This document shows, one piece after another, positions 1 through 61,891 of a stretch of DNA of 61,891 bases (positions are counted from its first letter, which is position 1; each line of letters opens with the position of its first letter). The stretch is from positions 1 to 61,891 of IMG/VR virus record IMGVR_UViG_3300044800_000230; one strand, given 5' to 3'. The notes under the pieces were generated by a model. The model was not told the DNA's origin. It did not search any database and worked only from the letters and a program-made list of their open reading frames with translations. The DNA is from a virus. Made by a program: the position numbers and the translations under genes.

Positions 1-89
1 TGGGTCTGGTTCATGGCATCATCCTGACGGCGATGCTGATCCAGGAGAGTACTGAGAAGAGGAAAAATGGACAAAACTCCTATTCCTAA
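1..89 (+). CDS. 3' part of a small membrane-type ORF continuing from the other end of the window
   Basis: The third frame is open from base 3 and closes with TAA at 87-89. If base 61891 is joined to base 1, it continues the ORF that starts at 61837 and gives a 47-residue protein with a basic N-terminus, one hydrophobic segment that crosses the junction, and a polar tail. An open frame of 28 codons alone is weak evidence. The hydrophobic segment running through the junction makes it more convincing. No function is recognised. Confidence 0.4.
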   Translation, partial: GLVHGIILTAMLIQESTEKRKNGQNSYS

Positions 90-168
90 AAGACTTTATT
101 CTGTCAGAGATTCTTCCGGATACCTTTTGTTTATATTGCTAAACCCTCTGTGAGGAAAGTATGTTTTA

Positions 169-540
169 ATGTCACCACATCGTTCGCAACCGATGTGCCA
201 TATTCCCGGATGTCCTAATAAAGCCGATAATACCAGTCTTTGTTCAAATCATCAGAAACAAAGGAATAAAGATATTGATAATCATAGAGATTCCAAGACA
301 AGGGAACTTTATGATTACAGGTGGCAAAGGAATAGAAAGATGTTCCTCAATGCCAATCCTCTTTGTGCTGAGTGCTTTAAAGATGGAGAGATTAGAAAAG
401 CAGAAGTAGTTGATCACATCATCTCTCATCATGGTGATCAAGACCTGTTCAATGATATGGATAATTGGCAATCATTATGTAAACATCATCATGATTCCAA
501 GACGATGAAGGAGATGAACGAAAGGAAAACAGGAGGGTAG
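169..540 (+). CDS. HNH endonuclease next to terminase
   Basis: This 123-residue HNH nuclease is the type found directly before the small terminase in HK97-like phages, where it assists cos-type DNA cleavage during packaging. Visible features are an N-terminal Cys/His cluster (CHIPGC and CSNH), then LCAEC, the VVDHI motif carrying the first catalytic His, an Asn in DNWQSL, and CKHHHDSK at the end. A GAGGAAAG ribosome-binding site lies about 10 bases before the ATG. Its position as the first gene of the rightward late module fits a packaging role. A free-standing homing nuclease is the alternative, but the location argues against it. Confidence 0.85.
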   Translation: MSPHRSQPMCHIPGCPNKADNTSLCSNHQKQRNKDIDNHRDSKTRELYDYRWQRNRKMFLNANPLCAECFKDGEIRKAEVVDHIISHHGDQDLFNDMDNWQSLCKHHHDSKTMKEMNERKTGG

Positions 541-634
541 GGGGTGTCAAATCTCTGGAGGCCCTCCCTCTATACCATGGCTTGGAGAGGCCAGAAATTT
601 TCGCAGTTGAAAATTTTTCTGGATTGAAAATTTT

Positions 635-1132
635 ATGAACGCACCTAAACCAACAGCACTTAAACTTATCCAGGGGAATCCTGGTAAGCGTCCGTTAAAC
701 GAGAATGAGCCTAAACCTGAAAAAATTATTCCCCGATGTCCTTCTCATCTCAATAAGTTGGCGAAGAAACATTGGAAAGAAGTTTCTAAATATTTATTCA
801 AGAATGGTTTATTGACAGAAATGGATGGTGACGCATTAGCAATATATTGCCAGCAATGGGCAGATTGGATTCAAATTGAAGACCATCTTAAACCGGAAAA
901 GAAAGAAGATGGAACAATCGAATTTAAAGACATGCAAATCAAGATGACCATGGATACCGATGGTAAAGTTTATTACGAGGGAAGGTCAAATCCGAGAATT
1001 AAGCATAAGTATGAACTTATGAAAATGATGAAAGGATACCTTGCGGAATTTGGTATGACTCCATCATCACGTTCAAGAATCGGAATACAGCCGATCGGTG
1101 GAAAGGAAGGAATTAAAAAATTTCTGACGTAA
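635..1132 (+). CDS. Terminase small subunit, P27 family
   Basis: This 165-residue protein has the P27-type opening (PTALKLIQGNPGKRPLNENE), a helical middle containing HWKEVSKYL and GDALAIYCQQWADW, and a C-terminal GMTPSSRSRIG segment typical of this family. It should bind the packaging site and recruit the large subunit. The start is preceded by an AT-rich stretch without a clear Shine-Dalgarno sequence. Its stop is followed directly by the GTG of the large terminase, so the pair is probably translationally coupled. Confidence 0.9.
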   Translation: MNAPKPTALKLIQGNPGKRPLNENEPKPEKIIPRCPSHLNKLAKKHWKEVSKYLFKNGLLTEMDGDALAIYCQQWADWIQIEDHLKPEKKEDGTIEFKDMQIKMTMDTDGKVYYEGRSNPRIKHKYELMKMMKGYLAEFGMTPSSRSRIGIQPIGGKEGIKKFLT

Positions 1133-2830
1133 GTGGACAAAATTGGAAGACAGAAGTCAAAACATGCCATTGGTTTTATAAGCAATCTGACACATGTCGA
1201 GGGGAGGCAATTTGCTGGGAAACCATTTCACCTTTTCATGTGGCAGAAAAGGATCATTCATAAGTTATTTGGGACCCTTAAACCAGATGGATACAGGCAA
1301 TATAGAACATGTTATTTAGAGATTCCCAAAAAAAATGGGAAATCAGAATTAGGTGCGGCAGTTGCCCTTTTATTACTTTGTGGAGATCATGAACTTGGGG
1401 CGGAGGTTTATTCGGTTGCAAGCGATATTGACCAGGCTGGGATTATTTTTAGAAAAGCTGCCCAGATGGTAAGAAATTCAAAAGAATTAAGTGAGAGGTT
1501 GAATATCCTCGACTCACAAAAAAGAATCATAGATTATCAAACCAATAGTTTTTACAGGGTTTTATCTTCCGATGTGGAGACTAAACATGGATATAATCCA
1601 CACGGTGTAATCTTTGATGAACTTCATACGCAACCAAATAGGAAATTATGGGATGTCTTAACCGTAGGGACAGATGCGGCCAGGAAGCAACAAATTGTTT
1701 TTGTTATGACAACGGCTGGTTTTGATAGGAATTCCATCTGTAAAGAAGTGCATGATCATGCAATGAATGTAAAAAAAGGAGCCTTTGAAGATCCCAAATT
1801 CCTTCCTATTTTTTATGGCACTCCGGATGATGCGGATTGGGAAGATGAAAATGAATGGATAAAAGCAAATCCTTCAATTGGGAAAATTTTTGATATTGAA
1901 AATTTAAGAGAAGGATATAAAGATGCCAAACAAATTCCAGCAAGGGAAAATGAATTTAGAAGATTGAGATTGGATCAATGGACTCAACAATCTGTCCGTC
2001 TCATCCCAATGGATAAATGGGATGCCAATAATCAACAATTCTTATTTGAAGAAATGCGAGGCCGATCTTGTTTTGCTGGCCTCGATCTTGCCTCCTCGAT
2101 TGACATTGCGGCCTTCGTTGTTGTTTTCCCAGATGAGGAAGGCTATCTCAATGTCCAACCCTACTTTTTTGTTCCTGAAGAGAATATCAAGAGAAGATCC
2201 GAGAAGGATAGAATTCCTTATGACCTCTGGGCAAAACAGGGATTCATTATTTCAACTCCTGGCAATGTGATTGATTATGCATTTATTGAGGAGAAAATTA
2301 AGGAAATAGCCGAAACTCATGATCTCAAGGGTGTGGTTTATGACCGATGGGGAGCTGTCCAGATTTCTCAGAGGCTTCAGGATATAGGCATCAATGTAAT
2401 TCCTTTGGGTCAAGGGTTTGCATCCATGTCTGCACCCACTAAGGAATTTTTGACCTTGATTCTGAAAGGCAAAATTCGCCACAACGGAAATCCTGTTCTC
2501 TGGTGGATGGCTTCAAATATCGCTGGGAAAGGTGATCCAGCCGGAAATATCAAACCAGATCGAGAGAAATCTGGGGATAAGATAGACGGAATGGTTGCCC
2601 TCATTATGGCTATTGATCAAATTATTCGGAGTGGCATGGCAAAGAGCGTCTATGATGAGCGAGGTCCCCTTTATCTTGAACTTCCAGAGGTAGAGGAGCA
2701 AAAAGAAGAGGTAAAAGAATCCGTGTCTGAAGAGAATCCAGAACAACCACTCATTCATTATTGCCCGAGATGTAACTGGATCATAACGAGCAATATTTGT
2801 GAGCATTGTGGGAGGATAGGAACGGCATGA
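1133..2830 (+). CDS. Terminase large subunit
   Basis: This is the packaging ATPase/nuclease, 565 residues, starting at GTG immediately after the small-subunit stop. The ATPase part has a Walker A-type IPKKNGKSELGA near residue 63 and a Walker B VIFDELH near residue 160. The nuclease part begins at FAGLDLASSIDIAAF, and later acidic residues complete an RNase H-like fold. The C-terminus carries an extra zinc-ribbon-like CPRC and CEHC pair about 14 residues apart, which is not part of the core enzyme and may bind the small subunit or portal. It overlaps the portal gene by 4 bases (ATGA). Confidence 0.93.
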   Translation: MDKIGRQKSKHAIGFISNLTHVEGRQFAGKPFHLFMWQKRIIHKLFGTLKPDGYRQYRTCYLEIPKKNGKSELGAAVALLLLCGDHELGAEVYSVASDIDQAGIIFRKAAQMVRNSKELSERLNILDSQKRIIDYQTNSFYRVLSSDVETKHGYNPHGVIFDELHTQPNRKLWDVLTVGTDAARKQQIVFVMTTAGFDRNSICKEVHDHAMNVKKGAFEDPKFLPIFYGTPDDADWEDENEWIKANPSIGKIFDIENLREGYKDAKQIPARENEFRRLRLDQWTQQSVRLIPMDKWDANNQQFLFEEMRGRSCFAGLDLASSIDIAAFVVVFPDEEGYLNVQPYFFVPEENIKRRSEKDRIPYDLWAKQGFIISTPGNVIDYAFIEEKIKEIAETHDLKGVVYDRWGAVQISQRLQDIGINVIPLGQGFASMSAPTKEFLTLILKGKIRHNGNPVLWWMASNIAGKGDPAGNIKPDREKSGDKIDGMVALIMAIDQIIRSGMAKSVYDERGPLYLELPEVEEQKEEVKESVSEENPEQPLIHYCPRCNWIITSNICEHCGRIGTA

Positions 2831-4617
2831 AAAACCCATTGGTTACCTTGGGTCGGTATCTTAAACGGTCACTTCAGGACAATTACGGACCTGAAGCCGA
2901 TTACTGGTATTACCCTGTTTTCAAAGATACTCAGGCAGGGGTTCCTGTTGAGGAAACAAATGCCCTGACCTGTTCCGATGTCTTTAAATGTGTGAGGGTC
3001 ATCTCCGAGACTGCCTCGTCAATCCCCCTTATCCTCTATCGCTGGCTTGATGGGGGTGGAAAGGAGAGGGCTGAAGATCATTACCTCTCCAACATCCTGA
3101 AGATCGAACCCAATCCATTGATGACTTCGATGCAATATCGGGAGGTTATTTTTAACCATCTTCTAACATGGGGAAACCACTATTCTCAGATTATTCATAA
3201 TGGTTTTGGGCGGGTTGATTCTCTTTGGCCTCTTCGACCCGACAGGATGGAGGTCAAACAAGATCCTGGCACGGCATATGGTCTTATTTACCGATACCGC
3301 CCAAGTATGGGTGGAACGATTGATATTCCCATGGATGAAGTTCTTCATTTCGCAGGTCTTGGTTTCAATGGCATCATTGGATATTCACCGATTGCCCTTC
3401 ACAGGGAATCAATAGCCCTCTCCATGGCGGCTGCAGAGTTTGCCTCTCGCTTCTTTGGTAATGATGCAACCCCAGGTGGAATTCTTGAACATCCAGGAAA
3501 GTTGGGTCCTGTAGCCCATGAGAATCTTAAAAAAGCACTCATAGCAGAACATTCGGGGGGAAAGAATAGATGGAAACCCATGATCCTTGAAGAAGGGATG
3601 AAATGGAATACCATCACAGTCCCGATGAAGGATGCCCAATTCATTGACATTCGAAAATATCAACGGACCGATATCTGTGGAATCTACCGTGTCCCACCCC
3701 ATCTGATTGGAGACCTTGATCGTGCAACCTTCACGAATATTGAACACGAGTCGATGAGTTTCGTGACAAATACGATCCGTCCGTGGTGTGTGAGATTCGA
3801 ACAGACATTGAATAAGAAACTACTTGGCCCCATTGAGAAGAACAGATATTTCTTTGAACATCTTCTTGAAGGTCTCATGAGAGGAGATGTTGAGACCAGA
3901 TATAAAGCCTATGCCATAGGGAGGAACTGGGGTTGGCTTTGCGCCGACGATATCCGTGAGATCGAGAATATGAACCCACTTCCCAAGGGACAGGGAAAGA
4001 TTTACTTAGTTCCGCTGAATATGATACCCGCCGATCAAGTTGGTCAGGCTCCAGCCAAACCGATTCCGGCAAAAGACCAGGGAGTCATCGATGTCCAACC
4101 CGTCGACCAGAAATTACTCCCACAGAAAAAGAGCGACGAGCAGGAAGCCTTCGAGATAAGAAATCGCCTAATGCTCTCTTTCAGGAGACTTTTTGAGGAC
4201 GGGACAGCTCGTATTGTGCGTCGTGAAGTGATTGGTATAAAAAAGGCTCTGAATCGTCCAGATTATGACAGCTTTTATCGGGATATAGATGACTTTTATA
4301 AAGAATTGCCTCTCTTTATCATGAATACAATGAGTCCAATTGTTTCAAGTTTTAATGAATTGTCGAATGAGAGTGATGGTGCTGAGATTCTGAACCGTTT
4401 CATCATTGACCATATCAAGGAATCTCGGTCAGACATTCAGACGTGGGAAGGGTCACTGATCCAGAAAGAAAGATTTGAGAAGAATGACAAGGCTATTGAA
4501 ACCAAATTGAATGGATGGGTAGGTGAACGACCGGTAAAAGAAGTAGAAGGTTTCTATAGATACAACAACGGAATATTAAACTCGGATAAAGTTAGATATA
4601 CAGAAGCATCAACATGA
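2827..4617 (+). CDS. Portal protein (HK97 family)
   Basis: The portal forms the ring through which DNA enters the head. The start is taken at 2827, where ATG overlaps the terminase stop, giving 596 residues. SDVFKCVRVISETASSIPL and the GRVDSLWPLRPDRM segment are classical HK97-portal signatures, as is FFGNDATPGGILEHP. The family is usually about 400-430 residues. The region after roughly residue 410 is an extra, charged, largely helical C-terminal extension of unknown role. The gene is followed by a 38-codon ORF in ATGA overlap. Confidence 0.92.
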   Translation: MKNPLVTLGRYLKRSLQDNYGPEADYWYYPVFKDTQAGVPVEETNALTCSDVFKCVRVISETASSIPLILYRWLDGGGKERAEDHYLSNILKIEPNPLMTSMQYREVIFNHLLTWGNHYSQIIHNGFGRVDSLWPLRPDRMEVKQDPGTAYGLIYRYRPSMGGTIDIPMDEVLHFAGLGFNGIIGYSPIALHRESIALSMAAAEFASRFFGNDATPGGILEHPGKLGPVAHENLKKALIAEHSGGKNRWKPMILEEGMKWNTITVPMKDAQFIDIRKYQRTDICGIYRVPPHLIGDLDRATFTNIEHESMSFVTNTIRPWCVRFEQTLNKKLLGPIEKNRYFFEHLLEGLMRGDVETRYKAYAIGRNWGWLCADDIREIENMNPLPKGQGKIYLVPLNMIPADQVGQAPAKPIPAKDQGVIDVQPVDQKLLPQKKSDEQEAFEIRNRLMLSFRRLFEDGTARIVRREVIGIKKALNRPDYDSFYRDIDDFYKELPLFIMNTMSPIVSSFNELSNESDGAEILNRFIIDHIKESRSDIQTWEGSLIQKERFEKNDKAIETKLNGWVGERPVKEVEGFYRYNNGILNSDKVRYTEAST

Positions 4618-4730
4618 CATATGAAGAAGCGGTCAAGAAAGCATGGGTTGAGGCTGGCGATGAATATGCCTACCTTACTGATGAACGTTTTCTTGAGTAT
4701 TTACTTAAAGGGATAGATTTCCCAGAATAA
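4614..4730 (+). CDS. Small protein of unknown function after the portal
   Basis: A 38-residue ORF whose ATG overlaps the portal stop (ATGA). It contains EEAVKKAW and LTDERFLEYLLKGI and is acidic and helical. The overlap and the terminator behind it support it as a real last gene of the terminase-portal unit. No family is recognised. Confidence 0.6.
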   Translation: MTYEEAVKKAWVEAGDEYAYLTDERFLEYLLKGIDFPE

Positions 4731-4776
4731 GATAGGGTTTAGATAATCTCCTCTGCAGGGAGATTCCCAATATATA

Positions 4777-4820
4777 GAAAAGGCCATTCCATGATCATGG
4801 TGGGATGGCCTTTTTCTTTT
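4777..4820 (+). terminator. Rho-independent terminator before the protease gene
   Basis: AAAGGCCATtCC is followed after an 11-base loop by GGgATGGCC and a T-rich run. The stem is about 11 pairs with one mismatch. A second smaller hairpin (AATCTCC with GGAGATT) lies just upstream at 4745-4765. Together they separate the terminase-portal unit from the capsid genes and probably give partial termination. Confidence 0.75.
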
Positions 4821-4839
4821 TGGGAAAGGAGAAAACAAA

Positions 4840-6072
4840 ATGCCATTACCAACACCTGGCAAAGACGAAAAGCAAGACGATTTTATTGGACGATGTATGT
4901 CCAAAATAAAAGATGAATTTCCGGACAACAAACAACGGTTAGCCGTTTGCTTCAAACAGTGGAAAGAAAAAGAGAAAAAATCAGATGATTCCGATCTCGA
5001 ACATCGGGGAGTGATTGGGTATGCAGACCATGGAAAGGCGGATGAGGGTGAGGCTTGGGATGCGGGTGGTGAAACGAAAGGTGCAACTGTCCAAGACCTC
5101 AAGATCATGTGCGCTTGGTATGACAATGCAAACCCGGATGTCAAGAGTTCATATAAATTGCCGCATCACAAGGGGAGTGGTGGTCATCCTGCCGTTTGGC
5201 GAGGGGTTGCAGCGGCGATGGGTGCACTCATGGGTTCAAGGGGAGGCGTTGATATTCCCGAATCAGATAAGCAAGGGGTTCATGGACATCTGGCAAGTCA
5301 TTACAAACAATTTGACAAAGAACCTCCAGAATTTAAATCCTTCGTCGATTTCGAATCCCGCCAACCTGAATACCATTATGAAAGACGGTGGTTTCCAGAA
5401 GGTGAACTTCGGGCAATAGACGGCAGTATCCCTAAGATCGAGGGTTATGCCGCAATTTTCGATTCCCTTTCGGAGGAGATGTTCGGCTTCCGTGAAAAGA
5501 TTGCAAAAGGTGCCTTTGCCGATTCGATAAGGAAAGATGACATCCGTATGCTCTGGAATCACGACCCGAATTTTGTATTGGGTCGAACAAAAGCGAGGAC
5601 ATTGGAATTGAGTGAAGATTCAAAAGGTCTTTTTTATAGGGGGATACCACCCAATACGCAATGGGCACGTGACCTCATGGAATCGATCAAACGTGGAGAT
5701 GTGAACCAATCAAGTTTTGGGTTCATCATACAGAAGGAAAGTTGGGATAAAAACGCAAAACCATGTGTGAGGACACTCGACGAAGTTCAGTTGTTCGATG
5801 TCTCACCCGTCACCTATCCCGCTTACAAGAATACAGAAGTTTATGTTCGTTCGGGACTGAATCAATTTTGGTTCCCAGGCAGTTCTATATATAGTGCGGG
5901 CGAATCCGACCCGACAGTCTTTATTCTTCCGCAAAGGCAGGAAGATTTAACCCAGGTTGACAGAGACGATGCTAATGGGCAGTTCGTCACTCCAGACCCT
6001 TCTAAGGCTCTTGTCGATCCTGACCGTTGGGAAAAGATCAGGGCCATAAAAGAAAAAGGAGAAAAGAAATGA
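4840..6072 (+). CDS. Prohead protease with an extra N-terminal domain
   Basis: The capsid maturation protease, 410 residues, has a GGAAAGGAG ribosome-binding site. Residues from about 185 on are the HK97 (U35) protease: IEGYAAIFD, the MLWNHDPNFVLG segment with the catalytic His, and NQSSFGF with the expected Ser. The first ~175 residues are a different domain containing YKLPHHKGSGGHPAVWRGV and GGVDIPESDKQ. This domain recurs in phage head proteins and probably has a scaffold-like or targeting role (inference). The stop overlaps the capsid ATG. Confidence 0.88.
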   Translation: MPLPTPGKDEKQDDFIGRCMSKIKDEFPDNKQRLAVCFKQWKEKEKKSDDSDLEHRGVIGYADHGKADEGEAWDAGGETKGATVQDLKIMCAWYDNANPDVKSSYKLPHHKGSGGHPAVWRGVAAAMGALMGSRGGVDIPESDKQGVHGHLASHYKQFDKEPPEFKSFVDFESRQPEYHYERRWFPEGELRAIDGSIPKIEGYAAIFDSLSEEMFGFREKIAKGAFADSIRKDDIRMLWNHDPNFVLGRTKARTLELSEDSKGLFYRGIPPNTQWARDLMESIKRGDVNQSSFGFIIQKESWDKNAKPCVRTLDEVQLFDVSPVTYPAYKNTEVYVRSGLNQFWFPGSSIYSAGESDPTVFILPQRQEDLTQVDRDDANGQFVTPDPSKALVDPDRWEKIRAIKEKGEKK

Positions 6073-7349
6073 CTCTTCAAGAATTAAGATCGCTTATCGA
6101 TCAAAAATATACCGAACTCGAATCAATGAAAAAGAAGATTGAGTCGGAGAAACGTTCAGCAAATGACGATGAAAAAGTCCTCTCCAATAAACTCATGGAT
6201 GAGATTGAGTGCATCGATGCCGAGGTAACAAGCATTGAGACACAGGACAGAGTCGATGCCATGATTCAGAAAAGAAGACAACCGGTCAATAGACCGATTA
6301 TCGATGATCTCACAAGAGCAGATCAACAGAAGAAAGAGTTCAGGTCTTTTGGAGAGCAACTTCAAGCAGTTGTTTCCGCTGGTACAGGTGGAAGAATCGA
6401 TTCAAGACTTGTCCGGGCGGCAACAGGTATGGACGAGACTATCCCGTCAGATGGTGGATTTCTTGTTCAGACCGAATATGCAGCCGATCTTCTTGGGCGT
6501 GCCTATGAGTTGGCAATCATAGCGCCGAAATGCCGAAAGATTCCCATTAGTGGACCAGCCAACTCGATCAAGATCAATGCAATCGCTGAGACAAGCCGTG
6601 TGACTGGATCTCGTTGGGGTGGTATTCAGGCTTACTGGTCAGCAGAAGCTGGCACCAAGACTCCATCTGCTCCGAAATTTCGCCAGATGGAATTGAGTCT
6701 CAAGAAACTTGTTGGGCTTTGCTATAGCACGGATGAACTCCTTGCTGATGCATCTGCCCTTCAATCTGTTATTACCCAGGCATTCTCGGATGAATTCGCC
6801 TTCATGATGGACGATGCCGTTATCAATGGGACAGGTGTGGGTCAACCTCTCGGTATCATGAAATCAAATGCCCTTGTTGTTGTAAATCGTGCGGGTGCGG
6901 GTGTAATTGCCAACACCGATATTGGTAATATGTGGGCAAGACAGTGGGTTCGGGGAATGACAAAATCCTTTTGGTTCTGCAACCAAGATGTTCTTCCCGC
7001 TTTCTTCGCTATGTCAATGACGGTTGGAACAGGTGGTATGCCTGTATATCTGCCTCCTGGTGGATTGAGCCAGACACCATATTCTACCCTCATGGGTCGT
7101 CCCCTTATCCCAATCGAACAATGCCAAACTTACGGTACAAAAGGCGACCTTATTTTAGCAGACTTCGGGGAATATATTCTTGTCGATAAAGGCGGAATGA
7201 CAAGTGCGAGTTCAATCCATGTCCGTTTTGTGAACGATGAGACTGCATTCAGATTCGTCTATCGCGTGGATGGGCAACCAGCATGGAACGCCGTTTTGAC
7301 TCCTTACAAAGGAAGCAATACCGTCAGCCCATGGGTGGTACTGAGTTAA
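6069..7349 (+). CDS. Major capsid protein (HK97 fold)
   Basis: The shell subunit is 426 residues when started at 6069, in ATGA overlap with the protease and preceded by GGAGAAAAG. An N-terminal coiled-coil segment of about 100 residues (a delta-domain-like scaffold presumably removed by the protease) is followed by the HK97 core: DGGFLVQTEYA, then NGTGVGQPLGIM in the middle and the E-loop/A-domain region further on. A strong hairpin terminator follows the stop, in line with very high expression. Confidence 0.93.
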   Translation: MTLQELRSLIDQKYTELESMKKKIESEKRSANDDEKVLSNKLMDEIECIDAEVTSIETQDRVDAMIQKRRQPVNRPIIDDLTRADQQKKEFRSFGEQLQAVVSAGTGGRIDSRLVRAATGMDETIPSDGGFLVQTEYAADLLGRAYELAIIAPKCRKIPISGPANSIKINAIAETSRVTGSRWGGIQAYWSAEAGTKTPSAPKFRQMELSLKKLVGLCYSTDELLADASALQSVITQAFSDEFAFMMDDAVINGTGVGQPLGIMKSNALVVVNRAGAGVIANTDIGNMWARQWVRGMTKSFWFCNQDVLPAFFAMSMTVGTGGMPVYLPPGGLSQTPYSTLMGRPLIPIEQCQTYGTKGDLILADFGEYILVDKGGMTSASSIHVRFVNDETAFRFVYRVDGQPAWNAVLTPYKGSNTVSPWVVLS

Positions 7350-7357
7350 ACAATTTG

Positions 7358-7388
7358 ACGGGGCGGTTCAGTTCCGCCCCTGTTTTCT
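7358..7388 (+). terminator. Terminator after the capsid gene
   Basis: A perfect 7-base-pair GC stem (GGGGCGG with CCGCCCC, 7-base loop) is followed by TGTTTTCT. It lies 10 bases after the capsid stop. Confidence 0.75.
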
Positions 7389-7412
7389 AAATCACAATAA
7401 GGAGGAAATATC

Positions 7413-8240
7413 ATGGCTCTAATTTCACAGAAAGAAAAAATAGACATAGGTTTGGTCGGAAGATTGGTATCCGCCACCACGGCGATTACACCTGCCTACG
7501 ACATGGGAACCTATGAGAAAGCCTTGTTTCTCGTCCAGATGGGAACAACGGCTCTCACACTCGGTTCTACATCTTTCAACCTTTTAATGAGACCACTTCA
7601 ATTCGTGAACTCGACAGATGCCTTGGCATTGGGAGTTCCGATTGCGGCATCATCTCAGGCTCAACTTCAACTCGGAGCCTCAAGTTTTGACACTCTCACG
7701 GGAGCATCGATTATCACCTGCGTTCAGGGATCATCTCCGAGAGCTGGTGAAAGTTTTGTCCTCAATGGTCTCACCTTCACCTATTCTGCGGCAGTTGCAG
7801 CATCCACGACCGACGCTTTCACATCGGCTCGACTCATGTCGGCATCATCAAACCTTGCTGGGAATCTTACAAGATTTGCGGCAATCGTTAATGATCCAAC
7901 TTATGGATGCACAGGTTTACTTGCTACGGCTACTGCAACACAGGTCACACTGATAGCAGTTCCACCTGGAGATAAATCTATCACCCTTGCTATTAATGTT
8001 ACGGCTGGGGGTTCATCTGGTTCTATGAGGGCATATCCTACCCAGATGCAGGGTTATATCGAATTGGATACCAGAAATGTCTCAGTTTCCAGTTCATATC
8101 GATATGTGGGTCTGGAAATTCAGCCTGCAAGTTCTTTCGATATCAATGTGGTGGTTCTCAGGGGAGAAGGACGTTATTTCCCTGGTCCATCAACAGGGAT
8201 TCCCGGTCAGGCAGTTGGAAGTTACATTCAAAACATTTAA
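7413..8240 (+). CDS. Structural protein, possible capsid decoration or tail protein
   Basis: 275 residues with a strong AAGGAGGAAA ribosome-binding site. The protein is rich in Ser, Thr, Ala and Val, with few charges in the middle and alternating beta-type sequence (VTLIAVPPGDKSITLAINV). It lies directly after the capsid gene, where decoration or head-stabilising proteins often sit. No family is recognised, and the structural role is inferred from composition and position. A UUCG hairpin lies just past its stop. Confidence 0.6.
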   Translation: MALISQKEKIDIGLVGRLVSATTAITPAYDMGTYEKALFLVQMGTTALTLGSTSFNLLMRPLQFVNSTDALALGVPIAASSQAQLQLGASSFDTLTGASIITCVQGSSPRAGESFVLNGLTFTYSAAVAASTTDAFTSARLMSASSNLAGNLTRFAAIVNDPTYGCTGLLATATATQVTLIAVPPGDKSITLAINVTAGGSSGSMRAYPTQMQGYIELDTRNVSVSSSYRYVGLEIQPASSFDINVVVLRGEGRYFPGPSTGIPGQAVGSYIQNI

Positions 8241-8249
8241 GTTTCGAGA

Positions 8250-8271
8250 GGGTGGGGCTTCGGCCTCACCC
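8250..8271 (+). terminator. Stable UUCG hairpin
   Basis: GGGTGGGGC-TTCG-GCCTCACCC forms nine pairs (one G-U in the rightward RNA) closed by a C(UUCG)G tetraloop, 10 bases after the stop at 8240. There is only a weak T tract, so it may act as a 3'-end stabiliser or partial terminator. Confidence 0.6.
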
Positions 8272-8281
8272 TATATTTGAT

Positions 8282-8407
8282 ATGAGCAAATTAGTAATCA
8301 AGATCAATGAGGATGATGAGGATAAGAGGCCAAGTTCTCTACCCAGAGAGAATTTGGATATAAAGATTGTCCAATGGTCTGGACCTTCTTCGGAGAAATA
8401 CGAATGA
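8282..8407 (+). CDS. Small acidic protein of unknown function
   Basis: A 41-residue ORF (KLVIKINEDDEDKRP at the start, IVQWSGPSSEKYE at the end) that overlaps the next start by 4 bases. It lacks an obvious ribosome-binding site. Support comes from the overlap chain 8282-8404-8524. Confidence 0.4.
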   Translation: MSKLVIKINEDDEDKRPSSLPRENLDIKIVQWSGPSSEKYE

Positions 8408-8523
8408 AAAAAAAGAGAAAGTGCAATCATATTTGGAAGAACAAACATGTTCCTTGGTATGCCCCATGGAGAGAAGATATCGTTTGTTCCAAATGTGGGG
8501 CAACGGCATGGAAGAGATTATAA
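8404..8523 (+). CDS. Small zinc-binding-like protein
   Basis: A 39-residue basic protein with CNHIW near the start and CSKCG near the end, a Cys/His pattern suited to one zinc ion. It overlaps the previous ORF by ATGA, and its TAA directly precedes the acetyltransferase ATG. The function is unknown. Confidence 0.5.
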   Translation: MKKKRKCNHIWKNKHVPWYAPWREDIVCSKCGATAWKRL

Positions 8524-9171
8524 ATGGAAATTACGATTAGAAGACTTTCAAGATCAGATGTCACACAGAATTATGTTGATTGGTTGAATGATCCCGAAAT
8601 CAATAAGTATCTCGAAACGAAGATCGTCCCCCAATCAATAGATGACTGTGAAGAATATATAGATAGGATGAGGAAAGACCCGAATCAATTTCATTTTGGA
8701 ATTTTCCATGAAGGAGTTATGGGGAGTTATAATTCCAAAATTATTAGTCACATTGGCAACTGCAAACTCGGTCCCGTGAACTGGGTTCACCGAAATGCTG
8801 ATGTAAGTATCTTCATTGGTGACCATGGAGTATGGGGACAGGGTGCCGGGTATCAGGCTATTATGCTTTTGCTTGACTTTGGGTTTAATATTTTAAACCT
8901 TCATAGGGTGAATGCCCATGTTTACCAGGGCAATGAGAGAAGCGAAAGACTCTTTAAGAAATGTGGATTCAGAGAAGAAGGAGTCGAGATCGACAAAGTT
9001 TGGTTCAATGGAAAATATACAAATGTTATCAACTATGGAAAGTTGAGGGAATCCCATGATTTTGGATGGAAGGACAGTCCTTGTGACTGGAGGAACGGGG
9101 TCTTTCGGGCGGGCGTTCGTCAAGAAAGTATTGATGGGGCGACCAAGGAAAGTAATAGTCTTCAGCCGTGA
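8524..9171 (+). CDS. GNAT N-acetyltransferase, PseH/RimJ-like
   Basis: A sugar N-acetyltransferase candidate opening the nonulosonate cluster. MEITIRRLSRSD, VDWLNDPEINKYLETK and DVSIFIGDHGVWGQGAGYQAI follow the RimJ/PseH pattern. The latter segment holds the acetyl-CoA-binding Q/R-x-x-G-x-G/A loop, and HRVNAHVYQGNERSERLFKK completes the fold. The family normally ends near residue 178 (NYGKLRES). Here the frame runs 37 residues further and overlaps the dehydratase gene by 116 bases. That tail looks like read-through of out-of-frame sequence, so a stop may have been lost. The likely role is acetylation of the 4-amino sugar intermediate. Confidence 0.75.
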   Translation: MEITIRRLSRSDVTQNYVDWLNDPEINKYLETKIVPQSIDDCEEYIDRMRKDPNQFHFGIFHEGVMGSYNSKIISHIGNCKLGPVNWVHRNADVSIFIGDHGVWGQGAGYQAIMLLLDFGFNILNLHRVNAHVYQGNERSERLFKKCGFREEGVEIDKVWFNGKYTNVINYGKLRESHDFGWKDSPCDWRNGVFRAGVRQESIDGATKESNSLQP

Positions 9172-10036
9172 CGAGTTCAAGCAACATGAGATGCGGAATG
9201 AGGTCAGTGATCACCGGTTGGAGTTCTTTATAGGCGATGTGAGGGATAGACAGAGGCTCTCACGGGCTTTTGATGGAGTGGATGTGGTGGTTCATGCGGC
9301 GGCTCTGAAGCAGATCCCAGTATGCGAATACAATCCCTTCGAGGCGATTGCGACCAACGTTATAGGGGCACGCAACGTGATGGACGAGGCCATTGACAGG
9401 AAAGTATGGCGGGTAGTTGCCATCTCGACGGATAAGGCTGTCGAACCTGCGAACGTCTATGGGAAGACGAAGGGACTCTCGGAGGCATTGTTTGTGAGTG
9501 GGAACTCATATACGGGACGCAAGCCGACGAAGTTTTCCGTTGTGCGATATGGAAATGTCGTGAATTCACGTGGTTCGGTTATCCCATTCTTCATGCGACT
9601 CAAACGACAGGGAGAAAAAGTCTTCCCGATTACAGACTTGAAGATGACACGGTTCTGGATAACCCTTGTTCAAGCGGTCGATCTCGTTCTCTATGCGATC
9701 CAGACTATGCAGGGTGGGGAGATATTCGTCCCTAAGATTCCCTCGATGAAGGTAGTTGACCTTGCAAAGTCTATCGAACCAGATTGCGAGTTTAAGGAAA
9801 TCGGTCGTCGCAAGGGCGAGAAACTCCATGAGATCATGGTCTCGGAGGTTGAGGCCGAGGACACACGGAACTACGAAGGACATTATATCATTCAACCTGC
9901 CTTCCATTGGTGGAGGATGGATGATGGGAATGGAGGTGAAAAGGTTCCAGCAGATTTCAGATATTCGAGCGACAAGAATGAAAAGTGGCTCGATGTGAAC
10001 GATTTGAGGAGGTTGTTAGGAATTGAGGAAAGTTAA
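9056..10036 (+). CDS. UDP-N-acetylglucosamine 4,6-dehydratase (PseB/FlaA1-like)
   Basis: The first enzyme of pseudaminic/legionaminic-type sugar synthesis, making a 4-keto-6-deoxy sugar nucleotide. 326 residues of an extended short-chain dehydrogenase: the NAD-binding TGGTGSFG at residues 11-18, STDKA at 124-128, and YGKTK with catalytic Tyr135 and Lys139. CEYNPFEAIATNVIGARNV and RYGNVVNSRGSVIPFF are typical of the inverting PseB group. A GAGGGA ribosome-binding site lies inside the end of the acetyltransferase frame. The codons are visibly more G+C-rich than those of its neighbours, which suggests a more recent arrival. Confidence 0.9.
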   Translation: MILDGRTVLVTGGTGSFGRAFVKKVLMGRPRKVIVFSRDEFKQHEMRNEVSDHRLEFFIGDVRDRQRLSRAFDGVDVVVHAAALKQIPVCEYNPFEAIATNVIGARNVMDEAIDRKVWRVVAISTDKAVEPANVYGKTKGLSEALFVSGNSYTGRKPTKFSVVRYGNVVNSRGSVIPFFMRLKRQGEKVFPITDLKMTRFWITLVQAVDLVLYAIQTMQGGEIFVPKIPSMKVVDLAKSIEPDCEFKEIGRRKGEKLHEIMVSEVEAEDTRNYEGHYIIQPAFHWWRMDDGNGGEKVPADFRYSSDKNEKWLDVNDLRRLLGIEES

Positions 10037-10053
10037 AAAGGAGGCGATGAAAG

Positions 10054-10227
10054 ATGGCATTTGATATGACAGGGGTTACCGAAAATAAGGATAGTTATAC
10101 ACTGAAATTCTCTGCTGAATTATGTTTTTCAAAAAGTCTTCTAAAAGATGAGAAAGCACTAAAAAAGTTGGTGTGGTATCTAATTAGAGAAGAATTATTC
10201 GTGGAAAAGGGTTTATTGCCAGAATGA
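10054..10227 (+). CDS. Small protein of unknown function in the sugar cluster
   Basis: 57 residues with AAAAAGGAGGCG upstream. The lysine-rich C-terminal half (LLKDEKALKKLVWYLIREELF) is probably helical. It shares a general look with the next ORF (a short domain ending in a helix plus a hydrophobic tail). No family is recognised. Confidence 0.5.
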   Translation: MAFDMTGVTENKDSYTLKFSAELCFSKSLLKDEKALKKLVWYLIREELFVEKGLLPE

Positions 10228-10245
10228 ATCAAGGAAGTGATTAAG

Positions 10246-10407
10246 ATGGGAACCTTAAAAAGAAAACAGATAGAAAAAAAGTTAAAAAAAATATGTGGAA
10301 ATTTATATCTGACTGATGAATTACTTGAAGACGATGTCGCTCTTGGGGCGGTAGTTCGTGCAACTTTGTTAGAGGAAGGTAAGGTGAAGATTAAAATATC
10401 GGAGTAG
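10246..10407 (+). CDS. Small basic protein of unknown function
   Basis: 53 residues with AAGGAAG upstream. The first third is very lysine-rich, followed by LTDELLEDDVALGAVVRATLLEE, a likely helix. One of the tiny ORFs that fill the space between the dehydratase and the amidotransferase. Confidence 0.5.
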   Translation: MGTLKRKQIEKKLKKICGNLYLTDELLEDDVALGAVVRATLLEEGKVKIKISE

Positions 10408-10423
10408 ATGAGAAAGGAGTTTT

Positions 10424-10705
10424 ATGGAATTATCTTTTAAGGAAATGGAAAAAGTAATTGTCCCAAAATATATGACGAAGAAAGAATGGGAAGGAATGAT
10501 GCTTGAATTTACCATTTCATGGGTTCCCAGACCGATGATTAATTGTGTAAAAGATGAACTTGAGAAAAGATTTGGAAAAATATTTGATAAGCGGAAAAAA
10601 ACTTATGCAGTTGATGCTCATTCAGTAGAGGCGATCTCGGTCGCCAGAAAACGGGACTCATGTATGAGTCCATGGAAAGGAGAGAAAAGTGAAAAAAGGG
10701 ACTAA
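10424..10705 (+). CDS. Protein of unknown function in the sugar cluster
   Basis: 93 residues with an AAAGGAG ribosome-binding site. FKEMEKVIVPKYMTKKEWEG and VKDELEKRFGKIFDKRKK suggest an alpha-beta fold. It overlaps the next ORF by 17 bases. No family is recognised. Confidence 0.5.
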   Translation: MELSFKEMEKVIVPKYMTKKEWEGMMLEFTISWVPRPMINCVKDELEKRFGKIFDKRKKTYAVDAHSVEAISVARKRDSCMSPWKGEKSEKRD

Positions 10706-10841
10706 GTATTTGGATGAGGCGAATGAATGGATTAAACAAAATGGATGGGCAAATGTTACGTTCGAACACCTTCTTAAGATGGGACAATTTCTATTTGATG
10801 TTGATTTGGAGAAGGTGAAGTGGGAAGGAGGAAAAAGATGA
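10689..10841 (+). CDS. Small protein; start resembles that of the next gene
   Basis: 50 residues from a GTG preceded by AAAGGAGAGAAAA. The first residues (MKKGTKY) parallel the start of the amidotransferase (MKRCTRC). The rest is unrelated (LDEANEWIKQNGWANVTFEH). Its stop overlaps the amidotransferase ATG. It may be a fourth, weaker case of the start-duplication pattern seen at 12097 and 60368. The function is unknown. Confidence 0.5.
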   Translation: MKKGTKYLDEANEWIKQNGWANVTFEHLLKMGQFLFDVDLEKVKWEGGKR

Positions 10842-11887
10842 AACGATGCACAAGATGTGTGATGCCTGAAACGTGGGCAGGAATTACATTTGATGAGAAT
10901 GGGGTTTGCTCGTTATGCCGTGAACACGAAAACCAAGAGAATATTAATTGGGAAATCAGACAAGAACGTTTATCCAATATCATATCTCGTTATAAAGAAT
11001 ATGCAAAAGAAAACAATGTCAAATATGAAGCGATAGTCGGTATTTCTGGCGGGAAGGATAGTATTTATACTCTTTGGGCAACGGTGAGGAAGTATTGTCT
11101 AAAGGTTTTAGTTGTAACCTTTGATCACGGATTTCATCTTACCTCTGAAGGAGAATGGAATCTATCTCAGATACCGAAGATTCTTGATTGCGATCATATT
11201 AGGTTTTCAATCGGAAACGGTTTAAGAAATGCCCTCTGTAAAAAAGGATGTGAACTTATCGGTGATTTTTGTCTTCATTGCCATCTCGGGGTCGGCACAA
11301 CTGCTGCACGAATCTCAAAGTTGTGGAATGTGCCTTTGCAAATATGGGGTGAACCGACTGCCCTTTATTCAACTACGGGGGATTATAGACTTGATGATCT
11401 TGAGGAGCAGAATCAAGAACATTTTGAGAAAGTATTTGCCGTGGGTACAACCACAAAGACGATAATCCCAGATGGTTATGATGCCATCGATTTGCAACCT
11501 TTGATGTGGCCAGAAGGGAAATTTCCTTTGAAGGCAATCTATCTGGGACATTTTGAATCATGGGATCAGGAAGAACATGCACGGATCATAAAGCAGGAAC
11601 TCGGATGGAGAGATTATCCCAAACAAGAGACTTGGCAATCATGGGATAAAAATGATTGTCCGTTAGAACTTGTGAGGGAAGCACAAAAGAAACTTCGTCG
11701 AGGATTCGGGAAGGCTTCATTTGCCGCCAGTAAAGAAATACGAAGTGGGAAAATTAGCCGTGAAGAAGGAATGAAATTGGTCGAGGAATATGAGAATAAA
11801 AATCTAATTGGGCTTGACGAAATGTGTCAGGAGATGGGGATCGAATCGTTTGATAAACTTAAAACAATTACCAATATGAGGATTTAA
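10838..11887 (+). CDS. N-acetyl sugar amidotransferase (PseA/WbpG/WbuX-like)
   Basis: An ATP-dependent enzyme that adds an amidino/amide nitrogen to an acetamido sugar, using a PP-loop. The start at 10838 has GGAAGGAGG in front. Zinc-type cysteines C4, C7, C24 and C27 lead into the PP-loop SGGKDSIYTLW, followed by LKVLVVTFDHGFH and a second Cys pair (CLHCHLG). All match the N-acetyl sugar amidotransferase family, which sits in O-antigen and flagellin-glycan clusters. The 349-residue length is close to full family length. Confidence 0.88.
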   Translation: MKRCTRCVMPETWAGITFDENGVCSLCREHENQENINWEIRQERLSNIISRYKEYAKENNVKYEAIVGISGGKDSIYTLWATVRKYCLKVLVVTFDHGFHLTSEGEWNLSQIPKILDCDHIRFSIGNGLRNALCKKGCELIGDFCLHCHLGVGTTAARISKLWNVPLQIWGEPTALYSTTGDYRLDDLEEQNQEHFEKVFAVGTTTKTIIPDGYDAIDLQPLMWPEGKFPLKAIYLGHFESWDQEEHARIIKQELGWRDYPKQETWQSWDKNDCPLELVREAQKKLRRGFGKASFAASKEIRSGKISREEGMKLVEEYENKNLIGLDEMCQEMGIESFDKLKTITNMRI

Positions 11888-11888
11888 G

Positions 11889-12089
11889 ATGAGTGTTGAA
11901 TCTGAATTTAAAAAAGAGATGGTGGAGATCAAGGCAAGACTTGAAAAATTGGAAGAAATGTTTCCCCGTTTATATCAGACCATGATAGGTGTGAAAATGA
12001 TAGGAGAGACAAATATTGAGAGAGGAAATGAGATCATTAAATTAATGGATGAACTAATCAAAAATCTCACAAATATTATTAAATCATGA
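11889..12089 (+). CDS. Small coiled-coil protein
   Basis: 66 residues, one base after the amidotransferase stop. Heptad-like EFKKEMVEIKARLEKLEEMF, then a polar linker, then IIKLMDELIKNLTNIIKS, predict two helices. The function is unknown. Confidence 0.55.
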   Translation: MSVESEFKKEMVEIKARLEKLEEMFPRLYQTMIGVKMIGETNIERGNEIIKLMDELIKNLTNIIKS

Positions 12090-12096
12090 GGAAGAT

Positions 12097-12288
12097 ATGA
12101 CTAAACTCATTCTCGGCACGAAATATAAAGTTTCATTTGAAGATTGTTGCGTGAGGGGATACTTCACATCAATTCTAAAAGAAATTGAAATGAGTGAAGA
12201 CGAAAGTTACCCAACTAAAATGATTTTTGAGAATGGAGTTACATTGGAAGATTGTTGGTGTGGAACATTTGAGGAAATAGATGACTAA
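12097..12288 (+). CDS. Small protein starting with a copy of the next gene's first eight residues
   Basis: 63 residues with AGGAAG upstream. The first eight residues, MTKLILGT, are identical to those of the aldo/keto reductase 184 bases downstream, but five codons carry six silent differences. After that the protein is unrelated (KYKVSFEDCCVRGYFTS, EDCWCGTFEEIDD). It looks like an insertion into the start of the reductase gene that captured the old start codon. It overlaps the reductase start by 8 bases. The function is unknown. Confidence 0.65.
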   Translation: MTKLILGTKYKVSFEDCCVRGYFTSILKEIEMSEDESYPTKMIFENGVTLEDCWCGTFEEIDD

Positions 12289-13024
12289 ATTGATATTAGG
12301 AACGGCACAGTTCGGAAGTGATTACGGAGTAAAACATGATGGGCAACCGTCCGAAAAGGAAATCGAAAAGATTGCCCGTGTGGCTTGGGATGGTGGGATA
12401 AGGACGGTTCACACGAGTTGGCAATACGGTCTTCCAAAGATTTGTGATGCGATATTCGACCAGTTTGAGAAGATTGAAAAGGACAGGGAGTTTCCTCACC
12501 TATTCAAATGGGGGAATGATGGAGTGCTTTCAAGACTTGGTATGAGTGCCTATAACCCAGATGAGATAAAGAATATCGTTGTTGATATGATTGTGCCCGT
12601 AAATGTTCTGGACAGGAGATGGTTGGAATTTAAAAATCCAAAACATAAATTGATTGCCCGTTCAGTATTTCTTCAGGGATTGCTTTTGATGGATCCGGAT
12701 TTAATGCCTGATTGGGTTACAGATTATGGAAAAACTGAAATAGCATTTTTCCAATTTGAATGTTCTCAACGAAGATTGGCATTTTACGAAGCCGCCCTTG
12801 GCTGGGTTCTCGGTTTGGATGAAGTTGATTATGTCATTGTTGGTGTGAACTCAACGAAACAACTTGAGGAGTTATTGGCGGTTGAACCCTTGAAATGGGA
12901 TTATGATTTTTCGATTCAGGATGAGAATGTTCTCGATCCAAGGAGATGGCCAACACTCGATAACCAGTTGAAGAGAACAGTTGAAACCTCGACGGCCATT
13001 GAAGGAGTGAATTTGAAATTATGA
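12281..13024 (+). CDS. Aldo/keto reductase-like protein, shortened
   Basis: 247 residues beginning MTKLILGTAQFGSDYGV, the standard opening of aldo/keto reductases found in nonulosonate clusters. The catalytic Tyr is present (WQYG) and a Lys follows in HLFKWGND. The usual Asp before the Tyr is replaced (VHTSWQYG), and about 45 residues that normally carry the active-site His are missing before GMSAYNPDEI. The C-terminal ALGWVLGLDEVDYVIVGVNS is typical. Either a reduced enzyme or a protein that has lost catalysis; a redox role in sugar synthesis is inferred only from context. Confidence 0.7.
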   Translation: MTKLILGTAQFGSDYGVKHDGQPSEKEIEKIARVAWDGGIRTVHTSWQYGLPKICDAIFDQFEKIEKDREFPHLFKWGNDGVLSRLGMSAYNPDEIKNIVVDMIVPVNVLDRRWLEFKNPKHKLIARSVFLQGLLLMDPDLMPDWVTDYGKTEIAFFQFECSQRRLAFYEAALGWVLGLDEVDYVIVGVNSTKQLEELLAVEPLKWDYDFSIQDENVLDPRRWPTLDNQLKRTVETSTAIEGVNLKL

Positions 13025-13040
13025 TTAAGGAGGTGAGTTT

Positions 13041-13274
13041 ATGAGTCAACATGATCATCATAACCATTGCGACCACGACCTGAAATATTGTGAAAAATGC
13101 GACTGTGTCTATTGCAAAAAGTGTGAGATGGAATGGAAGAAACCGGAATATCATTGGTATCCGTATTATCCGACTTATCCGACGTGGCAACCATACACGG
13201 TCCCATGGACGGCAGGTAATTTAGGAACAATTCAGACAGGGACAGGTGGTTCCCATCAATGCACTTTTACTTAG
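13041..13274 (+). CDS. Cys/His-rich small protein with a Tyr/Pro/Trp-rich tail
   Basis: 77 residues with a strong AAGGAGGTGAG ribosome-binding site. The N-terminal half is packed with metal-ligand residues (HDHHNHCDHD, then CEKCDCVYCKKCE). The middle is an aromatic and proline stretch (YHWYPYYPTYPTWQPYTVP), and the end is a Gly/Thr stretch. It probably binds zinc. The second half looks like a virion or surface-associated peptide. No family is recognised. Confidence 0.6.
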   Translation: MSQHDHHNHCDHDLKYCEKCDCVYCKKCEMEWKKPEYHWYPYYPTYPTWQPYTVPWTAGNLGTIQTGTGGSHQCTFT

Positions 13275-13289
13275 GAGATGGCTGGTAAC

Positions 13290-13943
13290 ATGAAAGTGTT
13301 GGGTGTGATACAGGCACGCCTGAACTCATCGAGATTCCCCGGTAAGGTTCTGAAGCCGATCTTTGGGACACCAATGCTTCTTGTCATGGTTGATAGGGCA
13401 ATGCAATCAAAATGGATGGAAAAGGTAATTGTGGCGACGAGTATTCAGAAGACCGATGAACCAATCTGGAGTATTTGTGATGCGAACAAAATAGATTATT
13501 GGCGGGGAAGTCTCAATGATGTTTTGGATAGATTTCATGATGTCGCTATCAGATGGAAACCTGACCACATTGTCAGAATGACGGCTGACTGTCCGATGAT
13601 TGATTCAGAGATCATAGACCACACCATAGATAGGCACCTTGAAGGGGGATACGACTACACCCGAAATATCGGCTTCCCAGACGGTCTCGATGTTGAAGTG
13701 ATGACATATTCTGCACTTTGCAAGGCATGGGAAGAGGCGGGATCATCTTATGAACGAGAACATGTGACACCTTATTTTTACTATCATCCTGAACTATTCA
13801 GAGTTGGAACTTATGAAAATGGAACAGATTTGAGTCATCTGAAGATTTCGATTGATACAGAAGATGATTATGTGAGACTTTCAAAGATTCTGGAGATTTT
13901 AATATGCGAAAACTCAACCTTGAGAATTCTGAGATTCTATTGA
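13290..13943 (+). CDS. Cytidylyltransferase-like sugar activator (NeuA/PseF/SpsF type)
   Basis: It activates a nonulosonate (or related sugar) as a nucleotide. The nucleotide-binding signature IQARLNSSRFPGKVL lies at the N-terminus, with DVLDRFHDVA, RMTADCPMID (metal-binding Asp) and GLDVEVMTYSAL following. These match the SpsF/NeuA family of about 230-240 residues. The start at 13290 fits AGGAGATGG upstream; an in-frame ATG at 13278 is less well placed. The last 17 residues overlap a different frame (13904-13966) that resembles the start of the aminotransferase, so the natural C-terminus may have been altered by the rearrangement there. Confidence 0.85.
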   Translation: MKVLGVIQARLNSSRFPGKVLKPIFGTPMLLVMVDRAMQSKWMEKVIVATSIQKTDEPIWSICDANKIDYWRGSLNDVLDRFHDVAIRWKPDHIVRMTADCPMIDSEIIDHTIDRHLEGGYDYTRNIGFPDGLDVEVMTYSALCKAWEEAGSSYEREHVTPYFYYHPELFRVGTYENGTDLSHLKISIDTEDDYVRLSKILEILICENSTLRILRFY

Positions 13944-13966
13944 AAGGAGAGTTCAGAATAAGATGA
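13904..13966 (+). pseudogene. 20-codon relic joining an aminotransferase start to an aminotransferase end
   Basis: An ORF with a good TGGAG ribosome-binding site reads MRKLNLENSEILL and then directly KGEFRIR-stop. The first part aligns with the aminotransferase start at 14598 (MNFTQSEALLQ). The last part equals the aminotransferase C-terminus (LKGEFRIR). The 29 bases at 13939-13967 are repeated exactly at 15818-15846. This looks like an aminotransferase whose middle was deleted, or a scar left when small ORFs entered at its start. Confidence 0.6.
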
Positions 13967-14304
13967 AAAATAAATTGTCTAATGATGAAAAAAAGAGATT
14001 GGGATTTATAAAAATTCTTGAGGGAATGAAAATGGTTTGTGAAACTGAAAATCGACATCCAAACCAAAGTGAAAAAAATAAGGCAAGAAAGATTATGGGA
14101 GAGATAGATTATCTTGATTGGAAAATTATTTTGGATAAGACAGCTCCTGTGATTTCTCATGAAACATTTAAGCCGCCTCTCCCGATTATAGGGGAACCTA
14201 AATGTAAATCATTCGGAGAATTTCTTCAAGAAGTTGCAAGGGGGGGAAAAACAAAAGAATATGATCCAACAAAATTGATTCCTACACATTGGATTTGTGT
14301 ATGA
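13963..14304 (+). CDS. Protein of unknown function in the sugar cluster
   Basis: 113 residues; the ATG overlaps the relic's stop, and AAAGGAGAG precedes it. The N-terminal half is charged and helical (SNDEKKRLGFIKILEGMKMV). CKSFGEFLQEVARGGKTKEY comes near the end. It is part of the insert between cytidylyltransferase and aminotransferase. No family is recognised. Confidence 0.55.
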   Translation: MKNKLSNDEKKRLGFIKILEGMKMVCETENRHPNQSEKNKARKIMGEIDYLDWKIILDKTAPVISHETFKPPLPIIGEPKCKSFGEFLQEVARGGKTKEYDPTKLIPTHWICV

Positions 14305-14337
14305 AAAAAACTGAAAAAATTGTCAGTGGAGGTTCAA

Positions 14338-14601
14338 ATGTTAAAAATTTCAAATTTTATATGTGAATGTTTAGATTTCATTCTGGAATTCATTTTTTTT
14401 AGAGATGAATATTGGGATAGACATCCCAAAACAGGAAAGGAAAGAAAATTGAGTTTCTTTCATTGGCGGTATTTGAAATATAGAACCGCATATGCGTGGA
14501 GACATAGAGATTTTAGAATTTTTATGCAGAACCGTGAGAACTATCTGAAAAAACTTAAGAATCGACGGGAGATATTATTCTATTGGAGAAATATTGTATG
14601 A
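14338..14601 (+). CDS. Small protein of unknown function before the aminotransferase
   Basis: 87 residues when started at the ATG behind GTGGAGG. The N-terminal segment is hydrophobic and aromatic (NFICECLDFILEFIFF), possibly membrane-associated. The rest is very basic with many Arg and Tyr (FHWRYLKYRTAYAWRHRDFR). The stop overlaps the aminotransferase ATG. Confidence 0.5.
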   Translation: MLKISNFICECLDFILEFIFFRDEYWDRHPKTGKERKLSFFHWRYLKYRTAYAWRHRDFRIFMQNRENYLKKLKNRREILFYWRNIV

Positions 14602-15845
14602 ATTTTACCCAATCTGAAGCATTACTACAACGAGCCTTGAAGGTGATTCCAGGGGGAACACAGACCTTTTCCAAGTCGAGGACGACATGGCCTGAAGGAG
14701 TGACACCTGCTTTTATACAGAGGGGTAAGGGTTCCCACGTCTGGGATGTTGACGGGAACGAATATATCGATTTCACTTCGGCACTCTGCCCAATTATTCT
14801 GGGTTATTGCGATGAGGATGTCGACAATGCGGTCAAAAATCAGATTTCGGAAGGGACGATATTTGGTCTCCCTCATCCTCTGGAAGTTGAGGTTGCGGAG
14901 GCAATTTGCGAGATGGTTCCGTGTGCCGAGATGGTGAGGTTCGGCAAGAATGGGAGTGATGCGACGAGTGGGGCGATGAGACTTGCACGGGCATATACAG
15001 GAAGAGACCACATTGCCCAATGTGGCTACCATGGTTGGCAAGATTGGTCAGTAGCACCTTCAGCAAGGAATTTCGGGGTGCCATCAATAGTCAAATCCTT
15101 GACGCATCCATTTACCTACAATGACATTGACTCTCTGAACCAGATTTTCAAGATGTATCCCGAGAATGTCGCTTGCGTCATTATGGAACCGATGAATAGA
15201 GAATGGCCGGCCATGGGATTTCTTGAGGATTGCAAAGAGATTGCCCACAAGAACCACGCCCTATTCATTTTTGATGAGATGATAACAGGATTCAGATTCG
15301 CCATTGGAGGTGCGCAAGAATATTTCAATGTGATTCCCGATCTTGCCTGTTTTGGGAAGGCGATGGGAAATGGTTATCCGATTTCCGCCGTTGTAGGGAA
15401 GGGTGAATATATGAGGTGGTTTGAGAAGATTCATTTCTCATTCACCTATGGCGGTGACTGTGTGGGATTAGCGGCAGCGAAAGAGACATTGAGAAAGATC
15501 AAAAATAAGAATGTAGATGTAGAAATTTTTGCAATAGGGGGGACCCTTTTTTTTACAATGGAAAATATAGGAAAGTATCTATCTGGTCATCCTGCATGGA
15601 CTTTTTTTAATTACAATACAGGTAAATTATATGGTCGCAATTATATAGAAAGTGCTGTGAAAACAATTTTCATTCAAGAGTTGGTGAAACGGGGAATCTT
15701 ATGTATCGGTCAACACGTTATCAATGCCTCTCATTCAGCAAATGATATGGCTACCTTGATAGAGGCCTATACCGAAATTATAGAAAACTTTAAAGACATG
15801 AATCTTGAATGTGAACCATTGAAAGGAGAGTTCAGAATAAGATGA
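14598..15845 (+). CDS. Class III aminotransferase (glutamate-1-semialdehyde aminotransferase-like)
   Basis: A PLP-dependent aminotransferase of 415 residues. The start at 14598 (MNFTQSEALLQRALKVIPGG) follows GGAG and overlaps the previous stop. VWDVDGNEYIDFTSALCP, the FGKNGSDATSGAMRLARAYTG phosphate-binding region, FDEMITGFRF, and FGKAMGNGYPISA with the PLP-binding Lys are all present. Such enzymes accompany NeuB and cytidylyltransferase genes in surface-sugar clusters, where they aminate a keto-sugar or substituent (inference). The last 27 coding bases, encoding LKGEFRIR, are duplicated at 13939-13966. Confidence 0.88.
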   Translation: MNFTQSEALLQRALKVIPGGTQTFSKSRTTWPEGVTPAFIQRGKGSHVWDVDGNEYIDFTSALCPIILGYCDEDVDNAVKNQISEGTIFGLPHPLEVEVAEAICEMVPCAEMVRFGKNGSDATSGAMRLARAYTGRDHIAQCGYHGWQDWSVAPSARNFGVPSIVKSLTHPFTYNDIDSLNQIFKMYPENVACVIMEPMNREWPAMGFLEDCKEIAHKNHALFIFDEMITGFRFAIGGAQEYFNVIPDLACFGKAMGNGYPISAVVGKGEYMRWFEKIHFSFTYGGDCVGLAAAKETLRKIKNKNVDVEIFAIGGTLFFTMENIGKYLSGHPAWTFFNYNTGKLYGRNYIESAVKTIFIQELVKRGILCIGQHVINASHSANDMATLIEAYTEIIENFKDMNLECEPLKGEFRIR

Positions 15846-15937
15846 ATGAATATTGGCCCGTTGTTGGTTTTGCTATTTTTTGTTGTTTTGTATTTTACCT
15901 AATAGTCAGATGGAGTAAAGGGAGCAGAATAAGATGA
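15842..15937 (+). CDS. Tiny membrane protein ending in a degenerate copy of the aminotransferase tail
   Basis: 31 residues: a single hydrophobic helix (VVGFAIFCCFVFYLIV), then RWSKGSRIR. The ending copies the aminotransferase ending (LKGEFRIR) and the DNA around it (GGAG, then CAGAATAAGATGA). Like that gene it overlaps the following start by ATGA. It appears to have been inserted between aminotransferase and NeuB-like genes with duplication of the junction. The function is unknown. Confidence 0.5.
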   Translation: MNEYWPVVGFAIFCCFVFYLIVRWSKGSRIR

Positions 15938-16539
15938 TAATACTCGATTTTGGCTCGGGCGGAACCTGTCTTAACGACTGGGATTACACGAAACGGATGA
16001 TTGATACCATGATGAATGTGAACAAGAATCGAAGGAAACCTGTCATCATAAAATGGCAACTATTTAAAGAGGCAGGAGACAATGTTCCATTGAAACGGGA
16101 CATCTTCGAGAAGGCATATCAATATGCCAAGGAATTCGGATATGAAACTACAGCATCGGTATTTGATTTACCGAGTCTTACTTTTCTTCTGAAATTCGAT
16201 ATCCCGTTTGTAAAGATAGCAAATAATCGGAAATTGGATTTCCTTATAGAGAAGATTCCGAAAGGAACGAAGGTGATTAAGAGCATTGGGTCTATGGAAG
16301 AATTTAAAAATGGTTCATCCCTCTGTTGTGTCTCAAAATATCCTGCAACGATTGATGATTATGAAGATATATTTGGAGGAAAACTCCTGATAGGAATAAG
16401 TGACCATACGGAGGATTGGGAACTCTACCTGAAATATGCCCCATTGGTCTATGAGTGTCATTTTTGTCTTGACGATTCACGGGGTTTTGATGCTGGAAGT
16501 TTTGCGAGGAGACCATGGCAGTTAGAACAAATTTTATAA
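15934..16539 (+). CDS. Short NeuB-like (sialic acid synthase family) TIM-barrel protein
   Basis: 201 residues that follow the NeuB/SpsE barrel in order: the strand-1 opening, VIIKWQLFK, YAKEFGYETTASVFDLPSL, FDIPFVKIAN, CVSKYPATIDDY, LIGISDHTEDW and VYECHFCLD. NeuB enzymes condense PEP with a hexosamine and are about 340 residues, with a C-terminal SAF domain. Here the SAF domain and parts of the barrel are absent. The conserved barrel motifs suggest the sugar/PEP site is retained, but activity is uncertain. It overlaps the preceding tiny ORF by 4 bases. Confidence 0.75.
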   Translation: MIILDFGSGGTCLNDWDYTKRMIDTMMNVNKNRRKPVIIKWQLFKEAGDNVPLKRDIFEKAYQYAKEFGYETTASVFDLPSLTFLLKFDIPFVKIANNRKLDFLIEKIPKGTKVIKSIGSMEEFKNGSSLCCVSKYPATIDDYEDIFGGKLLIGISDHTEDWELYLKYAPLVYECHFCLDDSRGFDAGSFARRPWQLEQIL

Positions 16540-16586
16540 AAGTAAAAGACGTCGAAGAATTCACAAAAACACAAAAAAGAGGTTTT

Positions 16587-16796
16587 ATGACGATAAAAGA
16601 AATTAAGGGATACGAGCAAATTATCGATGGAATTGAACTTATTCGATCAAGGAATAATAAAAATTGGATGAATCTTCTTCGGATTGCCTTAAAACATGCA
16701 CCGAAAGAAGGTCAGAAGATCATGCGAAATATCGTAGATTGCGATTCTGAAATAAACAAATTAACCAGCCGATTGGCAGGAGGAAATAAGAAATGA
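16587..16796 (+). CDS. Small protein of unknown function
   Basis: 69 residues from the ATG behind AAGAGG; an in-frame ATG at 16515 lies inside the NeuB-like gene and is less likely. It is helical and basic (NNKNWMNLLRIALKHAPKEG). It overlaps the next start by 4 bases. Confidence 0.55.
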   Translation: MTIKEIKGYEQIIDGIELIRSRNNKNWMNLLRIALKHAPKEGQKIMRNIVDCDSEINKLTSRLAGGNKK

Positions 16797-17299
16797 GAAG
16801 CATGCAGAATGAAGAATGGTTTTGTGGATTCAGCACTGAAACCAAACCGACAGGTTGCCCAATGGGAACGAAGTTCTTTGAATTGGATACCAAATGTACC
16901 TATATCTGGGACCTGATTCAGTGGACTCGTGACCCCACAACCCTCTTCGGGGCAGAGAAACATCCTACGATTAATATTTCAATCTCGGTGACAAGTTGTC
17001 AAAGTTTTATGAGTCCTCTCTGGGTCAAGCCGGGAAGAACACTAATTAATATCCTGACAACTACGCCAGTATCAACCGGAGTGACTTTTACATTGACGGT
17101 TCTTTCGGCAGAATCGACTCTCGGGGTCTTCTTTACCTCGACGGAAGTTTCGGGTTCAGTCGTTAAGATGCTTCCAGTTACGACATTGAATTACGGTGTG
17201 CCGATTGCAGATGGAGGTGTCTATTTCAATGCCGCACTAACAGCGGTGGTTCCGAGTACCAGCCTTGGAACAATAACCATTACTCCCTATACGATGTGA
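16793..17299 (+). CDS. Virion structural protein candidate
   Basis: 168 residues with AGGAGGAAATAAG upstream. It opens with STETKPTGCPMGTKFFELD and a CTYIWDLIQW segment. This opening recurs in small phage structural proteins encoded near capsid genes. The rest is Thr/Ser/Val-rich beta sequence. No enzymatic motif is visible. A head or tail decoration role is inferred. Confidence 0.55.
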   Translation: MRSMQNEEWFCGFSTETKPTGCPMGTKFFELDTKCTYIWDLIQWTRDPTTLFGAEKHPTINISISVTSCQSFMSPLWVKPGRTLINILTTTPVSTGVTFTLTVLSAESTLGVFFTSTEVSGSVVKMLPVTTLNYGVPIADGGVYFNAALTAVVPSTSLGTITITPYTM

Positions 17300-17328
17300 G
17301 GGATGATGAAATAAAAGAAGAAAGGAAA

Positions 17329-19056
17329 ATGAAAATGGCAGATGAAGCCGAAACAAAAGTAACGGAAGATTGTCAGATGCAGAGGGATAAGTATAAGAAA
17401 AAGGACAAGGTGATAATCACTGGTTTTGCAGACTCATGGAAGAAGGCCCCATTCAACGATGAAAGTTTCGAGGTATGGGGAATGAACTCCCTTTTCGAAC
17501 TGATTCCGAGATGGGATCTGTGGTTTGAAATCCATGATGTGAACCTTTTCGAACTGAGGACGAATAAGGAAATTGGATATGGACTTACACGCACGGGGCA
17601 ACCATATCTTGAGGCGCTTGCACAACTGAAATGCAAAGATGGGACGCCATGCCCTGTGATGATGGTCGAGACCTACCCCGATATCCCGAACGGGGTACGT
17701 TATCCATTCGAATTTGCGAGGGATAAATTAGGAAATTATTTTACTAATTCCGTATCTTACATGATTGCTCTCGCTATCTTATGGGGATACAAGGAGATCC
17801 ACATCTTCGGGGTAGATATGGCAACGAATTGTGTGGCTCCTGAAACACGAATTTTGACATCTGATCTTAGATGGATACCAGCCTCCGAGGTTAAAGACGG
17901 AGATGAACTTATTGCTTTCGACGAATATTCCAAGGATGGAGACGGTCATAGTCGAAGATGGAGAAAGACAAAGGTCAAATCTGCAACTAAAATCCAAGGA
18001 CCCTCTTGGGAAACATGCTTTGAGGATGGAACAAAAATGATAACATCTTCCCTGCATGGATGGCTTACTCATGGAGAAAATGAGAACCGATGGAAAACGA
18101 CAGAGGATTTAATGACTCGACATCATCGGTCGGACAGACCGACCAGAGCATTAAAACTTCTCCCGACATGGGAAACGGATAATTCACGGGAGGCAGGATA
18201 TCTTGCGGCAGCTTTTGATGGTGAGGGTCATTTAGTTCAAGGGGAAACTCGTAATTGTGGAACCCATACTTTGAGAATCGGATTCTCCCAACATGAAAAT
18301 GCAATGAGCCAAATGGTTGAGGATTATTTAGGAAAATATAAATTGGAATATAGTGTAAACAGAAATAATGGAACAAGAAAATATCAGATAAATGGTGGAC
18401 GGCCTGAATTATTACGATTTTTAGGACAGATTCGTCCTGTCCGATTACTAAGTAAATTTTCGCCCGAGATTTTAGGACAATTGACAAGTAGGGAAAATGT
18501 GGCAGTTACGGAATCAAGATTCATCGGTGATCATTCATTAATCGCAATTCAGACGGATACTAAAACATTTATTGCCGAAGGATTCGCAAATCATAATACC
18601 GAGTACGGAACTCAACGTCCCTCGTGTGAATATTACGTCGGAATTGCCGTGGGAATGGGGATCAAGGTCTATATCCCACCGGAGGCCGACCTTCTGAAGG
18701 CTGAATTCATGTATGGATTTGAGGGGGAGAAGAAACTTTCCTTTATCTCGAAGATGGAATCCCTGATCACGAGTATGGATCAGAGGAGAGCAATTGCAAT
18801 GCAGAATCAGGCAATGTCCCAACGGTCGTTAGACCAACTCATCGGCAGGATGGAGCAAATGAAACTTCAGAAAGAATGGCCGGAGTTAGCATCCGATGGG
18901 GGGAAGAAGAAACTTGATGAAGAGATTGCCAAATATAATATCGAGTGGTCGAACCATCTTCAGGCCCTTGACCTTGCAAGGAAACAGGCGGACCAATATG
19001 TCGGGGCGGTCGAGGGATTAAGAGAGGCAATAAAGATTCGGTTGCTCTTTAAATAA
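17329..19056 (+). CDS. Intein-split protein with Rossmann-like N-part and coiled-coil C-part
   Basis: The start is placed at 17329 (AAAGGAAA upstream); a GTG at 17296 overlapping the previous stop is possible. Removing the 256-residue intein (17830-18597) leaves about 319 residues. The first ~165 read KVIITGFADSWKKAPF, FEVWGMNSL, RWDLWFEIHD and YKEIHIFGVDMA. After the intein come EYGTQRPSCEYYVGIAVG and KVYIPPEADLLK. This resembles a Rossmann-type sugar-transfer or DUF115/Maf-like domain (tentative). The end is a long coiled coil. A Maf-like role would fit transfer of the CMP-sugar made by the neighbours, but this is inference. Confidence 0.65.
   Translation: MKMADEAETKVTEDCQMQRDKYKKKDKVIITGFADSWKKAPFNDESFEVWGMNSLFELIPRWDLWFEIHDVNLFELRTNKEIGYGLTRTGQPYLEALAQLKCKDGTPCPVMMVETYPDIPNGVRYPFEFARDKLGNYFTNSVSYMIALAILWGYKEIHIFGVDMATNCVAPETRILTSDLRWIPASEVKDGDELIAFDEYSKDGDGHSRRWRKTKVKSATKIQGPSWETCFEDGTKMITSSLHGWLTHGENENRWKTTEDLMTRHHRSDRPTRALKLLPTWETDNSREAGYLAAAFDGEGHLVQGETRNCGTHTLRIGFSQHENAMSQMVEDYLGKYKLEYSVNRNNGTRKYQINGGRPELLRFLGQIRPVRLLSKFSPEILGQLTSRENVAVTESRFIGDHSLIAIQTDTKTFIAEGFANHNTEYGTQRPSCEYYVGIAVGMGIKVYIPPEADLLKAEFMYGFEGEKKLSFISKMESLITSMDQRRAIAMQNQAMSQRSLDQLIGRMEQMKLQKEWPELASDGGKKKLDEEIAKYNIEWSNHLQALDLARKQADQYVGAVEGLREAIKIRLLFK
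17830..18597 (+). mobile_element. Intein with LAGLIDADG-type endonuclease
   Basis: It begins at Cys (CVAPETRILTSDLRWIPASE, block A) and ends ...TFIAEGFANHN before Thr+1 of the C-extein. Block B is SSLHGWL with the conserved His. A LAGLIDADG-like helix reads EAGYLAAAFDGEGHL, with a second, weaker half near LRFLGQIRP. The C-terminal block has the HN pair required for Asn cyclisation. All splice residues are in place, so splicing should be functional. The insertion site, inside the GVDMATN/TEYG strand-loop, is the conserved core of the host protein, as is usual for inteins. Confidence 0.93.
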
Positions 19057-19089
19057 AAGAGAGGCAAAGAATTAATTTAGGAGGAAAAT

Positions 19090-19488
19090 ATGGCTTGGAC
19101 GGCAAGTGTGTTTGATAAAAATGTGTTAAACGGAAGAGTCATTGTTGTTGTTCAATACTCAGACGGGACAAACCTGTTTAATGAGACCTATGAAACCATA
19201 GGACAACCATCAACGAGTTGGATTGAAAATCTTACTTTCAACCGTCTCAACCAACTAAACAATCAGAGTTTGGCGGGCCTTCCTTCAACAGGAATTATTA
19301 CACCCGTAAATCCTACGACACTCGTTTCCATATCAACATCACAACAGGATTGGGTTGTGAATTTCGGGATGTTGCAGAAAATAGACCTTTTGTTGAAATA
19401 CAATATAATTTCGACGACCGACTCAGACATTCTGGCATTGAAAAACTACCTGACAAACAACTGGAGGGTATTCCTAAAAGGGACATAG
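19090..19488 (+). CDS. Structural protein candidate of unknown function
   Basis: 132 residues with TTTAGGAGGAAAAT upstream. It opens with beta-type sequence (GRVIVVVQYSDGTNLFNETYE) and ends in helices (DSDILALKNYLTNNWRVFL). The pattern is seen in short phage tail/head proteins, but no family is recognised. Confidence 0.5.
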   Translation: MAWTASVFDKNVLNGRVIVVVQYSDGTNLFNETYETIGQPSTSWIENLTFNRLNQLNNQSLAGLPSTGIITPVNPTTLVSISTSQQDWVVNFGMLQKIDLLLKYNIISTTDSDILALKNYLTNNWRVFLKGT

Positions 19489-19496
19489 GAATTGAA

Positions 19497-19598
19497 ATGA
19501 AATGGTATTATCTCGGTCCGATTGGAGAACCATACCGGAGAAGTTGGGGCAACTTGGAACCTAATAAGTGGAGAGGAATTTTGAAAATCACTGGTTGA
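19497..19598 (+). CDS. Tiny protein of unknown function
   Basis: 33 residues: KWYYLGPIGEPYRRSWGNLE, then a basic tail. Nine bases after the previous stop, with a GGAATTG upstream. Weak evidence. Confidence 0.35.
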   Translation: MKWYYLGPIGEPYRRSWGNLEPNKWRGILKITG

Positions 19599-19809
19599 TT
19601 TGTGAACCAAACCATTCATCGATTGCGATATTAATATCAGAGGAAGAAATGGTTTCTCCAACCAAAACATCATTTTTGAAAATGCTCACTCTATTCCGAA
19701 AGCGTTCTATTTTTATAACGTCGCCTGGTTTCCAGGATATTGAATCAATTAATGACACAACTTCATTCATAAGTTTTTTATACCAAAAACAAGGTTTAAT
19801 GTCAAGCAA
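19588..19809 (-). CDS. Possible reverse-strand small protein
   Basis: An open frame of 73 codons on the opposite strand, within an otherwise empty spacer of the rightward structural operon. SWKPGDVIKIERFRNRVSIF, DVLVGETISSSDINIAIDEW and other parts have normal protein composition, unlike the forward frames here. The first codon available is TTG, with an ATG 13 codons later; no ribosome-binding site is seen before either. It could be a fragment of an inserted gene. Confidence 0.35.
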   Translation of the reverse strand: MLDIKPCFWYKKLMNEVVSLIDSISWKPGDVIKIERFRNRVSIFKNDVLVGETISSSDINIAIDEWFGSQINQ

Positions 19810-19837
19810 ATTAAGAATGAGTGGAGAAGAATTCTAA

Positions 19838-20503
19838 ATGACCCTACCCGTAATTGACAATTTTCCATATAGCGATGGGGATTTAGCCACCATTTCAAGT
19901 GGGAAATGGGCAACCGCACCTGGATTTGGCGGTTTAACGGTATCTACCAACAAACTCCTTAATACTGCTAGTGCATGGAATTGTTGTTATTGGACTGCCG
20001 ACTCATTCAATAATAACCAATATTCACTCTGTCTGCTTATAGATAGTGGTGGTTGGCTGGGGCCAGCGGTTAGGATTGCAGCAGCGGGAAGTGGAAATAT
20101 GTATTTTATCATGCCAGGCGATCCTCTTCCCAATGGTGTGCGGTTCTTTAAGGTTATTAACGGTTCATTTACTCAATTAGGTTCAACAGTTTCTCGAACA
20201 AATGTTGATGGTGAGATTTGGAAGTTATCTATTTCTGGGACAACCCTAACAGCTAACATAGCTGGTGTTGACGTAGCAACTCAAGATGCTGGTTCAGAAC
20301 TTACAAGTGGTTATGCGGGGATAACAATTTGCACAAGTTATAAAACAATGGATAATTGGGAAGGTGGGAATGTAGGGGTAGGGGGGGGGTCAACTCCAGA
20401 GGCAAGTTTAAAAATAGTAAAAGGTTCATCCGGTTCTGGTTCGGGATGTTTTCTACCCTCTGAGAATGAGGCGATAGAAACAATAAGTAAAACGGAGGAT
20501 TAA
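19838..20503 (+). CDS. Lectin-like (concanavalin-fold type) structural protein
   Basis: 221 residues. After NFPYSDGDLATISSGKWATA comes a jelly-roll-type sequence with YSLCLLIDS, WKLSISGTTLTANIAGVDVA and GYAGITICTSYKTMDNWEGG. The order matches LamG/DUF1080-like beta-sandwich domains that bind glycans or form virion appendages. A short Gly/Ser-rich tail follows. It is probably a fiber or decoration protein. Confidence 0.6.
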   Translation: MTLPVIDNFPYSDGDLATISSGKWATAPGFGGLTVSTNKLLNTASAWNCCYWTADSFNNNQYSLCLLIDSGGWLGPAVRIAAAGSGNMYFIMPGDPLPNGVRFFKVINGSFTQLGSTVSRTNVDGEIWKLSISGTTLTANIAGVDVATQDAGSELTSGYAGITICTSYKTMDNWEGGNVGVGGGSTPEASLKIVKGSSGSGSGCFLPSENEAIETISKTED

Positions 20504-20504
20504 A

Positions 20505-20975
20505 ATGGCTCAAGAATTATGGGTTCTTGGAAATACAAGTGCCTGTCCGATGGCATCATCTTCGGAAAGGGCGATCATATCTCTTGTTTCAACAAATAAT
20601 GATATTCCAATCAAGGAATGGTCAGTCTGGTTCGACGGACTTATCAGTTCGGGGGCTCCGGTTAGGGTGACACTTTCCAGATGCACGACAATTGGGAACA
20701 TGACTACTGCAACGGTTTTCTCACAATGTATCAGGAGTGGGTCAACGGGAGCCGTAGGTAGATCGGTAGGACGTGTGGTGGATATGACCAATACATCCTC
20801 TGAACCAGGATCATCGGGGTATCTGGCAAGAAGGTTCGTTCACCCGCAGGTAGGTTATCACGAAAAATTCCCGATGGGTCAGGAACCACATATTATCAAT
20901 GGTCAGGCGGTCTGCATCTTCGTCAGTTCACCCACAACACTCGATTGCTTCGCCGAGATCGTTTTTGAGGAGTAA
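20505..20975 (+). CDS. Structural protein of unknown function
   Basis: 156 residues with an ACGGAGGATTAAA ribosome-binding site. It is beta-rich with Ser/Thr runs (GNTSACPMASSSERAIISLV, PVRVTLSRCTTIGNMTTATV). It is similar in style to the 135-residue product at 21096. No family is recognised. Confidence 0.55.
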   Translation: MAQELWVLGNTSACPMASSSERAIISLVSTNNDIPIKEWSVWFDGLISSGAPVRVTLSRCTTIGNMTTATVFSQCIRSGSTGAVGRSVGRVVDMTNTSSEPGSSGYLARRFVHPQVGYHEKFPMGQEPHIINGQAVCIFVSSPTTLDCFAEIVFEE

Positions 20976-20978
20976 TTT

Positions 20979-21095
20979 ATGGAAGAAGAAAAAAAGGAAC
21001 CAGAGGTAGAAGCGATTTTTATTCAACCGCACGATTGTTTTACGACGGTTGTTTTCGATTTTAACACTCAAGAAGATAACAAGGAGGAAAAATAA
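20979..21095 (+). CDS. Small acidic protein of unknown function
   Basis: 38 residues with TTTGAGGAG upstream. Strongly acidic ends flank AIFIQPHDCFTTVVFDF. It is followed directly by the next ATG, and its 3' end supplies that gene's AAGGAGG. Confidence 0.5.
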   Translation: MEEEKKEPEVEAIFIQPHDCFTTVVFDFNTQEDNKEEK

Positions 21096-21503
21096 ATGGG
21101 AACAAAAGGATGTTCAACTGGGATAATGGATGCCCTTCTAACGGCTATTTGCACTCCCAACGGGAATTTGAGGATAGTTCTGATGGCTTCATCGGGGGCT
21201 TCATGGCCCATAACAATTGCATCTGCATCTTCAAACTCAACGGGATGCCTTGCACAATCGACTAACGGTGGTTTCCCGACAACGGGTCTTTTCACGATCG
21301 GTTCAACTGGAAATAACAGGTATATAACCATTCCCGCCTGTTCCTGCGACACTATATTGCAGACAGACGTGGCATCCTACGTTGCCTTGATTGATGATTC
21401 ATCCTCGATCCGATATATCACAACCTGCACCACGCAGGCGGTAACTGCGGCAGGGAAAGTCAATATCGGGACTTGGCAAATCACGGTTAATATACCCACC
21501 TAA
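21096..21503 (+). CDS. Structural protein of unknown function
   Basis: 135 residues behind AAGGAGGAAAAATAA. Short beta-type segments, Ser/Thr-rich, with conserved-looking CSCDTILQTDVASYVALIDD and an ending KVNIGTWQITVNIPT. It shares style with 20505. A tail or decoration role is inferred. Confidence 0.55.
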   Translation: MGTKGCSTGIMDALLTAICTPNGNLRIVLMASSGASWPITIASASSNSTGCLAQSTNGGFPTTGLFTIGSTGNNRYITIPACSCDTILQTDVASYVALIDDSSSIRYITTCTTQAVTAAGKVNIGTWQITVNIPT

Positions 21504-21514
21504 TGGAGGGTTAG

Positions 21515-23425
21515 ATGTTTCGTTGGCCTGTAACAAGGCGAAGACCGTTTTTCGGTAAACTATTGACGGCTGCGGCAATCGCAGGGGCTCTCACAATAAC
21601 CCCTGCGAATTGTTCACAAAGTCAAACTGTTGTCTCTCCAAACGTTCAAGCCAATACAATTTTTCCCTCATCCTGCATTCAGACACAGACATCGACTCTC
21701 CCCACGATTGTTCAGAAAAATATAATATCTCCTGATTCGGCGACTCAATCACAATCGGCGACAAATATTTCTTTTGGAGACCCATCTTGGATAGATTACT
21801 ATCCAGAGAGCAACCAACAAAACGAAGAGTATATTTATGATGCCGATCATTTTGGAGTAGGTCAATCTTTTACTGGCGATGGCAGAACCCTTGACCATGC
21901 CAAATTTTATCTTCGCAAAAATGGACTTCCAACTGGAAATATTTATGTAAAACTTTATATCCATTCTGGAACTTATGGTGTAGATAGCGTCCCTACTGGA
22001 GACCCACTTGCCACTTCTGATCCTGTAGATATTGCTGGATTAACCACAAGTTTTCAGCTTATCGAATTCAATTATTCAATGCCATATACACCAGTTAATG
22101 GGACGCATTATGTTCAGACGGTAGAGTATACTGATTCAGCTGCAGGTAAGAATCTTCGAGTTGGCTCAAATGATCCCAGTGGCCCACCTTATGACAATCC
22201 AACCCACGCTGGAAATGAAAGTTACACTTATACTTATTCACCATTAGTTTGGGGTGTCAGGCATGATATTGATCTAATTTTTTATGCCATTTCGGATCAA
22301 GGGGCAATTTTCACTGTATCTCCTGATTCATGTATCCAATCTCAATCCACCACACAACCCTCTATTAATATTGGTGGGGCCATATCGATAAGTCCTGTTA
22401 GTTGCACGCAGGCACAGGAAGCGACTTCACCTTCGATTGTTCAGAATAACATTCTGACAATTGCGAGTTGTACACAGACTCAAACGGCAACCCTTCCTTC
22501 GATTGTACAGAAGAATATAATAACTCCTAATTCATGTACACAGGCACAAGGGACAACCCTTCCCACTGTCGTTTTTAAAAGTGTTGTTTCGCCTAATTCT
22601 GACACCCAAACCCAAGGAGCGACACTCCCCACGATTGTCCAGACCAATGTCGTTACTCCGAATTCGGCAACGCAGACACAGACTTCTACCCTGCCAAGTG
22701 TCGGGGTAGGGGTTAATATTGTCTCCAATCCGGCGAGTCAGACACAAACGGCGACTCTTCCTTCAATCATCCAGACGAATGTAATAACTCCTGTATCCTG
22801 CGTGCAGATACAAGCGACCAGTTTACCGACGATAATACAGACGAATATTATCTCCCCAAATTCGGCAACCCAAACCCAAGGTGCAACGGTTCCTTCTGTT
22901 GGGGCAGGAATGACTGTTTCACCGAATAGTGCCACGCAGACCCAAACAGTAACCCAGCCGACAATCGTTCAAAAGAATGTAATCATTCCCAACTCAGCGA
23001 CACAGGTTCAGACGGCGACATCCCCTGCAGTTGGTTCGGCAGTAATAATCACGCCTAACAATTGCACACAGGCACAGATTGAAACATCTCCGATGGTTGT
23101 ATATGTGGCCATTATTACCCCAAATAATGATTCACAATCTCAAATCGCTACATCTCCAACCCTTACAATAACACCTTTTATCCAGCCAAATAATTGCACC
23201 CAAACGCAGATAGCAACATCCGTTGTTAGTCTGGGTGCCTTAATCCCAAATAGTGCAACACAGGGGCAAACGGCGACATCACCCCTTGTAATTTCTGGGA
23301 TGGCGGTGATCATTGATTTCGTTTCAAATACCATGGATTCGATGGCGATGGCAAAAGATGTTGAATATTCGCACACGGCAAAAAAGAATAATTATCTTTT
23401 TAGAACGAAACCAGAGGAGACCTAA
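21515..23425 (+). CDS. 18-fold repeat protein with an inserted jelly-roll domain
   Basis: 636 residues with TGGAGGG upstream. About 18 degenerate units of ~22 residues follow the pattern P-N-S-A-T-Q-T-Q-T-A-T-L-P-T-I-V-Q-x-N-V-I-S: three before residue ~85 and fifteen after ~265. Between them lies a separate ~180-residue domain (FGVGQSFTGDGRTLDHAKF, IYVKLYIHSGTYG, NGTHYVQTVEYT) resembling the choice-of-anchor/carbohydrate-binding jelly rolls of surface proteins. The repeats have no charges and suit an extended beta stalk, so this is probably a head or tail fiber-like appendage. Confidence 0.7.
   Translation: MFRWPVTRRRPFFGKLLTAAAIAGALTITPANCSQSQTVVSPNVQANTIFPSSCIQTQTSTLPTIVQKNIISPDSATQSQSATNISFGDPSWIDYYPESNQQNEEYIYDADHFGVGQSFTGDGRTLDHAKFYLRKNGLPTGNIYVKLYIHSGTYGVDSVPTGDPLATSDPVDIAGLTTSFQLIEFNYSMPYTPVNGTHYVQTVEYTDSAAGKNLRVGSNDPSGPPYDNPTHAGNESYTYTYSPLVWGVRHDIDLIFYAISDQGAIFTVSPDSCIQSQSTTQPSINIGGAISISPVSCTQAQEATSPSIVQNNILTIASCTQTQTATLPSIVQKNIITPNSCTQAQGTTLPTVVFKSVVSPNSDTQTQGATLPTIVQTNVVTPNSATQTQTSTLPSVGVGVNIVSNPASQTQTATLPSIIQTNVITPVSCVQIQATSLPTIIQTNIISPNSATQTQGATVPSVGAGMTVSPNSATQTQTVTQPTIVQKNVIIPNSATQVQTATSPAVGSAVIITPNNCTQAQIETSPMVVYVAIITPNNDSQSQIATSPTLTITPFIQPNNCTQTQIATSVVSLGALIPNSATQGQTATSPLVISGMAVIIDFVSNTMDSMAMAKDVEYSHTAKKNNYLFRTKPEET
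22311..23300 (+). repeat. Tandem ~66-bp coding repeats
   Basis: Fifteen successive units of about 63-72 bp, each encoding a PNSATQTQTATLP-type module. They are degenerate at the DNA level, so not a recent expansion. Units alternate between a short VQ-TN-I connector and a G/V-rich connector. Confidence 0.8.
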
Positions 23426-23787
23426 TGCCAGATTTTCAAGGAACCAAAACAGTCATCTTGCAACCTGGGGATGTGAAAGTCCCATATGGATTCCAATGGA
23501 CGGTCTGCTCCTGTTCTACAGGGAATGACGGGTCTATCCCATTCGGACATTCAATTTCAACTGGTGTGACAACCGCCCATAGGGAAGATGGTGTCTCGAT
23601 GTCAACGGCGATAGTAGCCGGTTCAAGTTGGACAGGGAATGTGGCAACAATCCTTCTTTCCTTTCCTTCTTCAACGGGTGCCTTGTCAGGGAAATACCAT
23701 CTTACCTTCACGGCAACGATCTCTGACGGGACTACGACCTATTCGAAGGAATTTGACTTCAATCGAATTATGGTGAGGAACCTATGA
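23425..23787 (+). CDS. Beta-sandwich-type small structural protein
   Basis: 120 residues; the ATG overlaps the repeat-protein stop and AGAGGAG is upstream. GKYHLTFTATISDGTTTYSK is typical of an Ig-like or lectin-like beta sandwich. It is the last gene before the head-tail connectors and overlaps the next start by 4 bases. Confidence 0.55.
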   Translation: MPDFQGTKTVILQPGDVKVPYGFQWTVCSCSTGNDGSIPFGHSISTGVTTAHREDGVSMSTAIVAGSSWTGNVATILLSFPSSTGALSGKYHLTFTATISDGTTTYSKEFDFNRIMVRNL

Positions 23788-24368
23788 AAATAATAACTTC
23801 TGTCTCATCCACCGATGAACCAATTAAATTAGAAGAGGCAAAGAGTCACCTTAGAGTTGACATCAATGATGATGATAACCTGATCCAAAATCTCATCAAG
23901 GTGGCGAGGGAAAATGCTGAGAATTGGATGGCGAGGGCATTACTCCCACAGACAAAGATTTTATACCTTGATGGGTGGCCTGATAAACTCTTCATCAAAG
24001 TCCCGTTCCCGCCATTGATCTCTGTTACCTCAGTGACATACACGGATTACAATTTTGTGGTTTATCCTCTTTCTACGTCGGTCTATACCGTGGATTCGGT
24101 GAGTATTCCTGGGAGGGTAATATTGAATTGGGGTGTAATCTGGCCAATCACTATGTTATGTCGAAATAACCCTATTGCCATCACCTTCACATGCGGTTAT
24201 TCAGATGTGAGTTCAATTCCTGAATCGATCAAGCAGGGAATGAAGATCGATATTGCCGATATGTATGAGCAGAGAGAACCAAGGGTTCTCGGTGGTGGGA
24301 CAATGGTTCAGATACCGATTTTGGAACGACTCTATTCGGGTTACACCGATTGGACATGGAAAATATGA
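23784..24368 (+). CDS. Head-tail connector (HK97 gp6-like)
   Basis: 194 residues. DEPIKLEEAKSHLRVD at the start, DDDNLIQNLIKVARENAENW, and FTCGYSDVSSIPESIKQGMK near the end form the conserved layout of the gp6/phage_connect family, which sits under the portal ring. It is followed by the other connector and tail-completion genes in standard order. Confidence 0.88.
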   Translation: MKIITSVSSTDEPIKLEEAKSHLRVDINDDDNLIQNLIKVARENAENWMARALLPQTKILYLDGWPDKLFIKVPFPPLISVTSVTYTDYNFVVYPLSTSVYTVDSVSIPGRVILNWGVIWPITMLCRNNPIAITFTCGYSDVSSIPESIKQGMKIDIADMYEQREPRVLGGGTMVQIPILERLYSGYTDWTWKI

Positions 24369-24691
24369 GAGCAGGGCAGTTGAGGCATAGACTTGATCTT
24401 CAAACGAAGGTGCCAACCCGTGGGAGTTTCGGAGAGGAGATTCTTACATGGAAGACGCAGGTTACCGTCTGGGGGTCTGTCGAGTCACTCTCTGGACGGG
24501 AATATCTTCAGGCTCAGGCGAATCAATTACAATCAGAAGTCACACACCAGATCAGACTCCGTTATTACAAAGGGTTGAGACCAGATTGGAGAATTAAGTT
24601 CGGGTCGAGAATCTTTGATATTCTTTCAGGTCTGAATCCCGATGAAAGAAATAAAGAACTTCTCTTAATGGCTCGTGAATTCGTGACATAA
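24365..24691 (+). CDS. Head closure / head-tail joining protein
   Basis: 108 residues when started at the ATG overlapping the gp6 stop; it opens MRAGQLRHRLDLQTK, the typical start of SPP1 gp16/HK97 gp7-like stoppers. VWGSVESLSGREYLQAQANQ and IKFGSRIFDILSGLNPDERN are the other family blocks. It seals the head after packaging. Confidence 0.85.
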   Translation: MRAGQLRHRLDLQTKVPTRGSFGEEILTWKTQVTVWGSVESLSGREYLQAQANQLQSEVTHQIRLRYYKGLRPDWRIKFGSRIFDILSGLNPDERNKELLLMAREFVT

Positions 24692-24692
24692 C

Positions 24693-25259
24693 ATGCACTT
24701 CGATACAGGGTCAGGACACAATTTTATCACCATAGAATTACAGGGATTCAAGGCACTTGAAAATTGTTTGAGGGAACTGCCTGAAAAACTTGCCAAGAAA
24801 TATCTTGATAATGCGATAAAGGAAGGTCTCAAGATCGTTAAGCAATCAGAACAGGCACTTGCCCAGAAAGGAACACAACCCCACAAATGGCCAGGTCATC
24901 TTGCTACAAGTATCGAGATATATAAAACAAAACCCGGATCTTGGCCTTCAGGTGCTACGACGGCCTTTAGCGTGAAACCAATAAAGAAAAAAGGCGGGGG
25001 GTTTGCAATGATTATCGAATACGGGACAAAACCCCACTCTCTTGCACCAGTAAAGAAAAAGGCATTGGCATGGCAGGGGATCGTGAGAGAATGGGCGCAC
25101 CATCCAGGTTCAAGAAAATTTCCTTTCCTTGTCCCTTCTTGGGAACCAAATCTTGAATATATAATGGCAAGGATTGGAAATGTCCTCGCTGAAAATATAT
25201 ATGAGGAAACTGGAACATATAATTTTCAGGATAAATGGGTCAAGACGATAACTTGGTGA
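24693..25259 (+). CDS. HK97 gp10-like tail component
   Basis: 188 residues. FKALENCLRELPEKLAKKYL at the N-terminus, IIEYGTKPHSLAPVKKKALAW in the middle and FLVPSWEPNLEYIMARIGNV near the end follow the gp10/neck-tail protein pattern. The start lacks a strong Shine-Dalgarno sequence but sits one base after the previous stop. Confidence 0.8.
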   Translation: MHFDTGSGHNFITIELQGFKALENCLRELPEKLAKKYLDNAIKEGLKIVKQSEQALAQKGTQPHKWPGHLATSIEIYKTKPGSWPSGATTAFSVKPIKKKGGGFAMIIEYGTKPHSLAPVKKKALAWQGIVREWAHHPGSRKFPFLVPSWEPNLEYIMARIGNVLAENIYEETGTYNFQDKWVKTITW

Positions 25260-25263
25260 TGAT

Positions 25264-25665
25264 ATGGATGCGGTAGAGGAGGTTTTTTATTCGGTTCTTT
25301 CAGGCACAGCGGCAATAACGGGCCTCGTTTCGACAAGGATATACCCGAAAATTCTTCCAGAGGACCAAGTCTATCCTGCTATTGTCTTTACTCGCACTGG
25401 GACGGAGGATTATACCTGTATTGGAGGAAAAATTCTCAAAATTGGAAAAGCAACTATAAATGTGGTCGTCCTCTCGACGAGTATTGCCATGGAAGGAACA
25501 ATCGAGAGGGCGGTTAGAGATACACTAATAAACATCCATGGTCTCTATGGGAACGTGGAAGTTAAACAGGTCGATCACGAATCGGGGCCAGCCTCGTCTT
25601 ATGATCCAGTTCTGGATGTCCAGATAACGACGTTGGATTTCTCGGTTCTGTATGAAGACCAATAA
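25264..25665 (+). CDS. Tail completion/terminator protein (DUF3168-like)
   Basis: 133 residues. VEEVFYSVLSGTAAITGLVS, RIYPKILPEDQVYPAIVFTR and the ending LDVQITTLDFSVLYEDQ match the family that caps the tail tube at the head-proximal end. Context between gp10-like and tube genes agrees. Confidence 0.82.
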   Translation: MDAVEEVFYSVLSGTAAITGLVSTRIYPKILPEDQVYPAIVFTRTGTEDYTCIGGKILKIGKATINVVVLSTSIAMEGTIERAVRDTLINIHGLYGNVEVKQVDHESGPASSYDPVLDVQITTLDFSVLYEDQ

Positions 25666-25676
25666 AGGAGAAGAAA

Positions 25677-26156
25677 ATGGGAATAGTAAGCGGAAGATTA
25701 GCAAGTGTCAGAATGGGGTCAAGTGGAATCGACTATATTGGAAAGTGGACAATTAACGTCAGCAACGACACCGTGGAGGCCGTCCCCTTTGGCTCCTTTT
25801 GGGCTTTGTCAATGCCCGTGGGAATGAAGTGGAGCGGATCAGTAGAAGGTTGGTTTGATGCTTCAACTACAGGTGGAGTTCAATCAACTATGTGGACTGC
25901 CATTCTCTCTGCTGTCAAGGTGCAGGATCTCAGATTTTATGTTGGTGGTTCAACATCAGGGATGTTCTACATGCCCCAATATACGACCTGTGGAGTAACC
26001 ACGGCCGGAAATCTTGATGCAGGAGCCTATCTTGGGAATTTCAAACACACAATCGGGGCGAAGGAACTTGGAACCATCAGTTTTGATGTTATGGGCTATA
26101 AGGGTATCGGGTTATTTTCAGCAACATCGGTGCTTATTGCCGAATCAACTGGTTAA
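25677..26156 (+). CDS. Major tail tube protein
   Basis: 159 residues with AAAGGAGAAGAAA upstream. SVEGWFDASTTGGVQSTMW, followed by FYVGGSTSGMFYMPQY and SFDVMGYKGIGLFSA, fits the tube-protein beta barrel. The position just before the G/GT chaperones supports the call. It should be the most abundant tail protein. Confidence 0.8.
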   Translation: MGIVSGRLASVRMGSSGIDYIGKWTINVSNDTVEAVPFGSFWALSMPVGMKWSGSVEGWFDASTTGGVQSTMWTAILSAVKVQDLRFYVGGSTSGMFYMPQYTTCGVTTAGNLDAGAYLGNFKHTIGAKELGTISFDVMGYKGIGLFSATSVLIAESTG

Positions 26157-26171
26157 TAGAAAGGATAATTT

Positions 26172-26585
26172 ATGCTGAATTTGAAAAGGTTTAATGAGGG
26201 TACATGGTGTGATGTGCCGGAGGAGATATGTTCTGACGGGGTTTCTTTTAAAATCAGACCTCTCCATGGGAAGCAATACATGACTATAAGGGAATCCTGT
26301 AAGAAGGGGAAGATTGCGGTCATGGAGCCAGATGGGAAAATCCAGATCGTGGATGATTATGATGAGGCGAAAATCTTCTGGTTCACATTCTCGCATCTGC
26401 TTGAGGCCTGGAAAGGAATCACGATTCCCGGGGCAAAGGATGATGAGGAGATAAGGGAAGAGATATTCAACCGCCCCAAATTCCGGGATTTCATCAATGA
26501 AATGGCCGCCAAACTTCTTGTCGGGGAGGAAAAGGCTTTTGAGGAGGAGTTAAAAAACTCCGTGCGCTCGCAGAATGGGTCGTAG
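26172..26585 (+). CDS. Tail assembly chaperone, lambda G-like
   Basis: 137 residues ending after the frameshift site. RFNEGTWCDVPEEICSDGVS, FKIRPLHGKQYM and AAKLLVGEEKAFEEELKNS belong to the short tail chaperone type of siphoviruses. Normal translation stops at TAG 26583-26585. A fraction of ribosomes should shift to the T frame at the A AAA AAC site at 26552-26558. Confidence 0.85.
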   Translation: MLNLKRFNEGTWCDVPEEICSDGVSFKIRPLHGKQYMTIRESCKKGKIAVMEPDGKIQIVDDYDEAKIFWFTFSHLLEAWKGITIPGAKDDEEIREEIFNRPKFRDFINEMAAKLLVGEEKAFEEELKNSVRSQNGS

Positions 26586-26899
26586 GGCAGGAGGAATTAT
26601 CTTGCGATGAATGTCGTGAGAAATATATTGCTCTTAAAAAATCCCCACCATGCGAGCGCTGTTGGCCTGGGGTGAATGAAAAGAATGTTGAAGTATGGGA
26701 AGTCTATCAGGCGGCGAGAATGGATGAAATGGGAATAACGGTTTCAAGTATCCTCTCTCTTTGCAGGGAATTTGGGGTTAAAGACCCAGAAGAATGCATT
26801 CTTAAAATTAGAGAGATTGTCGGAGAATGTCACAAAGTTAGGAACAGGAATAAGGATACGAAAGGCGAAGGAGCATTAAAGGGAGTGTTAAATGGGTAA
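26543..26899 (+). CDS. T domain of the G-T tail chaperone, made by -1 frameshift
   Basis: The frame is open from 26543 (in-frame TGA at 26540-26542) to 26899 and has no useful start in the overlap, so it is read through the slippery site, giving a fusion of about 242 residues. Just after the junction lies a zinc-ribbon-like pair, CDEC and CERC 15 residues apart, then VYQAARMDEMGITVSSILSL and a helical tail. This corresponds to lambda gpT, which recruits the tape measure protein. Confidence 0.85.
   Translation, partial: GGVKKLRALAEWVVGQEELSCDECREKYIALKKSPPCERCWPGVNEKNVEVWEVYQAARMDEMGITVSSILSLCREFGVKDPEECILKIREIVGECHKVRNRNKDTKGEGALKGVLNG
26552..26558 (+). promoter_or_regulatory. Programmed -1 ribosomal frameshift site
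   Basis: A AAA AAC in the zero frame of the G gene, the most efficient class of bacterial slippery heptamer. Shifting back one base joins the G frame to the open T frame. No strong downstream pseudoknot is obvious by eye. Confidence 0.88.
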
Positions 26900-26913
26900 A
26901 GAGAGATGAAAAA

Positions 26914-27000
26914 ATGAATCCAATATTACTTCAAATAGTAGGAATTGCAACTTTTTATTTAATCATTATTGGGGGCCTATATTTAATAGGCCATACATGA
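26914..27000 (+). CDS. Tiny membrane protein between chaperone and tape measure
   Basis: 28 residues, one hydrophobic helix (IVGIATFYLIIIGGLYLI), preceded by AAGAGAG. Its function is unknown. It may be incidental, but the composition is strongly membrane-like. Confidence 0.4.
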   Translation: MNPILLQIVGIATFYLIIIGGLYLIGHT

Positions 27001-27027
27001 TTCTTGGCATCATAAAGGAAGAATAAA

Positions 27028-29427
27028 ATGCCACAGGTAATGTTTACCGTTGGGGCTGAAACGGCGAGTTTCCAGAGAAATATGAAGGCGGCAGCCGATT
27101 CAGTCAAGGGAATACAGGGTGCTATTGAATATATAAAATGGGATGCCTTTACCAATTTGGCTCAGAAAGCAGCATCAACTGTTCAACAGGTATTTTCGGT
27201 ACTTGAAAAGGCATCAGAAGGTCTGCAACTTGAAAAAACTTTCTACGCAATGGCCAATGCAGCGGGAGTTTCAGGTGCCGCTTTTTTGGATTCGATGAAT
27301 AAGACTGCTCAAGGAACAATTTCTGATATGGCCTTAATGACAGGGGCAATAGAAGGATTAAGGGGGCATTTGAGTCCTGATATGATTGAAAAGTTGACTG
27401 CCGCTTCTCTGACTTTTGCGGCCGCCACAGGAGTAACTACCAAACAGGCATTTGAAGGATTGATGAATGCTATTGAAACCGGAAGATTGCGATCACTTGG
27501 AGCTTTAGGCGAGAATTTTAAAGAACTTAATATTCAATTAGTGAATTATGCCACGGCCTTGGGTTTAAATTCTGTTCAAGAATTAACGGCGGCACAAACA
27601 GCCGCGGCCCTATACCAAATATCTCTCCAACTGGCTAAAGGTTTACAAGCCTCAAATGTAGCCCTTACTGACCAATTCATTGCAATTCAACAAGCCAAGG
27701 CTGCATGGGATAACTTTTTTACATTTTTACAGAAAGTGGCTCTTGGTGCATGGGCAGGGATTACTGCTGCATTTTGGAGAGGTGTGGGAGTTATCCAAAA
27801 TACCGTTGCTGCATTAATGGATGTGGTGGGTCAAGCCTTTGGGTTAGTCTCAACACTTCCAGGGTTAGATTTTTTAAAAGAATATCAAGGTGCTGCGGAA
27901 CAGGGAAGAGATAAAATTCTTGCTTTAGCCAAGGCGAATAATGAATATGCTAAAAGTCTTGAAAAGACAGGACCAGCTTTATTCAATGTAACAGATATTG
28001 CTGGAAGGGGAACACCACTCCCTTCATTGCCAGGTAAAACTCCCCCCCCACAAAATATTGCTGGATTAACCAAGGATTGGATTGCAGAGGAAAAGAAACT
28101 ATATGATGCAGATATAGCAAACCTCAAGGCATATGCTGAATTGGCGAAAACCGAAACCGAAAGGGCATTGTCTGAATTAGATGTGATGAGGGCACAACAT
28201 CTTGTAACGGAAGAAGATTATATAACCCAAAAAGCCAATACCGAACAGGAAGGCACGGCTAAACTTCAAAAATTATTGGAAGATGAAAAAATAACCACTA
28301 CAACTTCCTATGGTTGGATGGAAAGTACACTCCGTGATTCAATATCGAAACTTCAAGGTTCAAATACAAAAAAATTAGAAGAAACTAAAAGAATTAATAT
28401 TCAAATTGTAGGTCTTGAAGATGATAAACAGAAACGATTGTCTGATTTGGACAAACAAGGATATGCCTTGCGAGAACAAGGATTAAAATCATCTGATCAA
28501 AAAGTAATATCCGAAACTCAAATGACTGATGCCGTTTTGGTGGCATCACATCAAACCACCTATAATAAATTACAGGCTCAACTTGAAGGTGAAACTAAAC
28601 TGGCACAGGCAAGGGCCTCAGCAGGTGAAATCAGACCTGGGGAAGCAGCAACAGTTGAATACCAGAATCAATTAAAACTTCTTGATGCTCAAAAAGATAC
28701 TTTGGAAACCCAACTTTATATAGCAAAAAGTCGAGAAGAAGAAGTTAATCTCGAAAGTCAACTTGAGATTATTGAAATGAGAAGAAATGCCTTGATAAAA
28801 GAGATGGCAGTAACCCTCAAATCTGAAACTTTTCCGGCTTATCAGGGACTAATCGATGGTTTCAAAAAATATACGGTTGATTTGGGAACCGGATATACCC
28901 AGATGGAGAATTTGGCTAAAGGATGCGCATCTGGAATGGAAAGTGCTTTCACGGGGTTCTTCAGCAACATTTTTGATAAAAGCACTACATTTTCAGACAA
29001 GATGAAAAAGCTCTTCCAGGATATGGGACAGGCAATTATCAATGAGTTGATGAAGGCCTTGGTAGTAAAACCCTTAGTGGGAAGTTTAACGGGTGGGGGA
29101 ACTGGTATATGGGGAAGTCTTCTTAGTTCTATTTTTGGTAGTAAAGGTGGCGGTTCTTATGGATTTGGCGAAGCGAATGTTCTTTCGATGGGTACGCAAT
29201 ATCAGCACGGAACTTCATATGTTCCCCAAACAGGACCAGCCATATTGCATAAAGGGGAGGCCGTTATCCCAGCTAATCGAAATAGGGGAGGGGGGGATGT
29301 AAACACAACCAATGTCTTCATCCAGGCCACGGATGTCAATAGTTTTCAACGGCTTTACGGCCCCACAATAGAATCAATTTATTTTGGAGGCAAAAGATTT
29401 AATAAAGTTGCAATGCGAAATCAATAA
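27028..29427 (+). CDS. Tape measure protein
   Basis: 799 residues with GGAAGAATAAA upstream. It starts MPQVMFTVGAETASFQRNMK, has hydrophobic stretches around residues 215-280, a long helical middle rich in Glu, Gln and Lys, and a Gly-rich C-terminal part (TGGGTGIWGSLLSSIFGSKG) followed by QHGTSYVPQTGPAILHKGEA, all standard for lambda-type tape measures. By proportion to lambda gpH (853 residues, ~135 nm tail) it predicts a tail near 125 nm (estimate). Confidence 0.92.
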   Translation: MPQVMFTVGAETASFQRNMKAAADSVKGIQGAIEYIKWDAFTNLAQKAASTVQQVFSVLEKASEGLQLEKTFYAMANAAGVSGAAFLDSMNKTAQGTISDMALMTGAIEGLRGHLSPDMIEKLTAASLTFAAATGVTTKQAFEGLMNAIETGRLRSLGALGENFKELNIQLVNYATALGLNSVQELTAAQTAAALYQISLQLAKGLQASNVALTDQFIAIQQAKAAWDNFFTFLQKVALGAWAGITAAFWRGVGVIQNTVAALMDVVGQAFGLVSTLPGLDFLKEYQGAAEQGRDKILALAKANNEYAKSLEKTGPALFNVTDIAGRGTPLPSLPGKTPPPQNIAGLTKDWIAEEKKLYDADIANLKAYAELAKTETERALSELDVMRAQHLVTEEDYITQKANTEQEGTAKLQKLLEDEKITTTTSYGWMESTLRDSISKLQGSNTKKLEETKRINIQIVGLEDDKQKRLSDLDKQGYALREQGLKSSDQKVISETQMTDAVLVASHQTTYNKLQAQLEGETKLAQARASAGEIRPGEAATVEYQNQLKLLDAQKDTLETQLYIAKSREEEVNLESQLEIIEMRRNALIKEMAVTLKSETFPAYQGLIDGFKKYTVDLGTGYTQMENLAKGCASGMESAFTGFFSNIFDKSTTFSDKMKKLFQDMGQAIINELMKALVVKPLVGSLTGGGTGIWGSLLSSIFGSKGGGSYGFGEANVLSMGTQYQHGTSYVPQTGPAILHKGEAVIPANRNRGGGDVNTTNVFIQATDVNSFQRLYGPTIESIYFGGKRFNKVAMRNQ

Positions 29428-29438
29428 AGGAGTAAAGA

Positions 29439-29783
29439 ATGGATACTTATCCTACCTCACCTGTACCAACCTATTCATATACTAAACAAATAGGATATAA
29501 AACTTTGGTCTCTGCATTTGAAAATGGAGTAGAGCAAAGACGAAATAAATGGGGACAGGGGAAATTAACTTTCACCCTGACCTATGCTTATCTTTCGACT
29601 TCCGATGTGACGACACTCTACAATTTCTATGTTTCAGAGAAAGGTTCATTTACCACTTTCCTTTTTAATGACCTAAGTTCAACCTCGGCTTATACGGTGA
29701 GGTTTGTGGACGATAATCTATCTCTTGAACAATTTGCTAAAAATGTTTCAAGGACCGGACTAAAAATGATTCAAGTTCTTTAA
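29439..29783 (+). CDS. Minor tail protein (lambda gpM-like / DUF2460-like)
   Basis: 114 residues with AAAGGAG upstream. NGVEQRRNKWGQGKLTFTLT, DVTTLYNFYVSEKGSFTTFL and YTVRFVDDNLSLEQFA are the conserved blocks of the small tip protein encoded just after the tape measure. Confidence 0.82.
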   Translation: MDTYPTSPVPTYSYTKQIGYKTLVSAFENGVEQRRNKWGQGKLTFTLTYAYLSTSDVTTLYNFYVSEKGSFTTFLFNDLSSTSAYTVRFVDDNLSLEQFAKNVSRTGLKMIQVL

Positions 29784-29794
29784 GGAGAATCTAT

Positions 29795-30955
29795 ATGGGA
29801 ATAACCACAAACTTTAGTTGGGATTACGGTACACAAAATCAAACCCCTTGGTGGACGGTCTGGACAGGAGTCATCCAGGACATCGATACCGAACTCTATG
29901 GAGTCAAACTAAAAACCAATGCCTGGGTTGATGTCCGTTCCTTTGGTGCTTCCCCATCTGCCTCGGCAACGGTAAATACGGCAGCAATCCAGGCTGCCGT
30001 TAACTCTTTAAGTGGGAATCCTGGGATTATTGTATTACCAGAAATATATCCTACAAATGACACAATAACGGTAAGTAATCATAGACAATATATCATTTCA
30101 TTGGGTAGATGGGTAGGGGGAATTGTTTTCAATCCGACAGCCCATGACAAACCAGCAATTAGGTTTCAAAAATCTACAGCCGTTCCAATAGTTCAGAATG
30201 GCATCCGTGACCTTGTTATCATGTCTTCCGATACAACATATCGAAAGATAGGGATTGACCTGGTAGATGTAAGTGAGTTTAGTTGGAATGATGTAGCAAT
30301 TTCTCAGATGGTAGATTCTTCATATTCAAGTATCGGGTTAAGATTTAAGGGAAGAGATACTTCAAGTTTTATTAATCCCCATATAGTCGCTGATATTCCC
30401 GTTAGGGTCAGTAAAAATCCCAATATTTCTACCATTGATATAGATTGTACCAATTTCCACAACACTTATTTTGTCGCCACAAGCACTAATCCTAACTTTT
30501 TGATAGATGATGGGTGTTATTTATCTAATCTTAGTTTTACCGGTTCAAATATCTGGGCAGCGGGGGGGCATGGATTTTATTATTCAGATACCACAACGGC
30601 GGGTCAAATGTATAATTTATCCATTGACAATTTGAGGTGGGAACAATCAACTAATGCCACCGGATATATTGTTTATTCTTCTTCTGCTTATTGGATTCAA
30701 AATGTAAAACTCCGGGGAGTACATGGAGGGGGTTCAAATAGAGGATTTTATTTTAGGCGTGCAGGTCATCTGACACTTGAAAACGTGGGTTATTTTGGCT
30801 CAGGAGTTGCCTTAGATGTGACGGAAGTGGGTGGTCCAATAATTATTAATAATTTTTATAATCCATCTGGCTCGATTTCCACTGGTTCACTTACACTAAC
30901 AGAAACTATCTCTGGTGGTTCTGGAAATTCAATAGTAAGGGCACTTTGGAAATAG
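29795..30955 (+). CDS. Beta-helix tailspike / pectate-lyase-like protein
   Basis: 386 residues with AAGGAG upstream. A short N-terminal adaptor is followed by VDVRSFGASPSASATVNTAA, IQAAVNSLSGNPGIIVLPEI and later repeating short strands, the layout of the pectate-lyase superfamily right-handed beta-helix used by phage depolymerases. Catalytic residues cannot be assigned by eye. Its place between gpM- and gpL-like genes suggests a tip-attached spike that binds or cuts surface polysaccharide. Confidence 0.75.
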   Translation: MGITTNFSWDYGTQNQTPWWTVWTGVIQDIDTELYGVKLKTNAWVDVRSFGASPSASATVNTAAIQAAVNSLSGNPGIIVLPEIYPTNDTITVSNHRQYIISLGRWVGGIVFNPTAHDKPAIRFQKSTAVPIVQNGIRDLVIMSSDTTYRKIGIDLVDVSEFSWNDVAISQMVDSSYSSIGLRFKGRDTSSFINPHIVADIPVRVSKNPNISTIDIDCTNFHNTYFVATSTNPNFLIDDGCYLSNLSFTGSNIWAAGGHGFYYSDTTTAGQMYNLSIDNLRWEQSTNATGYIVYSSSAYWIQNVKLRGVHGGGSNRGFYFRRAGHLTLENVGYFGSGVALDVTEVGGPIIINNFYNPSGSISTGSLTLTETISGGSGNSIVRALWK

Positions 30956-30998
30956 TAGGAGAAACAAATGTCATTAATTTGCACAAGTTAGGAGAGAA

Positions 30999-31724
30999 AT
31001 GCCGGAGTCGATACCCCAAACCTACATAACAGAGAAAAACAAACCTTCAAATTCGCCTATTATGTTGTATGAGATAGAAATTTCTCCTGCATCCATCCTC
31101 TACTTTTGCGAATGGGATACCCAAATAGTTTATCCATCAGGAGTAACAGGATATGGATTAGGAGGGGGTCCTTTAGGAGGAGGAGTATTGGGAGGAGGAG
31201 GGAGTCAAACATATTTACCTTTTCCTTTGACCCATGAAGGGATTGGAGTCAATGCATTGGGTGAAATTGATACTGTCAAAGTTAAATTATCCGCAGTAGA
31301 TCGGACTATCATTTCAACCTTGGCTGCCAACAATGGTTTAATCGGTTGCAAGGTTGTTATGAAATTGGTCTTTTTTGATAGATTGGATGATCCAGATGCC
31401 AATATTGCCAGTACATTCTATATTGATTCTGTTGAGACCACAGAACAAGAAGCAGTTTTTAACTTAACTTCCAAACTTGATCTATATCAGGTTCAGATTC
31501 CAGGAAGAATGTTTGAAAGGGATCATTGCCAATGGACATTCAAAAAGGAAGGATGTTGGTATTTTAGTGGAACTACTTATTATTTTCCTCCTGCTGGTTT
31601 CACTAATGAGGGTGTGGAATGCGACCATACGAGAATAGGACCAGTGGGATGCAAGTATCATAATAATGCGAGTCGCTATGGTGGGTTTCCTGCGATTCCG
31701 ATGAGAGGACTTTATGTCATTTGA
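30999..31724 (+). CDS. Minor tail protein L-like, with four-Cys cluster
   Basis: 241 residues. YEIEISPASILYFCEWDTQI, ALGEIDTVKVKLSAVDRTII and YQVQIPGRMFERDHCQWTFK match the gpL family of the tail-tip hub. The C-terminal half has Cys in HCQW, GCWY, ECDH and GCKY, the pattern that holds an iron-sulfur cluster in lambda gpL. A Gly-rich loop (GLGGGPLGGGVLGGGGS) interrupts the N-terminal domain and is unusual. Confidence 0.85.
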   Translation: MPESIPQTYITEKNKPSNSPIMLYEIEISPASILYFCEWDTQIVYPSGVTGYGLGGGPLGGGVLGGGGSQTYLPFPLTHEGIGVNALGEIDTVKVKLSAVDRTIISTLAANNGLIGCKVVMKLVFFDRLDDPDANIASTFYIDSVETTEQEAVFNLTSKLDLYQVQIPGRMFERDHCQWTFKKEGCWYFSGTTYYFPPAGFTNEGVECDHTRIGPVGCKYHNNASRYGGFPAIPMRGLYVI

Positions 31725-32133
31725 TAAAATTAAATCTGATGAAATCTCTCAATCACTTCTCGGCATGAAATTCGAGATAGGTGGACGTGGACCTGAGAAG
31801 ATAGACTGTTACGGTGTCCTGAAGTATTTCTTTTCTGAATTTGGTTTCAACCTTCCCGATTATTCCTACATGGATGATTGGAGTGGAAAGACAGACCTTT
31901 ATCTTCAGGAGTATGCCAATTTCTTTAGGAAACTTGGAAAAGATGAAGAATTAGAAATTGGAGATGTAATTCTTTTTAATAGCAAGGAAAACCCCAGTCA
32001 TACGGGCATATACCTTGGCGAGTGCCGATTTATTCACGCCTATGACAAAGCAGGAACACGAATAGACTCACTGGTTAATCCTTTGTGGAAAGGAAAGATT
32101 TATGGTTTCTTTAGGGTTAAGGGAACAGAATGA
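31714..32133 (+). CDS. NlpC/P60 peptidase, lambda gpK-like
   Basis: 139 residues, overlapping the L-like gene by 11 bases. KIDCYGVLKYFFSEFG carries the catalytic Cys; NPSHTGIYLGECRFIHAYDK carries the His dyad. It should cut peptidoglycan peptides during DNA entry or act in tip assembly. The JAB-type first domain of gpK is missing, so this is the short form. Confidence 0.87.
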   Translation: MSFDKIKSDEISQSLLGMKFEIGGRGPEKIDCYGVLKYFFSEFGFNLPDYSYMDDWSGKTDLYLQEYANFFRKLGKDEELEIGDVILFNSKENPSHTGIYLGECRFIHAYDKAGTRIDSLVNPLWKGKIYGFFRVKGTE

Positions 32134-35100
32134 AGGTTAATGTAAAATATATCCCATGTTTATTTGACGAGTCAACCTGGATTCAATTTGAATCTCATAA
32201 CCAAACTGTTTTTGCGATATTCCAGTTTCTTTTCCAGAAGTATCCTGAAGTTCGGGATGATCCTCCTTATATAACCGTTCGAGTAAACGGTAAGAAAATA
32301 CATCTCCTCAAATGGGCAAAACCATTAAATGATGGCGATGAAGTTCTTATCATTCAAGAAATCGGTGGCGAAATCATTGTAGCTATCGGAGCTGCATTAG
32401 GTCTTTGGGGAGCATCCGCAGCGGGACTTTTTGGGATGTCTCTGGCAATGACGATCAATGTTGGTTTACTTATTGTTACCGTTGCCTATACAATTTATTC
32501 CTATTGCACCGCCCCAGAAGCCGCTAAAACTGGTAGAGGTCTCAATTCCTCACCCACATATGGCTGGGAAGGAATCCAGATGCAAGTCCGTCCGGGTGTT
32601 CCCGTTCCTACTGTTCACGGTGAGCATCTTCTCGGTGGAAATCTAATCGAAGCCTACATCAGTTCAGATGCTGACAAGAATTATCTAAATATGCTTATTG
32701 CCCTATCTGAAGGTGAAATCGAAGGCATCATGAAAGAGGATTTATCTGGGGTTTGCACATCCACATCCGATGTCCCTTACATTTTGATAAATGATAACCT
32801 ACTCAGCAATTTTAAAGATGTGACATGGGATTACAGACTTGGGACTCAAGATCAAACTCAGATACCAGAATTTGGGGACGTTTGCCAGACCTATTCTATG
32901 GCTGGAGTTCACATGACCACCACACCCTATCTCTACACAACGGTTGATTCAGATGTGGAGGCATTTGAACTTAGGTTCAGAGTTCCATCCCTTTTTAACA
33001 GTTACAAAGGAAATTATTATCCATTTACTACTGGGGTTTTGATCGAACATAAATTGCATTCCGCTGGCACTTGGACGACCGATGAAACCCTAACTATTAC
33101 GGGTTCCTCACAACAACCATTAAGACGGTTTTTCAGATTAGATAATTTAACTCCTGGTCAATACGATATTCGGGTTACTTATTCTAATTCTGGTTGGGTT
33201 ACTTCTCCTGAACATCCATGCGATATCTATTTAGACAATATTACTGAAATTAAATATGATACCTTAATTTATCCATATACGGCTCTTCTTGCAATCCAGG
33301 TCCTTGCAACCGAACAATTATCAGGTCAACTTCCGAATGTTTTAACCAGAATCAGAGGCATAAAGGTTAAAAATCTTGACACTTCTGCCACGGCCTGGAC
33401 AAACAATCCTATCTACAATGTGAATGACCTTATGGTTAATCCACGATACGGTATGGGAAAATATATTACTCAATCTAACGTCAACAACGACCAGTTAATC
33501 CTGATGGCCCAATATTGTGATCAGATGTTAGGTGATGGGACACAACGAGCAGGCGATTCTACAACGTCCACATCCTTGACCGATTCGGATTACACATTTG
33601 TTGCAGGGGATATTGGAAAATATATCTGTTGTAAATCCGTTGCAGACATAACGGTTTATACTGTTTTATTGATAACATCACTTTCGGGTGATCACACCGC
33701 TATAGGTTCGGGAGGTTGGACACTTGGGACTCCTCCGGCTGGTAATTGGGAATTCGGAGAAAAGAGATCCGAATTAGATCTGGTTATTGATGCCCCAAAC
33801 CAAGCATTTGACTGTATCAATCAGATTTGCAGTTCTTTTAGGGCTTTGCCGATTTGGAGTCATGATGCAATTCAACTTCTAATAGATAAGAAAGAATCTC
33901 CCTCCTATATATTCAACATGGGAAATATTATCGAAGGTTCTTTCAAACACTCATTTGCTTCTGAAAAGAGTAAACCTAATTGTATTCAAGTAGATTATGC
34001 GGATAGAGACAAGAAATTCCAGAAAGAAACTGTGGATATAACCGATTCTGTCACCATTGCTGGCGGTGTCCCAATGAGAACAAGAAGGATGTCTTTATTG
34101 GGGGCAACCCGTCAATCTCAAATCTATCGAGAAGCGAGATTTCATCTCCTTGCTGCAAAATATCAGGATGAACAAATAACCTTTAAGGGAGCAATTGATG
34201 CTATCCATTTGCTTCCTGGGGATGTTGATAAATTCCAACATGATGTCTTTGCGTGGGGTCAAGGTAGTGTAAGGATCGCTTCAGCTACCACCACTTCAAT
34301 CACCTTTGAACAATCGATCACGATTGGGGCGAATTACATAATCACTTGTAAATTAGCAAATGATACTCTCGAGACCAGAACGATCCACGAAGGGGCAGGA
34401 ACCTATACAACAATAACCTTTGACGTGGCCTTCACATCACCAGGACCTCCAGCCGGTGGCATATATGCCATAGGTGCGGTAGGTGTTGAAGCGAAACCTT
34501 TTAGGGTTATGAGTATTTTAAAAACCCCCGAGAATGAAATTGAAGTAGTTGCAACTGAGTATTCTGAAAGTGTTTATACCGATACGGAGATTGTTTTAGC
34601 CCAACCCGTTTATTCAGCCCTACCTCCCAATATTCAATTCCCATCTGGCCCAGACGTATCTAATCCATTACTGGTCCCTCCTGATGTGACTAATTTTGCC
34701 GTGACCGAGACAACAGGCCAAACGGGTGTATCTATCACCTTCACACAACCAGCGGCAACAACGAATTGGTCAAGGGCTGATATCTATGTTTCCATAGACG
34801 GAGGTTCCACTTACAAATACATCAATACGATGCATGATGCTGGCCCGATGGTTTACCCTGATGTGTTGGCGGGTAGCACGTATTATTTCAAGGCAATCAG
34901 TTATTCTCCATTTGATGTAGCAGGCCCAACCCCTCCAGTTGTTCATCTTACAATAACAGGAGCGGCCGCTGTCGGGATAACAAGTCTGACAGCAACGGCT
35001 GCCTTTAGAAACATATTTCTTGATTGGGTTAACGTAGCGGACACAAATATTAGTGGGACTGAAGTTTGGAGATCGGATTCTAATAACCGGGCTGCCGCCT

Positions 35101-36146
35101 CATTGATCGCAACGGTCTATGCAGATGCTTATATCGATCAGATTGATGCCTATGGTGTCACAAAATACTACTGGCTTAGAAATAAGAATCCCAATGGCAC
35201 TTATTCGGCCTGGTATCCTGTAAACCAGTATGCTGGAGTATATGCCACTACCGCCTATATACAGGGAACAGATATTGAAAATCTGGGTGTCGATCTTTCT
35301 GACATATTTATGAAAATCCCTGTTGTAACAGGAGATTCTTGGTCAGATAATTACCCCAGTGCAGGATATGTTTATTGGAATGCCCATACCCTTTATTACA
35401 ACGGAGCCGGTTATTCAATAGCCGCAGACAGTACAAATTTAAAATATATCTATTGGGCGAATGGTTGTACAGGTTATTACGCATCTGCCACCAACCCAAC
35501 CTTGGGCGATGGGGATTTTGTCATAGCAGTAAATATCAGTGGTTATCACGATTTGGCATGGAACGCCATTGCCAATGAAGTAATCGGGTCTGCTTATATT
35601 GAAAACGGGGCTATCCTTAATGCCAAAATAGGCAATTTGGAAGTTGATTCTGCCAAGATAGCCGATCTAACCGTTGGAACCATCAAGATTGCAAACTATG
35701 CAATAGGTCGAGGAGTTGAATACTATAATGCCGCTGGCTACACTCTTCCTTACACTGATACTGCCGAGCATGAAATAGGAACCCTTACGGCTGTAACCTA
35801 CACAACAACCGATAGTGTATGGTTATGGGCATCAATGGTGGTCACAGAGATGGCTTATAAAGCTGCGTGGAAAAGTGGAGCTTATGTCCCAATTCAGTTC
35901 AGAATCAGAAGAGATTCTACCACGGGGACAATAATAACAGGGGCACTTACGATGGGACAGAACCAGATATTTGGTCAACTTCTTGATGCCCCTCCAATTA
36001 TTTTGGTAGGTAGCGATGTTCCAGGTGGAAGTGCAGGAAACCATGTCTACAAATTGACAGCCCAATTAACCAACGCTTCCGATTCAGGCGCCGATCAGGG
36101 AATCATAGCTTTTCGATTAATGATGGCTATGGCAAAAAGTAAATAG
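32130..36146 (+). CDS. Tail tip host-specificity protein: lambda I-J fusion
   Basis: 1338 residues. Residues 1-75 are a ubiquitin-like domain (VNVKYIPCLFDESTWIQF, DGDEVLIIQEIGGE), followed by hydrophobic helices (IIVAIGAALGLWGASAAGLF, then MSLAMTINVGLLIVTVAYTI), which together are the lambda gpI layout. From ~150 on it is gpJ: YGWEGIQMQVRPGVPVPTVHG, NPIYNVNDLMVNPRYGMGKY, and two fibronectin-type segments near 870-1050. The tail end has NAKIGNLEVDSAKIADLTVG, a trimeric coiled stretch, then a receptor-facing domain. In lambda, I and J are separate genes. Confidence 0.9.
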   Translation: MKVNVKYIPCLFDESTWIQFESHNQTVFAIFQFLFQKYPEVRDDPPYITVRVNGKKIHLLKWAKPLNDGDEVLIIQEIGGEIIVAIGAALGLWGASAAGLFGMSLAMTINVGLLIVTVAYTIYSYCTAPEAAKTGRGLNSSPTYGWEGIQMQVRPGVPVPTVHGEHLLGGNLIEAYISSDADKNYLNMLIALSEGEIEGIMKEDLSGVCTSTSDVPYILINDNLLSNFKDVTWDYRLGTQDQTQIPEFGDVCQTYSMAGVHMTTTPYLYTTVDSDVEAFELRFRVPSLFNSYKGNYYPFTTGVLIEHKLHSAGTWTTDETLTITGSSQQPLRRFFRLDNLTPGQYDIRVTYSNSGWVTSPEHPCDIYLDNITEIKYDTLIYPYTALLAIQVLATEQLSGQLPNVLTRIRGIKVKNLDTSATAWTNNPIYNVNDLMVNPRYGMGKYITQSNVNNDQLILMAQYCDQMLGDGTQRAGDSTTSTSLTDSDYTFVAGDIGKYICCKSVADITVYTVLLITSLSGDHTAIGSGGWTLGTPPAGNWEFGEKRSELDLVIDAPNQAFDCINQICSSFRALPIWSHDAIQLLIDKKESPSYIFNMGNIIEGSFKHSFASEKSKPNCIQVDYADRDKKFQKETVDITDSVTIAGGVPMRTRRMSLLGATRQSQIYREARFHLLAAKYQDEQITFKGAIDAIHLLPGDVDKFQHDVFAWGQGSVRIASATTTSITFEQSITIGANYIITCKLANDTLETRTIHEGAGTYTTITFDVAFTSPGPPAGGIYAIGAVGVEAKPFRVMSILKTPENEIEVVATEYSESVYTDTEIVLAQPVYSALPPNIQFPSGPDVSNPLLVPPDVTNFAVTETTGQTGVSITFTQPAATTNWSRADIYVSIDGGSTYKYINTMHDAGPMVYPDVLAGSTYYFKAISYSPFDVAGPTPPVVHLTITGAAAVGITSLTATAAFRNIFLDWVNVADTNISGTEVWRSDSNNRAAASLIATVYADAYIDQIDAYGVTKYYWLRNKNPNGTYSAWYPVNQYAGVYATTAYIQGTDIENLGVDLSDIFMKIPVVTGDSWSDNYPSAGYVYWNAHTLYYNGAGYSIAADSTNLKYIYWANGCTGYYASATNPTLGDGDFVIAVNISGYHDLAWNAIANEVIGSAYIENGAILNAKIGNLEVDSAKIADLTVGTIKIANYAIGRGVEYYNAAGYTLPYTDTAEHEIGTLTAVTYTTTDSVWLWASMVVTEMAYKAAWKSGAYVPIQFRIRRDSTTGTIITGALTMGQNQIFGQLLDAPPIILVGSDVPGGSAGNHVYKLTAQLTNASDSGADQGIIAFRLMMAMAKSK

Positions 36147-36154
36147 AGGATAAA

Positions 36155-37510
36155 ATGAATGGTTACATAGCGATCGACAGTAAAGGATGGGTAACAGAAA
36201 TTCACATGGATGAAACAGGTGTAAATCATGACAGTCATATATCTGATGGTCATATCCCTTTCCCTTATGGAAACTTATGGGGGTGTGATCCCTCGCACGA
36301 TATAATTCGTAAACTGATTCATTCTCAAATGATAATGTTCTATGATGGAAAGCAATTTTGTCAGGTCAAAAATCCTAAAGACATTTGGAAAAGAATCCTG
36401 GTCACCAATCTACATGGACCGCTTGCCTCTAATGAGCATCAAAAATTACTTGATAGTCTCGATAGTAGCTTTCCAGATGTCCCAACAGGAACAATTATCG
36501 AAACCCCTCCACCATTAGGGAAGGCCTTTGAACCTTCCTTTGAATGTGAAATAAAACCAGGATTGAAAGTAGGTCTTTCCAGTGAAGAGGATATTGATCT
36601 GTGGGAATCCCAGATGGTCAAAAGTGGACTTTACACGGCAGAGGAAGCTTGGAAAGTAGCCTCTCTATGGTTTAGTGACCATATGACTTGGCCCGTGAAG
36701 ACTACCTGGAAGGATAAACCAATTCAACTTGAACTCTACATTTTGAACAGAGGCACCAATAATGTGATGGCTGGGTATAACGACCATATAGATAGAGCCA
36801 GACCATTATGGTTCTGGAAACAAGTGGCCTTGCCTACTTTCAAGACTTTATACGGTTATGGATTTGAGAATATCAACAGTCAGGTGCGAATTGACAAACC
36901 TAACTATGTGAAATTTTTGACTGAAGCCTACGGACATGAGGTTTTAAGGAAAACGAATGACAGTTTTATTTTAAGATTGAATATCAAGGATGCAATTAAG
37001 AACATTGGAGATTGGCCTGCACGAAAAACAATGGGGCCGGATTGGAAATGGGAAAAGGATGGTATATCGGTGAGAGAAGCAACTGATGTGGATCTACCAA
37101 CTATCTATTCAACCATAGATACTTCATGGGGAGACAATTCACGGAAACAATTGTCGTTGTACAACCTTGACAGTATGTGGAATTTAGATTCTGCTTCAAT
37201 ACTCCTGAGTCTTTATGATGGAAAGATTATTGAAGCCCGTATCTTCAGAGAAAGAAAGGATAAAATCACCAGTTTAAGAACTAATATTTTAAGAACAGTT
37301 ATTGATGATAAAACCAATTTGGCTATGACTGGAATGCTTGAATGGCAAGCAGGTGTTGGATATGAAGAAACATCATTTATTATTGAAACTAAGTTATTTG
37401 AAAGAGTTAAGGATCAATGGCTTGCAAGAGGATGGAAGGTTTTCAGTCAAGACCAAAATATTACTGAATGCCGAATGAATGTAAAGGAAAGATTGAATGC
37501 TAATTTATAA
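36155..37510 (+). CDS. Large protein with GNAT-like C-terminal domain
   Basis: 451 residues directly after the tip protein, with a GAGGATAAA ribosome-binding site. The first ~90 residues resemble a small tail-fiber-associated domain (GYIAIDSKGWVTEIHMDETG). The middle and end have acetyltransferase-like features (SVREATDVDLPTIYSTIDTS, SILLSLYDGKIIEARIF) but a weak acetyl-CoA loop. It may be a tail-associated modifier or chaperone. Its function is unknown. The stop overlaps the GIY-YIG gene by 14 bases. Confidence 0.5.
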   Translation: MNGYIAIDSKGWVTEIHMDETGVNHDSHISDGHIPFPYGNLWGCDPSHDIIRKLIHSQMIMFYDGKQFCQVKNPKDIWKRILVTNLHGPLASNEHQKLLDSLDSSFPDVPTGTIIETPPPLGKAFEPSFECEIKPGLKVGLSSEEDIDLWESQMVKSGLYTAEEAWKVASLWFSDHMTWPVKTTWKDKPIQLELYILNRGTNNVMAGYNDHIDRARPLWFWKQVALPTFKTLYGYGFENINSQVRIDKPNYVKFLTEAYGHEVLRKTNDSFILRLNIKDAIKNIGDWPARKTMGPDWKWEKDGISVREATDVDLPTIYSTIDTSWGDNSRKQLSLYNLDSMWNLDSASILLSLYDGKIIEARIFRERKDKITSLRTNILRTVIDDKTNLAMTGMLEWQAGVGYEETSFIIETKLFERVKDQWLARGWKVFSQDQNITECRMNVKERLNANL

Positions 37511-38060
37511 AGCACTTAATAAAATTAATGGAAAGATTTATATAGGGGAAACCAATAATTTGGAGAAAAGGATTGTCGAACATTTACGGTCGGCCCAACG
37601 TGGGGATAAAGGATATTTTTACAATGCTCTTAGAGCATATGGTAGTCAAGTCTTTGAATGGTCTACTATTGATATTGCAGATTGCAGAGAAATTTTAGAT
37701 GAGAAAGAAGAATATTGGATCAACCATCTGCATACCAAACCTCCATATGGTTATAATGTGGCTAATGGTGGAAATTGGAATCCTGGGAAAAATAGAGGGA
37801 CTAAAAGACCTGATCTTGCCGAGAGAAATAAAGTAATAAAACCTATGTTGGGGAAACACCTTTCAGAAGAAACTAAAAGAAAGTTAAGTGAATCCAAAAT
37901 TGGAAAAAAGAGGCCAGATCAATCAGTAAGAATAAAGAAGATAAATATGGAAGATAATCCTGCCAAGAGACCAGGAGCAAGAAAGAAACTTGGAGAACCC
38001 CGTCCATGGTTAGTGGGGGAAAAAAATCCAATGAGTAAAAATAGAAGGCCAACATTATGA
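37497..38060 (+). CDS. GIY-YIG homing endonuclease with NUMOD3 motifs
   Basis: 187 residues. LIYKALNKINGKIYIGETNN is the GIY-YIG motif, with R in NLEKRIVEH and E in LDEKEEYWI as catalytic residues. KHLSEETKRKLSESKIGKKR and PGARKKLGEPRP are NUMOD3 DNA-binding repeats. It overlaps both neighbours (14 and 4 bases), a free-standing homing gene that has been fitted into the operon without breaking frames. Confidence 0.92.
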   Translation: MLIYKALNKINGKIYIGETNNLEKRIVEHLRSAQRGDKGYFYNALRAYGSQVFEWSTIDIADCREILDEKEEYWINHLHTKPPYGYNVANGGNWNPGKNRGTKRPDLAERNKVIKPMLGKHLSEETKRKLSESKIGKKRPDQSVRIKKINMEDNPAKRPGARKKLGEPRPWLVGEKNPMSKNRRPTL

Positions 38061-38536
38061 ATTTAGAATTTAGAGAACTCTCTTCTTATGAAGCTTACAG
38101 GTTATGGGAGAAGTTTGGTGAAGACCTGGGAATTGGACACCTCAGATCTACATACGGAAATTATTGGATTCGTCAGCCAGTACAAGGTGAAAGGGTCTGG
38201 GTAGTCTATGACAAAGATGAAAATAGAGTAGGGTGGGTCGCTATGAGACCGGACGGGGTTGATCCGATGGTCTGGCAGGCATCAGGTATATTTAGTCCAT
38301 ATAGAGGGCATGGATACTCGAAAGAGATGCTCCTGTGGTCTTCTGACACATCCTGGGCAATCTGGGGGGTAAAAGTGATGCTATTTGAGATAAGCAATCA
38401 TGTAATGTTGCAATCATACATTCGATACCACTATGAGAGGATTTTCAATAAGACTATACCTGGTGAATTCGTGGCAGGATATATCAATTATCCGACTCCA
38501 GGTTATGTCATCTTTGGCCTGGAAAGGGGAAAATAA
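38057..38536 (+). CDS. GNAT-family acetyltransferase-like protein
   Basis: 159 residues. RELSSYEAYRLWEKFGEDLG, WVVYDKDENRVGWVAMRPDG and GIFSPYRGHGYSKEMLLW (with the R-G-x-G acetyl-CoA loop) mark a GNAT fold. It follows the tail genes and may modify a virion or host surface component (inference). Confidence 0.7.
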   Translation: MNLEFRELSSYEAYRLWEKFGEDLGIGHLRSTYGNYWIRQPVQGERVWVVYDKDENRVGWVAMRPDGVDPMVWQASGIFSPYRGHGYSKEMLLWSSDTSWAIWGVKVMLFEISNHVMLQSYIRYHYERIFNKTIPGEFVAGYINYPTPGYVIFGLERGK

Positions 38537-38854
38537 ATGGTAGAAAATAATTTCTGCAAAAAACATTCAGGAATGGAAGAGGCCATAGCCTTTATCAAAG
38601 ATTGGCAGAAGGGAGTTACAGAAACACTTAAACATATTGTGACTGGAAGGTCAGCATGGGCTTTTTTTGCCTTATTCCTTACCGTCTGTTTGGCTGTTGT
38701 AGGTTTCCTTTGGCATGGGCAAGTTGCAATATGGGATAACGTAAATCTAAATCACAAAGAAACGATGAGAGCAATAACTGATCTTCGAGAGAAAGTCATA
38801 ATAATCGACTATAAAGTTCAGAAACATTTAGATGATACAAACGGGAAAAAATGA
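38537..38854 (+). CDS. Single-pass membrane protein with coiled-coil end
   Basis: 105 residues. A cytosolic N-terminus (Cys/His: FCKKHSG) is followed by one transmembrane helix (AFFALFLTVCLAVVGFLWHG) and a charged helical C-terminus. It lies at the start of the lysis region, so it could be a holin-related or spanin-like protein (inference). ATGA overlap with the next ORF. Confidence 0.6.
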   Translation: MVENNFCKKHSGMEEAIAFIKDWQKGVTETLKHIVTGRSAWAFFALFLTVCLAVVGFLWHGQVAIWDNVNLNHKETMRAITDLREKVIIIDYKVQKHLDDTNGKK

Positions 38855-39018
38855 ACAACACTGAGCAAATCATTCAGAAATGTTATGGCATCACCCATTG
38901 GGCAGTCCTTCGGGGAAGGGCTACTTTGAAGAAGGACAGAAGGGAATTTGACCGTTGTGATGTGATTGTCAACGACCTTGTTCAGAAATTGATAAAGGTG
39001 ATTAAGGATGACTCTTAG
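38851..39018 (+). CDS. Small basic protein of unknown function
   Basis: 55 residues in ATGA overlap with the previous gene. CYGITHWAVLRGRATLKKDR and CDVIVNDLVQKLIKVIKDDS suggest a short alpha-helical domain. It overlaps the endolysin start by 11 bases. Confidence 0.55.
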   Translation: MNNTEQIIQKCYGITHWAVLRGRATLKKDRREFDRCDVIVNDLVQKLIKVIKDDS

Positions 39019-39343
39019 AGAAGCCCGGTGCAAATTTAGTTATCTTTTAGCAGAAAAACTTCTTCCCAAGATGAGAGAATTAGGATTTGAATATGCCTTT
39101 GATGAAGTGACCAACCATCAAGGTAAGGGTCACATGGAAGGAAGTCTGCACTATTCGGGTTGTGCAGGGGATATAAATCTATATCTTAATGGAGTCTATC
39201 AACCATTAACTGAAACTCATAGACCATTGGGGGAATATTGGGAATCTCTTGACCCTAATTGCCACTGGGGAGGAAGGTTTGATCCCCCAGATGGGAATCA
39301 TTATAGTTACAGTCCTAAAGAAATATTTGGAGGAAGGGAGTGA
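39008..39343 (+). CDS. Endolysin, M15-type peptidase
   Basis: 111 residues, a zinc peptidase that cuts peptidoglycan peptides. The metal site is visible: H in GSLHYSG, D in CAGDINLYL and H in GNHYSY, with the family spacing. The short length equals the catalytic domain of L-Ala-D-Glu or D-Ala-D-Ala peptidases without a cell-wall-binding domain, as usual for Gram-negative phages. Confidence 0.85.
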   Translation: MTLREARCKFSYLLAEKLLPKMRELGFEYAFDEVTNHQGKGHMEGSLHYSGCAGDINLYLNGVYQPLTETHRPLGEYWESLDPNCHWGGRFDPPDGNHYSYSPKEIFGGRE

Positions 39344-39474
39344 TGTATTTTAGTTGGCAAAAAATCTATCCCTTTTGGTGGTTTAGGATATGGTGGCATC
39401 GGGTGGATGGTCTTACTGTTATCATCAAATGGTGGATGTTAAGGGTTGTATGGGTGAAAAGAGTGGTGAAATGA
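39343..39474 (+). CDS. Trp-rich small membrane protein
   Basis: 43 residues starting on the endolysin stop (TGATG). It has seven Trp and many Arg/Lys/Val (YPFWWFRIWWHRVDG, IIKWWMLRVVWVKR), an amphipathic pattern suited to membrane contact. A lysis helper is possible but unproven. Confidence 0.45.
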   Translation: MYFSWQKIYPFWWFRIWWHRVDGLTVIIKWWMLRVVWVKRVVK

Positions 39475-39526
39475 AAGAGACAATTGGTTTAGGCGACCTA
39501 TTTAAAAGTGAAAGGAGGTGATATTA

Positions 39527-40039
39527 ATGGCAGATACAGGCGTAGGAATTAAGGGTCAAGTTTACAATGGAGATGTTGTCGGGATATACAATCGGGTAAT
39601 CAGATTCTCGGAAGAAATGTGGAAATGTGCATCTTCATCGGTTCCTTATCTATCTACTGCGGATCAGGCAAGATTGGGCAAGTATCTTGATGCGATCGAT
39701 GCTTACAATGCATGGGTACAGGCTCAACCAGAACTCGATCTTCCAGAAACTGCTCCAAAATCTTATGTTTTGGATACTCCTCCGGCAACTGCAGAGGTAG
39801 AAAGTGACGATCTGAATGATGTTATCAGGATGATGACAGACATGAAGGATGAACTGATAAACTCCCAGTCAGCCAGAATGCCCTGCAGGTTAGTTTCCTT
39901 TGATGCGGTGAGGTTGACGGACTATGTCAGCAAGATCAGAAAATTCCTGACTGATTACATCCAGAAGGTTCAACCTCTCGACCTTCCAGAATCAAGTCCA
40001 AGGGATGCGGTTTCAGGGACTGGAAAGGTAGGGGTGTGA
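39527..40039 (+). CDS. Two-repeat protein of unknown function
   Basis: 170 residues with a perfect AAAGGAGGTGAT ribosome-binding site. It is built of two similar ~60-residue halves, each with a helix pair and ending LDLPETAPK or LDLPESSPRD. The first half carries MWKCASSSVPYLSTADQARL, the second ARMPCRLVSFDAVRLTDY. It may be a small structural or lysis-associated protein. Confidence 0.6.
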   Translation: MADTGVGIKGQVYNGDVVGIYNRVIRFSEEMWKCASSSVPYLSTADQARLGKYLDAIDAYNAWVQAQPELDLPETAPKSYVLDTPPATAEVESDDLNDVIRMMTDMKDELINSQSARMPCRLVSFDAVRLTDYVSKIRKFLTDYIQKVQPLDLPESSPRDAVSGTGKVGV

Positions 40040-40040
40040 A

Positions 40041-40109
40041 ATGTGCTTATTAATCTTAACCAAAGGGTCGCCTAAACCATTTTTTAAACATTTGAAGATA
40101 AGAAGATGA
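40041..40109 (+). CDS. Tiny basic ORF
   Basis: 22 residues (CLLILTKGSPKPFFKHLKIR) overlapping the next start by ATGA. Weak evidence: short, with GGGGTGTGA upstream. Confidence 0.25.
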   Translation: MCLLILTKGSPKPFFKHLKIRR

Positions 40110-40342
40110 TTAAAGGTTCAAATGTCTGTTTTGAGTGTTTGGCCCATAAACATGGATACTATTCAGCTAAGGACATGTTAAATGATTATTATTGGATCAA
40201 GATGTTAACTACAAAACAAATAGCAGAACTTATTGGAGTAACTTTCTCGGCAGTAACCGAGAGGTTACACTTTTATAATATTCCTCTTAGATCCGTAGGA
40301 TCAGCAGGAAGAATAGATCGTTATAGAAAGGAGGTGAGTTAA
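40106..40342 (+). CDS. Small HTH-type protein
   Basis: 78 residues. CFECLAHKHGYYSAKDMLND is followed by LTTKQIAELIGVTFSAVTER, a helix-turn-helix, and a basic tail. The N-terminal CxxC-like pair may bind zinc. It could regulate late genes or be a homing-nuclease fragment (NUMOD-type HTH). The exact family is unknown. Confidence 0.6.
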   Translation: MIKGSNVCFECLAHKHGYYSAKDMLNDYYWIKMLTTKQIAELIGVTFSAVTERLHFYNIPLRSVGSAGRIDRYRKEVS

Positions 40343-40522
40343 ATGAGTCCGACAGTCATTAACCTAATTACCAATATAGTAGGTGTATTATTGGTTATTT
40401 TGGAGCCCATCAGGTCCTATTTGTCTTCTCAAACCTTTAACTGGACAACTTTTTTGATGTGCATAGGTGGTGCAATTGTTGCCTACTTTACCAGTAAAAG
40501 CACATTGTCCATACAGAAATGA
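40343..40522 (+). CDS. Holin-like two-helix membrane protein
   Basis: 59 residues with AAAGGAGGTGAG upstream. Two hydrophobic helices (NLITNIVGVLLVILEPI and FLMCIGGAIVAYFTS) are joined by a short polar turn, with a Lys at the end. Size, topology and place just after the endolysin fit a class II holin. Confidence 0.65.
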   Translation: MSPTVINLITNIVGVLLVILEPIRSYLSSQTFNWTTFLMCIGGAIVAYFTSKSTLSIQK

Positions 40523-40534
40523 AAGGAGGAAATT

Positions 40535-40690
40535 ATGTTAGGGATAATTCTATTGGTATTTGCGTTTTGTCTATTGGTAATAGCGGCTTTTGGATGGACA
40601 CCAAAACCACCTATCAATCTTGGGTGGCTCGGACTGGCTCTATGGGTTCTCTCCATTTTGCTTGGTGGGGTCCATATAGGGATCAGATAA
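40535..40690 (+). CDS. Second small two-helix membrane protein
   Basis: 51 residues with AAAGGAGGAAAT upstream. GIILLVFAFCLLVIAAFG and WLGLALWVLSILLGGVHIG are membrane helices separated by TPKPPIN. It may act as a second holin, antiholin or pinholin. Confidence 0.6.
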   Translation: MLGIILLVFAFCLLVIAAFGWTPKPPINLGWLGLALWVLSILLGGVHIGIR

Positions 40691-40704
40691 AAAAGGAGGA
40701 GTTT

Positions 40705-41094
40705 ATGAAAAGGAAGATCAGAGTTTCTATCGTCATGGTTCTGGTTTTGTTGGCTCTGGCGGCTTGCGCCTCATTTGACACGAATGCCTACAAAACTTTG
40801 GCTGTAGCTAAAACATCTTACACCCAAGCGATGTCTGCATTGGGAAGTTTGCAGACTCAAGGTAAACTTTCAGATGCAGAAGTCCAGAAAATTTTACCCA
40901 TAGCAAGAACCTATTATCAGGCCTATCTTATCACCGAATCGGCTTATGAGGTCTATCATGCCAATCCAACAATAACGAATCAGGATCAACTGATCAGTCT
41001 TATGAATGATGTGGTCCTAAAATTAGGTAACTTGAGTCAAATTTTGATTCCCTATAACATTGCAGTAAATCAAATTGCAGTTCCTGCAAAATAA
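40705..41094 (+). CDS. Small lipoprotein in the lysis region
   Basis: 129 residues from the ATG behind AAAAAGGAGGAG. A signal peptide (KRKIRVSIVMVLVLLALAAC) has a lipobox LAAC with the Cys to be lipidated. The mature part is helical with Tyr/Gln-rich segments. An outer-membrane spanin or host-envelope role is likely from position. Confidence 0.7.
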   Translation: MKRKIRVSIVMVLVLLALAACASFDTNAYKTLAVAKTSYTQAMSALGSLQTQGKLSDAEVQKILPIARTYYQAYLITESAYEVYHANPTITNQDQLISLMNDVVLKLGNLSQILIPYNIAVNQIAVPAK

Positions 41095-41105
41095 GGAGGT
41101 ATACC

Positions 41106-41273
41106 ATGACACCTGCGGCCATCATTATTGCCCAACTGATTTGTCAATATGGAATTCCAGGAGCGATCCAAATTATCCAGATCATCACTAAACCATCCAT
41201 AACGGCGGCAGATATTGCGGCATTGAAAGATATTAAACCACCCGAGAGTTTTCTCACAATTAAAACCACTTGA
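41106..41273 (+). CDS. Small protein closing the rightward late operon
   Basis: 55 residues with AAGGAGGTATACC upstream. The hydrophobic first half (AAIIIAQLICQYGIPGAIQI) and polar end (LKDIKPPESFLTIKT) fit a short membrane-associated or core-domain protein. The function is unknown. Confidence 0.6.
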   Translation: MTPAAIIIAQLICQYGIPGAIQIIQIITKPSITAADIAALKDIKPPESFLTIKTT

Positions 41274-41325
41274 AAAATATTAAGGTGGGTGGTCAAACAG
41301 GGCAAATACCAAGAGATAGGGCAGG

Positions 41326-41350
41326 GAGGTCAATCTTACGGGTTGACCTC
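41326..41350. terminator. Hairpin between convergent operons
   Basis: GAGGTCAA - nine bases - TTGACCTC, a perfect 8-base-pair stem, lies between the stop of the rightward operon (41273) and the stop of the leftward operon (41349). T-rich sequence follows on the rightward side only. It probably ends transcription from both sides. Confidence 0.5.
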
Positions 41351-41504
41351 ATTCCTTCTTAAGCAACCGAAGTATTTCTATTAAAATTTTACAAATAAAA
41401 ATAAACTGCCATTCTTTTTTATTTATACCTGCATGACCTGGAGAATCCCCAACTTGGGCTTGATATGCATTTAGTGATATCTCTAATTCTTCTAAACTAT
41501 TCAT
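41349..41504 (-). CDS. Small protein, paralog of the 48592 gene
   Basis: 51 residues from the ATG behind GAGGAGGAATGAGG. NSLEELEISLNAY at the start and ILIEILRLLKKE at the end match the product at 48592-48732 (NSLEKLERAF; ILIEILRELQSKD). It is the last gene of the leftward operon. The function is unknown. Confidence 0.65.
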   Translation of the reverse strand: MNSLEELEISLNAYQAQVGDSPGHAGINKKEWQFIFICKILIEILRLLKKE

Positions 41505-41511
41505 GTTGACC

Positions 41512-41736
41512 TCATTCCTCCTCTCCCAGCTTAGTCCCATCTGCCTCCGTGTAAATATCTTCTCTTTTATCATCAAGGAAATCGAAACTCTTGTTTTGCT
41601 CCTTCCTCAGCAATCTGCGGGATTCCATAAAGAAATACTTTACTGCATCATAACGTTCATTACTGTTAGATTTGTCATAGGGATAGTGCAAGTAAGTCTC
41701 CTCAAACTCTTTCTGGTCGGTCTCTTCTTGAGTCAT
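41512..41736 (-). CDS. Small acidic protein
   Basis: 74 residues from the ATG behind GGAAGGAGGGG. EETDQKEFEETYLHYPYDKS, then AVKYFFMESRRLLRKEQNK. Its end supplies the ribosome-binding site of the next gene. It overlaps the previous small ORF by 4 bases. Unknown. Confidence 0.6.
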   Translation of the reverse strand: MTQEETDQKEFEETYLHYPYDKSNSNERYDAVKYFFMESRRLLRKEQNKSFDFLDDKREDIYTEADGTKLGEEE

Positions 41737-41849
41737 CTTTCCCCTCCTTCCTGATATACATAGCAATCCAAATACAATTCTGGGTAGTCAATACAGATAT
41801 CATTTCCTCTTGAACACATACCAGTTTCATCATCATAAAAAGGGCACAT
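41733..41849 (-). CDS. Four-Cys mini-protein
   Basis: 38 residues; its start is coupled to the stop of the upstream gene by TAATG. Four Cys (CPFYDDETGMCSRGND, CIDYPELYLDCYVY) in an acidic frame suggest metal binding. The stop overlaps the following ATG. Confidence 0.55.
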   Translation of the reverse strand: MCPFYDDETGMCSRGNDICIDYPELYLDCYVYQEGGER

Positions 41850-42256
41850 TATTTCTTCTCTACCAGTTTACATAATTCATCTACCAAATCCTGATAATAT
41901 GAGTCTGGTGTTTCATCCCATTGTCGTTTAAATTTTTCAATCCTCTCCTCCAACCCCTTCACTCGTTTCCTACCACAATCAACAGTTTCAAATTCCTTCC
42001 TCAGATTATGTCTCAACGTTTCATTATCTCTTTCCAACTCCTTCACCTTATTTTTTAATATTTCTATCGTAGAAAGATATTCGCAACCACGGCAGTATTC
42101 TCTTGCACCTGGAGCCCTGGAATGAAATTCGCCCTCCAACTCCTTGATGCGTTCAGCGGCCATTACCATTGTGTTACCCCATCCCATATGCCCTTCGGTC
42201 GCAATTTCATTGGCTTGATAATTTAATAATTCAATAATATTTATCTTCTCATCCAT
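41849..42256 (-). CDS. Coiled-coil protein of the early operon
   Basis: 135 residues starting behind CCAAGGGGGGAAAG. An N-terminal IIELLNYQANEIATEGHMGW is followed by a long charged coiled coil with an internal CRGCEYL Cys pair. The function is unknown. Confidence 0.6.
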   Translation of the reverse strand: MDEKINIIELLNYQANEIATEGHMGWGNTMVMAAERIKELEGEFHSRAPGAREYCRGCEYLSTIEILKNKVKELERDNETLRHNLRKEFETVDCGRKRVKGLEERIEKFKRQWDETPDSYYQDLVDELCKLVEKK

Positions 42257-42279
42257 CTTTCCCCCCTTGGCCAATGGGA

Positions 42280-42378
42280 TTAAGAACATTTAGCAAGATA
42301 CATCATTAACCATATTAAAAATGCAATTGGAATCCAACTTAATAAAAAAGCTATCCCCATCCTGTCATGTTTATTCAT
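42280..42378 (-). CDS. Tiny membrane protein
   Basis: 32 residues: GIAFLLSWIPIAFLIWLMMY is a membrane helix with a basic front. It is preceded by AAGAGATG only. It follows structured element E1 at 42397-42508. Confidence 0.5.
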   Translation of the reverse strand: MNKHDRMGIAFLLSWIPIAFLIWLMMYLAKCS

Positions 42379-42396
42379 TTATTTCATCTCTTAGTT

Positions 42397-42508
42397 GACG
42401 GTCAATGGGCAGGATTAATGTAAGTATGTATCCTGTGTGTGCTCAATCTAACGAGGTGAATTAGTCCCCGACTTACATTCACAGCTTATTAAGCCACCAT
42501 TGGCCGCC
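42397..42508 (-). ncRNA. Structured element E1 with predicted pseudoknot
   Basis: The outer stem pairs 42397-42408 with 42497-42508 (10 of 12 Watson-Crick; a G-U appears when read from the leftward strand). Inside, CAGGAT at 42410-42415 pairs with ATCCTG at 42430-42435. The loop sequence AATGTAAGT at 42417-42425 pairs perfectly with ACTTACATT at 42471-42479, giving an H-type pseudoknot. The element starts right after the stop of the upstream gene and ends before the 32-residue ORF. It has no coding content. Structure is inferred from base pairing only. Confidence 0.55.
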
Positions 42509-42664
42509 TCACTTTTTCTTATTTCGTAAAAAAGCCATTAACTTTTTAAATGCTTTTTCGGGAGTTCTATAACAAGCCCATGGTCCGTGAGGTTGAACTG
42601 AAGCATGCCAACTTCCACTTGCTGTTCTAATAATTTCAATTTTATTTACTTGTGATACTTTCAC
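42509..42664 (-). CDS. Small protein of unknown function
   Basis: 51 residues from a GTG behind TTTAGGAGGGAAA. IIRTASGSWHASVQPHGPWA and YRTPEKAFKKLMAFLRNKKK suggest a small beta-alpha fold resembling short DUF domains of phage early regions. A longer in-frame version would run through structured element E2, which is unlikely. Confidence 0.6.
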   Translation of the reverse strand: MKVSQVNKIEIIRTASGSWHASVQPHGPWACYRTPEKAFKKLMAFLRNKKK

Positions 42665-42677
42665 TTTCCCTCCTAAA

Positions 42678-42776
42678 GGCGACCAATGGGCAGGTCTTCT
42701 ACCTGAGTCACGTGTTGCAATAAGACATTGGCTCGACACGGAATACTTTCCCCGCAATGCTCCACCATTGGCCGCC
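42678..42776 (-). ncRNA. Structured element E2, same outer stem as E1
   Basis: 42678-42689 pairs with 42765-42776 over 12 base pairs (one G-U on the leftward strand, which would be A-C on the other). Inside are the hairpin CAGGT-CTTCT-ACCTG at 42691-42705 and a stem CGTGT/ACACG (42711-42715/42736-42740). The loop of that stem holds CATTG, able to pair with CAATG at 42755-42759. The terminal 19 bases next to the upstream gene are nearly identical to those of E1. It lies directly before the ribosome-binding site of the 42664 gene. Confidence 0.55.
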
Positions 42777-42783
42777 TCACTCT

Positions 42784-42969
42784 TCATCTCTCTACCTTAT
42801 TAAAAATGCAATTGGAATCCAAAGCAACTTCAAATTGAAAGTCAGATAATTTCTTCGCACAGGTTCTCAACGCATTCTTAAGGGGCAACCAATCTTTCTC
42901 TTCAATCCAATCGTCCATGTTATTAGTCAGATCCAGCAATTCTTCTTTTAATTCCTTTGCTCCGTTCAT
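42784..42969 (-). CDS. Small helical protein
   Basis: 61 residues with GTGAGGGAGAG upstream. KELKEELLDLTNNMDDWIEE and LKNALRTCAKKLSDFQFEVA are helices. The unusual end is NCIFNKVER. Structured element E3 lies just upstream. Unknown. Confidence 0.55.
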   Translation of the reverse strand: MNGAKELKEELLDLTNNMDDWIEEKDWLPLKNALRTCAKKLSDFQFEVALDSNCIFNKVER

Positions 42970-42984
42970 CTCTCCCTCACTTTA

Positions 42985-43095
42985 GGGGTCGGCAAACAAG
43001 CCGTCAGATTATACGTCCACGGGTTATCCCACAAGATAGAAGATAATCTTGCCGACTGACAGAAGTAAACTTTCCTTTCATTGCCTACCGACCCC
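42985..43095 (-). ncRNA. Structured element E3
   Basis: A perfect 8-bp outer stem GGGGTCGG (42985-42992) with CCGACCCC (43088-43095). Inside, GTCAG plus ATTAT (43003-43012) pairs with ATAAT (43043-43047) and CTGAC (43056-43060), and a GGG-TTAT-CCC hairpin sits in the loop. A competing 8-bp pairing GTCGGCAA (42988-42995) with TTGCCGAC (43049-43056) could give two alternative folds. It shares a CGAC..AC/GAA..CTTTCC core with E2 and E4. It sits just before the ribosome-binding site of the 42969 gene. Confidence 0.5.
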
Positions 43096-43111
43096 ACTAT
43101 TTTACACTCTT

Positions 43112-43810
43112 TTATTTTCCCGTTGCCACCATTTTATCTACTCGGAATACCTTGATCCCAGGAATATTGGTTTCACCCTTTAATACCCGAACGATACCCC
43201 CTATCTTCTTTAAATTTGGAATAAGATATTGCCTTGGGATTAGGGATTCTTTTTCTATTTCAAAGTCCCAACTCTCCCTCATCGCAGCACCCATCAACTT
43301 GACTTTTGGTGTTTCGGGGGGGGCGATTATAACTTCGATAGGTTTAATGGCTTCTTCAACGGCCTCTTCTATAAGGGCATCAGCTTCTTCAAGGGCTCCT
43401 GCCTCGGCAAGTGCGGTAGCCTGTGCAATCTTTTCTTCTTCCTCCTTGTGACGGCGTTCCATCTCGGCCTTAATCGCCTCCTGACGAAGTTTCTCTTCCT
43501 CTGCCCTACGAAGAAGATCCTGTGCCACTTTGTAATTTTTCACCTGCCCATTCAGGTATTTCTCTGCCACTATCAGGGGAGCCTCGATAAGTGCCTTCTG
43601 ATTCAGGGCTTCCTTATGGGCAGCATTAGCTTTGGTAATTATCGGATCAAATGTTTCAGAAATCTTCTTTCTAAGAGCTTTTATGGTAAGAAAAAAATCA
43701 TTGGCCTTTACCAATGTTCCCTGATCCCTCACCACAATCATTTTTGCCTGATCGGGGATAGGCATCACTTCTTGTCTTACCACTTCAACTTGACTGATTG
43801 CTTCGTTCAT
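43112..43810 (-). CDS. Coiled-coil protein of the recombination cassette
   Basis: 232 residues. AISQVEVVRQEVMPIPDQAK, the long Glu/Lys/Ala helix in the middle (QEAIKAEMERRHKEEEEK) and KLMGAAMRESWDFEIEKESL at the C-terminus define a protein commonly found beside phage RecB-like exonucleases. The role is unknown; DNA-end handling is inferred. Its start overlaps the HNH gene by 26 bases. Confidence 0.65.
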   Translation of the reverse strand: MNEAISQVEVVRQEVMPIPDQAKMIVVRDQGTLVKANDFFLTIKALRKKISETFDPIITKANAAHKEALNQKALIEAPLIVAEKYLNGQVKNYKVAQDLLRRAEEEKLRQEAIKAEMERRHKEEEEKIAQATALAEAGALEEADALIEEAVEEAIKPIEVIIAPPETPKVKLMGAAMRESWDFEIEKESLIPRQYLIPNLKKIGGIVRVLKGETNIPGIKVFRVDKMVATGK

Positions 43811-44204
43811 GGGGCCTCCTTTGACATTCTTTGCAATTTGCCTGTAATTTATCCCAATGCGAATTGCATCGGGTAAATTCAGAATGTGATTTTAACAATT
43901 TGCATGTACAACAAAGCTTATGAGTATTAGGATTGCCTCCAGCATCTACAATCCTTTTTCTTGCATGAAGAATCATATGATAGACATTATTCTCACAAAT
44001 CACTATTGATAGATCATCATCGATAGTTTTAACATGATGAACAACTACTTTTAAGGGAAGGGGGTATCCTAATACCTTTTCTGCTACAAGTCTTGAATTA
44101 AAAATATATCCATCACAGTTTGCTTTTGGATGATCTAAACATTTAGTCATTAATCTCCCATCCTTGTGAATCCTTGACCCGTTCCAGTTCTCTCTTCTAT
44201 GCAT
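43785..44204 (-). CDS. HNH homing-type endonuclease
   Basis: 139 residues. ENWNGSRIHKDGRLMTKC, VVVHHVKTIDDDLSIVICEN and VYHMILHARKRIVDAGG are the HNH core. A C-terminal zinc ribbon (CCTCKLLKSHSEFTRC, CKECQRRP) follows. It lies between exonuclease and coiled-coil genes with overlaps at both ends, a free-standing mobile gene placed in the cassette. Confidence 0.85.
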   Translation of the reverse strand: MHRRENWNGSRIHKDGRLMTKCLDHPKANCDGYIFNSRLVAEKVLGYPLPLKVVVHHVKTIDDDLSIVICENNVYHMILHARKRIVDAGGNPNTHKLCCTCKLLKSHSEFTRCNSHWDKLQANCKECQRRPHERSNQSS

Positions 44205-44769
44205 TTTCCCTCCATCTCGCTACGGTTAAAGCTGCCAAAAACACCGGCAGGAGCAATTTTGGTCTTTCAATCGGCTCCAATTTATAAGTCCCGTCATCAT
44301 GAAGATAAAGATCGAATACCTTCTTGATGGGAATATTATTGACTCGGCACAACTCCCAATAAGCAGCATCCTGTAGTTCGTCTATCTTAGCTGAGGCTCC
44401 GGTCTTTAAATCAATAAGTACTAAACATCCGTTTAGGTATCCAATGCGATCAATCCTGCCAGCATAGAAATAGATTGGATGGTAGAGCTTATGTTCAATA
44501 TACCCAGGGTGGGCTACCGATCCCGTATCTTTCCGAAATTTCACATAGGCATCAAGATAGGGTCTTATCCTCTCATCAACCGTTGACCAATCTAATTCAT
44601 CATGGTCAAGATATTCAGTGGCAAGATGGATTAAACGCCCTCTCTCTAAATACCAAGGATCAACCTTCCATCTGTTATCGAGTATGGAAAGGCATTGAGT
44701 CACCGAGATAAGTTTCCGGTCTCCTAAAGTATAGGTATGAGTGGATTCATCAAGGTTGAGCATTGCCAT
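44197..44769 (-). CDS. RecB/Cas4-like exonuclease
   Basis: 190 residues of a PD-(D/E)XK nuclease. The metal motif reads YAGRIDRIGYLNGCLVLIDL followed by KTG, with QDAAYWELC as the downstream conserved helix. ISVTQCLSILDNRWKVDPWY at the N-terminus fits this phage exonuclease type. It probably resects DNA for the adjacent annealing-type protein. Confidence 0.85.
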   Translation of the reverse strand: MAMLNLDESTHTYTLGDRKLISVTQCLSILDNRWKVDPWYLERGRLIHLATEYLDHDELDWSTVDERIRPYLDAYVKFRKDTGSVAHPGYIEHKLYHPIYFYAGRIDRIGYLNGCLVLIDLKTGASAKIDELQDAAYWELCRVNNIPIKKVFDLYLHDDGTYKLEPIERPKLLLPVFLAALTVARWRENA

Positions 44770-45625
44770 CGGATAGCTCCAGTTTCACCTTTTCGCAGAT
44801 TTCATCGTAGAGATCACGGGTGATATCTGTCGTCGATTCAAAATCATATTCTCGATAGAGCCATTCTTTGATCTGATCATCGGTAGCCCCGGTCTCCTTG
44901 GCGATTGCATAGAATCGTTTTCGCTGAGGTTCGGAGATGATTTCACCCTTTGACTTATCGGCGGTCGGTTGAGACTTGCCATTCTTCTTCTGAGGCTCCT
45001 TCTTCTGGGGCTCCTTTAGTGGGGATTTGCCATTCGGTCCGACTTCCATCCCCTCTGGAAGATCTTCAATGTCTTGATCGAAGATATCTGAGGCCGCTGT
45101 GATGGTGAGCGTCATATCTATGAGTGCCCTTTTTTTCGCCATCTTGAGGATTGTGTTGGCAACGTCAACCGGATTCATTCTGACTTGCTTCTGTTGATAG
45201 GGAGCTTTTTCTCCTTTCTTCCAGACAGTTCGTTTCCTATCCGTAGGAGCCTCATTGAACTCTTCTTCACAGACTGGTTTTCTCCACTTATATTTTTCTT
45301 CATTGGAAGAACATTCTCCGATACCGACTCCAAGTAAAGTTCCTAAAGCCTGGGAAAATCCTTTGACGGCGATCCTATATCGTATTTCATCCTCGGTTGA
45401 AAGATCCGTGATATATTCCGATGGATCGGCCCCGATGTGAAATGTTGAAAGAAGTTTTTCGGCCCCAGGTTTATAAAGGGTAGGTTTAGGTGTTCCTGGG
45501 ATGATGCCGTAATGGTGATCTTTTTTCATCACGGCTTCCATGACTTCTTGAATAAGTTGCACTTGAGCTTTAATCTGCATTGCCGTCAGTGGTTTCTTAC
45601 CATACATTTCAATTGCATTTTCCAT
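44750..45625 (-). CDS. Probable ssDNA-annealing/binding protein of the recombination cassette
   Basis: 291 residues. MQIKAQVQLIQEVMEAVMKK, HYGIIPGTPKPTLYKPGAEK and VDVANTILKMAKKRALIDMT are conserved blocks of a phage family that pairs with RecB-like exonucleases. A Pro/Lys-rich linker leads to a C-terminal helical module (ISEPQRKRFYAIAKETGATD) shared by several phage annealing proteins. The exact superfamily (RecT, ERF or other) cannot be set by eye. It overlaps the exonuclease by 20 bases. Confidence 0.6.
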   Translation of the reverse strand: MENAIEMYGKKPLTAMQIKAQVQLIQEVMEAVMKKDHHYGIIPGTPKPTLYKPGAEKLLSTFHIGADPSEYITDLSTEDEIRYRIAVKGFSQALGTLLGVGIGECSSNEEKYKWRKPVCEEEFNEAPTDRKRTVWKKGEKAPYQQKQVRMNPVDVANTILKMAKKRALIDMTLTITAASDIFDQDIEDLPEGMEVGPNGKSPLKEPQKKEPQKKNGKSQPTADKSKGEIISEPQRKRFYAIAKETGATDDQIKEWLYREYDFESTTDITRDLYDEICEKVKLELSDGNAQP

Positions 45626-45737
45626 CTTCTTCCTCCTCGTCTAATTCTTTTTTTCTATCTTCTTCTGATTCCATTTCCCATTCCTCGCCATGCCAAAACA
45701 AATGTCGTTTAAGAGTGCTAAACGGGATAATTAGCAT
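45609..45737 (-). CDS. Small acidic-tailed protein before the annealing gene
   Basis: 42 residues. The first half is basic/aromatic (IIPFSTLKRHLFWHGEEWEM), the second half very acidic (SEEDRKKELDEEEEDGK). It overlaps the next start by 17 bases and carries that gene's GAGGAGG. A GGA-rich site lies upstream. Unknown. Confidence 0.5.
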   Translation of the reverse strand: MLIIPFSTLKRHLFWHGEEWEMESEEDRKKELDEEEEDGKCN

Positions 45738-45813
45738 ATCGTAGAAATCCTTTTAACGGAGTAGGTCACATAAGTTCATAATTCCCTCCGTGCAACCCTC
45801 ACAAATTCCCCCA

Positions 45814-46206
45814 TTATTCCTTTTCTTGTGGTTTTTCCTTTGTGACAGACTGGATAATATCAATCACATCCTTCTTGATTTCATTCTTGAAATCTTTACC
45901 AGTTTTGATAGCCGATTCAATGTTTTTAGGCGTAATTTGTTGGGCAACCATCATTCCAATAATGGTATTTCTTGAGGGAGTTATTATGGCCAGAAAAAGG
46001 AAGATTCCGAAAAGCCATTTTGCCCATCTAAATTTATTAACTACATTCAATAAATCCTCATCATCATCCATCGTTCCCAATACTTTGAAAAACACTAAAA
46101 TAATCAATCCTAATCCCAAAATAATTACACCCCCCGTAAAAGTTATAATCAAGTTTTCAATAAAACCTAATAAATAAATCAACCACGGACTAATTATTGG
46201 TTCCAT
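45814..46206 (-). CDS. Membrane protein of the early operon
   Basis: 130 residues with AAGGGAGACAAAT upstream. Two or three transmembrane helices (NLIITFTGGVIILGLGLIIL, WAKWLFGIFLFLAIITP) precede a charged tail (KDFKNEIKKDVIDIIQSV). Unknown; superinfection or host-membrane effects are typical for such early membrane proteins (inference). Confidence 0.6.
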   Translation of the reverse strand: MEPIISPWLIYLLGFIENLIITFTGGVIILGLGLIILVFFKVLGTMDDDEDLLNVVNKFRWAKWLFGIFLFLAIITPSRNTIIGMMVAQQITPKNIESAIKTGKDFKNEIKKDVIDIIQSVTKEKPQEKE

Positions 46207-46339
46207 ATTTGTCTCCCTTCTTTATGATACTCACAAATTCCCCTATGACATATAGGGCTAAAATAACCATTATCCCGGCCCCTGCCACCTTAAACCATTG
46301 AGCCCAAGTCAAAATATCAGATAGATGCCGTTCCATCAT
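46190..46339 (-). CDS. Small single-helix membrane protein
   Basis: 48-49 residues behind AAGGAGGCTCCCA, inside the end of the previous gene. ILTWAQWFKVAGAGIMVILA and ALYVIGEFVSIIKK form a membrane helix. It overlaps both neighbours. Unknown. Confidence 0.55.
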   Translation of the reverse strand: MMERHLSDILTWAQWFKVAGAGIMVILALYVIGEFVSIIKKGDKYGTNN

Positions 46340-46613
46340 TGGGAGCCTCCTTCTCAAATCCTTCTACCTGTGTAGCAAGTTTTTCTACTTCTTCTTCAGT
46401 TAGGTATCCTCTTACATCCCCATCTGCAACAGGATTGTCATAATGTAATGTTCCATTCTTCCTAACAGCCAATTCATATAATCCTTTATCTCCACCATAA
46501 GAATATTGAAATTGAATTACGGATACCTCAAAACCATTTTTAAAGGTCATTATTGCCTGTACTCCTCCCATTCCAGAAGGATGAGGATTAAATTTCAGTT
46601 CTTGAAATTTCAT
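46317..46613 (-). CDS. Conserved-type small phage protein
   Basis: 98 residues with GGGAGGCTCCCA upstream. FQELKFNPHPSGMGGVQAIM, FEVSVIQFQYSYGGDKGLYE and VRGYLTEEEVEKLATQVEGF have the look of a widespread small phage protein, with a beta domain and a C-terminal helix. The function is unknown. Confidence 0.6.
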   Translation of the reverse strand: MKFQELKFNPHPSGMGGVQAIMTFKNGFEVSVIQFQYSYGGDKGLYELAVRKNGTLHYDNPVADGDVRGYLTEEEVEKLATQVEGFEKEAPNDGTASI

Positions 46614-46807
46614 TGGGAGCCTCCCTTTTTATTTTTATAGAACCTTTCAAACTCGTACCATACTCCATTAACTTTAGCTTCCTGTTTGGTATGGGAAATG
46701 GATTGGATAACACCGTCTTCAAGTCTGCCCGGAGAAATCCAAATCAGGACATCTTCTCCACGGAGAAAAGTATCAGGGTTGATACGATTTACGGTGAATG
46801 ATTTCAT
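46610..46807 (-). CDS. Small SH3-like protein
   Basis: 65 residues. TFLRGEDVLIWISPGRLEDG, VIQSISHTKQEAKVNGVWYE and FERFYKNKKGGSQ resemble an SH3-like beta barrel. It overlaps both neighbours by 4 bases. Unknown. Confidence 0.55.
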   Translation of the reverse strand: MKSFTVNRINPDTFLRGEDVLIWISPGRLEDGVIQSISHTKQEAKVNGVWYEFERFYKNKKGGSQ

Positions 46808-46989
46808 TTTCTTTTATCCTCTTGTTCGACTCCTTTCCCCTCGACTATTTTCCTCATCACACTCATGATGTCTATCTGTTCCTCTGTCAGAATAATCTGG
46901 AAAATTGTCTCCTCTTTGGACCGATTAAAAAATGTGTTCTCTTTTCCATTTGTGACTTCTTTGGAAATCCAAATTTTATATTTAGTCAT
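46804..46989 (-). CDS. Small protein of unknown function
   Basis: 61 residues from the ATG behind AGGAGACAAGAGAA. TKYKIWISKEVTNGKENTFF, then a helix (LTEEQIDIMSVMRKIVEGKG). The start is coupled by ATGA to the upstream gene. Confidence 0.55.
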   Translation of the reverse strand: MTKYKIWISKEVTNGKENTFFNRSKEETIFQIILTEEQIDIMSVMRKIVEGKGVEQEDKRK

Positions 46990-47159
46990 TTCTCTTGTCT
47001 CCTTTCTGTGATTTCCTCCTCCCAAGCATCTTTGTGTATCTTCCAAGACCATTCGGCCTCCTTCGCTGAGGCTTCTAATGCGACAATGCGAATATAATTA
47101 CCGCATGAACAGTAAAGTAATAATTCACCATTGAACAAAGTTGCTCGAAGTAAGTGCAT
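46986..47159 (-). CDS. Small protein of unknown function
   Basis: 57 residues, start coupled to the upstream stop by TAATG. LLRATLFNGELLLYCSCGNY, then ALEASAKEAEWSWKIHKDAW. A short beta hairpin with a CxC pair and a C-terminal helix. Confidence 0.55.
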   Translation of the reverse strand: MHLLRATLFNGELLLYCSCGNYIRIVALEASAKEAEWSWKIHKDAWEEEITERRQEK

Positions 47160-47500
47160 TAGCTCTCCGTGGGTTCTGCCTTGGCAATGGCTTCACTTTT
47201 TAAGAATGGTTTTCCATTGACATATTCAATTTGAGCGGTTTGAGCAATCACCTTTAGATATTCAAAATTACCCTGTAAAGCCTCTACTATAATCCGGCCT
47301 TGAATCCTTGCCCATTGTTTATGCTCTTCTAAAAGATCTGGACAAGAGGCGATCAAGTGGACGTTGGCCTCTCTTTGTTCTTCCCCCACATCAACGGCCC
47401 ACAAATCACAAATGGCCTTACCATCTAATGTCGATATTTCATAAGTTGTTCCATAATACCGTAGTTTATTAAGTTTCCATGGCCCTGATGTATATTTCAT
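47159..47500 (-). CDS. Conserved-type phage protein (SGPWK family)
   Basis: 113 residues behind GGGAGAAGG. YTSGPWKLNKLRYYGTTYEI, DGKAICDLWAVDVGEEQREA and NVHLIASCPDLLEEHKQWAR follow a common pattern of small phage proteins (S-G-P-W-K ... E-A-N-A-x-L-I-A-A-x-P-D-L-L). The function is unknown. Structured element E4 lies directly upstream. Confidence 0.65.
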   Translation of the reverse strand: MKYTSGPWKLNKLRYYGTTYEISTLDGKAICDLWAVDVGEEQREANVHLIASCPDLLEEHKQWARIQGRIIVEALQGNFEYLKVIAQTAQIEYVNGKPFLKSEAIAKAEPTES

Positions 47501-47518
47501 TTTCCTTCTCCCATAATA

Positions 47519-47755
47519 GATGCCGAAGAATTCTGTCAGATTTGCTTCTAACTTGGGCTCACATCTTGTCTTGCGACACGTCGGAAAGTTTCCTCAAGAG
47601 CTTACGCCAATGAGGTTCAAGTGCCGGGACTGCCCTATCCCGGAGTGCCCTTCCGAACAGATGCTCTTTTCAGCTTGAACCTGGATTATCCAGGGTGGCT
47701 GAAACCATCTCTCATTCAAAATGTCTTCGCTTATCATATAAGATTCCTCGGCATC
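47519..47755 (-). ncRNA. Structured element E4 in a 355-base gene-free spacer
   Basis: The outer stem joins 47519-47531 to 47743-47755: thirteen positions with a single non-Watson-Crick pair that is G-U on the leftward strand. Inside are a CCGGGA/TCCCGG hairpin (47624-47643), CCTGGA-TTA-TCCAGG (47680-47694) and TTTCAGC/GCTGAAA (47668-47674/47698-47704). AGGTTCAAG/CTTGAACCT (47613-47621/47674-47682) crosses the last stem. A 14-base direct repeat (47711-47724, 47769-47782) lies partly outside. It ends 18 bases before the start of the 47500 gene. No credible gene was found in 47501-47855. Confidence 0.55.
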
Positions 47756-47855
47756 CTTTATCGTATCCCTCATTCAAAATGTGTGCGCCTCTGACAAATG
47801 CCCAGCACAACGCCAGCAGGATCAGATAAGTGATTAATGCAATTAGTAAAAGTAT

Positions 47856-48254
47856 TTAATCCGCCCGTTCAATCCTTTCCTTCATGTAGCCCTTCTCGTC
47901 AGTATCGGGAAGATCGGATTCTTTTCCCAATGTGACCGCCTTTCCTCCGCTGCTAATTTCCATCGTCATTCCATCTTTTTTTAGATCGGTATCCATTTTT
48001 TCGATTTGGTCAAAAAGTTTACCTTGCAAGGCACTCCATTCAAATGTCACAGAGTCCTTTATTTTTTCTTTTGTAAAAGAAATTGAGACCTCACAGATAT
48101 TTTTTCCTTTGACCACTCCGATCTTCGCACCGAAAGAGATTGTGAGTGGATCTTCGCCTGCATTTGCCCATGCCTGCTCCAAATCTTCAGTATAATATTT
48201 CAACATTCCTTGAATCTTGTTCGGGATGATTGACAAAGCTCCTTTGATGCTCAT
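47856..48254 (-). CDS. Protein of unknown function in the early operon
   Basis: 132 residues with AAGGAGGGAAC upstream. MLKYYTEDLEQAWANAGEDP, ISFGAKIGVVKGKNICEVSI and FDQIEKMDTDLKKDGMTMEI describe a beta-rich middle between helices. It resembles phage proteins encoded near single-strand-binding or replication genes, but no family is assigned. Confidence 0.6.
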   Translation of the reverse strand: MSIKGALSIIPNKIQGMLKYYTEDLEQAWANAGEDPLTISFGAKIGVVKGKNICEVSISFTKEKIKDSVTFEWSALQGKLFDQIEKMDTDLKKDGMTMEISSGGKAVTLGKESDLPDTDEKGYMKERIERAD

Positions 48255-48268
48255 GTTCCCTCCTTTCC

Positions 48269-48511
48269 TTATTTAAGTAATTTAACGTCTCTTCTTCTTG
48301 AAAACTTAGCTACCTCTGATTCCATCATTCGTTTCGTTGGAGCCTTTACAGAGTGAATCCATCTTTTGCGCTGACGGTATTCTTTTTGATTTTTCGGTTT
48401 AATCACTTTCACAAACCAGCACATCAAAATAGCTTCCCACATTGGATGTCCTTGTTGGGGCTTATCCATGAAATAACCATTTTCGAGTTCAATAAATCTT
48501 TTAATAACCAC
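48269..48511 (-). CDS. Small basic protein
   Basis: 80 residues with GAAAGGAGGAGTAAG upstream. FIELENGYFMDKPQQGHPMW, then a strongly basic half (QKEYRQRKRWIHSVKAPTKR). Possibly nucleic-acid binding. E6 lies directly upstream. Confidence 0.55.
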   Translation of the reverse strand: MVIKRFIELENGYFMDKPQQGHPMWEAILMCWFVKVIKPKNQKEYRQRKRWIHSVKAPTKRMMESEVAKFSRRRDVKLLK

Positions 48512-48528
48512 TTCTTACTCCTCCTTTC

Positions 48529-48587
48529 TGGGGTAGGTTGGAGAGGATTCCAAACTGGAGATGAGTAGAGCCAGTGCTTTCGCCCCA
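48529..48587 (-). ncRNA. Structured element E6 (short)
   Basis: TGGGG (48529-48533) pairs with CCCCA (48583-48587). Two hairpins lie inside: TTGGA/TCCAA near 48538-48553 and ACTGG/CCAGT near 48554-48575. It fills the spacer between the stop at 48592 and the ribosome-binding site of the 48511 gene. It is the smallest of the set and the least certain. Confidence 0.4.
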
Positions 48588-48591
48588 CCCG

Positions 48592-48732
48592 CTAATCTTT
48601 TGACTGTAGTTCACGCAAGATCTCAATTAAGATATTGGCGATAAGTTGCAAAAGTAGGGTTTCCCTGCCAATCTCACAGATAGTAATTTCATTAAAAGCC
48701 CTTTCCAACTTTTCAAGTGAATTGATAATCAT
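48592..48732 (-). CDS. Small protein, paralog of the 41349 gene
   Basis: 46 residues if started at ATG 48732; the frame is open to 48780 (62 residues). AAAAAAGGAGGTGATG precedes, but the ATG sits only two bases past GGAGG, so the ideal start would be the next codon, ATT. NSLEKLERAF and ILIEILRELQSKD match the paralog at 41349-41504. Unknown function. Confidence 0.6.
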   Translation of the reverse strand: MIINSLEKLERAFNEITICEIGRETLLLQLIANILIEILRELQSKD

Positions 48733-48816
48733 CACCTCCTTTTTTAGAAACTTGTCCTGTGGTTTTGGATCCCTTTTCATCCCCTGTTCCGTCGGTTTCC
48801 CGATCTGACAGGTTAA

Positions 48817-48939
48817 TGTCAGGTCGCCTTTTAGGTCTACGGGAATTCCCGTTGACCACTAATTTAGCTGTCGCCACCCCCATATCCAATTCCCGTAGGA
48901 CTGCTTTCGCAGGGACTTAGGTTCGGTCAACACCTGACA
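48817..48939 (-). ncRNA. Structured element E5 with nested pseudoknot
   Basis: Three perfect pairings interlock: TGTCAGGT 48817-48824 with ACCTGACA 48932-48939 (outer), CTACGGGAATT 48837-48847 with AATTCCCGTAG 48888-48898, and GTTGACC 48851-48857 (inside the loop of the second) with GGTCAAC 48925-48931. The second and third form an H-type pseudoknot. The third ends exactly where the outer stem begins, allowing coaxial stacking. A CTGC-TTTC-GCAG hairpin sits at 48901-48912. An alternative local hairpin CTGACA/TGTCAG (48805-48822) competes with the outer stem. No ORF is present. Confidence 0.6.
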
Positions 48940-48956
48940 AATGGTTTTGGGATTCC

Positions 48957-49076
48957 TCATGGTTTTACCATTCTTCCAAACTTATCTCTTTTAAGAGGAT
49001 ACTTACCTCTTGATTTTAATTCCCTGACCATTTCCAAAAGAGTTTTACCTAATATCGATACCTTCTTCTTTTCCAT
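48957..49076 (-). CDS. Small basic protein
   Basis: 39 residues behind AAAAGGAAGGC. KKKVSILGKTLLEMVRELKS, then RGKYPLKRDKFGRMVKP: basic, short helix plus tail. Unknown. Confidence 0.5.
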   Translation of the reverse strand: MEKKKVSILGKTLLEMVRELKSRGKYPLKRDKFGRMVKP

Positions 49077-49256
49077 TTAAGCCTTCCTTTTAAACCATTT
49101 TAAGGCATCAACAACCATCATCCTGGCACTTATTACAGATAAAACCTCATCACCGGGAGCAAATTTATAGGCTTTTTCAATTCGATTGGCTTCAATGATT
49201 TTCCACCATTCCTCAGAATAAGGTTTAATCTTTGATTCGTTATTCGTTTTTCTCAT
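49077..49256 (-). CDS. Small protein of unknown function
   Basis: 59 residues; ATGA overlap with the upstream ORF. KPYSEEWWKIIEANRIEKAY and GDEVLSVISARMMVVDALKW are helical. The end carries the ribosome-binding site of the next gene. Confidence 0.55.
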   Translation of the reverse strand: MRKTNNESKIKPYSEEWWKIIEANRIEKAYKFAPGDEVLSVISARMMVVDALKWFKRKA

Positions 49257-49366
49257 TTTACCCTTCCCTCTGTTTTTGTTTTTTCATTTTCTATCTTTGC
49301 AAGGGCACAAGTTAGACATTTCCGATTAGGTTTGGCTGGATGCTTTCTACATATGAATTTTCTCAT
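49253..49366 (-). CDS. Zinc-finger-like mini-protein
   Basis: 37 residues. FICRKHPAKPNRKCLTCALA has a C-x2-H ... C-x2-C zinc pattern; the tail is polar. It overlaps the next start by 4 bases. Confidence 0.5.
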   Translation of the reverse strand: MRKFICRKHPAKPNRKCLTCALAKIENEKTKTEGRVK

Positions 49367-49367
49367 G

Positions 49368-49625
49368 TTAAGCCTCTTTTATGCCTTTTGACCGGAGAGA
49401 TCCCTTTTCTTTGTGCCTTAGAGGGGGGTTTTTGCAGTCTAAACCGACCAAACACGAGACTTCAGCATAGGGTGAGTGTCTGTATAGGGGGCAATGGGTC
49501 GAAATGCATTTTTCACCCGTATAGCCATTACATTCATAGCAATTTGCCCAAATAGCCTGTTTACGGGTAAGAGGCTTTCCTTCAGTGAACTTTTTATGCT
49601 CGGAAGCACCCTTAATTTGACTCAT
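49368..49625 (-). CDS. Cys-rich protein
   Basis: 85 residues. AIWANCYECNGYTGEKCIST followed by HCPLYRHSPYAEVSCLVGLD has CxxC plus several further Cys/His, like short phage zinc proteins. Its start overlaps the ParB-like stop. The role is unknown. Confidence 0.6.
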   Translation of the reverse strand: MSQIKGASEHKKFTEGKPLTRKQAIWANCYECNGYTGEKCISTHCPLYRHSPYAEVSCLVGLDCKNPPLRHKEKGSLRSKGIKEA

Positions 49626-50392
49626 TTTTTATAATTCCACCTTTTATTCCAATCTGAATACATCCGATTTTGATTTGAAATTAATTTCGACAAAAATTGT
49701 ATAATTGACTCAGTTTCCATTTTTGTCTTTTCACCATCTTCGCAGGCCTGTAAAATATTAGAAAATACTTTACCTAATTTTTTATTGAAGTGAGTAAACA
49801 TCTGCCTTATCTCCATCCGACCAGTTCCATTTGTTGAAACTTTTCTATTTTTAATCCACTCATGGATTTTTTCTTTGGGAATGTCGAGGGCTTTAGAAAT
49901 GACAGGTAAAGTTGAACCTTTTGCTAAAAGGTCAAAAACATCATTTTTCTTATTGTTGTTGATTTTCCATACAGCGCTATGATAAGAAGTTCGGATTAAT
50001 GATTTGGGAAGTATTTTGGAAAATTCATCAAAGATTCTTTTTCTTGAATATTTTTTTTCAACCAGAAGAATCATTGTTCGGCATATATCGTTTTTAGTTG
50101 GAGGCAGGGGTCCACCAATATTGGAACTGAGTGCTAATTTTACGATTTCAATAGTGCTATCTTCGTTGATAACCTCTGCTTCGATTATCTCTATATTTGC
50201 ATCTTTGTACGCTTCAATGCGGTGTCTCCCATCTATGATGTAATAATCTTTTGTAATTTTAATTGGAGGCAAAGGAACTCCACCCTCTATTAGACTCCAA
50301 AGATAGAGTTCATGCTCATGGTTAATAATGCTACGGATACCAAAACGATCCTTCAGTTCCGATATTTTGACTTGAATAATAATCTTTCCCAT
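49622..50392 (-). CDS. ParB-like nuclease-domain protein
   Basis: 256 residues behind AAAGGAGGCATAAA. The N-terminal domain has ISELKDRFGIRSIINHEHEL, LPPIKITKDYYIIDGRHRIE and ALSSNIGGPLPPTKNDICRT, the Box I/II layout of ParB/Srx domains. An HTH-like segment (STLPVISKALDIPKEKIHEW) follows. It pairs with the upstream helical protein, as in many phages and plasmids. It may regulate early genes or modify DNA (inference). Confidence 0.75.
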   Translation of the reverse strand: MGKIIIQVKISELKDRFGIRSIINHEHELYLWSLIEGGVPLPPIKITKDYYIIDGRHRIEAYKDANIEIIEAEVINEDSTIEIVKLALSSNIGGPLPPTKNDICRTMILLVEKKYSRKRIFDEFSKILPKSLIRTSYHSAVWKINNNKKNDVFDLLAKGSTLPVISKALDIPKEKIHEWIKNRKVSTNGTGRMEIRQMFTHFNKKLGKVFSNILQACEDGEKTKMETESIIQFLSKLISNQNRMYSDWNKRWNYKK

Positions 50393-50393
50393 T

Positions 50394-50963
50394 TTATGCC
50401 TCCTTTATCCAATTAATAAAAAGTTCTTTGTCGTATGAATCTGCCATAGCCCAATATTTCTTTAATTGTTTTAGAACGACACTGTCCTCTATGATTTCAT
50501 CTTGTTCATTCTCTTCCCCATTAACAATGTTCTCTTCTGGCCTTGCCATCGGCAACCCATCAATTACATCTTTTACGTGTTTCGCTGTTACTTTTCCATC
50601 CGGTGCAGTCTCAACTGCTTTCTGCCATACTTTCTTTTGTTGTTCTGGTTCGAGAGATGCAAGGGCGGCGGCGTGTGATTCTTTTTGGGGAAGATTGTCG
50701 GAAATTTCCGACAAATTCTGTGAAATCTGTGCGGCTCCAATTAACTCATAGGCTCTTTGTCGTTTTAAATCCCATCTCTCTTTGCAATATTCCTCAAAGG
50801 TTTGGAAAATAAGTTTATAAAGTTTCTCTTTTTGAATAATTAAGAGAGCAGTTCCAACTTCTACGAAATGAGCCATTCCCTTTTCAATGATTTTTTCTAA
50901 TTGATTAAGTCGTTTCTCAGTATCCGTGGATAATTTAAATTGGTGATCTATAGCAAGTTCCAT
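50394..50963 (-). CDS. First gene of the leftward operon; phage/plasmid helical protein
   Basis: 189 residues from the ATG behind AAGGAGG. HFVEVGTALLIIQKEKLYKL, FEEYCKERWDLKRQRAYELI and KKVWQKAVETAPDGKVTAKH are blocks of a protein that often accompanies ParB-like genes in phages and plasmids. The second block looks like an HTH. The leader after the promoter at 50991-51020 is only about 20 bases. Confidence 0.7.
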   Translation of the reverse strand: MELAIDHQFKLSTDTEKRLNQLEKIIEKGMAHFVEVGTALLIIQKEKLYKLIFQTFEEYCKERWDLKRQRAYELIGAAQISQNLSEISDNLPQKESHAAALASLEPEQQKKVWQKAVETAPDGKVTAKHVKDVIDGLPMARPEENIVNGEENEQDEIIEDSVVLKQLKKYWAMADSYDKELFINWIKEA

Positions 50964-50990
50964 CAGCAACCTCCTTGATTGTTGATGGGA

Positions 50991-51020
50991 AGATTACCAC
51001 AAAAGGTAAATCCTTGTCAA
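50991..51020 (-). promoter_or_regulatory. Leftward early promoter with operator
   Basis: Leftward strand: TTGACA (51015-51020), 18-base spacer, TAATCT (50991-50996). Overlapping the -10 is the inverted repeat TTACC-ACAAAA-GGTAA (50994-51009). The same repeat is found in the divergent promoter at 51312-51327, so both should be controlled by one repressor. Confidence 0.75.
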
Positions 51021-51048
51021 GTCTTTTTTTTGATAAATAAATTATTTC

Positions 51049-51291
51049 TTATTTTTCTTCGGAATCGGAATCTTCGATTAACTCTCGGAGGGGTATGTGG
51101 AAGACCTTTGAAATCTTAATTAGAACATCTACTGGAATTGTATGTTGTCGATTATATTGACCATCTTCGTAATTCTTAATATTAGACTTGGACTCACTTA
51201 TCATTAAACCAAAGGTTTCCCTTGATAGTTTGCCTCTAATCTTTCTAATTCTTTTTGCTATTCTTTTTATCTCTTTTTCTGGATGTTCCAT
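51049..51291 (-). CDS. XRE-family HTH regulator
   Basis: 80 residues. IAKRIRKIRGKLSRETFGLM, ISESKSNIKNYEDGQYNRQ and VDVLIKISKVFHIPLRELIE form an HTH_3 domain with almost nothing else. It lies between the two operator-bearing promoters, so it or the 51338 product is the immunity repressor. It may be Cro-like, given the lack of a dimerisation domain. No clear ribosome-binding site. Confidence 0.75.
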   Translation of the reverse strand: MEHPEKEIKRIAKRIRKIRGKLSRETFGLMISESKSNIKNYEDGQYNRQHTIPVDVLIKISKVFHIPLRELIEDSDSEEK

Positions 51292-51300
51292 AAAAATATC

Positions 51301-51330
51301 TTGACTTTCAATTACCTATTGTGGTAAAGT
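51301..51330 (+). promoter_or_regulatory. Rightward promoter with operator, giving a leaderless message
   Basis: TTGACT (51301-51306), 18-base spacer, TAAAGT (51325-51330). The operator TTACC-TATTGT-GGTAA (51312-51327) overlaps the -10. The ATG of the next gene is at 51338, seven bases past the -10 hexamer, where transcription should start. Confidence 0.7.
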
Positions 51331-51337
51331 CCCCACT

Positions 51338-51538
51338 ATGAATGAGAAGAAAATCAAAAAAAGGTTAATCGACCTCGGTTTAACTCAAACCGAACTCAGC
51401 CAACAGATCAACATTCCAAGGAATCGAATTAATGATGCAATAAAGGGTAGGCGAGAGGGCAGACGCTACACCCAACAAATCCTTGATTTCCTTTACCCAC
51501 TCATTAATTCAAAAAAAGGGAACTTGCCCACAGGTTGA
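51338..51538 (+). CDS. Small HTH regulator, probably translated from a leaderless mRNA
   Basis: 66 residues. KRLIDLGLTQTELSQQINIP, RNRINDAIKGRREGRRYTQQ and ILDFLYPLI form an XRE-type HTH. The start codon coincides with the predicted transcription start, and there is no Shine-Dalgarno sequence, as with lambda cI from PRM. Either a repressor or Cro-like partner of the 51291 gene. Confidence 0.75.
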   Translation: MNEKKIKKRLIDLGLTQTELSQQINIPRNRINDAIKGRREGRRYTQQILDFLYPLINSKKGNLPTG

Positions 51539-51601
51539 TACTTGCAAAGACTGTTCCATAATAAAAACAGTTGCCATTTCTGTAAACCGACGGAAGAAAT
51601 C

Positions 51602-51618
51602 ATGCCAAGTTTTGGCAT
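51602..51618. promoter_or_regulatory. Palindrome, possible regulator site
   Basis: ATGCCAA-GTT-TTGGCAT, a perfect 7-base inverted repeat in the non-coding stretch between the HTH gene and the integrase. It could be an operator or recombination accessory site. Confidence 0.4.
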
Positions 51619-51670
51619 AAATGACAACAATTTGCGTCAAAAAATAGAGGGGAGCACCAACTCTCCTCTT

Positions 51671-51728
51671 AGAGGGGCCAGGGAGCGGAACCTTTTGGAA
51701 GGGGTGACAAGTCCCTGGCCTCTTTTTT
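51671..51728 (+). terminator. Long-stem terminator before the integrase
   Basis: AGAGGggCCAGGGA (51671-51684) pairs with TCCCTGGCCTCT (51712-51723), followed by TTTTTT. A smaller AGAGG.GAG/CTC.CCTCT hairpin lies just upstream (51648-51670). It ends the message of the 51338 gene. Confidence 0.75.
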
Positions 51729-51833
51729 GAAATTCTATCAAATCATTAAGTTTTGGGCAACTATTTTTTGAGGGGGGACTTTACAGCCATGACCACAATT
51801 GATATGCTTCTCTGTTTAGAGGAGGGCGAAACC

Positions 51834-52919
51834 ATGAAAGGGAGCATATCAAATTACAAAGAAAATCGGTGGAGGATCAGGCTGTATTGGAAGGGTCAGA
51901 GAGTGCAGATTTATCGAAACAAGAGAGGGGAGATCCTCGAAGGGAAGGTTCAGGCTCAAAAGGCTTGGATTCACCTAAATCAGGAGATCGAGGATAAAAT
52001 CTTTGACCTATCAGAATGGACTAAGGAGAAGCCTTTCCTTCTAAAGAACGCCTTTGAGATATTCCAGAAGGCCAAACAGTGTGAACAGGAGTGGAAATAC
52101 GCCAGGGGTAGGGCGTTTAAGAATTACATTAAGCCCCAATTTGGTGACATGGATATACGGGAGATTACCACCACTCACGTCAATCAATTTCATGGGCATC
52201 TCATAAGCAAAGGATTGAAGGGAAAGACGATCAAGAATATTCTTGGGGTCCTTCGTTCAATTCTCCGGTTCAACGGCATTGGTCAAAAGATTATATGGCC
52301 CGTGATTGAGGTCCAGACTGAACCTGTGAAGTGGCTCACCCGGGACCAGCAAGAGATGATCATGGAATATCTGGAAGAAGAGGATAGGGCTATCTTCCGG
52401 TTCCTACAAATCACAGGCTGCCGACCTTCTGAGGCGTGTGCTTTACAGAGGGATGACATTGATTGGAGTCATGGGATTATCACCGTCAGACACAGCATGG
52501 GACTTAGGCGAAGGGTGATTGATCATACAAAGACGTCAAGAATCAAGATTATCCCTATCTCTGTTTTTGGGGAGTATACTTCGATCCTCAAACCTAAAGA
52601 AGTGACTCCTTTTATTTTCAGTCGAGACGGCCGCCCTTACCATAAACAACGCCTTCAAAGGGCGTGGTTAAGAACTGTCAAGAAAGCTCAACAAAAATAT
52701 CCTGTCCCTTCAATCCACGTCAAAAATGCCTTCCGACACTCGATGGCTTCGCAACTCATCAATGCCGGAGTTCCTATCGAAGCGATTTCAAAGATGCTCG
52801 GCCATTCTTCCATCCGTATGACCGAGAAAGTCTATGCCAATATTCTGCCCGAGACAGCTTGGGGATACAGGAAATTAATTTCATTTGAGATAAAAGAAAA
52901 GGCAAATGGCAATTCTTAA
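51834..52919 (+). CDS. int: Tyrosine integrase
   Basis: 361 residues from the ATG behind GAGGAGGGCG; in-frame ATGs at 51753 and 51789 are possible. An N-terminal arm-binding domain (GSISNYKENRWRIRLYWKGQ) and a core-binding domain precede the catalytic domain, which has Arg in ITGCRPSEACAL, Arg/His in AFRHSMASQL, His in MLGHSSIRMT and the Tyr nucleophile in EKVYANIL. It acts on the tRNA-like att core at 53538. Confidence 0.93.
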   Translation: MKGSISNYKENRWRIRLYWKGQRVQIYRNKRGEILEGKVQAQKAWIHLNQEIEDKIFDLSEWTKEKPFLLKNAFEIFQKAKQCEQEWKYARGRAFKNYIKPQFGDMDIREITTTHVNQFHGHLISKGLKGKTIKNILGVLRSILRFNGIGQKIIWPVIEVQTEPVKWLTRDQQEMIMEYLEEEDRAIFRFLQITGCRPSEACALQRDDIDWSHGIITVRHSMGLRRRVIDHTKTSRIKIIPISVFGEYTSILKPKEVTPFIFSRDGRPYHKQRLQRAWLRTVKKAQQKYPVPSIHVKNAFRHSMASQLINAGVPIEAISKMLGHSSIRMTEKVYANILPETAWGYRKLISFEIKEKANGNS

Positions 52920-53463
52920 AGACAAAGTGATAGTTGATCTATGCTCTGGTAGCGGGAATTGGTCAGAACCATATAGGAAGGCTGGATATATTGTTATTCG
53001 ACACGATATTGCAATGGGGCCAGATCACGATGTTCGATTCTTGCCAAAGCCTAAAATAAAAACTTACTGTGTTCTTGCTGCCCCCCCTTGCACTTATTTT
53101 GCTTCATCCGGTGCAAGATGGAAAAGAACTTCAGCGGAAATGATTGAGGGTTTATCGGTTGTTGATGCATGTTTGAGATATATAATTTTTTCAAACCCCC
53201 ATTTCTGGGCCTTGGAAAATCCAGTAGGGAAATTAAGTTCGTTTTTAGGTAAACCCGATTATTATTTTGACCCATGTGATTTTGGTGATTCTTATACTAA
53301 AAAAACTTGTCTTTGGGGAAAGTTCAATAAACCGATACTGAAACCTGTTCAACCGGTAGGTAAAAATCCAATCCATTTTATGTCACCATCCCCAAATCGG
53401 GGGATTAACAGAAGCATTACACCATTAAAATTTGCAGAGGCATTTTTTGAAGCAAATCAATGA
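52906..53463 (+). CDS. Short DNA cytosine methyltransferase-like protein
   Basis: 185 residues overlapping the integrase end by 14 bases. DLCSGSGNWSEPYRKAGY is the SAM-binding motif, CVLAAPPCTYFASSGARWKR carries the catalytic PPC, and FWALENPVGKL the ENP motif. It is a compact C5-methyltransferase with little target-recognition domain, of a kind common in phages. It probably protects phage DNA from host restriction. Confidence 0.82.
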   Translation: MAILKDKVIVDLCSGSGNWSEPYRKAGYIVIRHDIAMGPDHDVRFLPKPKIKTYCVLAAPPCTYFASSGARWKRTSAEMIEGLSVVDACLRYIIFSNPHFWALENPVGKLSSFLGKPDYYFDPCDFGDSYTKKTCLWGKFNKPILKPVQPVGKNPIHFMSPSPNRGINRSITPLKFAEAFFEANQ

Positions 53464-53482
53464 ATGGGTCACAAATGGGTCA
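53463..53482. repeat. Direct repeats next to the att site
   Basis: AATGGGTCA occurs twice with an 11-base period (53463-53471, 53474-53482), and ATGGGTC again near 53679. These are possible integrase arm-type sites flanking the att core. Confidence 0.4.
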
Positions 53483-53537
53483 TAATTCTGGAACTACATC
53501 GTAAGGGGTTAAAATTACAATGGAAATAAATATTGAC

Positions 53538-53563
53538 ACGAGGTTCGACTCCTCGTCCCCCAA
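53538..53563 (+). other. attP: attP-like core: tRNA 3'-end sequence
   Basis: CGAGG-TTCGACT-CCTCG is a complete T-arm (5-bp stem, canonical 7-base loop), followed by TCCCCCA and A, which fit the acceptor strand and discriminator of a tRNA with a TGGGGGA 5' end. The rest of a tRNA is absent. Phages integrating at tRNA genes carry exactly this 3' segment. It lies 0.6 kb after the integrase and before other phage genes. Confidence 0.7.
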
Positions 53564-53701
53564 TTCACATTCCTTTTTAATTTCCAGTATTAAACCCCGT
53601 TTTCAAACCACCAAACCAAATTCATTAATCATCTTAAACAACTACAAACCTGACATCAATGTTTATGCTGTGTCGCCAATGGGTCCCAGCAAGGAGATAC
53701 C

Positions 53702-54100
53702 ATGAATCGAATTATAAAATTTAGGGCGTGGGACAAGGAAGAGAATGTAATGGGTGAAGTGATAACTATGGATTTAATGGATGCTGGTTCAATCCGTTAT
53801 TTTTTAGACAATTCTAACGATATTTATGACCAATATAAAGAAAAATGTGAACTCATGCAATTCACTGGTCTCCTCGACAAGAATGGGAAGGAAATTTATG
53901 AAGGGGATATTATCAGGGAAGATGAATTTATCGGTGATGTACGATTTTTGCACGGATCTTTTCTTATCTGGTATGGAAATGTTCCTAATGATTGGTGTCA
54001 CGAATATATCCCCTGTTATGTCGAAACAGATCAGCTTAAAGATGGTGAAGTCATCGGAAATATTTATTCTAATCCTGAACTCCTCAAGGAGATAACATAA
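53702..54100 (+). CDS. YopX-family protein
   Basis: 132 residues with AAGGAG upstream. IIKFRAWDKEENVMGEVITM, LMQFTGLLDKNGKEIYEGDI and VRFLHGSFLIWYGNVPNDWC show the conserved YopX blocks (R-A-W-D, Q-F-T-G-L-x-D-x-x-G-K-x-I-Y-x-G-D-I). The function is unknown; common in temperate phage early regions. Confidence 0.88.
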   Translation: MNRIIKFRAWDKEENVMGEVITMDLMDAGSIRYFLDNSNDIYDQYKEKCELMQFTGLLDKNGKEIYEGDIIREDEFIGDVRFLHGSFLIWYGNVPNDWCHEYIPCYVETDQLKDGEVIGNIYSNPELLKEIT

Positions 54101-55305
54101 AAACACTTAAAGATTACCTATTCTATCGGGATGATTGGTCCACCATCTATTGTGGGGATTGTTTGGAAGTGATGAAAACCTTTTCTGAAAATTTAGTTGA
54201 TAGTGTTGTAACCGATCCTCCTTATGAACTTGGTTTTATGGGCAAGGCATGGGATAAAACGGGAATTGCTTACAATGTTGATATGTGGAAAGAAATTTTA
54301 AGGGTGTTGAAACCAGGCGGATACTTGCTTTCTTTTGGTGGTACCCGAACCTATCACCGTATGGCTTGTGCGATTGAAGATGCGGGGTTTGAGATAAGGG
54401 ATATGGTGGAATGGATGTATGGGAGCGGATTCCCGAAGTCGCTGAATATAGGCAAAACAATAGATAAGTTACAGGGGAATGGGAGGGAAGTGATTGGAAC
54501 AAAACAACACGCAAAAAAGGATTTTAAAAATAATCTTTATGCACAAGATTCAGCAAATAGAAATAATAAAAAAATATTTGGATATGGAAAAGAAGAATTA
54601 ACTAAAGGCAATTCCGACTGGGAAGGTTGGGGAACTGCCCTTAAACCAGCCCATGAACCTATCTGTATGGCAAGAAAGCCATTAAGTGAAAAGACCGTTG
54701 CCGAGAATGTCCTGAAATGGGGAACGGGGGGAATAAATGTTGATGGATGTAGGGTGCCGACCAATAGGGACAACGTAAACTCTCGCAAGGATAAGTCAGG
54801 GGGATGTGAATTTTTTATGAAAGGCGACAAGAGAGGCGAAACAGAATGGAATGGCGTACAAGGTCGCTTTCCCGCCAACCTCATCCACGATGGGAGTGAG
54901 GAAGTGGTGGAATTGTTTCTGGTAATAGGTAAAACGCATGGTGGTAGAAGTGGAAAACAATCAAATGGTATTTTTGGAAAATTTGGTGGTGAATATCAAG
55001 ATATAGGCGATTCCGGTTCCGCCGCCCGCTTCTTTTATTGTGCGAAGGCTTCAAAGAATGAACGAGGCAATGGCAACAATCATCCCACTGTCAAACCTAT
55101 TGTCCTTATGAAATATCTTATAAAACTTATTACCCCACCAAACGGAATAGTCCTCGATAATTTTATGGGAAGTGGATCAATTGGAAAGGCAGCAATATTA
55201 GAAGGATTTAATTTTATTGGAATTGAGAATGAGGGAAAATATTGTGAGATTTCAGTGAAGAGATTAAGGCAAGAGGTATTTGATTTTAGGAAGGAGCCCT
55301 CATGA
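54097..55305 (+). CDS. DNA adenine/cytosine-N4 methyltransferase with apparent ATA start
   Basis: 402 residues if started at ATA 54097. The conserved N-terminus (KDYLFYRDDWSTIYCGDCLE) lies before any ATG, GTG or TTG. AAGGAG sits five bases before the ATA, which overlaps the YopX stop (ATAA). Motif IV is VTDPPYELGFMGKAWD, followed by VLKPGGYLLSFGG. The C-terminal HPTVKPIVLMKYLI and LDNFMGSGSIGKAAILEGFN carry the SAM site, giving the beta-class order. It probably protects phage DNA from restriction. Confidence 0.85.
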   Translation: MKTLKDYLFYRDDWSTIYCGDCLEVMKTFSENLVDSVVTDPPYELGFMGKAWDKTGIAYNVDMWKEILRVLKPGGYLLSFGGTRTYHRMACAIEDAGFEIRDMVEWMYGSGFPKSLNIGKTIDKLQGNGREVIGTKQHAKKDFKNNLYAQDSANRNNKKIFGYGKEELTKGNSDWEGWGTALKPAHEPICMARKPLSEKTVAENVLKWGTGGINVDGCRVPTNRDNVNSRKDKSGGCEFFMKGDKRGETEWNGVQGRFPANLIHDGSEEVVELFLVIGKTHGGRSGKQSNGIFGKFGGEYQDIGDSGSAARFFYCAKASKNERGNGNNHPTVKPIVLMKYLIKLITPPNGIVLDNFMGSGSIGKAAILEGFNFIGIENEGKYCEISVKRLRQEVFDFRKEPS

Positions 55306-55385
55306 CACCTTTGGGTAAGCTCATTTTAGTGTGCCTCATATTTTGGGGAATCGTCATCGCGATGATTGTTAGGGGATGCGGATGA
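55302..55385 (+). CDS. Tiny membrane protein
   Basis: 27 residues: KLILVCLIFWGIVIAMIV is a membrane helix ending RGCG. ATGA overlaps at both ends and AAGGAG upstream support it. Confidence 0.5.
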   Translation: MTPLGKLILVCLIFWGIVIAMIVRGCG

Positions 55386-55564
55386 AATATGGGTCAGTGC
55401 ATCGAGGGCATTTTGTTTACACACCCAAACTGGAACCGGATGAAAGCAAGGGATCAGGACAAAATGAGCGACCTGGACACTGGCTCTCAATATTATCCCC
55501 GGCCTGGCTAAGGATTTTTCCTCCTTGGCAGGAACCCTCCCTGCAAATGCTGGGTCGGGGATAG
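55382..55564 (+). CDS. Small protein of unknown function
   Basis: 60 residues in overlap with the previous stop. YGSVHRGHFVYTPKLEPDES, then a Pro/Trp-rich tail (PPWQEPSLQM). Its 3' end contains a TAGGAGG that serves the next gene. It could be a decayed ORF. Confidence 0.4.
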   Translation: MKYGSVHRGHFVYTPKLEPDESKGSGQNERPGHWLSILSPAWLRIFPPWQEPSLQMLGRG

Positions 55565-55573
55565 GAGGTAATT

Positions 55574-56242
55574 ATCGGTAAAGCTCCTGCATTTCAATTC
55601 TATGTAAAAGACTGGTTAAGCGATCCAGAGCTTCAATGTGTATCAGCTTCCTCAAGAGGTTTGTGGATTGATGCCCTTTGCTATATGTGGGAAGCCCCAG
55701 AGAGAGGAAGGTTAACCGCAACGACAGAAGAACTTTCCAAATTACTCAGGGCTACCAATGGAGATTTCACACAATTCTTAAATGATCTAAAACGTCACAA
55801 ATTTGGTGATGTGACAATTCGTGACAACGAAGTGACATTAATAAATAGAAGGATGTTTAGGGAGCAAAAAGATAAAGAAAATCATATATTACGCCAAAAG
55901 AAGTATAGAACCAAACAAAAAAGTGACAAAGAAATGACGCCCCCTTCTTCTTCTTCATCTCCTTCTCCTACTCCAATACAAAAGAAAATATATAAAAGAA
56001 AAGTATTGTCTGATGATGAATTCTTAGCTTCTCTTAAAGAGAAATTCACCTGGATAGATTGGGAACAGACGATGATTAAGATGGATGCCTGGTTAATGGC
56101 TAATCCGGGAAGAAAAAAGACAAGGCGCTTTATTGTAAATTGGATAAATAAGATTGAAAAACCACTCAAAATAAAATCAAACATTGAAGGGGATTATCCA
56201 AGGGCGAGGGATGTTTTGAAAAAACAGGGGATAGAATATTGA
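55574..56242 (+). CDS. Replication-organizer-like protein with apparent ATC start
   Basis: 222 residues if started at ATC 55574. GKAPAFQFYVKDWLSDPELQ and SRGLWIDALCYMWEAPERGR are the conserved N-terminus of DUF1376/helicase-loader-type proteins and lie before the first ATG (55661). TAGGAGG precedes by five bases. The second half has a Ser/Pro linker and a C-terminal helical domain (DEFLASLKEKFTWIDWEQTM). It is likely to recruit host replication proteins. Confidence 0.75.
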   Translation: MGKAPAFQFYVKDWLSDPELQCVSASSRGLWIDALCYMWEAPERGRLTATTEELSKLLRATNGDFTQFLNDLKRHKFGDVTIRDNEVTLINRRMFREQKDKENHILRQKKYRTKQKSDKEMTPPSSSSSPSPTPIQKKIYKRKVLSDDEFLASLKEKFTWIDWEQTMIKMDAWLMANPGRKKTRRFIVNWINKIEKPLKIKSNIEGDYPRARDVLKKQGIEY

Positions 56243-56253
56243 AAGGAGGAGTT

Positions 56254-56502
56254 ATGGGACTAACACAACAGGACTTTAATTTAGTTAAAGGAATATCAGA
56301 TTCAGTAGAAAAAATTCTAAAATTATTAGAGGGGAAAATGACATTAGAACCAGAGGAGAAGCCAAAGGAAAAGTGTTGGTGTGATATGGATAAAGTTCTT
56401 TTTTGGAATTATAGAAAAGAGGGATTAATGCCATATCCAAATATTTTAAAACCAAATTTTTGTCCTGTCTGTGGTAAGCCAAAGAAGGAATGGGCCAAAT
56501 GA
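56254..56502 (+). CDS. Small zinc-ribbon protein
   Basis: 82 residues behind AAAGGAGGAGTT. A helical start (TQQDFNLVKGISDSVEKILK), then KCWCDMDKV and FCPVCGKPKKEW with the two Cys pairs of a zinc ribbon. Unknown. Confidence 0.65.
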   Translation: MGLTQQDFNLVKGISDSVEKILKLLEGKMTLEPEEKPKEKCWCDMDKVLFWNYRKEGLMPYPNILKPNFCPVCGKPKKEWAK

Positions 56503-56813
56503 TGCAAAAACTGAAGGATCGTAAGCGATCAGAAGCGGAGATCACCAAAGAGATCCGGGTATATCTCAAAATCAAAGGGGTTTGGCATTACAAACAATGG
56601 CAGGGATTAGGTTCGCTTCATGGAATAGCCGACATAATAGGGATTTATGGGGGTCAATATCTTGCCATAGAAGTGAAAAGGGAAGGTGGGAAACTCTCCG
56701 ATAAGCAATACTTTTTCCTCCAGAGAGTTAGAAAATTAGGGGGTCTTGCTTTTGTGGCCCGATCTCTTGAAGATGTTGACAACGGGTTGGCCGGAGAAGG
56801 AAAGCTTGAATGA
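56499..56813 (+). CDS. VRR-NUC nuclease
   Basis: 104 residues in ATGA overlap. SEAEITKEIRVYLKIKGVWH, KQWQGLGSLHGIADIIGIYG, LAIEVKREGGKLSDKQYFFL (the E-x-K metal motif) and KLGGLAFVARSLEDV follow the VRR-NUC fold. It may resolve branched DNA during replication or recombination. Confidence 0.87.
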   Translation: MMQKLKDRKRSEAEITKEIRVYLKIKGVWHYKQWQGLGSLHGIADIIGIYGGQYLAIEVKREGGKLSDKQYFFLQRVRKLGGLAFVARSLEDVDNGLAGEGKLE

Positions 56814-56992
56814 CCAATCATGACAAAGGGTTTGTCTTTGAATATCGCGATAAATTTAAGGGTGACAAGAAACTGCCGTGCCTCAAATGTTCTGATAGAA
56901 GGATATTGGCGTGTTCGAAGATAAAACTAAACGGGAAGATTGGGTGTGTGAAATTTAACAAATATGTCAGCCCGAGGGATGGGAGGAGGTGA
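56810..56992 (+). CDS. Four-Cys small protein
   Basis: 60 residues in ATGA overlap. LPCLKCSDRRILACSKIKLN and KIGCVKFNKYVSPRD have a zinc-binding Cys pattern. The end supplies the next ribosome-binding site. Unknown. Confidence 0.55.
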   Translation: MTNHDKGFVFEYRDKFKGDKKLPCLKCSDRRILACSKIKLNGKIGCVKFNKYVSPRDGRR

Positions 56993-56996
56993 GAAA

Positions 56997-57194
56997 ATGG
57001 AAAAGACTAAAGTGCAAGAAGCAATTTTGGAATATCAAAAGAAGCTCATCGAGCATTCTAAGATTGAAAAGGAATCTTCTGAGATTACTAAATCCATTTC
57101 TTTGCCAGAAAAGCGAGTTGAGTTATCACTGGAAGAAGTAACGGAAGCAAGAAAGAAGATGATTTTGGCAATTCAGAAAGAATGTGGTTGTTAA
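56997..57194 (+). CDS. Small charged protein
   Basis: 65 residues behind GGGAGGAGGTGAG. AILEYQKKLIEHSKIEKESS and LEEVTEARKKMILAIQKECG are helices. The ending resembles the tail of the remnant at 58936-59088. Unknown. Confidence 0.55.
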   Translation: MEKTKVQEAILEYQKKLIEHSKIEKESSEITKSISLPEKRVELSLEEVTEARKKMILAIQKECGC

Positions 57195-57305
57195 TCAATG
57201 CGGGATTCTAATGGGAGGAGGTGAATTGGGTTACATTTTCTTCGATTTGATTATTTTAGATTCGGTTTCCTTAATTTAAATTCAATTCACTAAAAGGAGG
57301 TTATT

Positions 57306-57569
57306 ATGCAAAGAGATTCAGAGAAATCAAGGAAAAGTTGGGAATTAGGGAATGAAATTATTGTTAAATATTTGGAGGGGAAAATTGAGGGGACCGATAA
57401 AATCAGGGTTGCCCAAACGGCCTGTAATATCCATGCCCGAATGGTGGCAAGCGAGGCCAACATGGAAACGAATAGGCTGGTATTGGGCAAGATGATTTAT
57501 TCGGATGAAAAAGAATTGAAAAAATATATTCAGAGTTCCATGCCCCAGATGATGATTGAGAAGAAGTGA
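57306..57569 (+). CDS. Small protein after a T-rich spacer
   Basis: 87 residues behind AAAAGGAGGTTATT. SEKSRKSWELGNEIIVKYLE, TDKIRVAQTACNIHARMVAS and EANMETNRLVLGKMIYSDEK are helical and DNA-binding-like. Unknown; resembles short phage early proteins. Confidence 0.6.
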   Translation: MQRDSEKSRKSWELGNEIIVKYLEGKIEGTDKIRVAQTACNIHARMVASEANMETNRLVLGKMIYSDEKELKKYIQSSMPQMMIEKK

Positions 57570-57684
57570 GTTGTTTTGGGTTGGATTAGGTTGTTTTTTA
57601 TTATGTTGCTTTCCTTTGGATTACTTTTGTTTAGGTTACGTTCGATTTAATTTAATTGTATTCATTTTAAAAAGGAGGTCTATC

Positions 57685-58233
57685 ATGTATGAAATCGAAA
57701 GAGAATTAGAATCATTGTGTCCATATTTACAGAATAAACCGAAACAGAGGGAATTCATTCTTGATAAAGATGGAAAATGGGTAGAGAAACCAGAACCGAC
57801 CATCAAGAGAAATCGGGTTGATCCCGAAGAGGCTGGCTATCATGACGAAAAAGGATGGTATATCCCATCAAGGCAGATTTGGGCATCCATGAGAAATTCA
57901 TCTGGTCAGGTTCAACTTGGGAAGAGTAAATTAAACAGGCTTTCTAAGTTTTATATTGCTACGGTTCGGGTTGAACCAGCACAAATTTACATCCACAAGA
58001 AAAAACCCGATGCGATTTACAATGACCCCTGTTTTAAAGAAAGCAAAAAGGGTGGGGAAATGGTTTATAATCCTCGGCCTATGTTCAATTCTTGGAAGGC
58101 AAAAATCAAAATCGTTGTTTTGGAAGATTCGATTCCAGAAGAGAAGATTGAGGAATGTTTGATTTATGCCGGACTCTATAAGGGCATTGGATCAAGAGCA
58201 CCGGAATTTGGGAGGTTTAGGATTGTGAAATGA
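57685..58233 (+). CDS. Tandem-duplicated protein, copy 1
   Basis: 182 residues behind AAAAAGGAGGTCTATC. Lys/Pro-rich N-terminus (YLQNKPKQREFILDKDGKWV), YHDEKGWYIPSRQIWASMRN in the middle, and LIYAGLYKGIGSRAPEFGRF at the end. The last motif, a glycine-rich turn, is conserved in a family of phage proteins near replication genes. The function is unknown. Identical to copy 2. Confidence 0.75.
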   Translation: MYEIERELESLCPYLQNKPKQREFILDKDGKWVEKPEPTIKRNRVDPEEAGYHDEKGWYIPSRQIWASMRNSSGQVQLGKSKLNRLSKFYIATVRVEPAQIYIHKKKPDAIYNDPCFKESKKGGEMVYNPRPMFNSWKAKIKIVVLEDSIPEEKIEECLIYAGLYKGIGSRAPEFGRFRIVK

Positions 58234-58333
58234 CTTTGTTTGGATTTTATTATGTTGCTTTCCTTTGGATTACTTTTGTTTAGGTTACGTTCGATTTAAT
58301 TTAATTGTATTCATTTTAAAAAGGAGGTCTATC

Positions 58334-58882
58334 ATGTATGAAATCGAAAGAGAATTAGAATCATTGTGTCCATATTTACAGAATAAACCGAAACAGAGGG
58401 AATTCATTCTTGATAAAGATGGAAAATGGGTAGAGAAACCAGAACCGACCATCAAGAGAAATCGGGTTGATCCCGAAGAGGCTGGCTATCATGACGAAAA
58501 AGGATGGTATATCCCATCAAGGCAGATTTGGGCATCCATGAGAAATTCATCTGGTCAGGTTCAACTTGGGAAGAGTAAATTAAACAGGCTTTCTAAGTTT
58601 TATATTGCTACGGTTCGGGTTGAACCAGCACAAATTTACATCCACAAGAAAAAACCCGATGCGATTTACAATGACCCCTGTTTTAAAGAAAGCAAAAAGG
58701 GTGGGGAAATGGTTTATAATCCTCGGCCTATGTTCAATTCTTGGAAGGCAAAAATCAAAATCGTTGTTTTGGAAGATTCGATTCCAGAAGAGAAGATTGA
58801 GGAATGTTTGATTTATGCCGGACTCTATAAGGGCATTGGATCAAGAGCACCGGAATTTGGGAGGTTTAGGATTGTGAAATGA
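58334..58882 (+). CDS. Tandem-duplicated protein, copy 2
   Basis: 182 residues, identical to the product at 57685-58233, with the same leader and ribosome-binding site. Together they would double the dosage. Confidence 0.75.
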   Translation: MYEIERELESLCPYLQNKPKQREFILDKDGKWVEKPEPTIKRNRVDPEEAGYHDEKGWYIPSRQIWASMRNSSGQVQLGKSKLNRLSKFYIATVRVEPAQIYIHKKKPDAIYNDPCFKESKKGGEMVYNPRPMFNSWKAKIKIVVLEDSIPEEKIEECLIYAGLYKGIGSRAPEFGRFRIVK

Positions 58883-58935
58883 CTTTGTTTGGATTTTATT
58901 TTTTTTGGTTGATTTTGATTATATTATTTTATTAA

Positions 58936-59088
58936 GCTTGGGTTTGTCAAATATACAATCGCCAAATTAAGAATTTATTAGATTCTAAGCAAAAAGCATT
59001 TGAACTTGCAGAATCTGAATGGAAGGAATCAAGAATGAAAATGATTTCAGCGATAAATGAGGATGCGGAATTGTGTGGAAATGAATGA
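58936..59088 (+). pseudogene. 5'-truncated gene remnant
   Basis: An open frame of about 50 codons with normal protein composition (KNLLDSKQKAFELAESEWKE, MKMISAINEDAELCGNE) but no start codon until residue ~32 and no ribosome-binding site. It begins where the duplicated block's T-rich sequence ends, so its 5' part was probably lost in the same rearrangement. Confidence 0.5.
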
Positions 59089-59113
59089 GGGATTATAATG
59101 GAAGGAGGTTATT

Positions 59114-59392
59114 ATGGAAAAAAGAATTTTTAAAGCTGGTAAAGGGAGTAGTTTTGATGATGAAAAGGCACAGGTTTATGGGGAATTTCTCTGGAAGATG
59201 AGGGAAGAAAATGGCGATGTTTTAACTCCACATCAGATTGTCGACAAGGCCAAACCCAAAAATTCCCCGATCCATGAATATTTTGAATGGGATGATGGGA
59301 TTGCCTCGGAGAAATATCGAATTTGGCAGGCTCGTTATCTCATCGGTCTGGTAAAGTTTTATCTCATTGACATTCCCCTTTCACCCAAATAA
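59114..59392 (+). CDS. Conserved-type small phage protein
   Basis: 92 residues behind GGAAGGAGGTTATT. FDDEKAQVYGEFLWKMREEN, LTPHQIVDKAKPKNSPIHEY and EWDDGIASEKYRIWQARYLI make up a domain often seen in phage early regions. The function is unknown. Confidence 0.65.
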   Translation: MEKRIFKAGKGSSFDDEKAQVYGEFLWKMREENGDVLTPHQIVDKAKPKNSPIHEYFEWDDGIASEKYRIWQARYLIGLVKFYLIDIPLSPK

Positions 59393-59418
59393 GATGAAGG
59401 AAAAAGGAGGGTGAGAAG

Positions 59419-59625
59419 ATGAGTTCGGGAAGAATGATCCAACTTGAAGGATCTCCTAAAGATAAAAAGAAAGAATTTTGGGAAGGTAAAAGGATTATGA
59501 TTTCTGGACAAGCGACTACAGCCCTTAATATTCCCAGTGAGAACGGAATATTGACATTTTACCCCACAGGAAAATTTGCAGAATTAGGTATTGAAATATG
59601 GGCAACAGCAATATTGAGGTCTTAA
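59419..59625 (+). CDS. Small beta-type protein
   Basis: 68 residues behind AAAAAGGAGGGTGAGAAG. SPKDKKKEFWEGKRIMISGQ, ALNIPSENGILTFYPTGKFA: possible small beta barrel. The leader is nearly the same as those of the next two genes. Confidence 0.5.
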   Translation: MSSGRMIQLEGSPKDKKKEFWEGKRIMISGQATTALNIPSENGILTFYPTGKFAELGIEIWATAILRS

Positions 59626-59639
59626 GGGAGGGTGAGAAG

Positions 59640-59864
59640 ATGACAATCACTGATGAGATTGATAATAAAATCTCTGAATTTATAGGAAGAACAGGCAAGG
59701 AACCGACAAGTATTTATCTTGGTAAAAGCGAATGGAATTATCTTATGGGCTGGGCTAAAAATTGCTGCCAGCATTCTTATCCTTTAAATGGAAAAGATAT
59801 TCCAGAATATAAAGGGAAACAAATATTTCAGGTAATCGCTGATTCTCATTTGGGTATTGGATGA
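59640..59864 (+). CDS. Small protein of unknown function
   Basis: 74 residues behind GGGAGGGTGAGAAG. DEIDNKISEFIGRTGKEPTS, LGKSEWNYLMGWAKNCCQHS and EYKGKQIFQVIADSHLG form a small alpha-beta domain of a kind common in phages. Unknown. Confidence 0.55.
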   Translation: MTITDEIDNKISEFIGRTGKEPTSIYLGKSEWNYLMGWAKNCCQHSYPLNGKDIPEYKGKQIFQVIADSHLGIG

Positions 59865-59884
59865 AGGAAAAGGAGGGGGAAGAG

Positions 59885-60358
59885 ATGAAGAAATTATTTC
59901 TGTTGGCGATGATTGGGTTGTTGGTGAGCGGGTGTGTGGGTGCCACAGGATGGGTAAAGGGGGACGGTCAACCATTTGATCAAGCACAATTTGAGAAAGA
60001 CAGGGAAGAATGTAATAGAGGATGGGGCATATGCCTAACGGTAGATATTCTAATTACGGGAGGATTCGTTTCTCTAATCCACTACTTTGAAGCCAGGCAT
60101 TGTATAACAACAAAAGGATACGTAAGAGAAAATTCTAAAGAAGAAGCAATTCAAAATGCATCGAAAGGGAAAACAGAAGGAGAGAAGATAATTCCAAATA
60201 AAGAAAGCCGTGATGAAATTTGGGTGATGGTTTGGCCTGAAGGAAGATTTTATCACCTACCTCCTTGCCCAGTTGTTAAATCCTACAATGGACTGAATAT
60301 GAAATTGAAGGATGCTGAAAAGAGGGGATATATGCCATGCCCTCATTGTATAAAATAA
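59885..60358 (+). CDS. Lipoprotein with Cys/His C-terminal motif
   Basis: 157 residues behind AAAAGGAGGGGGAAGAG. Signal peptide KKLFLLAMIGLLVSGC with lipobox Cys, a mature region containing EECNRGWGICLTVDILITGG, and an end FYHLPPCPVVKSYNGLNMKL ... GYMPCPHC, an Ada-type metal-binding pattern. As a lipoprotein expressed outside the lysis cassette it may alter the host envelope (superinfection exclusion is one option). Confidence 0.65.
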   Translation: MKKLFLLAMIGLLVSGCVGATGWVKGDGQPFDQAQFEKDREECNRGWGICLTVDILITGGFVSLIHYFEARHCITTKGYVRENSKEEAIQNASKGKTEGEKIIPNKESRDEIWVMVWPEGRFYHLPPCPVVKSYNGLNMKLKDAEKRGYMPCPHCIK

Positions 60359-60367
60359 GGAGGTCAG

Positions 60368-60553
60368 ATGCCCGAGAAAAAGTTAGATGGTGGCTCTTAT
60401 GCTGAAGAGATTGTAAGGATATTTAAACTTGGCAGGTTGGGAAGGAAAATTCTCGCTGAAAAAATAGAATTATTAAAACTCCGTGAACTGGAGCAAAATG
60501 AATTTATTGATTTTCTTAAATTATGGATCACGACTTGGAAGAAAAAGAAATAA
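60368..60553 (+). CDS. Small protein starting with a copy of the next gene's start
   Basis: 61 residues behind AAGGAGGTCAG. The first six residues MPEKKL, and 17 identical bases, repeat at 60575 (GTG start of the excisionase-like gene). After that the two diverge; here the rest is a basic helical protein (IVRIFKLGRLGRKILAEKIE). It looks like an ins­ertion into the start of the next gene. Unknown function. Confidence 0.6.
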   Translation: MPEKKLDGGSYAEEIVRIFKLGRLGRKILAEKIELLKLRELEQNEFIDFLKLWITTWKKKK

Positions 60554-60574
60554 TCTTCATTGGAGAAAAGTGAA

Positions 60575-60766
60575 GTGCCCGAGAAAAAGTTAAACGGTTG
60601 GCTCTATGGATGGAAAGATATTGCCGAGTATGTTGGATGTTCAGCCAAACAGGCCCAGTATTATGCAGCGAAACATCATCTTCCCATTGTTAGATTACCC
60701 AACAATAAACCCGCTGCCAAGCCATCAGAAATTGACCATTGGATGAGGGCACGAAGTTCTACTTAA
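60575..60766 (+). CDS. Excisionase-like HTH protein
   Basis: 63 residues from GTG behind GGAG (a TTG at 60560 is possible). GWKDIAEYVGCSAKQAQYYA, KHHLPIVRLPNNKPAAKPSE and IDHWMRARS follow the winged HTH_17/MerR-like fold of small excisionases and DNA-binding proteins. It could be the excisionase, though far from int. Confidence 0.7.
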   Translation: MPEKKLNGWLYGWKDIAEYVGCSAKQAQYYAAKHHLPIVRLPNNKPAAKPSEIDHWMRARSST

Positions 60767-60796
60767 GAAAGTAAAATTATTAGGAGAAAGTGATTT

Positions 60797-61621
60797 ATGT
60801 TTGCTCATCAGGTTATTGAAAGTCTTAAATTAATAGATGTTGCAAGATTGCCAATGAGAGATTTTATTATAACCTCTATCAGCAATGCACAACAATTTCA
60901 CATGGGGAATATAGAAGATTTGCAGAAATTTTCAAATCATTTAGCAGGACACATTTTATTCAAAGATGATATGGCAGAAAATGTAAGACTTCCGTATAAA
61001 TTAACGTGGTTTGATTATACCAGCATGAGTAAGAATAAACCTTCTAAGATTGGAATTTTAGCAGAAGAAAATAAAAAAGATGAAATAGTAGCCATTTTTT
61101 TTGGATTTTCTTCTAAATTAAATTTTTGGGTTGCATTACCATATAGAATTAAAATATCAATCGGTACTGGATGCAGTGAATTGAAAAACTTGTATTCAGA
61201 TATTACCAAAGAAGAAGTTGAGTCACATTTTCAATTAGAAAAAGGCTTTTGGTTGGGAGGTTTGAATATTTCATTATTATTTTTATCCTGTAAAAATATA
61301 GGAGTTAATAAAATATTGCCCCCAGAAAAATTGAATTTTAAAAGAAAAAACCAAGGGAAAACTCCATTATTTAGCTATCACGTTTTGTATCTTCGCCAAA
61401 CAAGTCCAAAAGAAAAATCTATTCCTCAAAATCTTTGGAAAAATCGGATTCATTTATGTCGTGGACATTTCAAGTTATACACCATTGAACATCCTTTATT
61501 TGGAAAATTTACAGGTCGTTATTGGTGGCAAGCCCAAGCAAGGGGAAATAGAAAAATGGGAATTATTTTAAAAGATTATGAGATTTGTCCAACCCTTGTC
61601 CAGCCATCTATTGTCCCTTGA
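60797..61621 (+). CDS. Conserved-type phage protein of unknown function
   Basis: 274 residues behind TAGGAGAAAG. The C-terminal part (HLCRGHFKLYTIEHPLFGKF, GRYWWQAQARGNRKMGIILK) belongs to a pattern seen in many phage proteins; the N-terminal two-thirds is not recognisable. The function is unknown. Confidence 0.6.
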   Translation: MFAHQVIESLKLIDVARLPMRDFIITSISNAQQFHMGNIEDLQKFSNHLAGHILFKDDMAENVRLPYKLTWFDYTSMSKNKPSKIGILAEENKKDEIVAIFFGFSSKLNFWVALPYRIKISIGTGCSELKNLYSDITKEEVESHFQLEKGFWLGGLNISLLFLSCKNIGVNKILPPEKLNFKRKNQGKTPLFSYHVLYLRQTSPKEKSIPQNLWKNRIHLCRGHFKLYTIEHPLFGKFTGRYWWQAQARGNRKMGIILKDYEICPTLVQPSIVP

Positions 61622-61652
61622 GAAACAACAATAAAAATTAATCAATCTTTCG

Positions 61653-61682
61653 CTTCTATTCCCTTCTATTCCCTTCTATTCC
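61653..61682. repeat. Three tandem 10-bp repeats
   Basis: CTTCTATTCC three times in a row, in the non-coding stretch between the last large gene and the right end. Too short to call an origin; may be an iteron remnant. Confidence 0.5.
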
Positions 61683-61800
61683 CATCCACACCCTTCTTAT
61701 TTGCCTCATCTCGCCTTGACTTTACTTTCTGTTTAGTATAAGCATACATCATACACTAAACCTTAATTCTGTGGACATAGGATAGGGTTTCATATGTCTT

Positions 61801-61830
61801 TTGAATACTCTTTTGCATTATGTCTATAAT
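61801..61830 (+). promoter_or_regulatory. Consensus promoter reading across the window junction
   Basis: TTGAAT (61801-61806), 18-base spacer, perfect TATAAT (61825-61830). The ATG at 61837 lies seven bases past the -10, giving a leaderless message like that at 51338. It would serve the first rightward genes if the genome is circular. Confidence 0.6.
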
Positions 61831-61836
61831 TTTATC

Positions 61837-61891
61837 ATGAAAAGGAAAAAATCAGAATCCAGAGTAGAGCGCCGAAAAGAGAATATTTTAC
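61837..61891 (+). CDS. 5' part of a small membrane-type ORF that continues at base 1
   Basis: Eighteen codons plus one base: basic (KRKKSESRVERRKENIL). Joined to base 1 it runs to 89 as a 47-residue protein with a hydrophobic middle. The adjacent consensus promoter supports expression. See the feature at 1-89. Confidence 0.45.
   Translation, partial: MKRKKSESRVERRKENIL

Follow-up and report, generated by a model that had tools for sequence, protein, structure and literature searches.

The window, by which we mean the whole 61.9-kb stretch of viral DNA analysed here (an IMG/VR virus record), carries a leftward operon in which small genes are separated by spacers, and a first-pass annotation had proposed that six of these spacers (E1 to E6) are structured members of one possible new RNA family. 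The elements and the genes close to them are listed in Table 1. The terminase is approximately 53% identical to those of Firmicutes phages, which is insufficient to assign a host, and cultured phages offered neither close relatives of the window nor a usable match for the elements.

Table 1. Elements and neighbouring open reading frames of the leftward operon
Feature	Position	Strand	Description
Orphan right arm CCATTGGCC	42269-42277	-	Complement of the E1 left arm; immediately precedes the MDEKINI gene's SD
32-aa ORF	42280..42378	-	Membrane-like; downstream of E1
E1	42397..42508	-	Family member; before the 32-aa gene
51-aa ORF	42509..42664	-	GTG start, SD AGGAGG; downstream of E2
E2	42676..42778	-	Family member; P1 of 14 bp; P3 CAGGU/ACCUG; before the 51-aa gene
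61-aa ORF	42784..42969	-	Downstream of E3
E3	42985..43095	-	Probable member by anatomy only; before the 61-aa gene
E4	47519..47755	-	Strongly folded spacer; not placed in the family
E6	48529..48587	-	Weak structure, chance level
E5, with possible outer stem	48779..48954	-	Different structured RNA, outside the E1-E3 family

Structured spacers in the window

Inverted repeats adjacent to an SD were scored throughout the window on both strands. The three highest scores belonged to E4 (36.6), E3 (34.4) and E2 (33.6), all on the leftward strand, and the next repeat scored 28.2. Folding of the leftward strand was then compared with dinucleotide shuffles, which gave z-scores of -2.9 for E1, -2.4 for E2, -3.9 for E3, -4.6 for E4, -4.5 for E5 and -0.5 for E6. 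The claim of six structured spacers therefore held for E1 to E5; E6 was at chance level, with 58 of 200 shuffles folding as well or better. The G-U pairs that had been noticed in the outer stems of E2 and E4 when read leftward were both seen, internally in E2 and, by reading of the sequence, once in the E4 stem GAUGCCGAGGAAU/AUUCUUCGGCAUC. The limits first given for the spacers were slightly off: the E2 stem and a possible outer stem of E5 both extend beyond them (Table 1).

The sequence GGCGGCCAATGGTGG is common to E1 and E2, and none of 300 shuffles gave an equally good match. The core that had been described as common to E2, E3 and E4 could not be upheld, since 127 to 171 of 300 shuffles matched its pairwise scores. 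E4 had no relative among the related phage loci compared. E5 has long stretches in common with positions 5736-5945 of phage L003 and positions 6285-6412 of phage L119 (nhmmer E value of 0.006 for L119), and its possible outermost stem is AAUCCC/GGGGAU. E5 is thus a second RNA, with distant relatives; L119 carries, in addition to the E5 relative, a member of the E1/E2 family. With E5 a different RNA, E4 without relatives among the loci compared and E6 at chance level, a grouping of all six spacers is not supported, and the regularity of seven elements per operon was not borne out because only E1, E2 and E3 resemble one family in the window. The orphan right arm lies before the MDEKINI gene, and in phages L068 and L072 a gene with a similar start comes after a complete element.

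Relatives in other phages

Related metagenomic phages (given here as L numbers) were gathered via two window proteins, encoded at 44750-45625 (in the same operon) and 43112-43810. L004 and L049 contain elements with the same arms as those of the window, GGYCAATGG-TGG ... TGC-CCATTGRYY. A pattern for these arms led to L063, L068 and L072, and a structural scan led to L006 and L007, which have other arms, and to L084, which has two copies. What proved decisive was a pattern that ignored the arms, GGTGGCGAAAGC ... CTGCCC; among the 58 stretches it returned, ten matches had a stem (P1) of 7-14 bp outside the pattern. These stems differed among phages, and after each element came an SD or a start region rich in purines. 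Most candidates remaining in the next scan had stem scores of 2-4. A 6-bp sequence present in five contigs was rejected as a member because no gene start came after it. Accepted members had only GAAA in a scan dedicated to GNRA variants of the GAAA loop, and only L006 and L084/L103 were returned when the second arm type and the E1 interior sequence were searched for.

A covariance model of 15 sequences (R1) found members on which it had not been trained: E2 (22.3 bits), L004c, L006, L063, L072, L113 and the second L142 copy. E1, which was in the training set, scored 48 bits, and E3 was missed by both R1 and a second model, R2. Beyond the window, the total came to 22 members in 17 other metagenomic phages. 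No match was obtained with R1 in 399 bacterial genomes of one phylum, a search run with strict filters and no positive control, and six pattern matches in bacterial genomes were dismissed because their stems do not extend further and lack an SD after them. No family of Rfam release 15 matched the elements at gathering or permissive thresholds, and a literature search found no description of such an RNA family, although absence is not thereby proven. As judged from their sequences, E1, E2 and, by anatomy only, E3 make up one previously uncatalogued RNA family.

Anatomy and covariation of the element

The consensus is 5'-P1(any sequence)GG-U-GGCGAAAGCY ... CAGGN ... NCCUGC-CC(P1')-3'. P1, the outer stem, can have almost any sequence apart from its inner pairs GG/CC; it is 7-16 bp long over the members, with arms 47-95 nt apart. 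It is followed by a second hairpin, U-GGCGAAAGCY or an equivalent mini-hairpin, beyond which the interior is variable, and by the P3 stem CAGGN..NCCUGC, which abuts P1'. In E1, a P1 of 12 bp with one C.A mismatch and one G.U leads into U-GGCUUAAUAAGC, an interior capable of forming a pseudoknot, and the P3 stem CAGGAU/AUCCUG. E2 has its P1 in common with E1; E3 has GGGGUCGG/CCGACCCC as P1 and UAGG in place of UGG.

The pairing of P1 was evaluated in 21 aligned members, with figures that are inflated to the extent that some members had been accepted on P1 pairing: 99.3% of cells were paired, each of the five variable pairs occurred as three to five standard pair types, changes on both sides numbered 47 compared with 14.0 in shuffles, the signal was lost once the partner was slid, and among 13 distinct P1 cores the arms of one element paired at 4.77 of 5 positions, compared with 2.27 of 5 for foreign arms. 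In P3, CAGG was present in 17 of 25 interiors, and the next pair was kept as A-U, U-A, G-C or G-U in 11 of 13. Reading of the alignment of E1 with L084b further suggests that the loop CGGGG can pair with CCUCG immediately 3' and that ACUUAY of the P3 loop can pair with GUAAGU, a pairing that is kept although the remainder of that loop has diverged.

Folding by chance of unrelated spacers that have no element in common describes E6 and the proposed core of E2, E3 and E4. As an account of the whole set it is scarcely credible, given the compensatory changes of P1 in 17 other phages and the untrained members found by the model, and for E1 and E2 it is already contradicted.

On the sense strand, P1 has 18 G.U and 2 A.C pairs, or 20 and 2 when a tRNA-like gene, L197, is included. 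Since each G.U would be an A.C on the opposite strand, it is the transcript of the downstream gene that carries the selected form, and the RNA form on the coding-sense strand is the selected one. The same bias bears on whether the repeats act as DNA, that is, as an operator or promoter with inverted repeats like the ESAS or stoperators of mycobacteriophages. The place before small-gene starts and the group-specific arms recall ESAS (PMC3203893, PMC11373665), but arms separated by the whole interior, covarying pairs and G.U rather than A.C on one strand contradict a DNA operator, which we rejected as very improbable.

Collectively, the covarying outer stem, the strand bias of G.U, the relatives in 17 other phages and the negative Rfam result support, for E1 and E2, the earlier proposal that the leftward transcript contains a new RNA family, modular and associated with small genes; E3 joins them by anatomy, whereas E5 is another RNA and E4 and E6 are not placed with them.

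Position relative to genes

In all 22 elements measured, the start codon lies 10-29 nt after P1'; the median length of the genes downstream is 58.5 codons. A stretch resembling an SD is mostly found between -2 and +11 nt from the stem; for L004c, such a stretch was looked for and none was found. The distance to the preceding stop codon is loose, at 0-145 nt, and the stop was sometimes not found. An element that is placed tightly relative to the start and loosely relative to the preceding stop goes with the start that comes after it. Small genes that are homologous to each other occur both with and without an element (L004 versus L063; L072 versus the window). The predicted openness of the SD was 0.63 beside native elements and 0.51 beside shuffled ones; the SD is thus, if anything, slightly more accessible beside the native elements, which does not point to simple masking by the element.

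Separate evolution of P1 and interiors

Copies within one genome had P1 in common in seven of nine pairs, both exceptions involving E3, and their interiors were no more alike than shuffled sequence. Seven pairs of interiors beat every shuffle, all of them between different phages, and in six of these seven P1 differed. The extreme case was E1 and L084b, whose interiors are near-identical (43 points compared with a null maximum of 14). Either the interiors have been swapped at the conserved UGGC/CCUGC boundaries, or P1 has been homogenised in each genome.

A rival explanation is that the elements are recombination sites of gene cassettes that act as folded single-stranded DNA in the manner of integron attC sites. 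The layout is array-like, with arms homogeneous in each genome, a variable centre and one element per small gene; interiors appear to be exchanged between phages and P1 is common within genomes; an orphan right arm is present; and attC-like sites do occur in the same small-gene region of L084. At the ends of the elements, however, the sequence contains none of the RYYYAAC/GTTRRRY boxes, and a crude attC scan found no site at the elements. The spacing is constant towards the start that follows and loose towards the stop that precedes, opposite to what a gene-plus-attC cassette would show, and the inner GG-UGGC and CCUGC-CC are strongly conserved. Identity with integron attC was accordingly rejected for want of the boxes, and a site that is attC-like in the wider sense appears quite improbable.

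Likeness to class II tRNA

When the element model was run on whole phage records, it picked out the tRNA-like gene L197 in phage L003. Against the Rfam tRNA model, L197 reaches 35.4 bits; its anticodon loop is odd, and the gene is itself located in front of an SD. Its score with R2 is as high as that of the element L142b, which was not used for training. The tRNA genes of two bacterial genomes served as a control. A search without filters covered 18 class II regions, and in 8 of them the model matched best at the tRNA itself, on the right strand and with both ends within about one base; one of the eight matched tRNAs reads GGUGGCGAAAUUGGUAGACGC. No match fell at the tRNA position in 30 loci centred on the best-scoring tRNAs, mostly of class I, under default filters. 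An initial whole-genome R1 run, in which only 150 candidates were scored per genome, gave no tRNA match and was superseded by the direct search of tRNA loci.

The order of acceptor, U8, D-hairpin and T-stem can be aligned end to end with tRNAs. Compared with a class II tRNA of the tRNA-Leu type (RF00005), P1 corresponds to the acceptor, the U is at position 8, GGCGAAA corresponds to the D-arm, the third stem abuts the first without a linker, and GAAUCC(U)GC corresponds to the 3' half of the T-arm. In contrast to such a tRNA, the elements have a mini D-arm, a P1 of up to 16 bp instead of a 7-bp acceptor stem, variable interiors with no anticodon arm, and no CCA. No element was recognised by ARAGORN or scored above the RF00005 gathering cut-off, which only the separate gene L197 passes, and membership of the elements among tRNAs is thus not supported. 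The model matches do support a resemblance to class II, Leu-type tRNA, in which the mini-hairpin would represent the D-arm and the anticodon arm would have been replaced; descent from tRNA-Leu is plausible. This likeness is a new lead, and nothing pointed to the put-like antitermination or ribozyme activity suggested earlier.

A leader that binds a protein or ligand and has no relation to tRNA is an alternative. A phage or host factor would read P1 and the UGG/UGC junction and set translation, P1 co-evolving with a phage-specific factor, which fits stems that are alike within a genome and different between phages as well as the tight placement before the SD. Under this explanation, the model matches at the exact ends of class II tRNAs become a coincidence of fold, and the interiors are too variable for a small-molecule aptamer; we regard it as somewhat unlikely.

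Discussion

A covarying structure, on the same strand as the following gene and at a fixed distance upstream of its start codon, gives a cis-acting leader the best support among the classes of explanation, with binding, cleavage and regulation as putative steps. We propose with moderate confidence that E1 to E3 are copies of one leader RNA, tRNA-like and acting in cis, that phage transcripts carry. Against this proposal stand the lack of recognition by tRNA callers or Rfam, the length range of P1 and the missing CCA and anticodon arm, together with the homologous small genes that have no element and the failure of the models to find E3. The family probably controls or insulates the expression of mostly small downstream genes, and the element would act post-transcriptionally on the gene that follows. 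It would place a compact domain directly 5' of the SD, where mRNA leaves the 30S subunit, next to the platform. The domain may be the binding site of a factor that reads P1 or tRNA-like features, comparable to the thrS operator. In another scheme, RNase P would cut 5' of P1, and the resulting small-gene mRNA would have a 5' end that is structured and protected; as the specific step, such cleavage seems unlikely.

A broader history can be put forward tentatively, and we consider it rather unlikely as a whole: a module derived from tRNA-Leu would have shed its anticodon arm and come to serve as a leader before small genes of many phages. P1 would act as a genome-specific 'barcode' and interiors would pass from one phage to another, each phage gating or processing its accessory small-gene mRNAs via its own stem.

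The early regions of phages are full of tiny genes with unknown function. A recurring RNA module before such genes would mark a regulon and hint at when they are used, and a genome-specific stem combined with exchangeable interiors would be an unusual mode of RNA evolution that can be tested with simple reporters.

Among known systems, the elements share with the ESAS of cluster K mycobacteriophages the multi-copy inverted repeats before the starts of a subset of genes and the arms that differ between phage groups (PMC3203893). ESAS are 17-bp imperfect repeats with short spacers that contain putative promoters, for which the authors found little support for RNA hairpins (PMC3203893); the spacer of the elements is far longer than that, at the 47-95 nt given above. 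Integron attC sites, which are also known in phages (PMC9892861), have inverted arms and a variable centre and lie between small genes as the elements do; the elements differ in lacking the boxes, in being tied to the following start and in the RNA-type mismatch bias. In E. coli, the translational operator of thrS imitates an anticodon arm and is bound by ThrRS; like the elements, it is a cis-acting, tRNA-like domain just 5' of the SD. Unlike it, the elements keep the acceptor/D/T half, and their binder is only putative. To our knowledge, multi-copy leaders with a tRNA-like structure have not been described in phage operons. We therefore file the elements as a new structured-RNA family of the cis-acting, tRNA-like leader type, with an unusual split evolution of stem and interior.

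A second conserved structured RNA: E5

The spacer E5 of the leftward operon is a second conserved structured RNA, present in the window and in the phages of loci L003 and L119. No Rfam match was found for E5, and the core that it has in common with L119 reads CUAAGUCC..GAAAG..ACGGG..AACCUGU..GAUC.GGAAAC.GACGG..CAGGGG.

Coordinates of the features
Feature	Position	Remark
E5 RNA and relatives	window 48779-48954; L003 5736-5945; L119 6285-6412	
Orphan right arm CCATTGGCC	window 42269-42277	before MDEKINI gene
Phage tRNA-like gene	L197 1502-1584	8071-8152 on contig of L003
Coiled-coil-like protein gene	L004 10095 region; L068 3418; window 43112-43810; L084 9761	
Tandem ORF pair	window 57556-58233 and 58265-58882	
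586-aa ORF	window 17296-19056	
attC-like sequences	L084 11214-11263, 11411-11478, 12250-12302	contig IMGVR_UViG_3300020171_000077; read by eye

Relatives and neighbors of the tRNA-like elements

The orphan right arm of an outer stem is possibly the trace of an inter-element recombination that inserted the 32-aa gene. The tRNA-like gene of L197 has a 6-nt anticodon loop, and its score places it in the element family. It is located between a stop codon and the SD that precedes the following gene.

In four phages (L049, L068, L072, and L142), the elements are found no more than about 1 kb downstream of a tyrosine-integrase-like gene. Several of the phages encode, upstream of their element cluster, a coiled-coil-like protein 225-290 residues long; the window copy had no Pfam match. 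Elsewhere in the window, the two ORFs of the tandem pair specify one and the same protein, about 200 residues long (MYEIERELESLCPYLQ...), with products apparently identical across their shared length, and the 586-aa ORF appears to contain an intein-like insert (CVAPETRILTSD...EGFANHN).

A crude attC scan gave no confirmation of the attC-like sequences of L084. As read by eye, small genes of this phage, which also has two element-family copies, are separated by sequences resembling integron attC sites, e.g. ATCTAAC...CGGCTTGATTGCCTTGTTAGGC.
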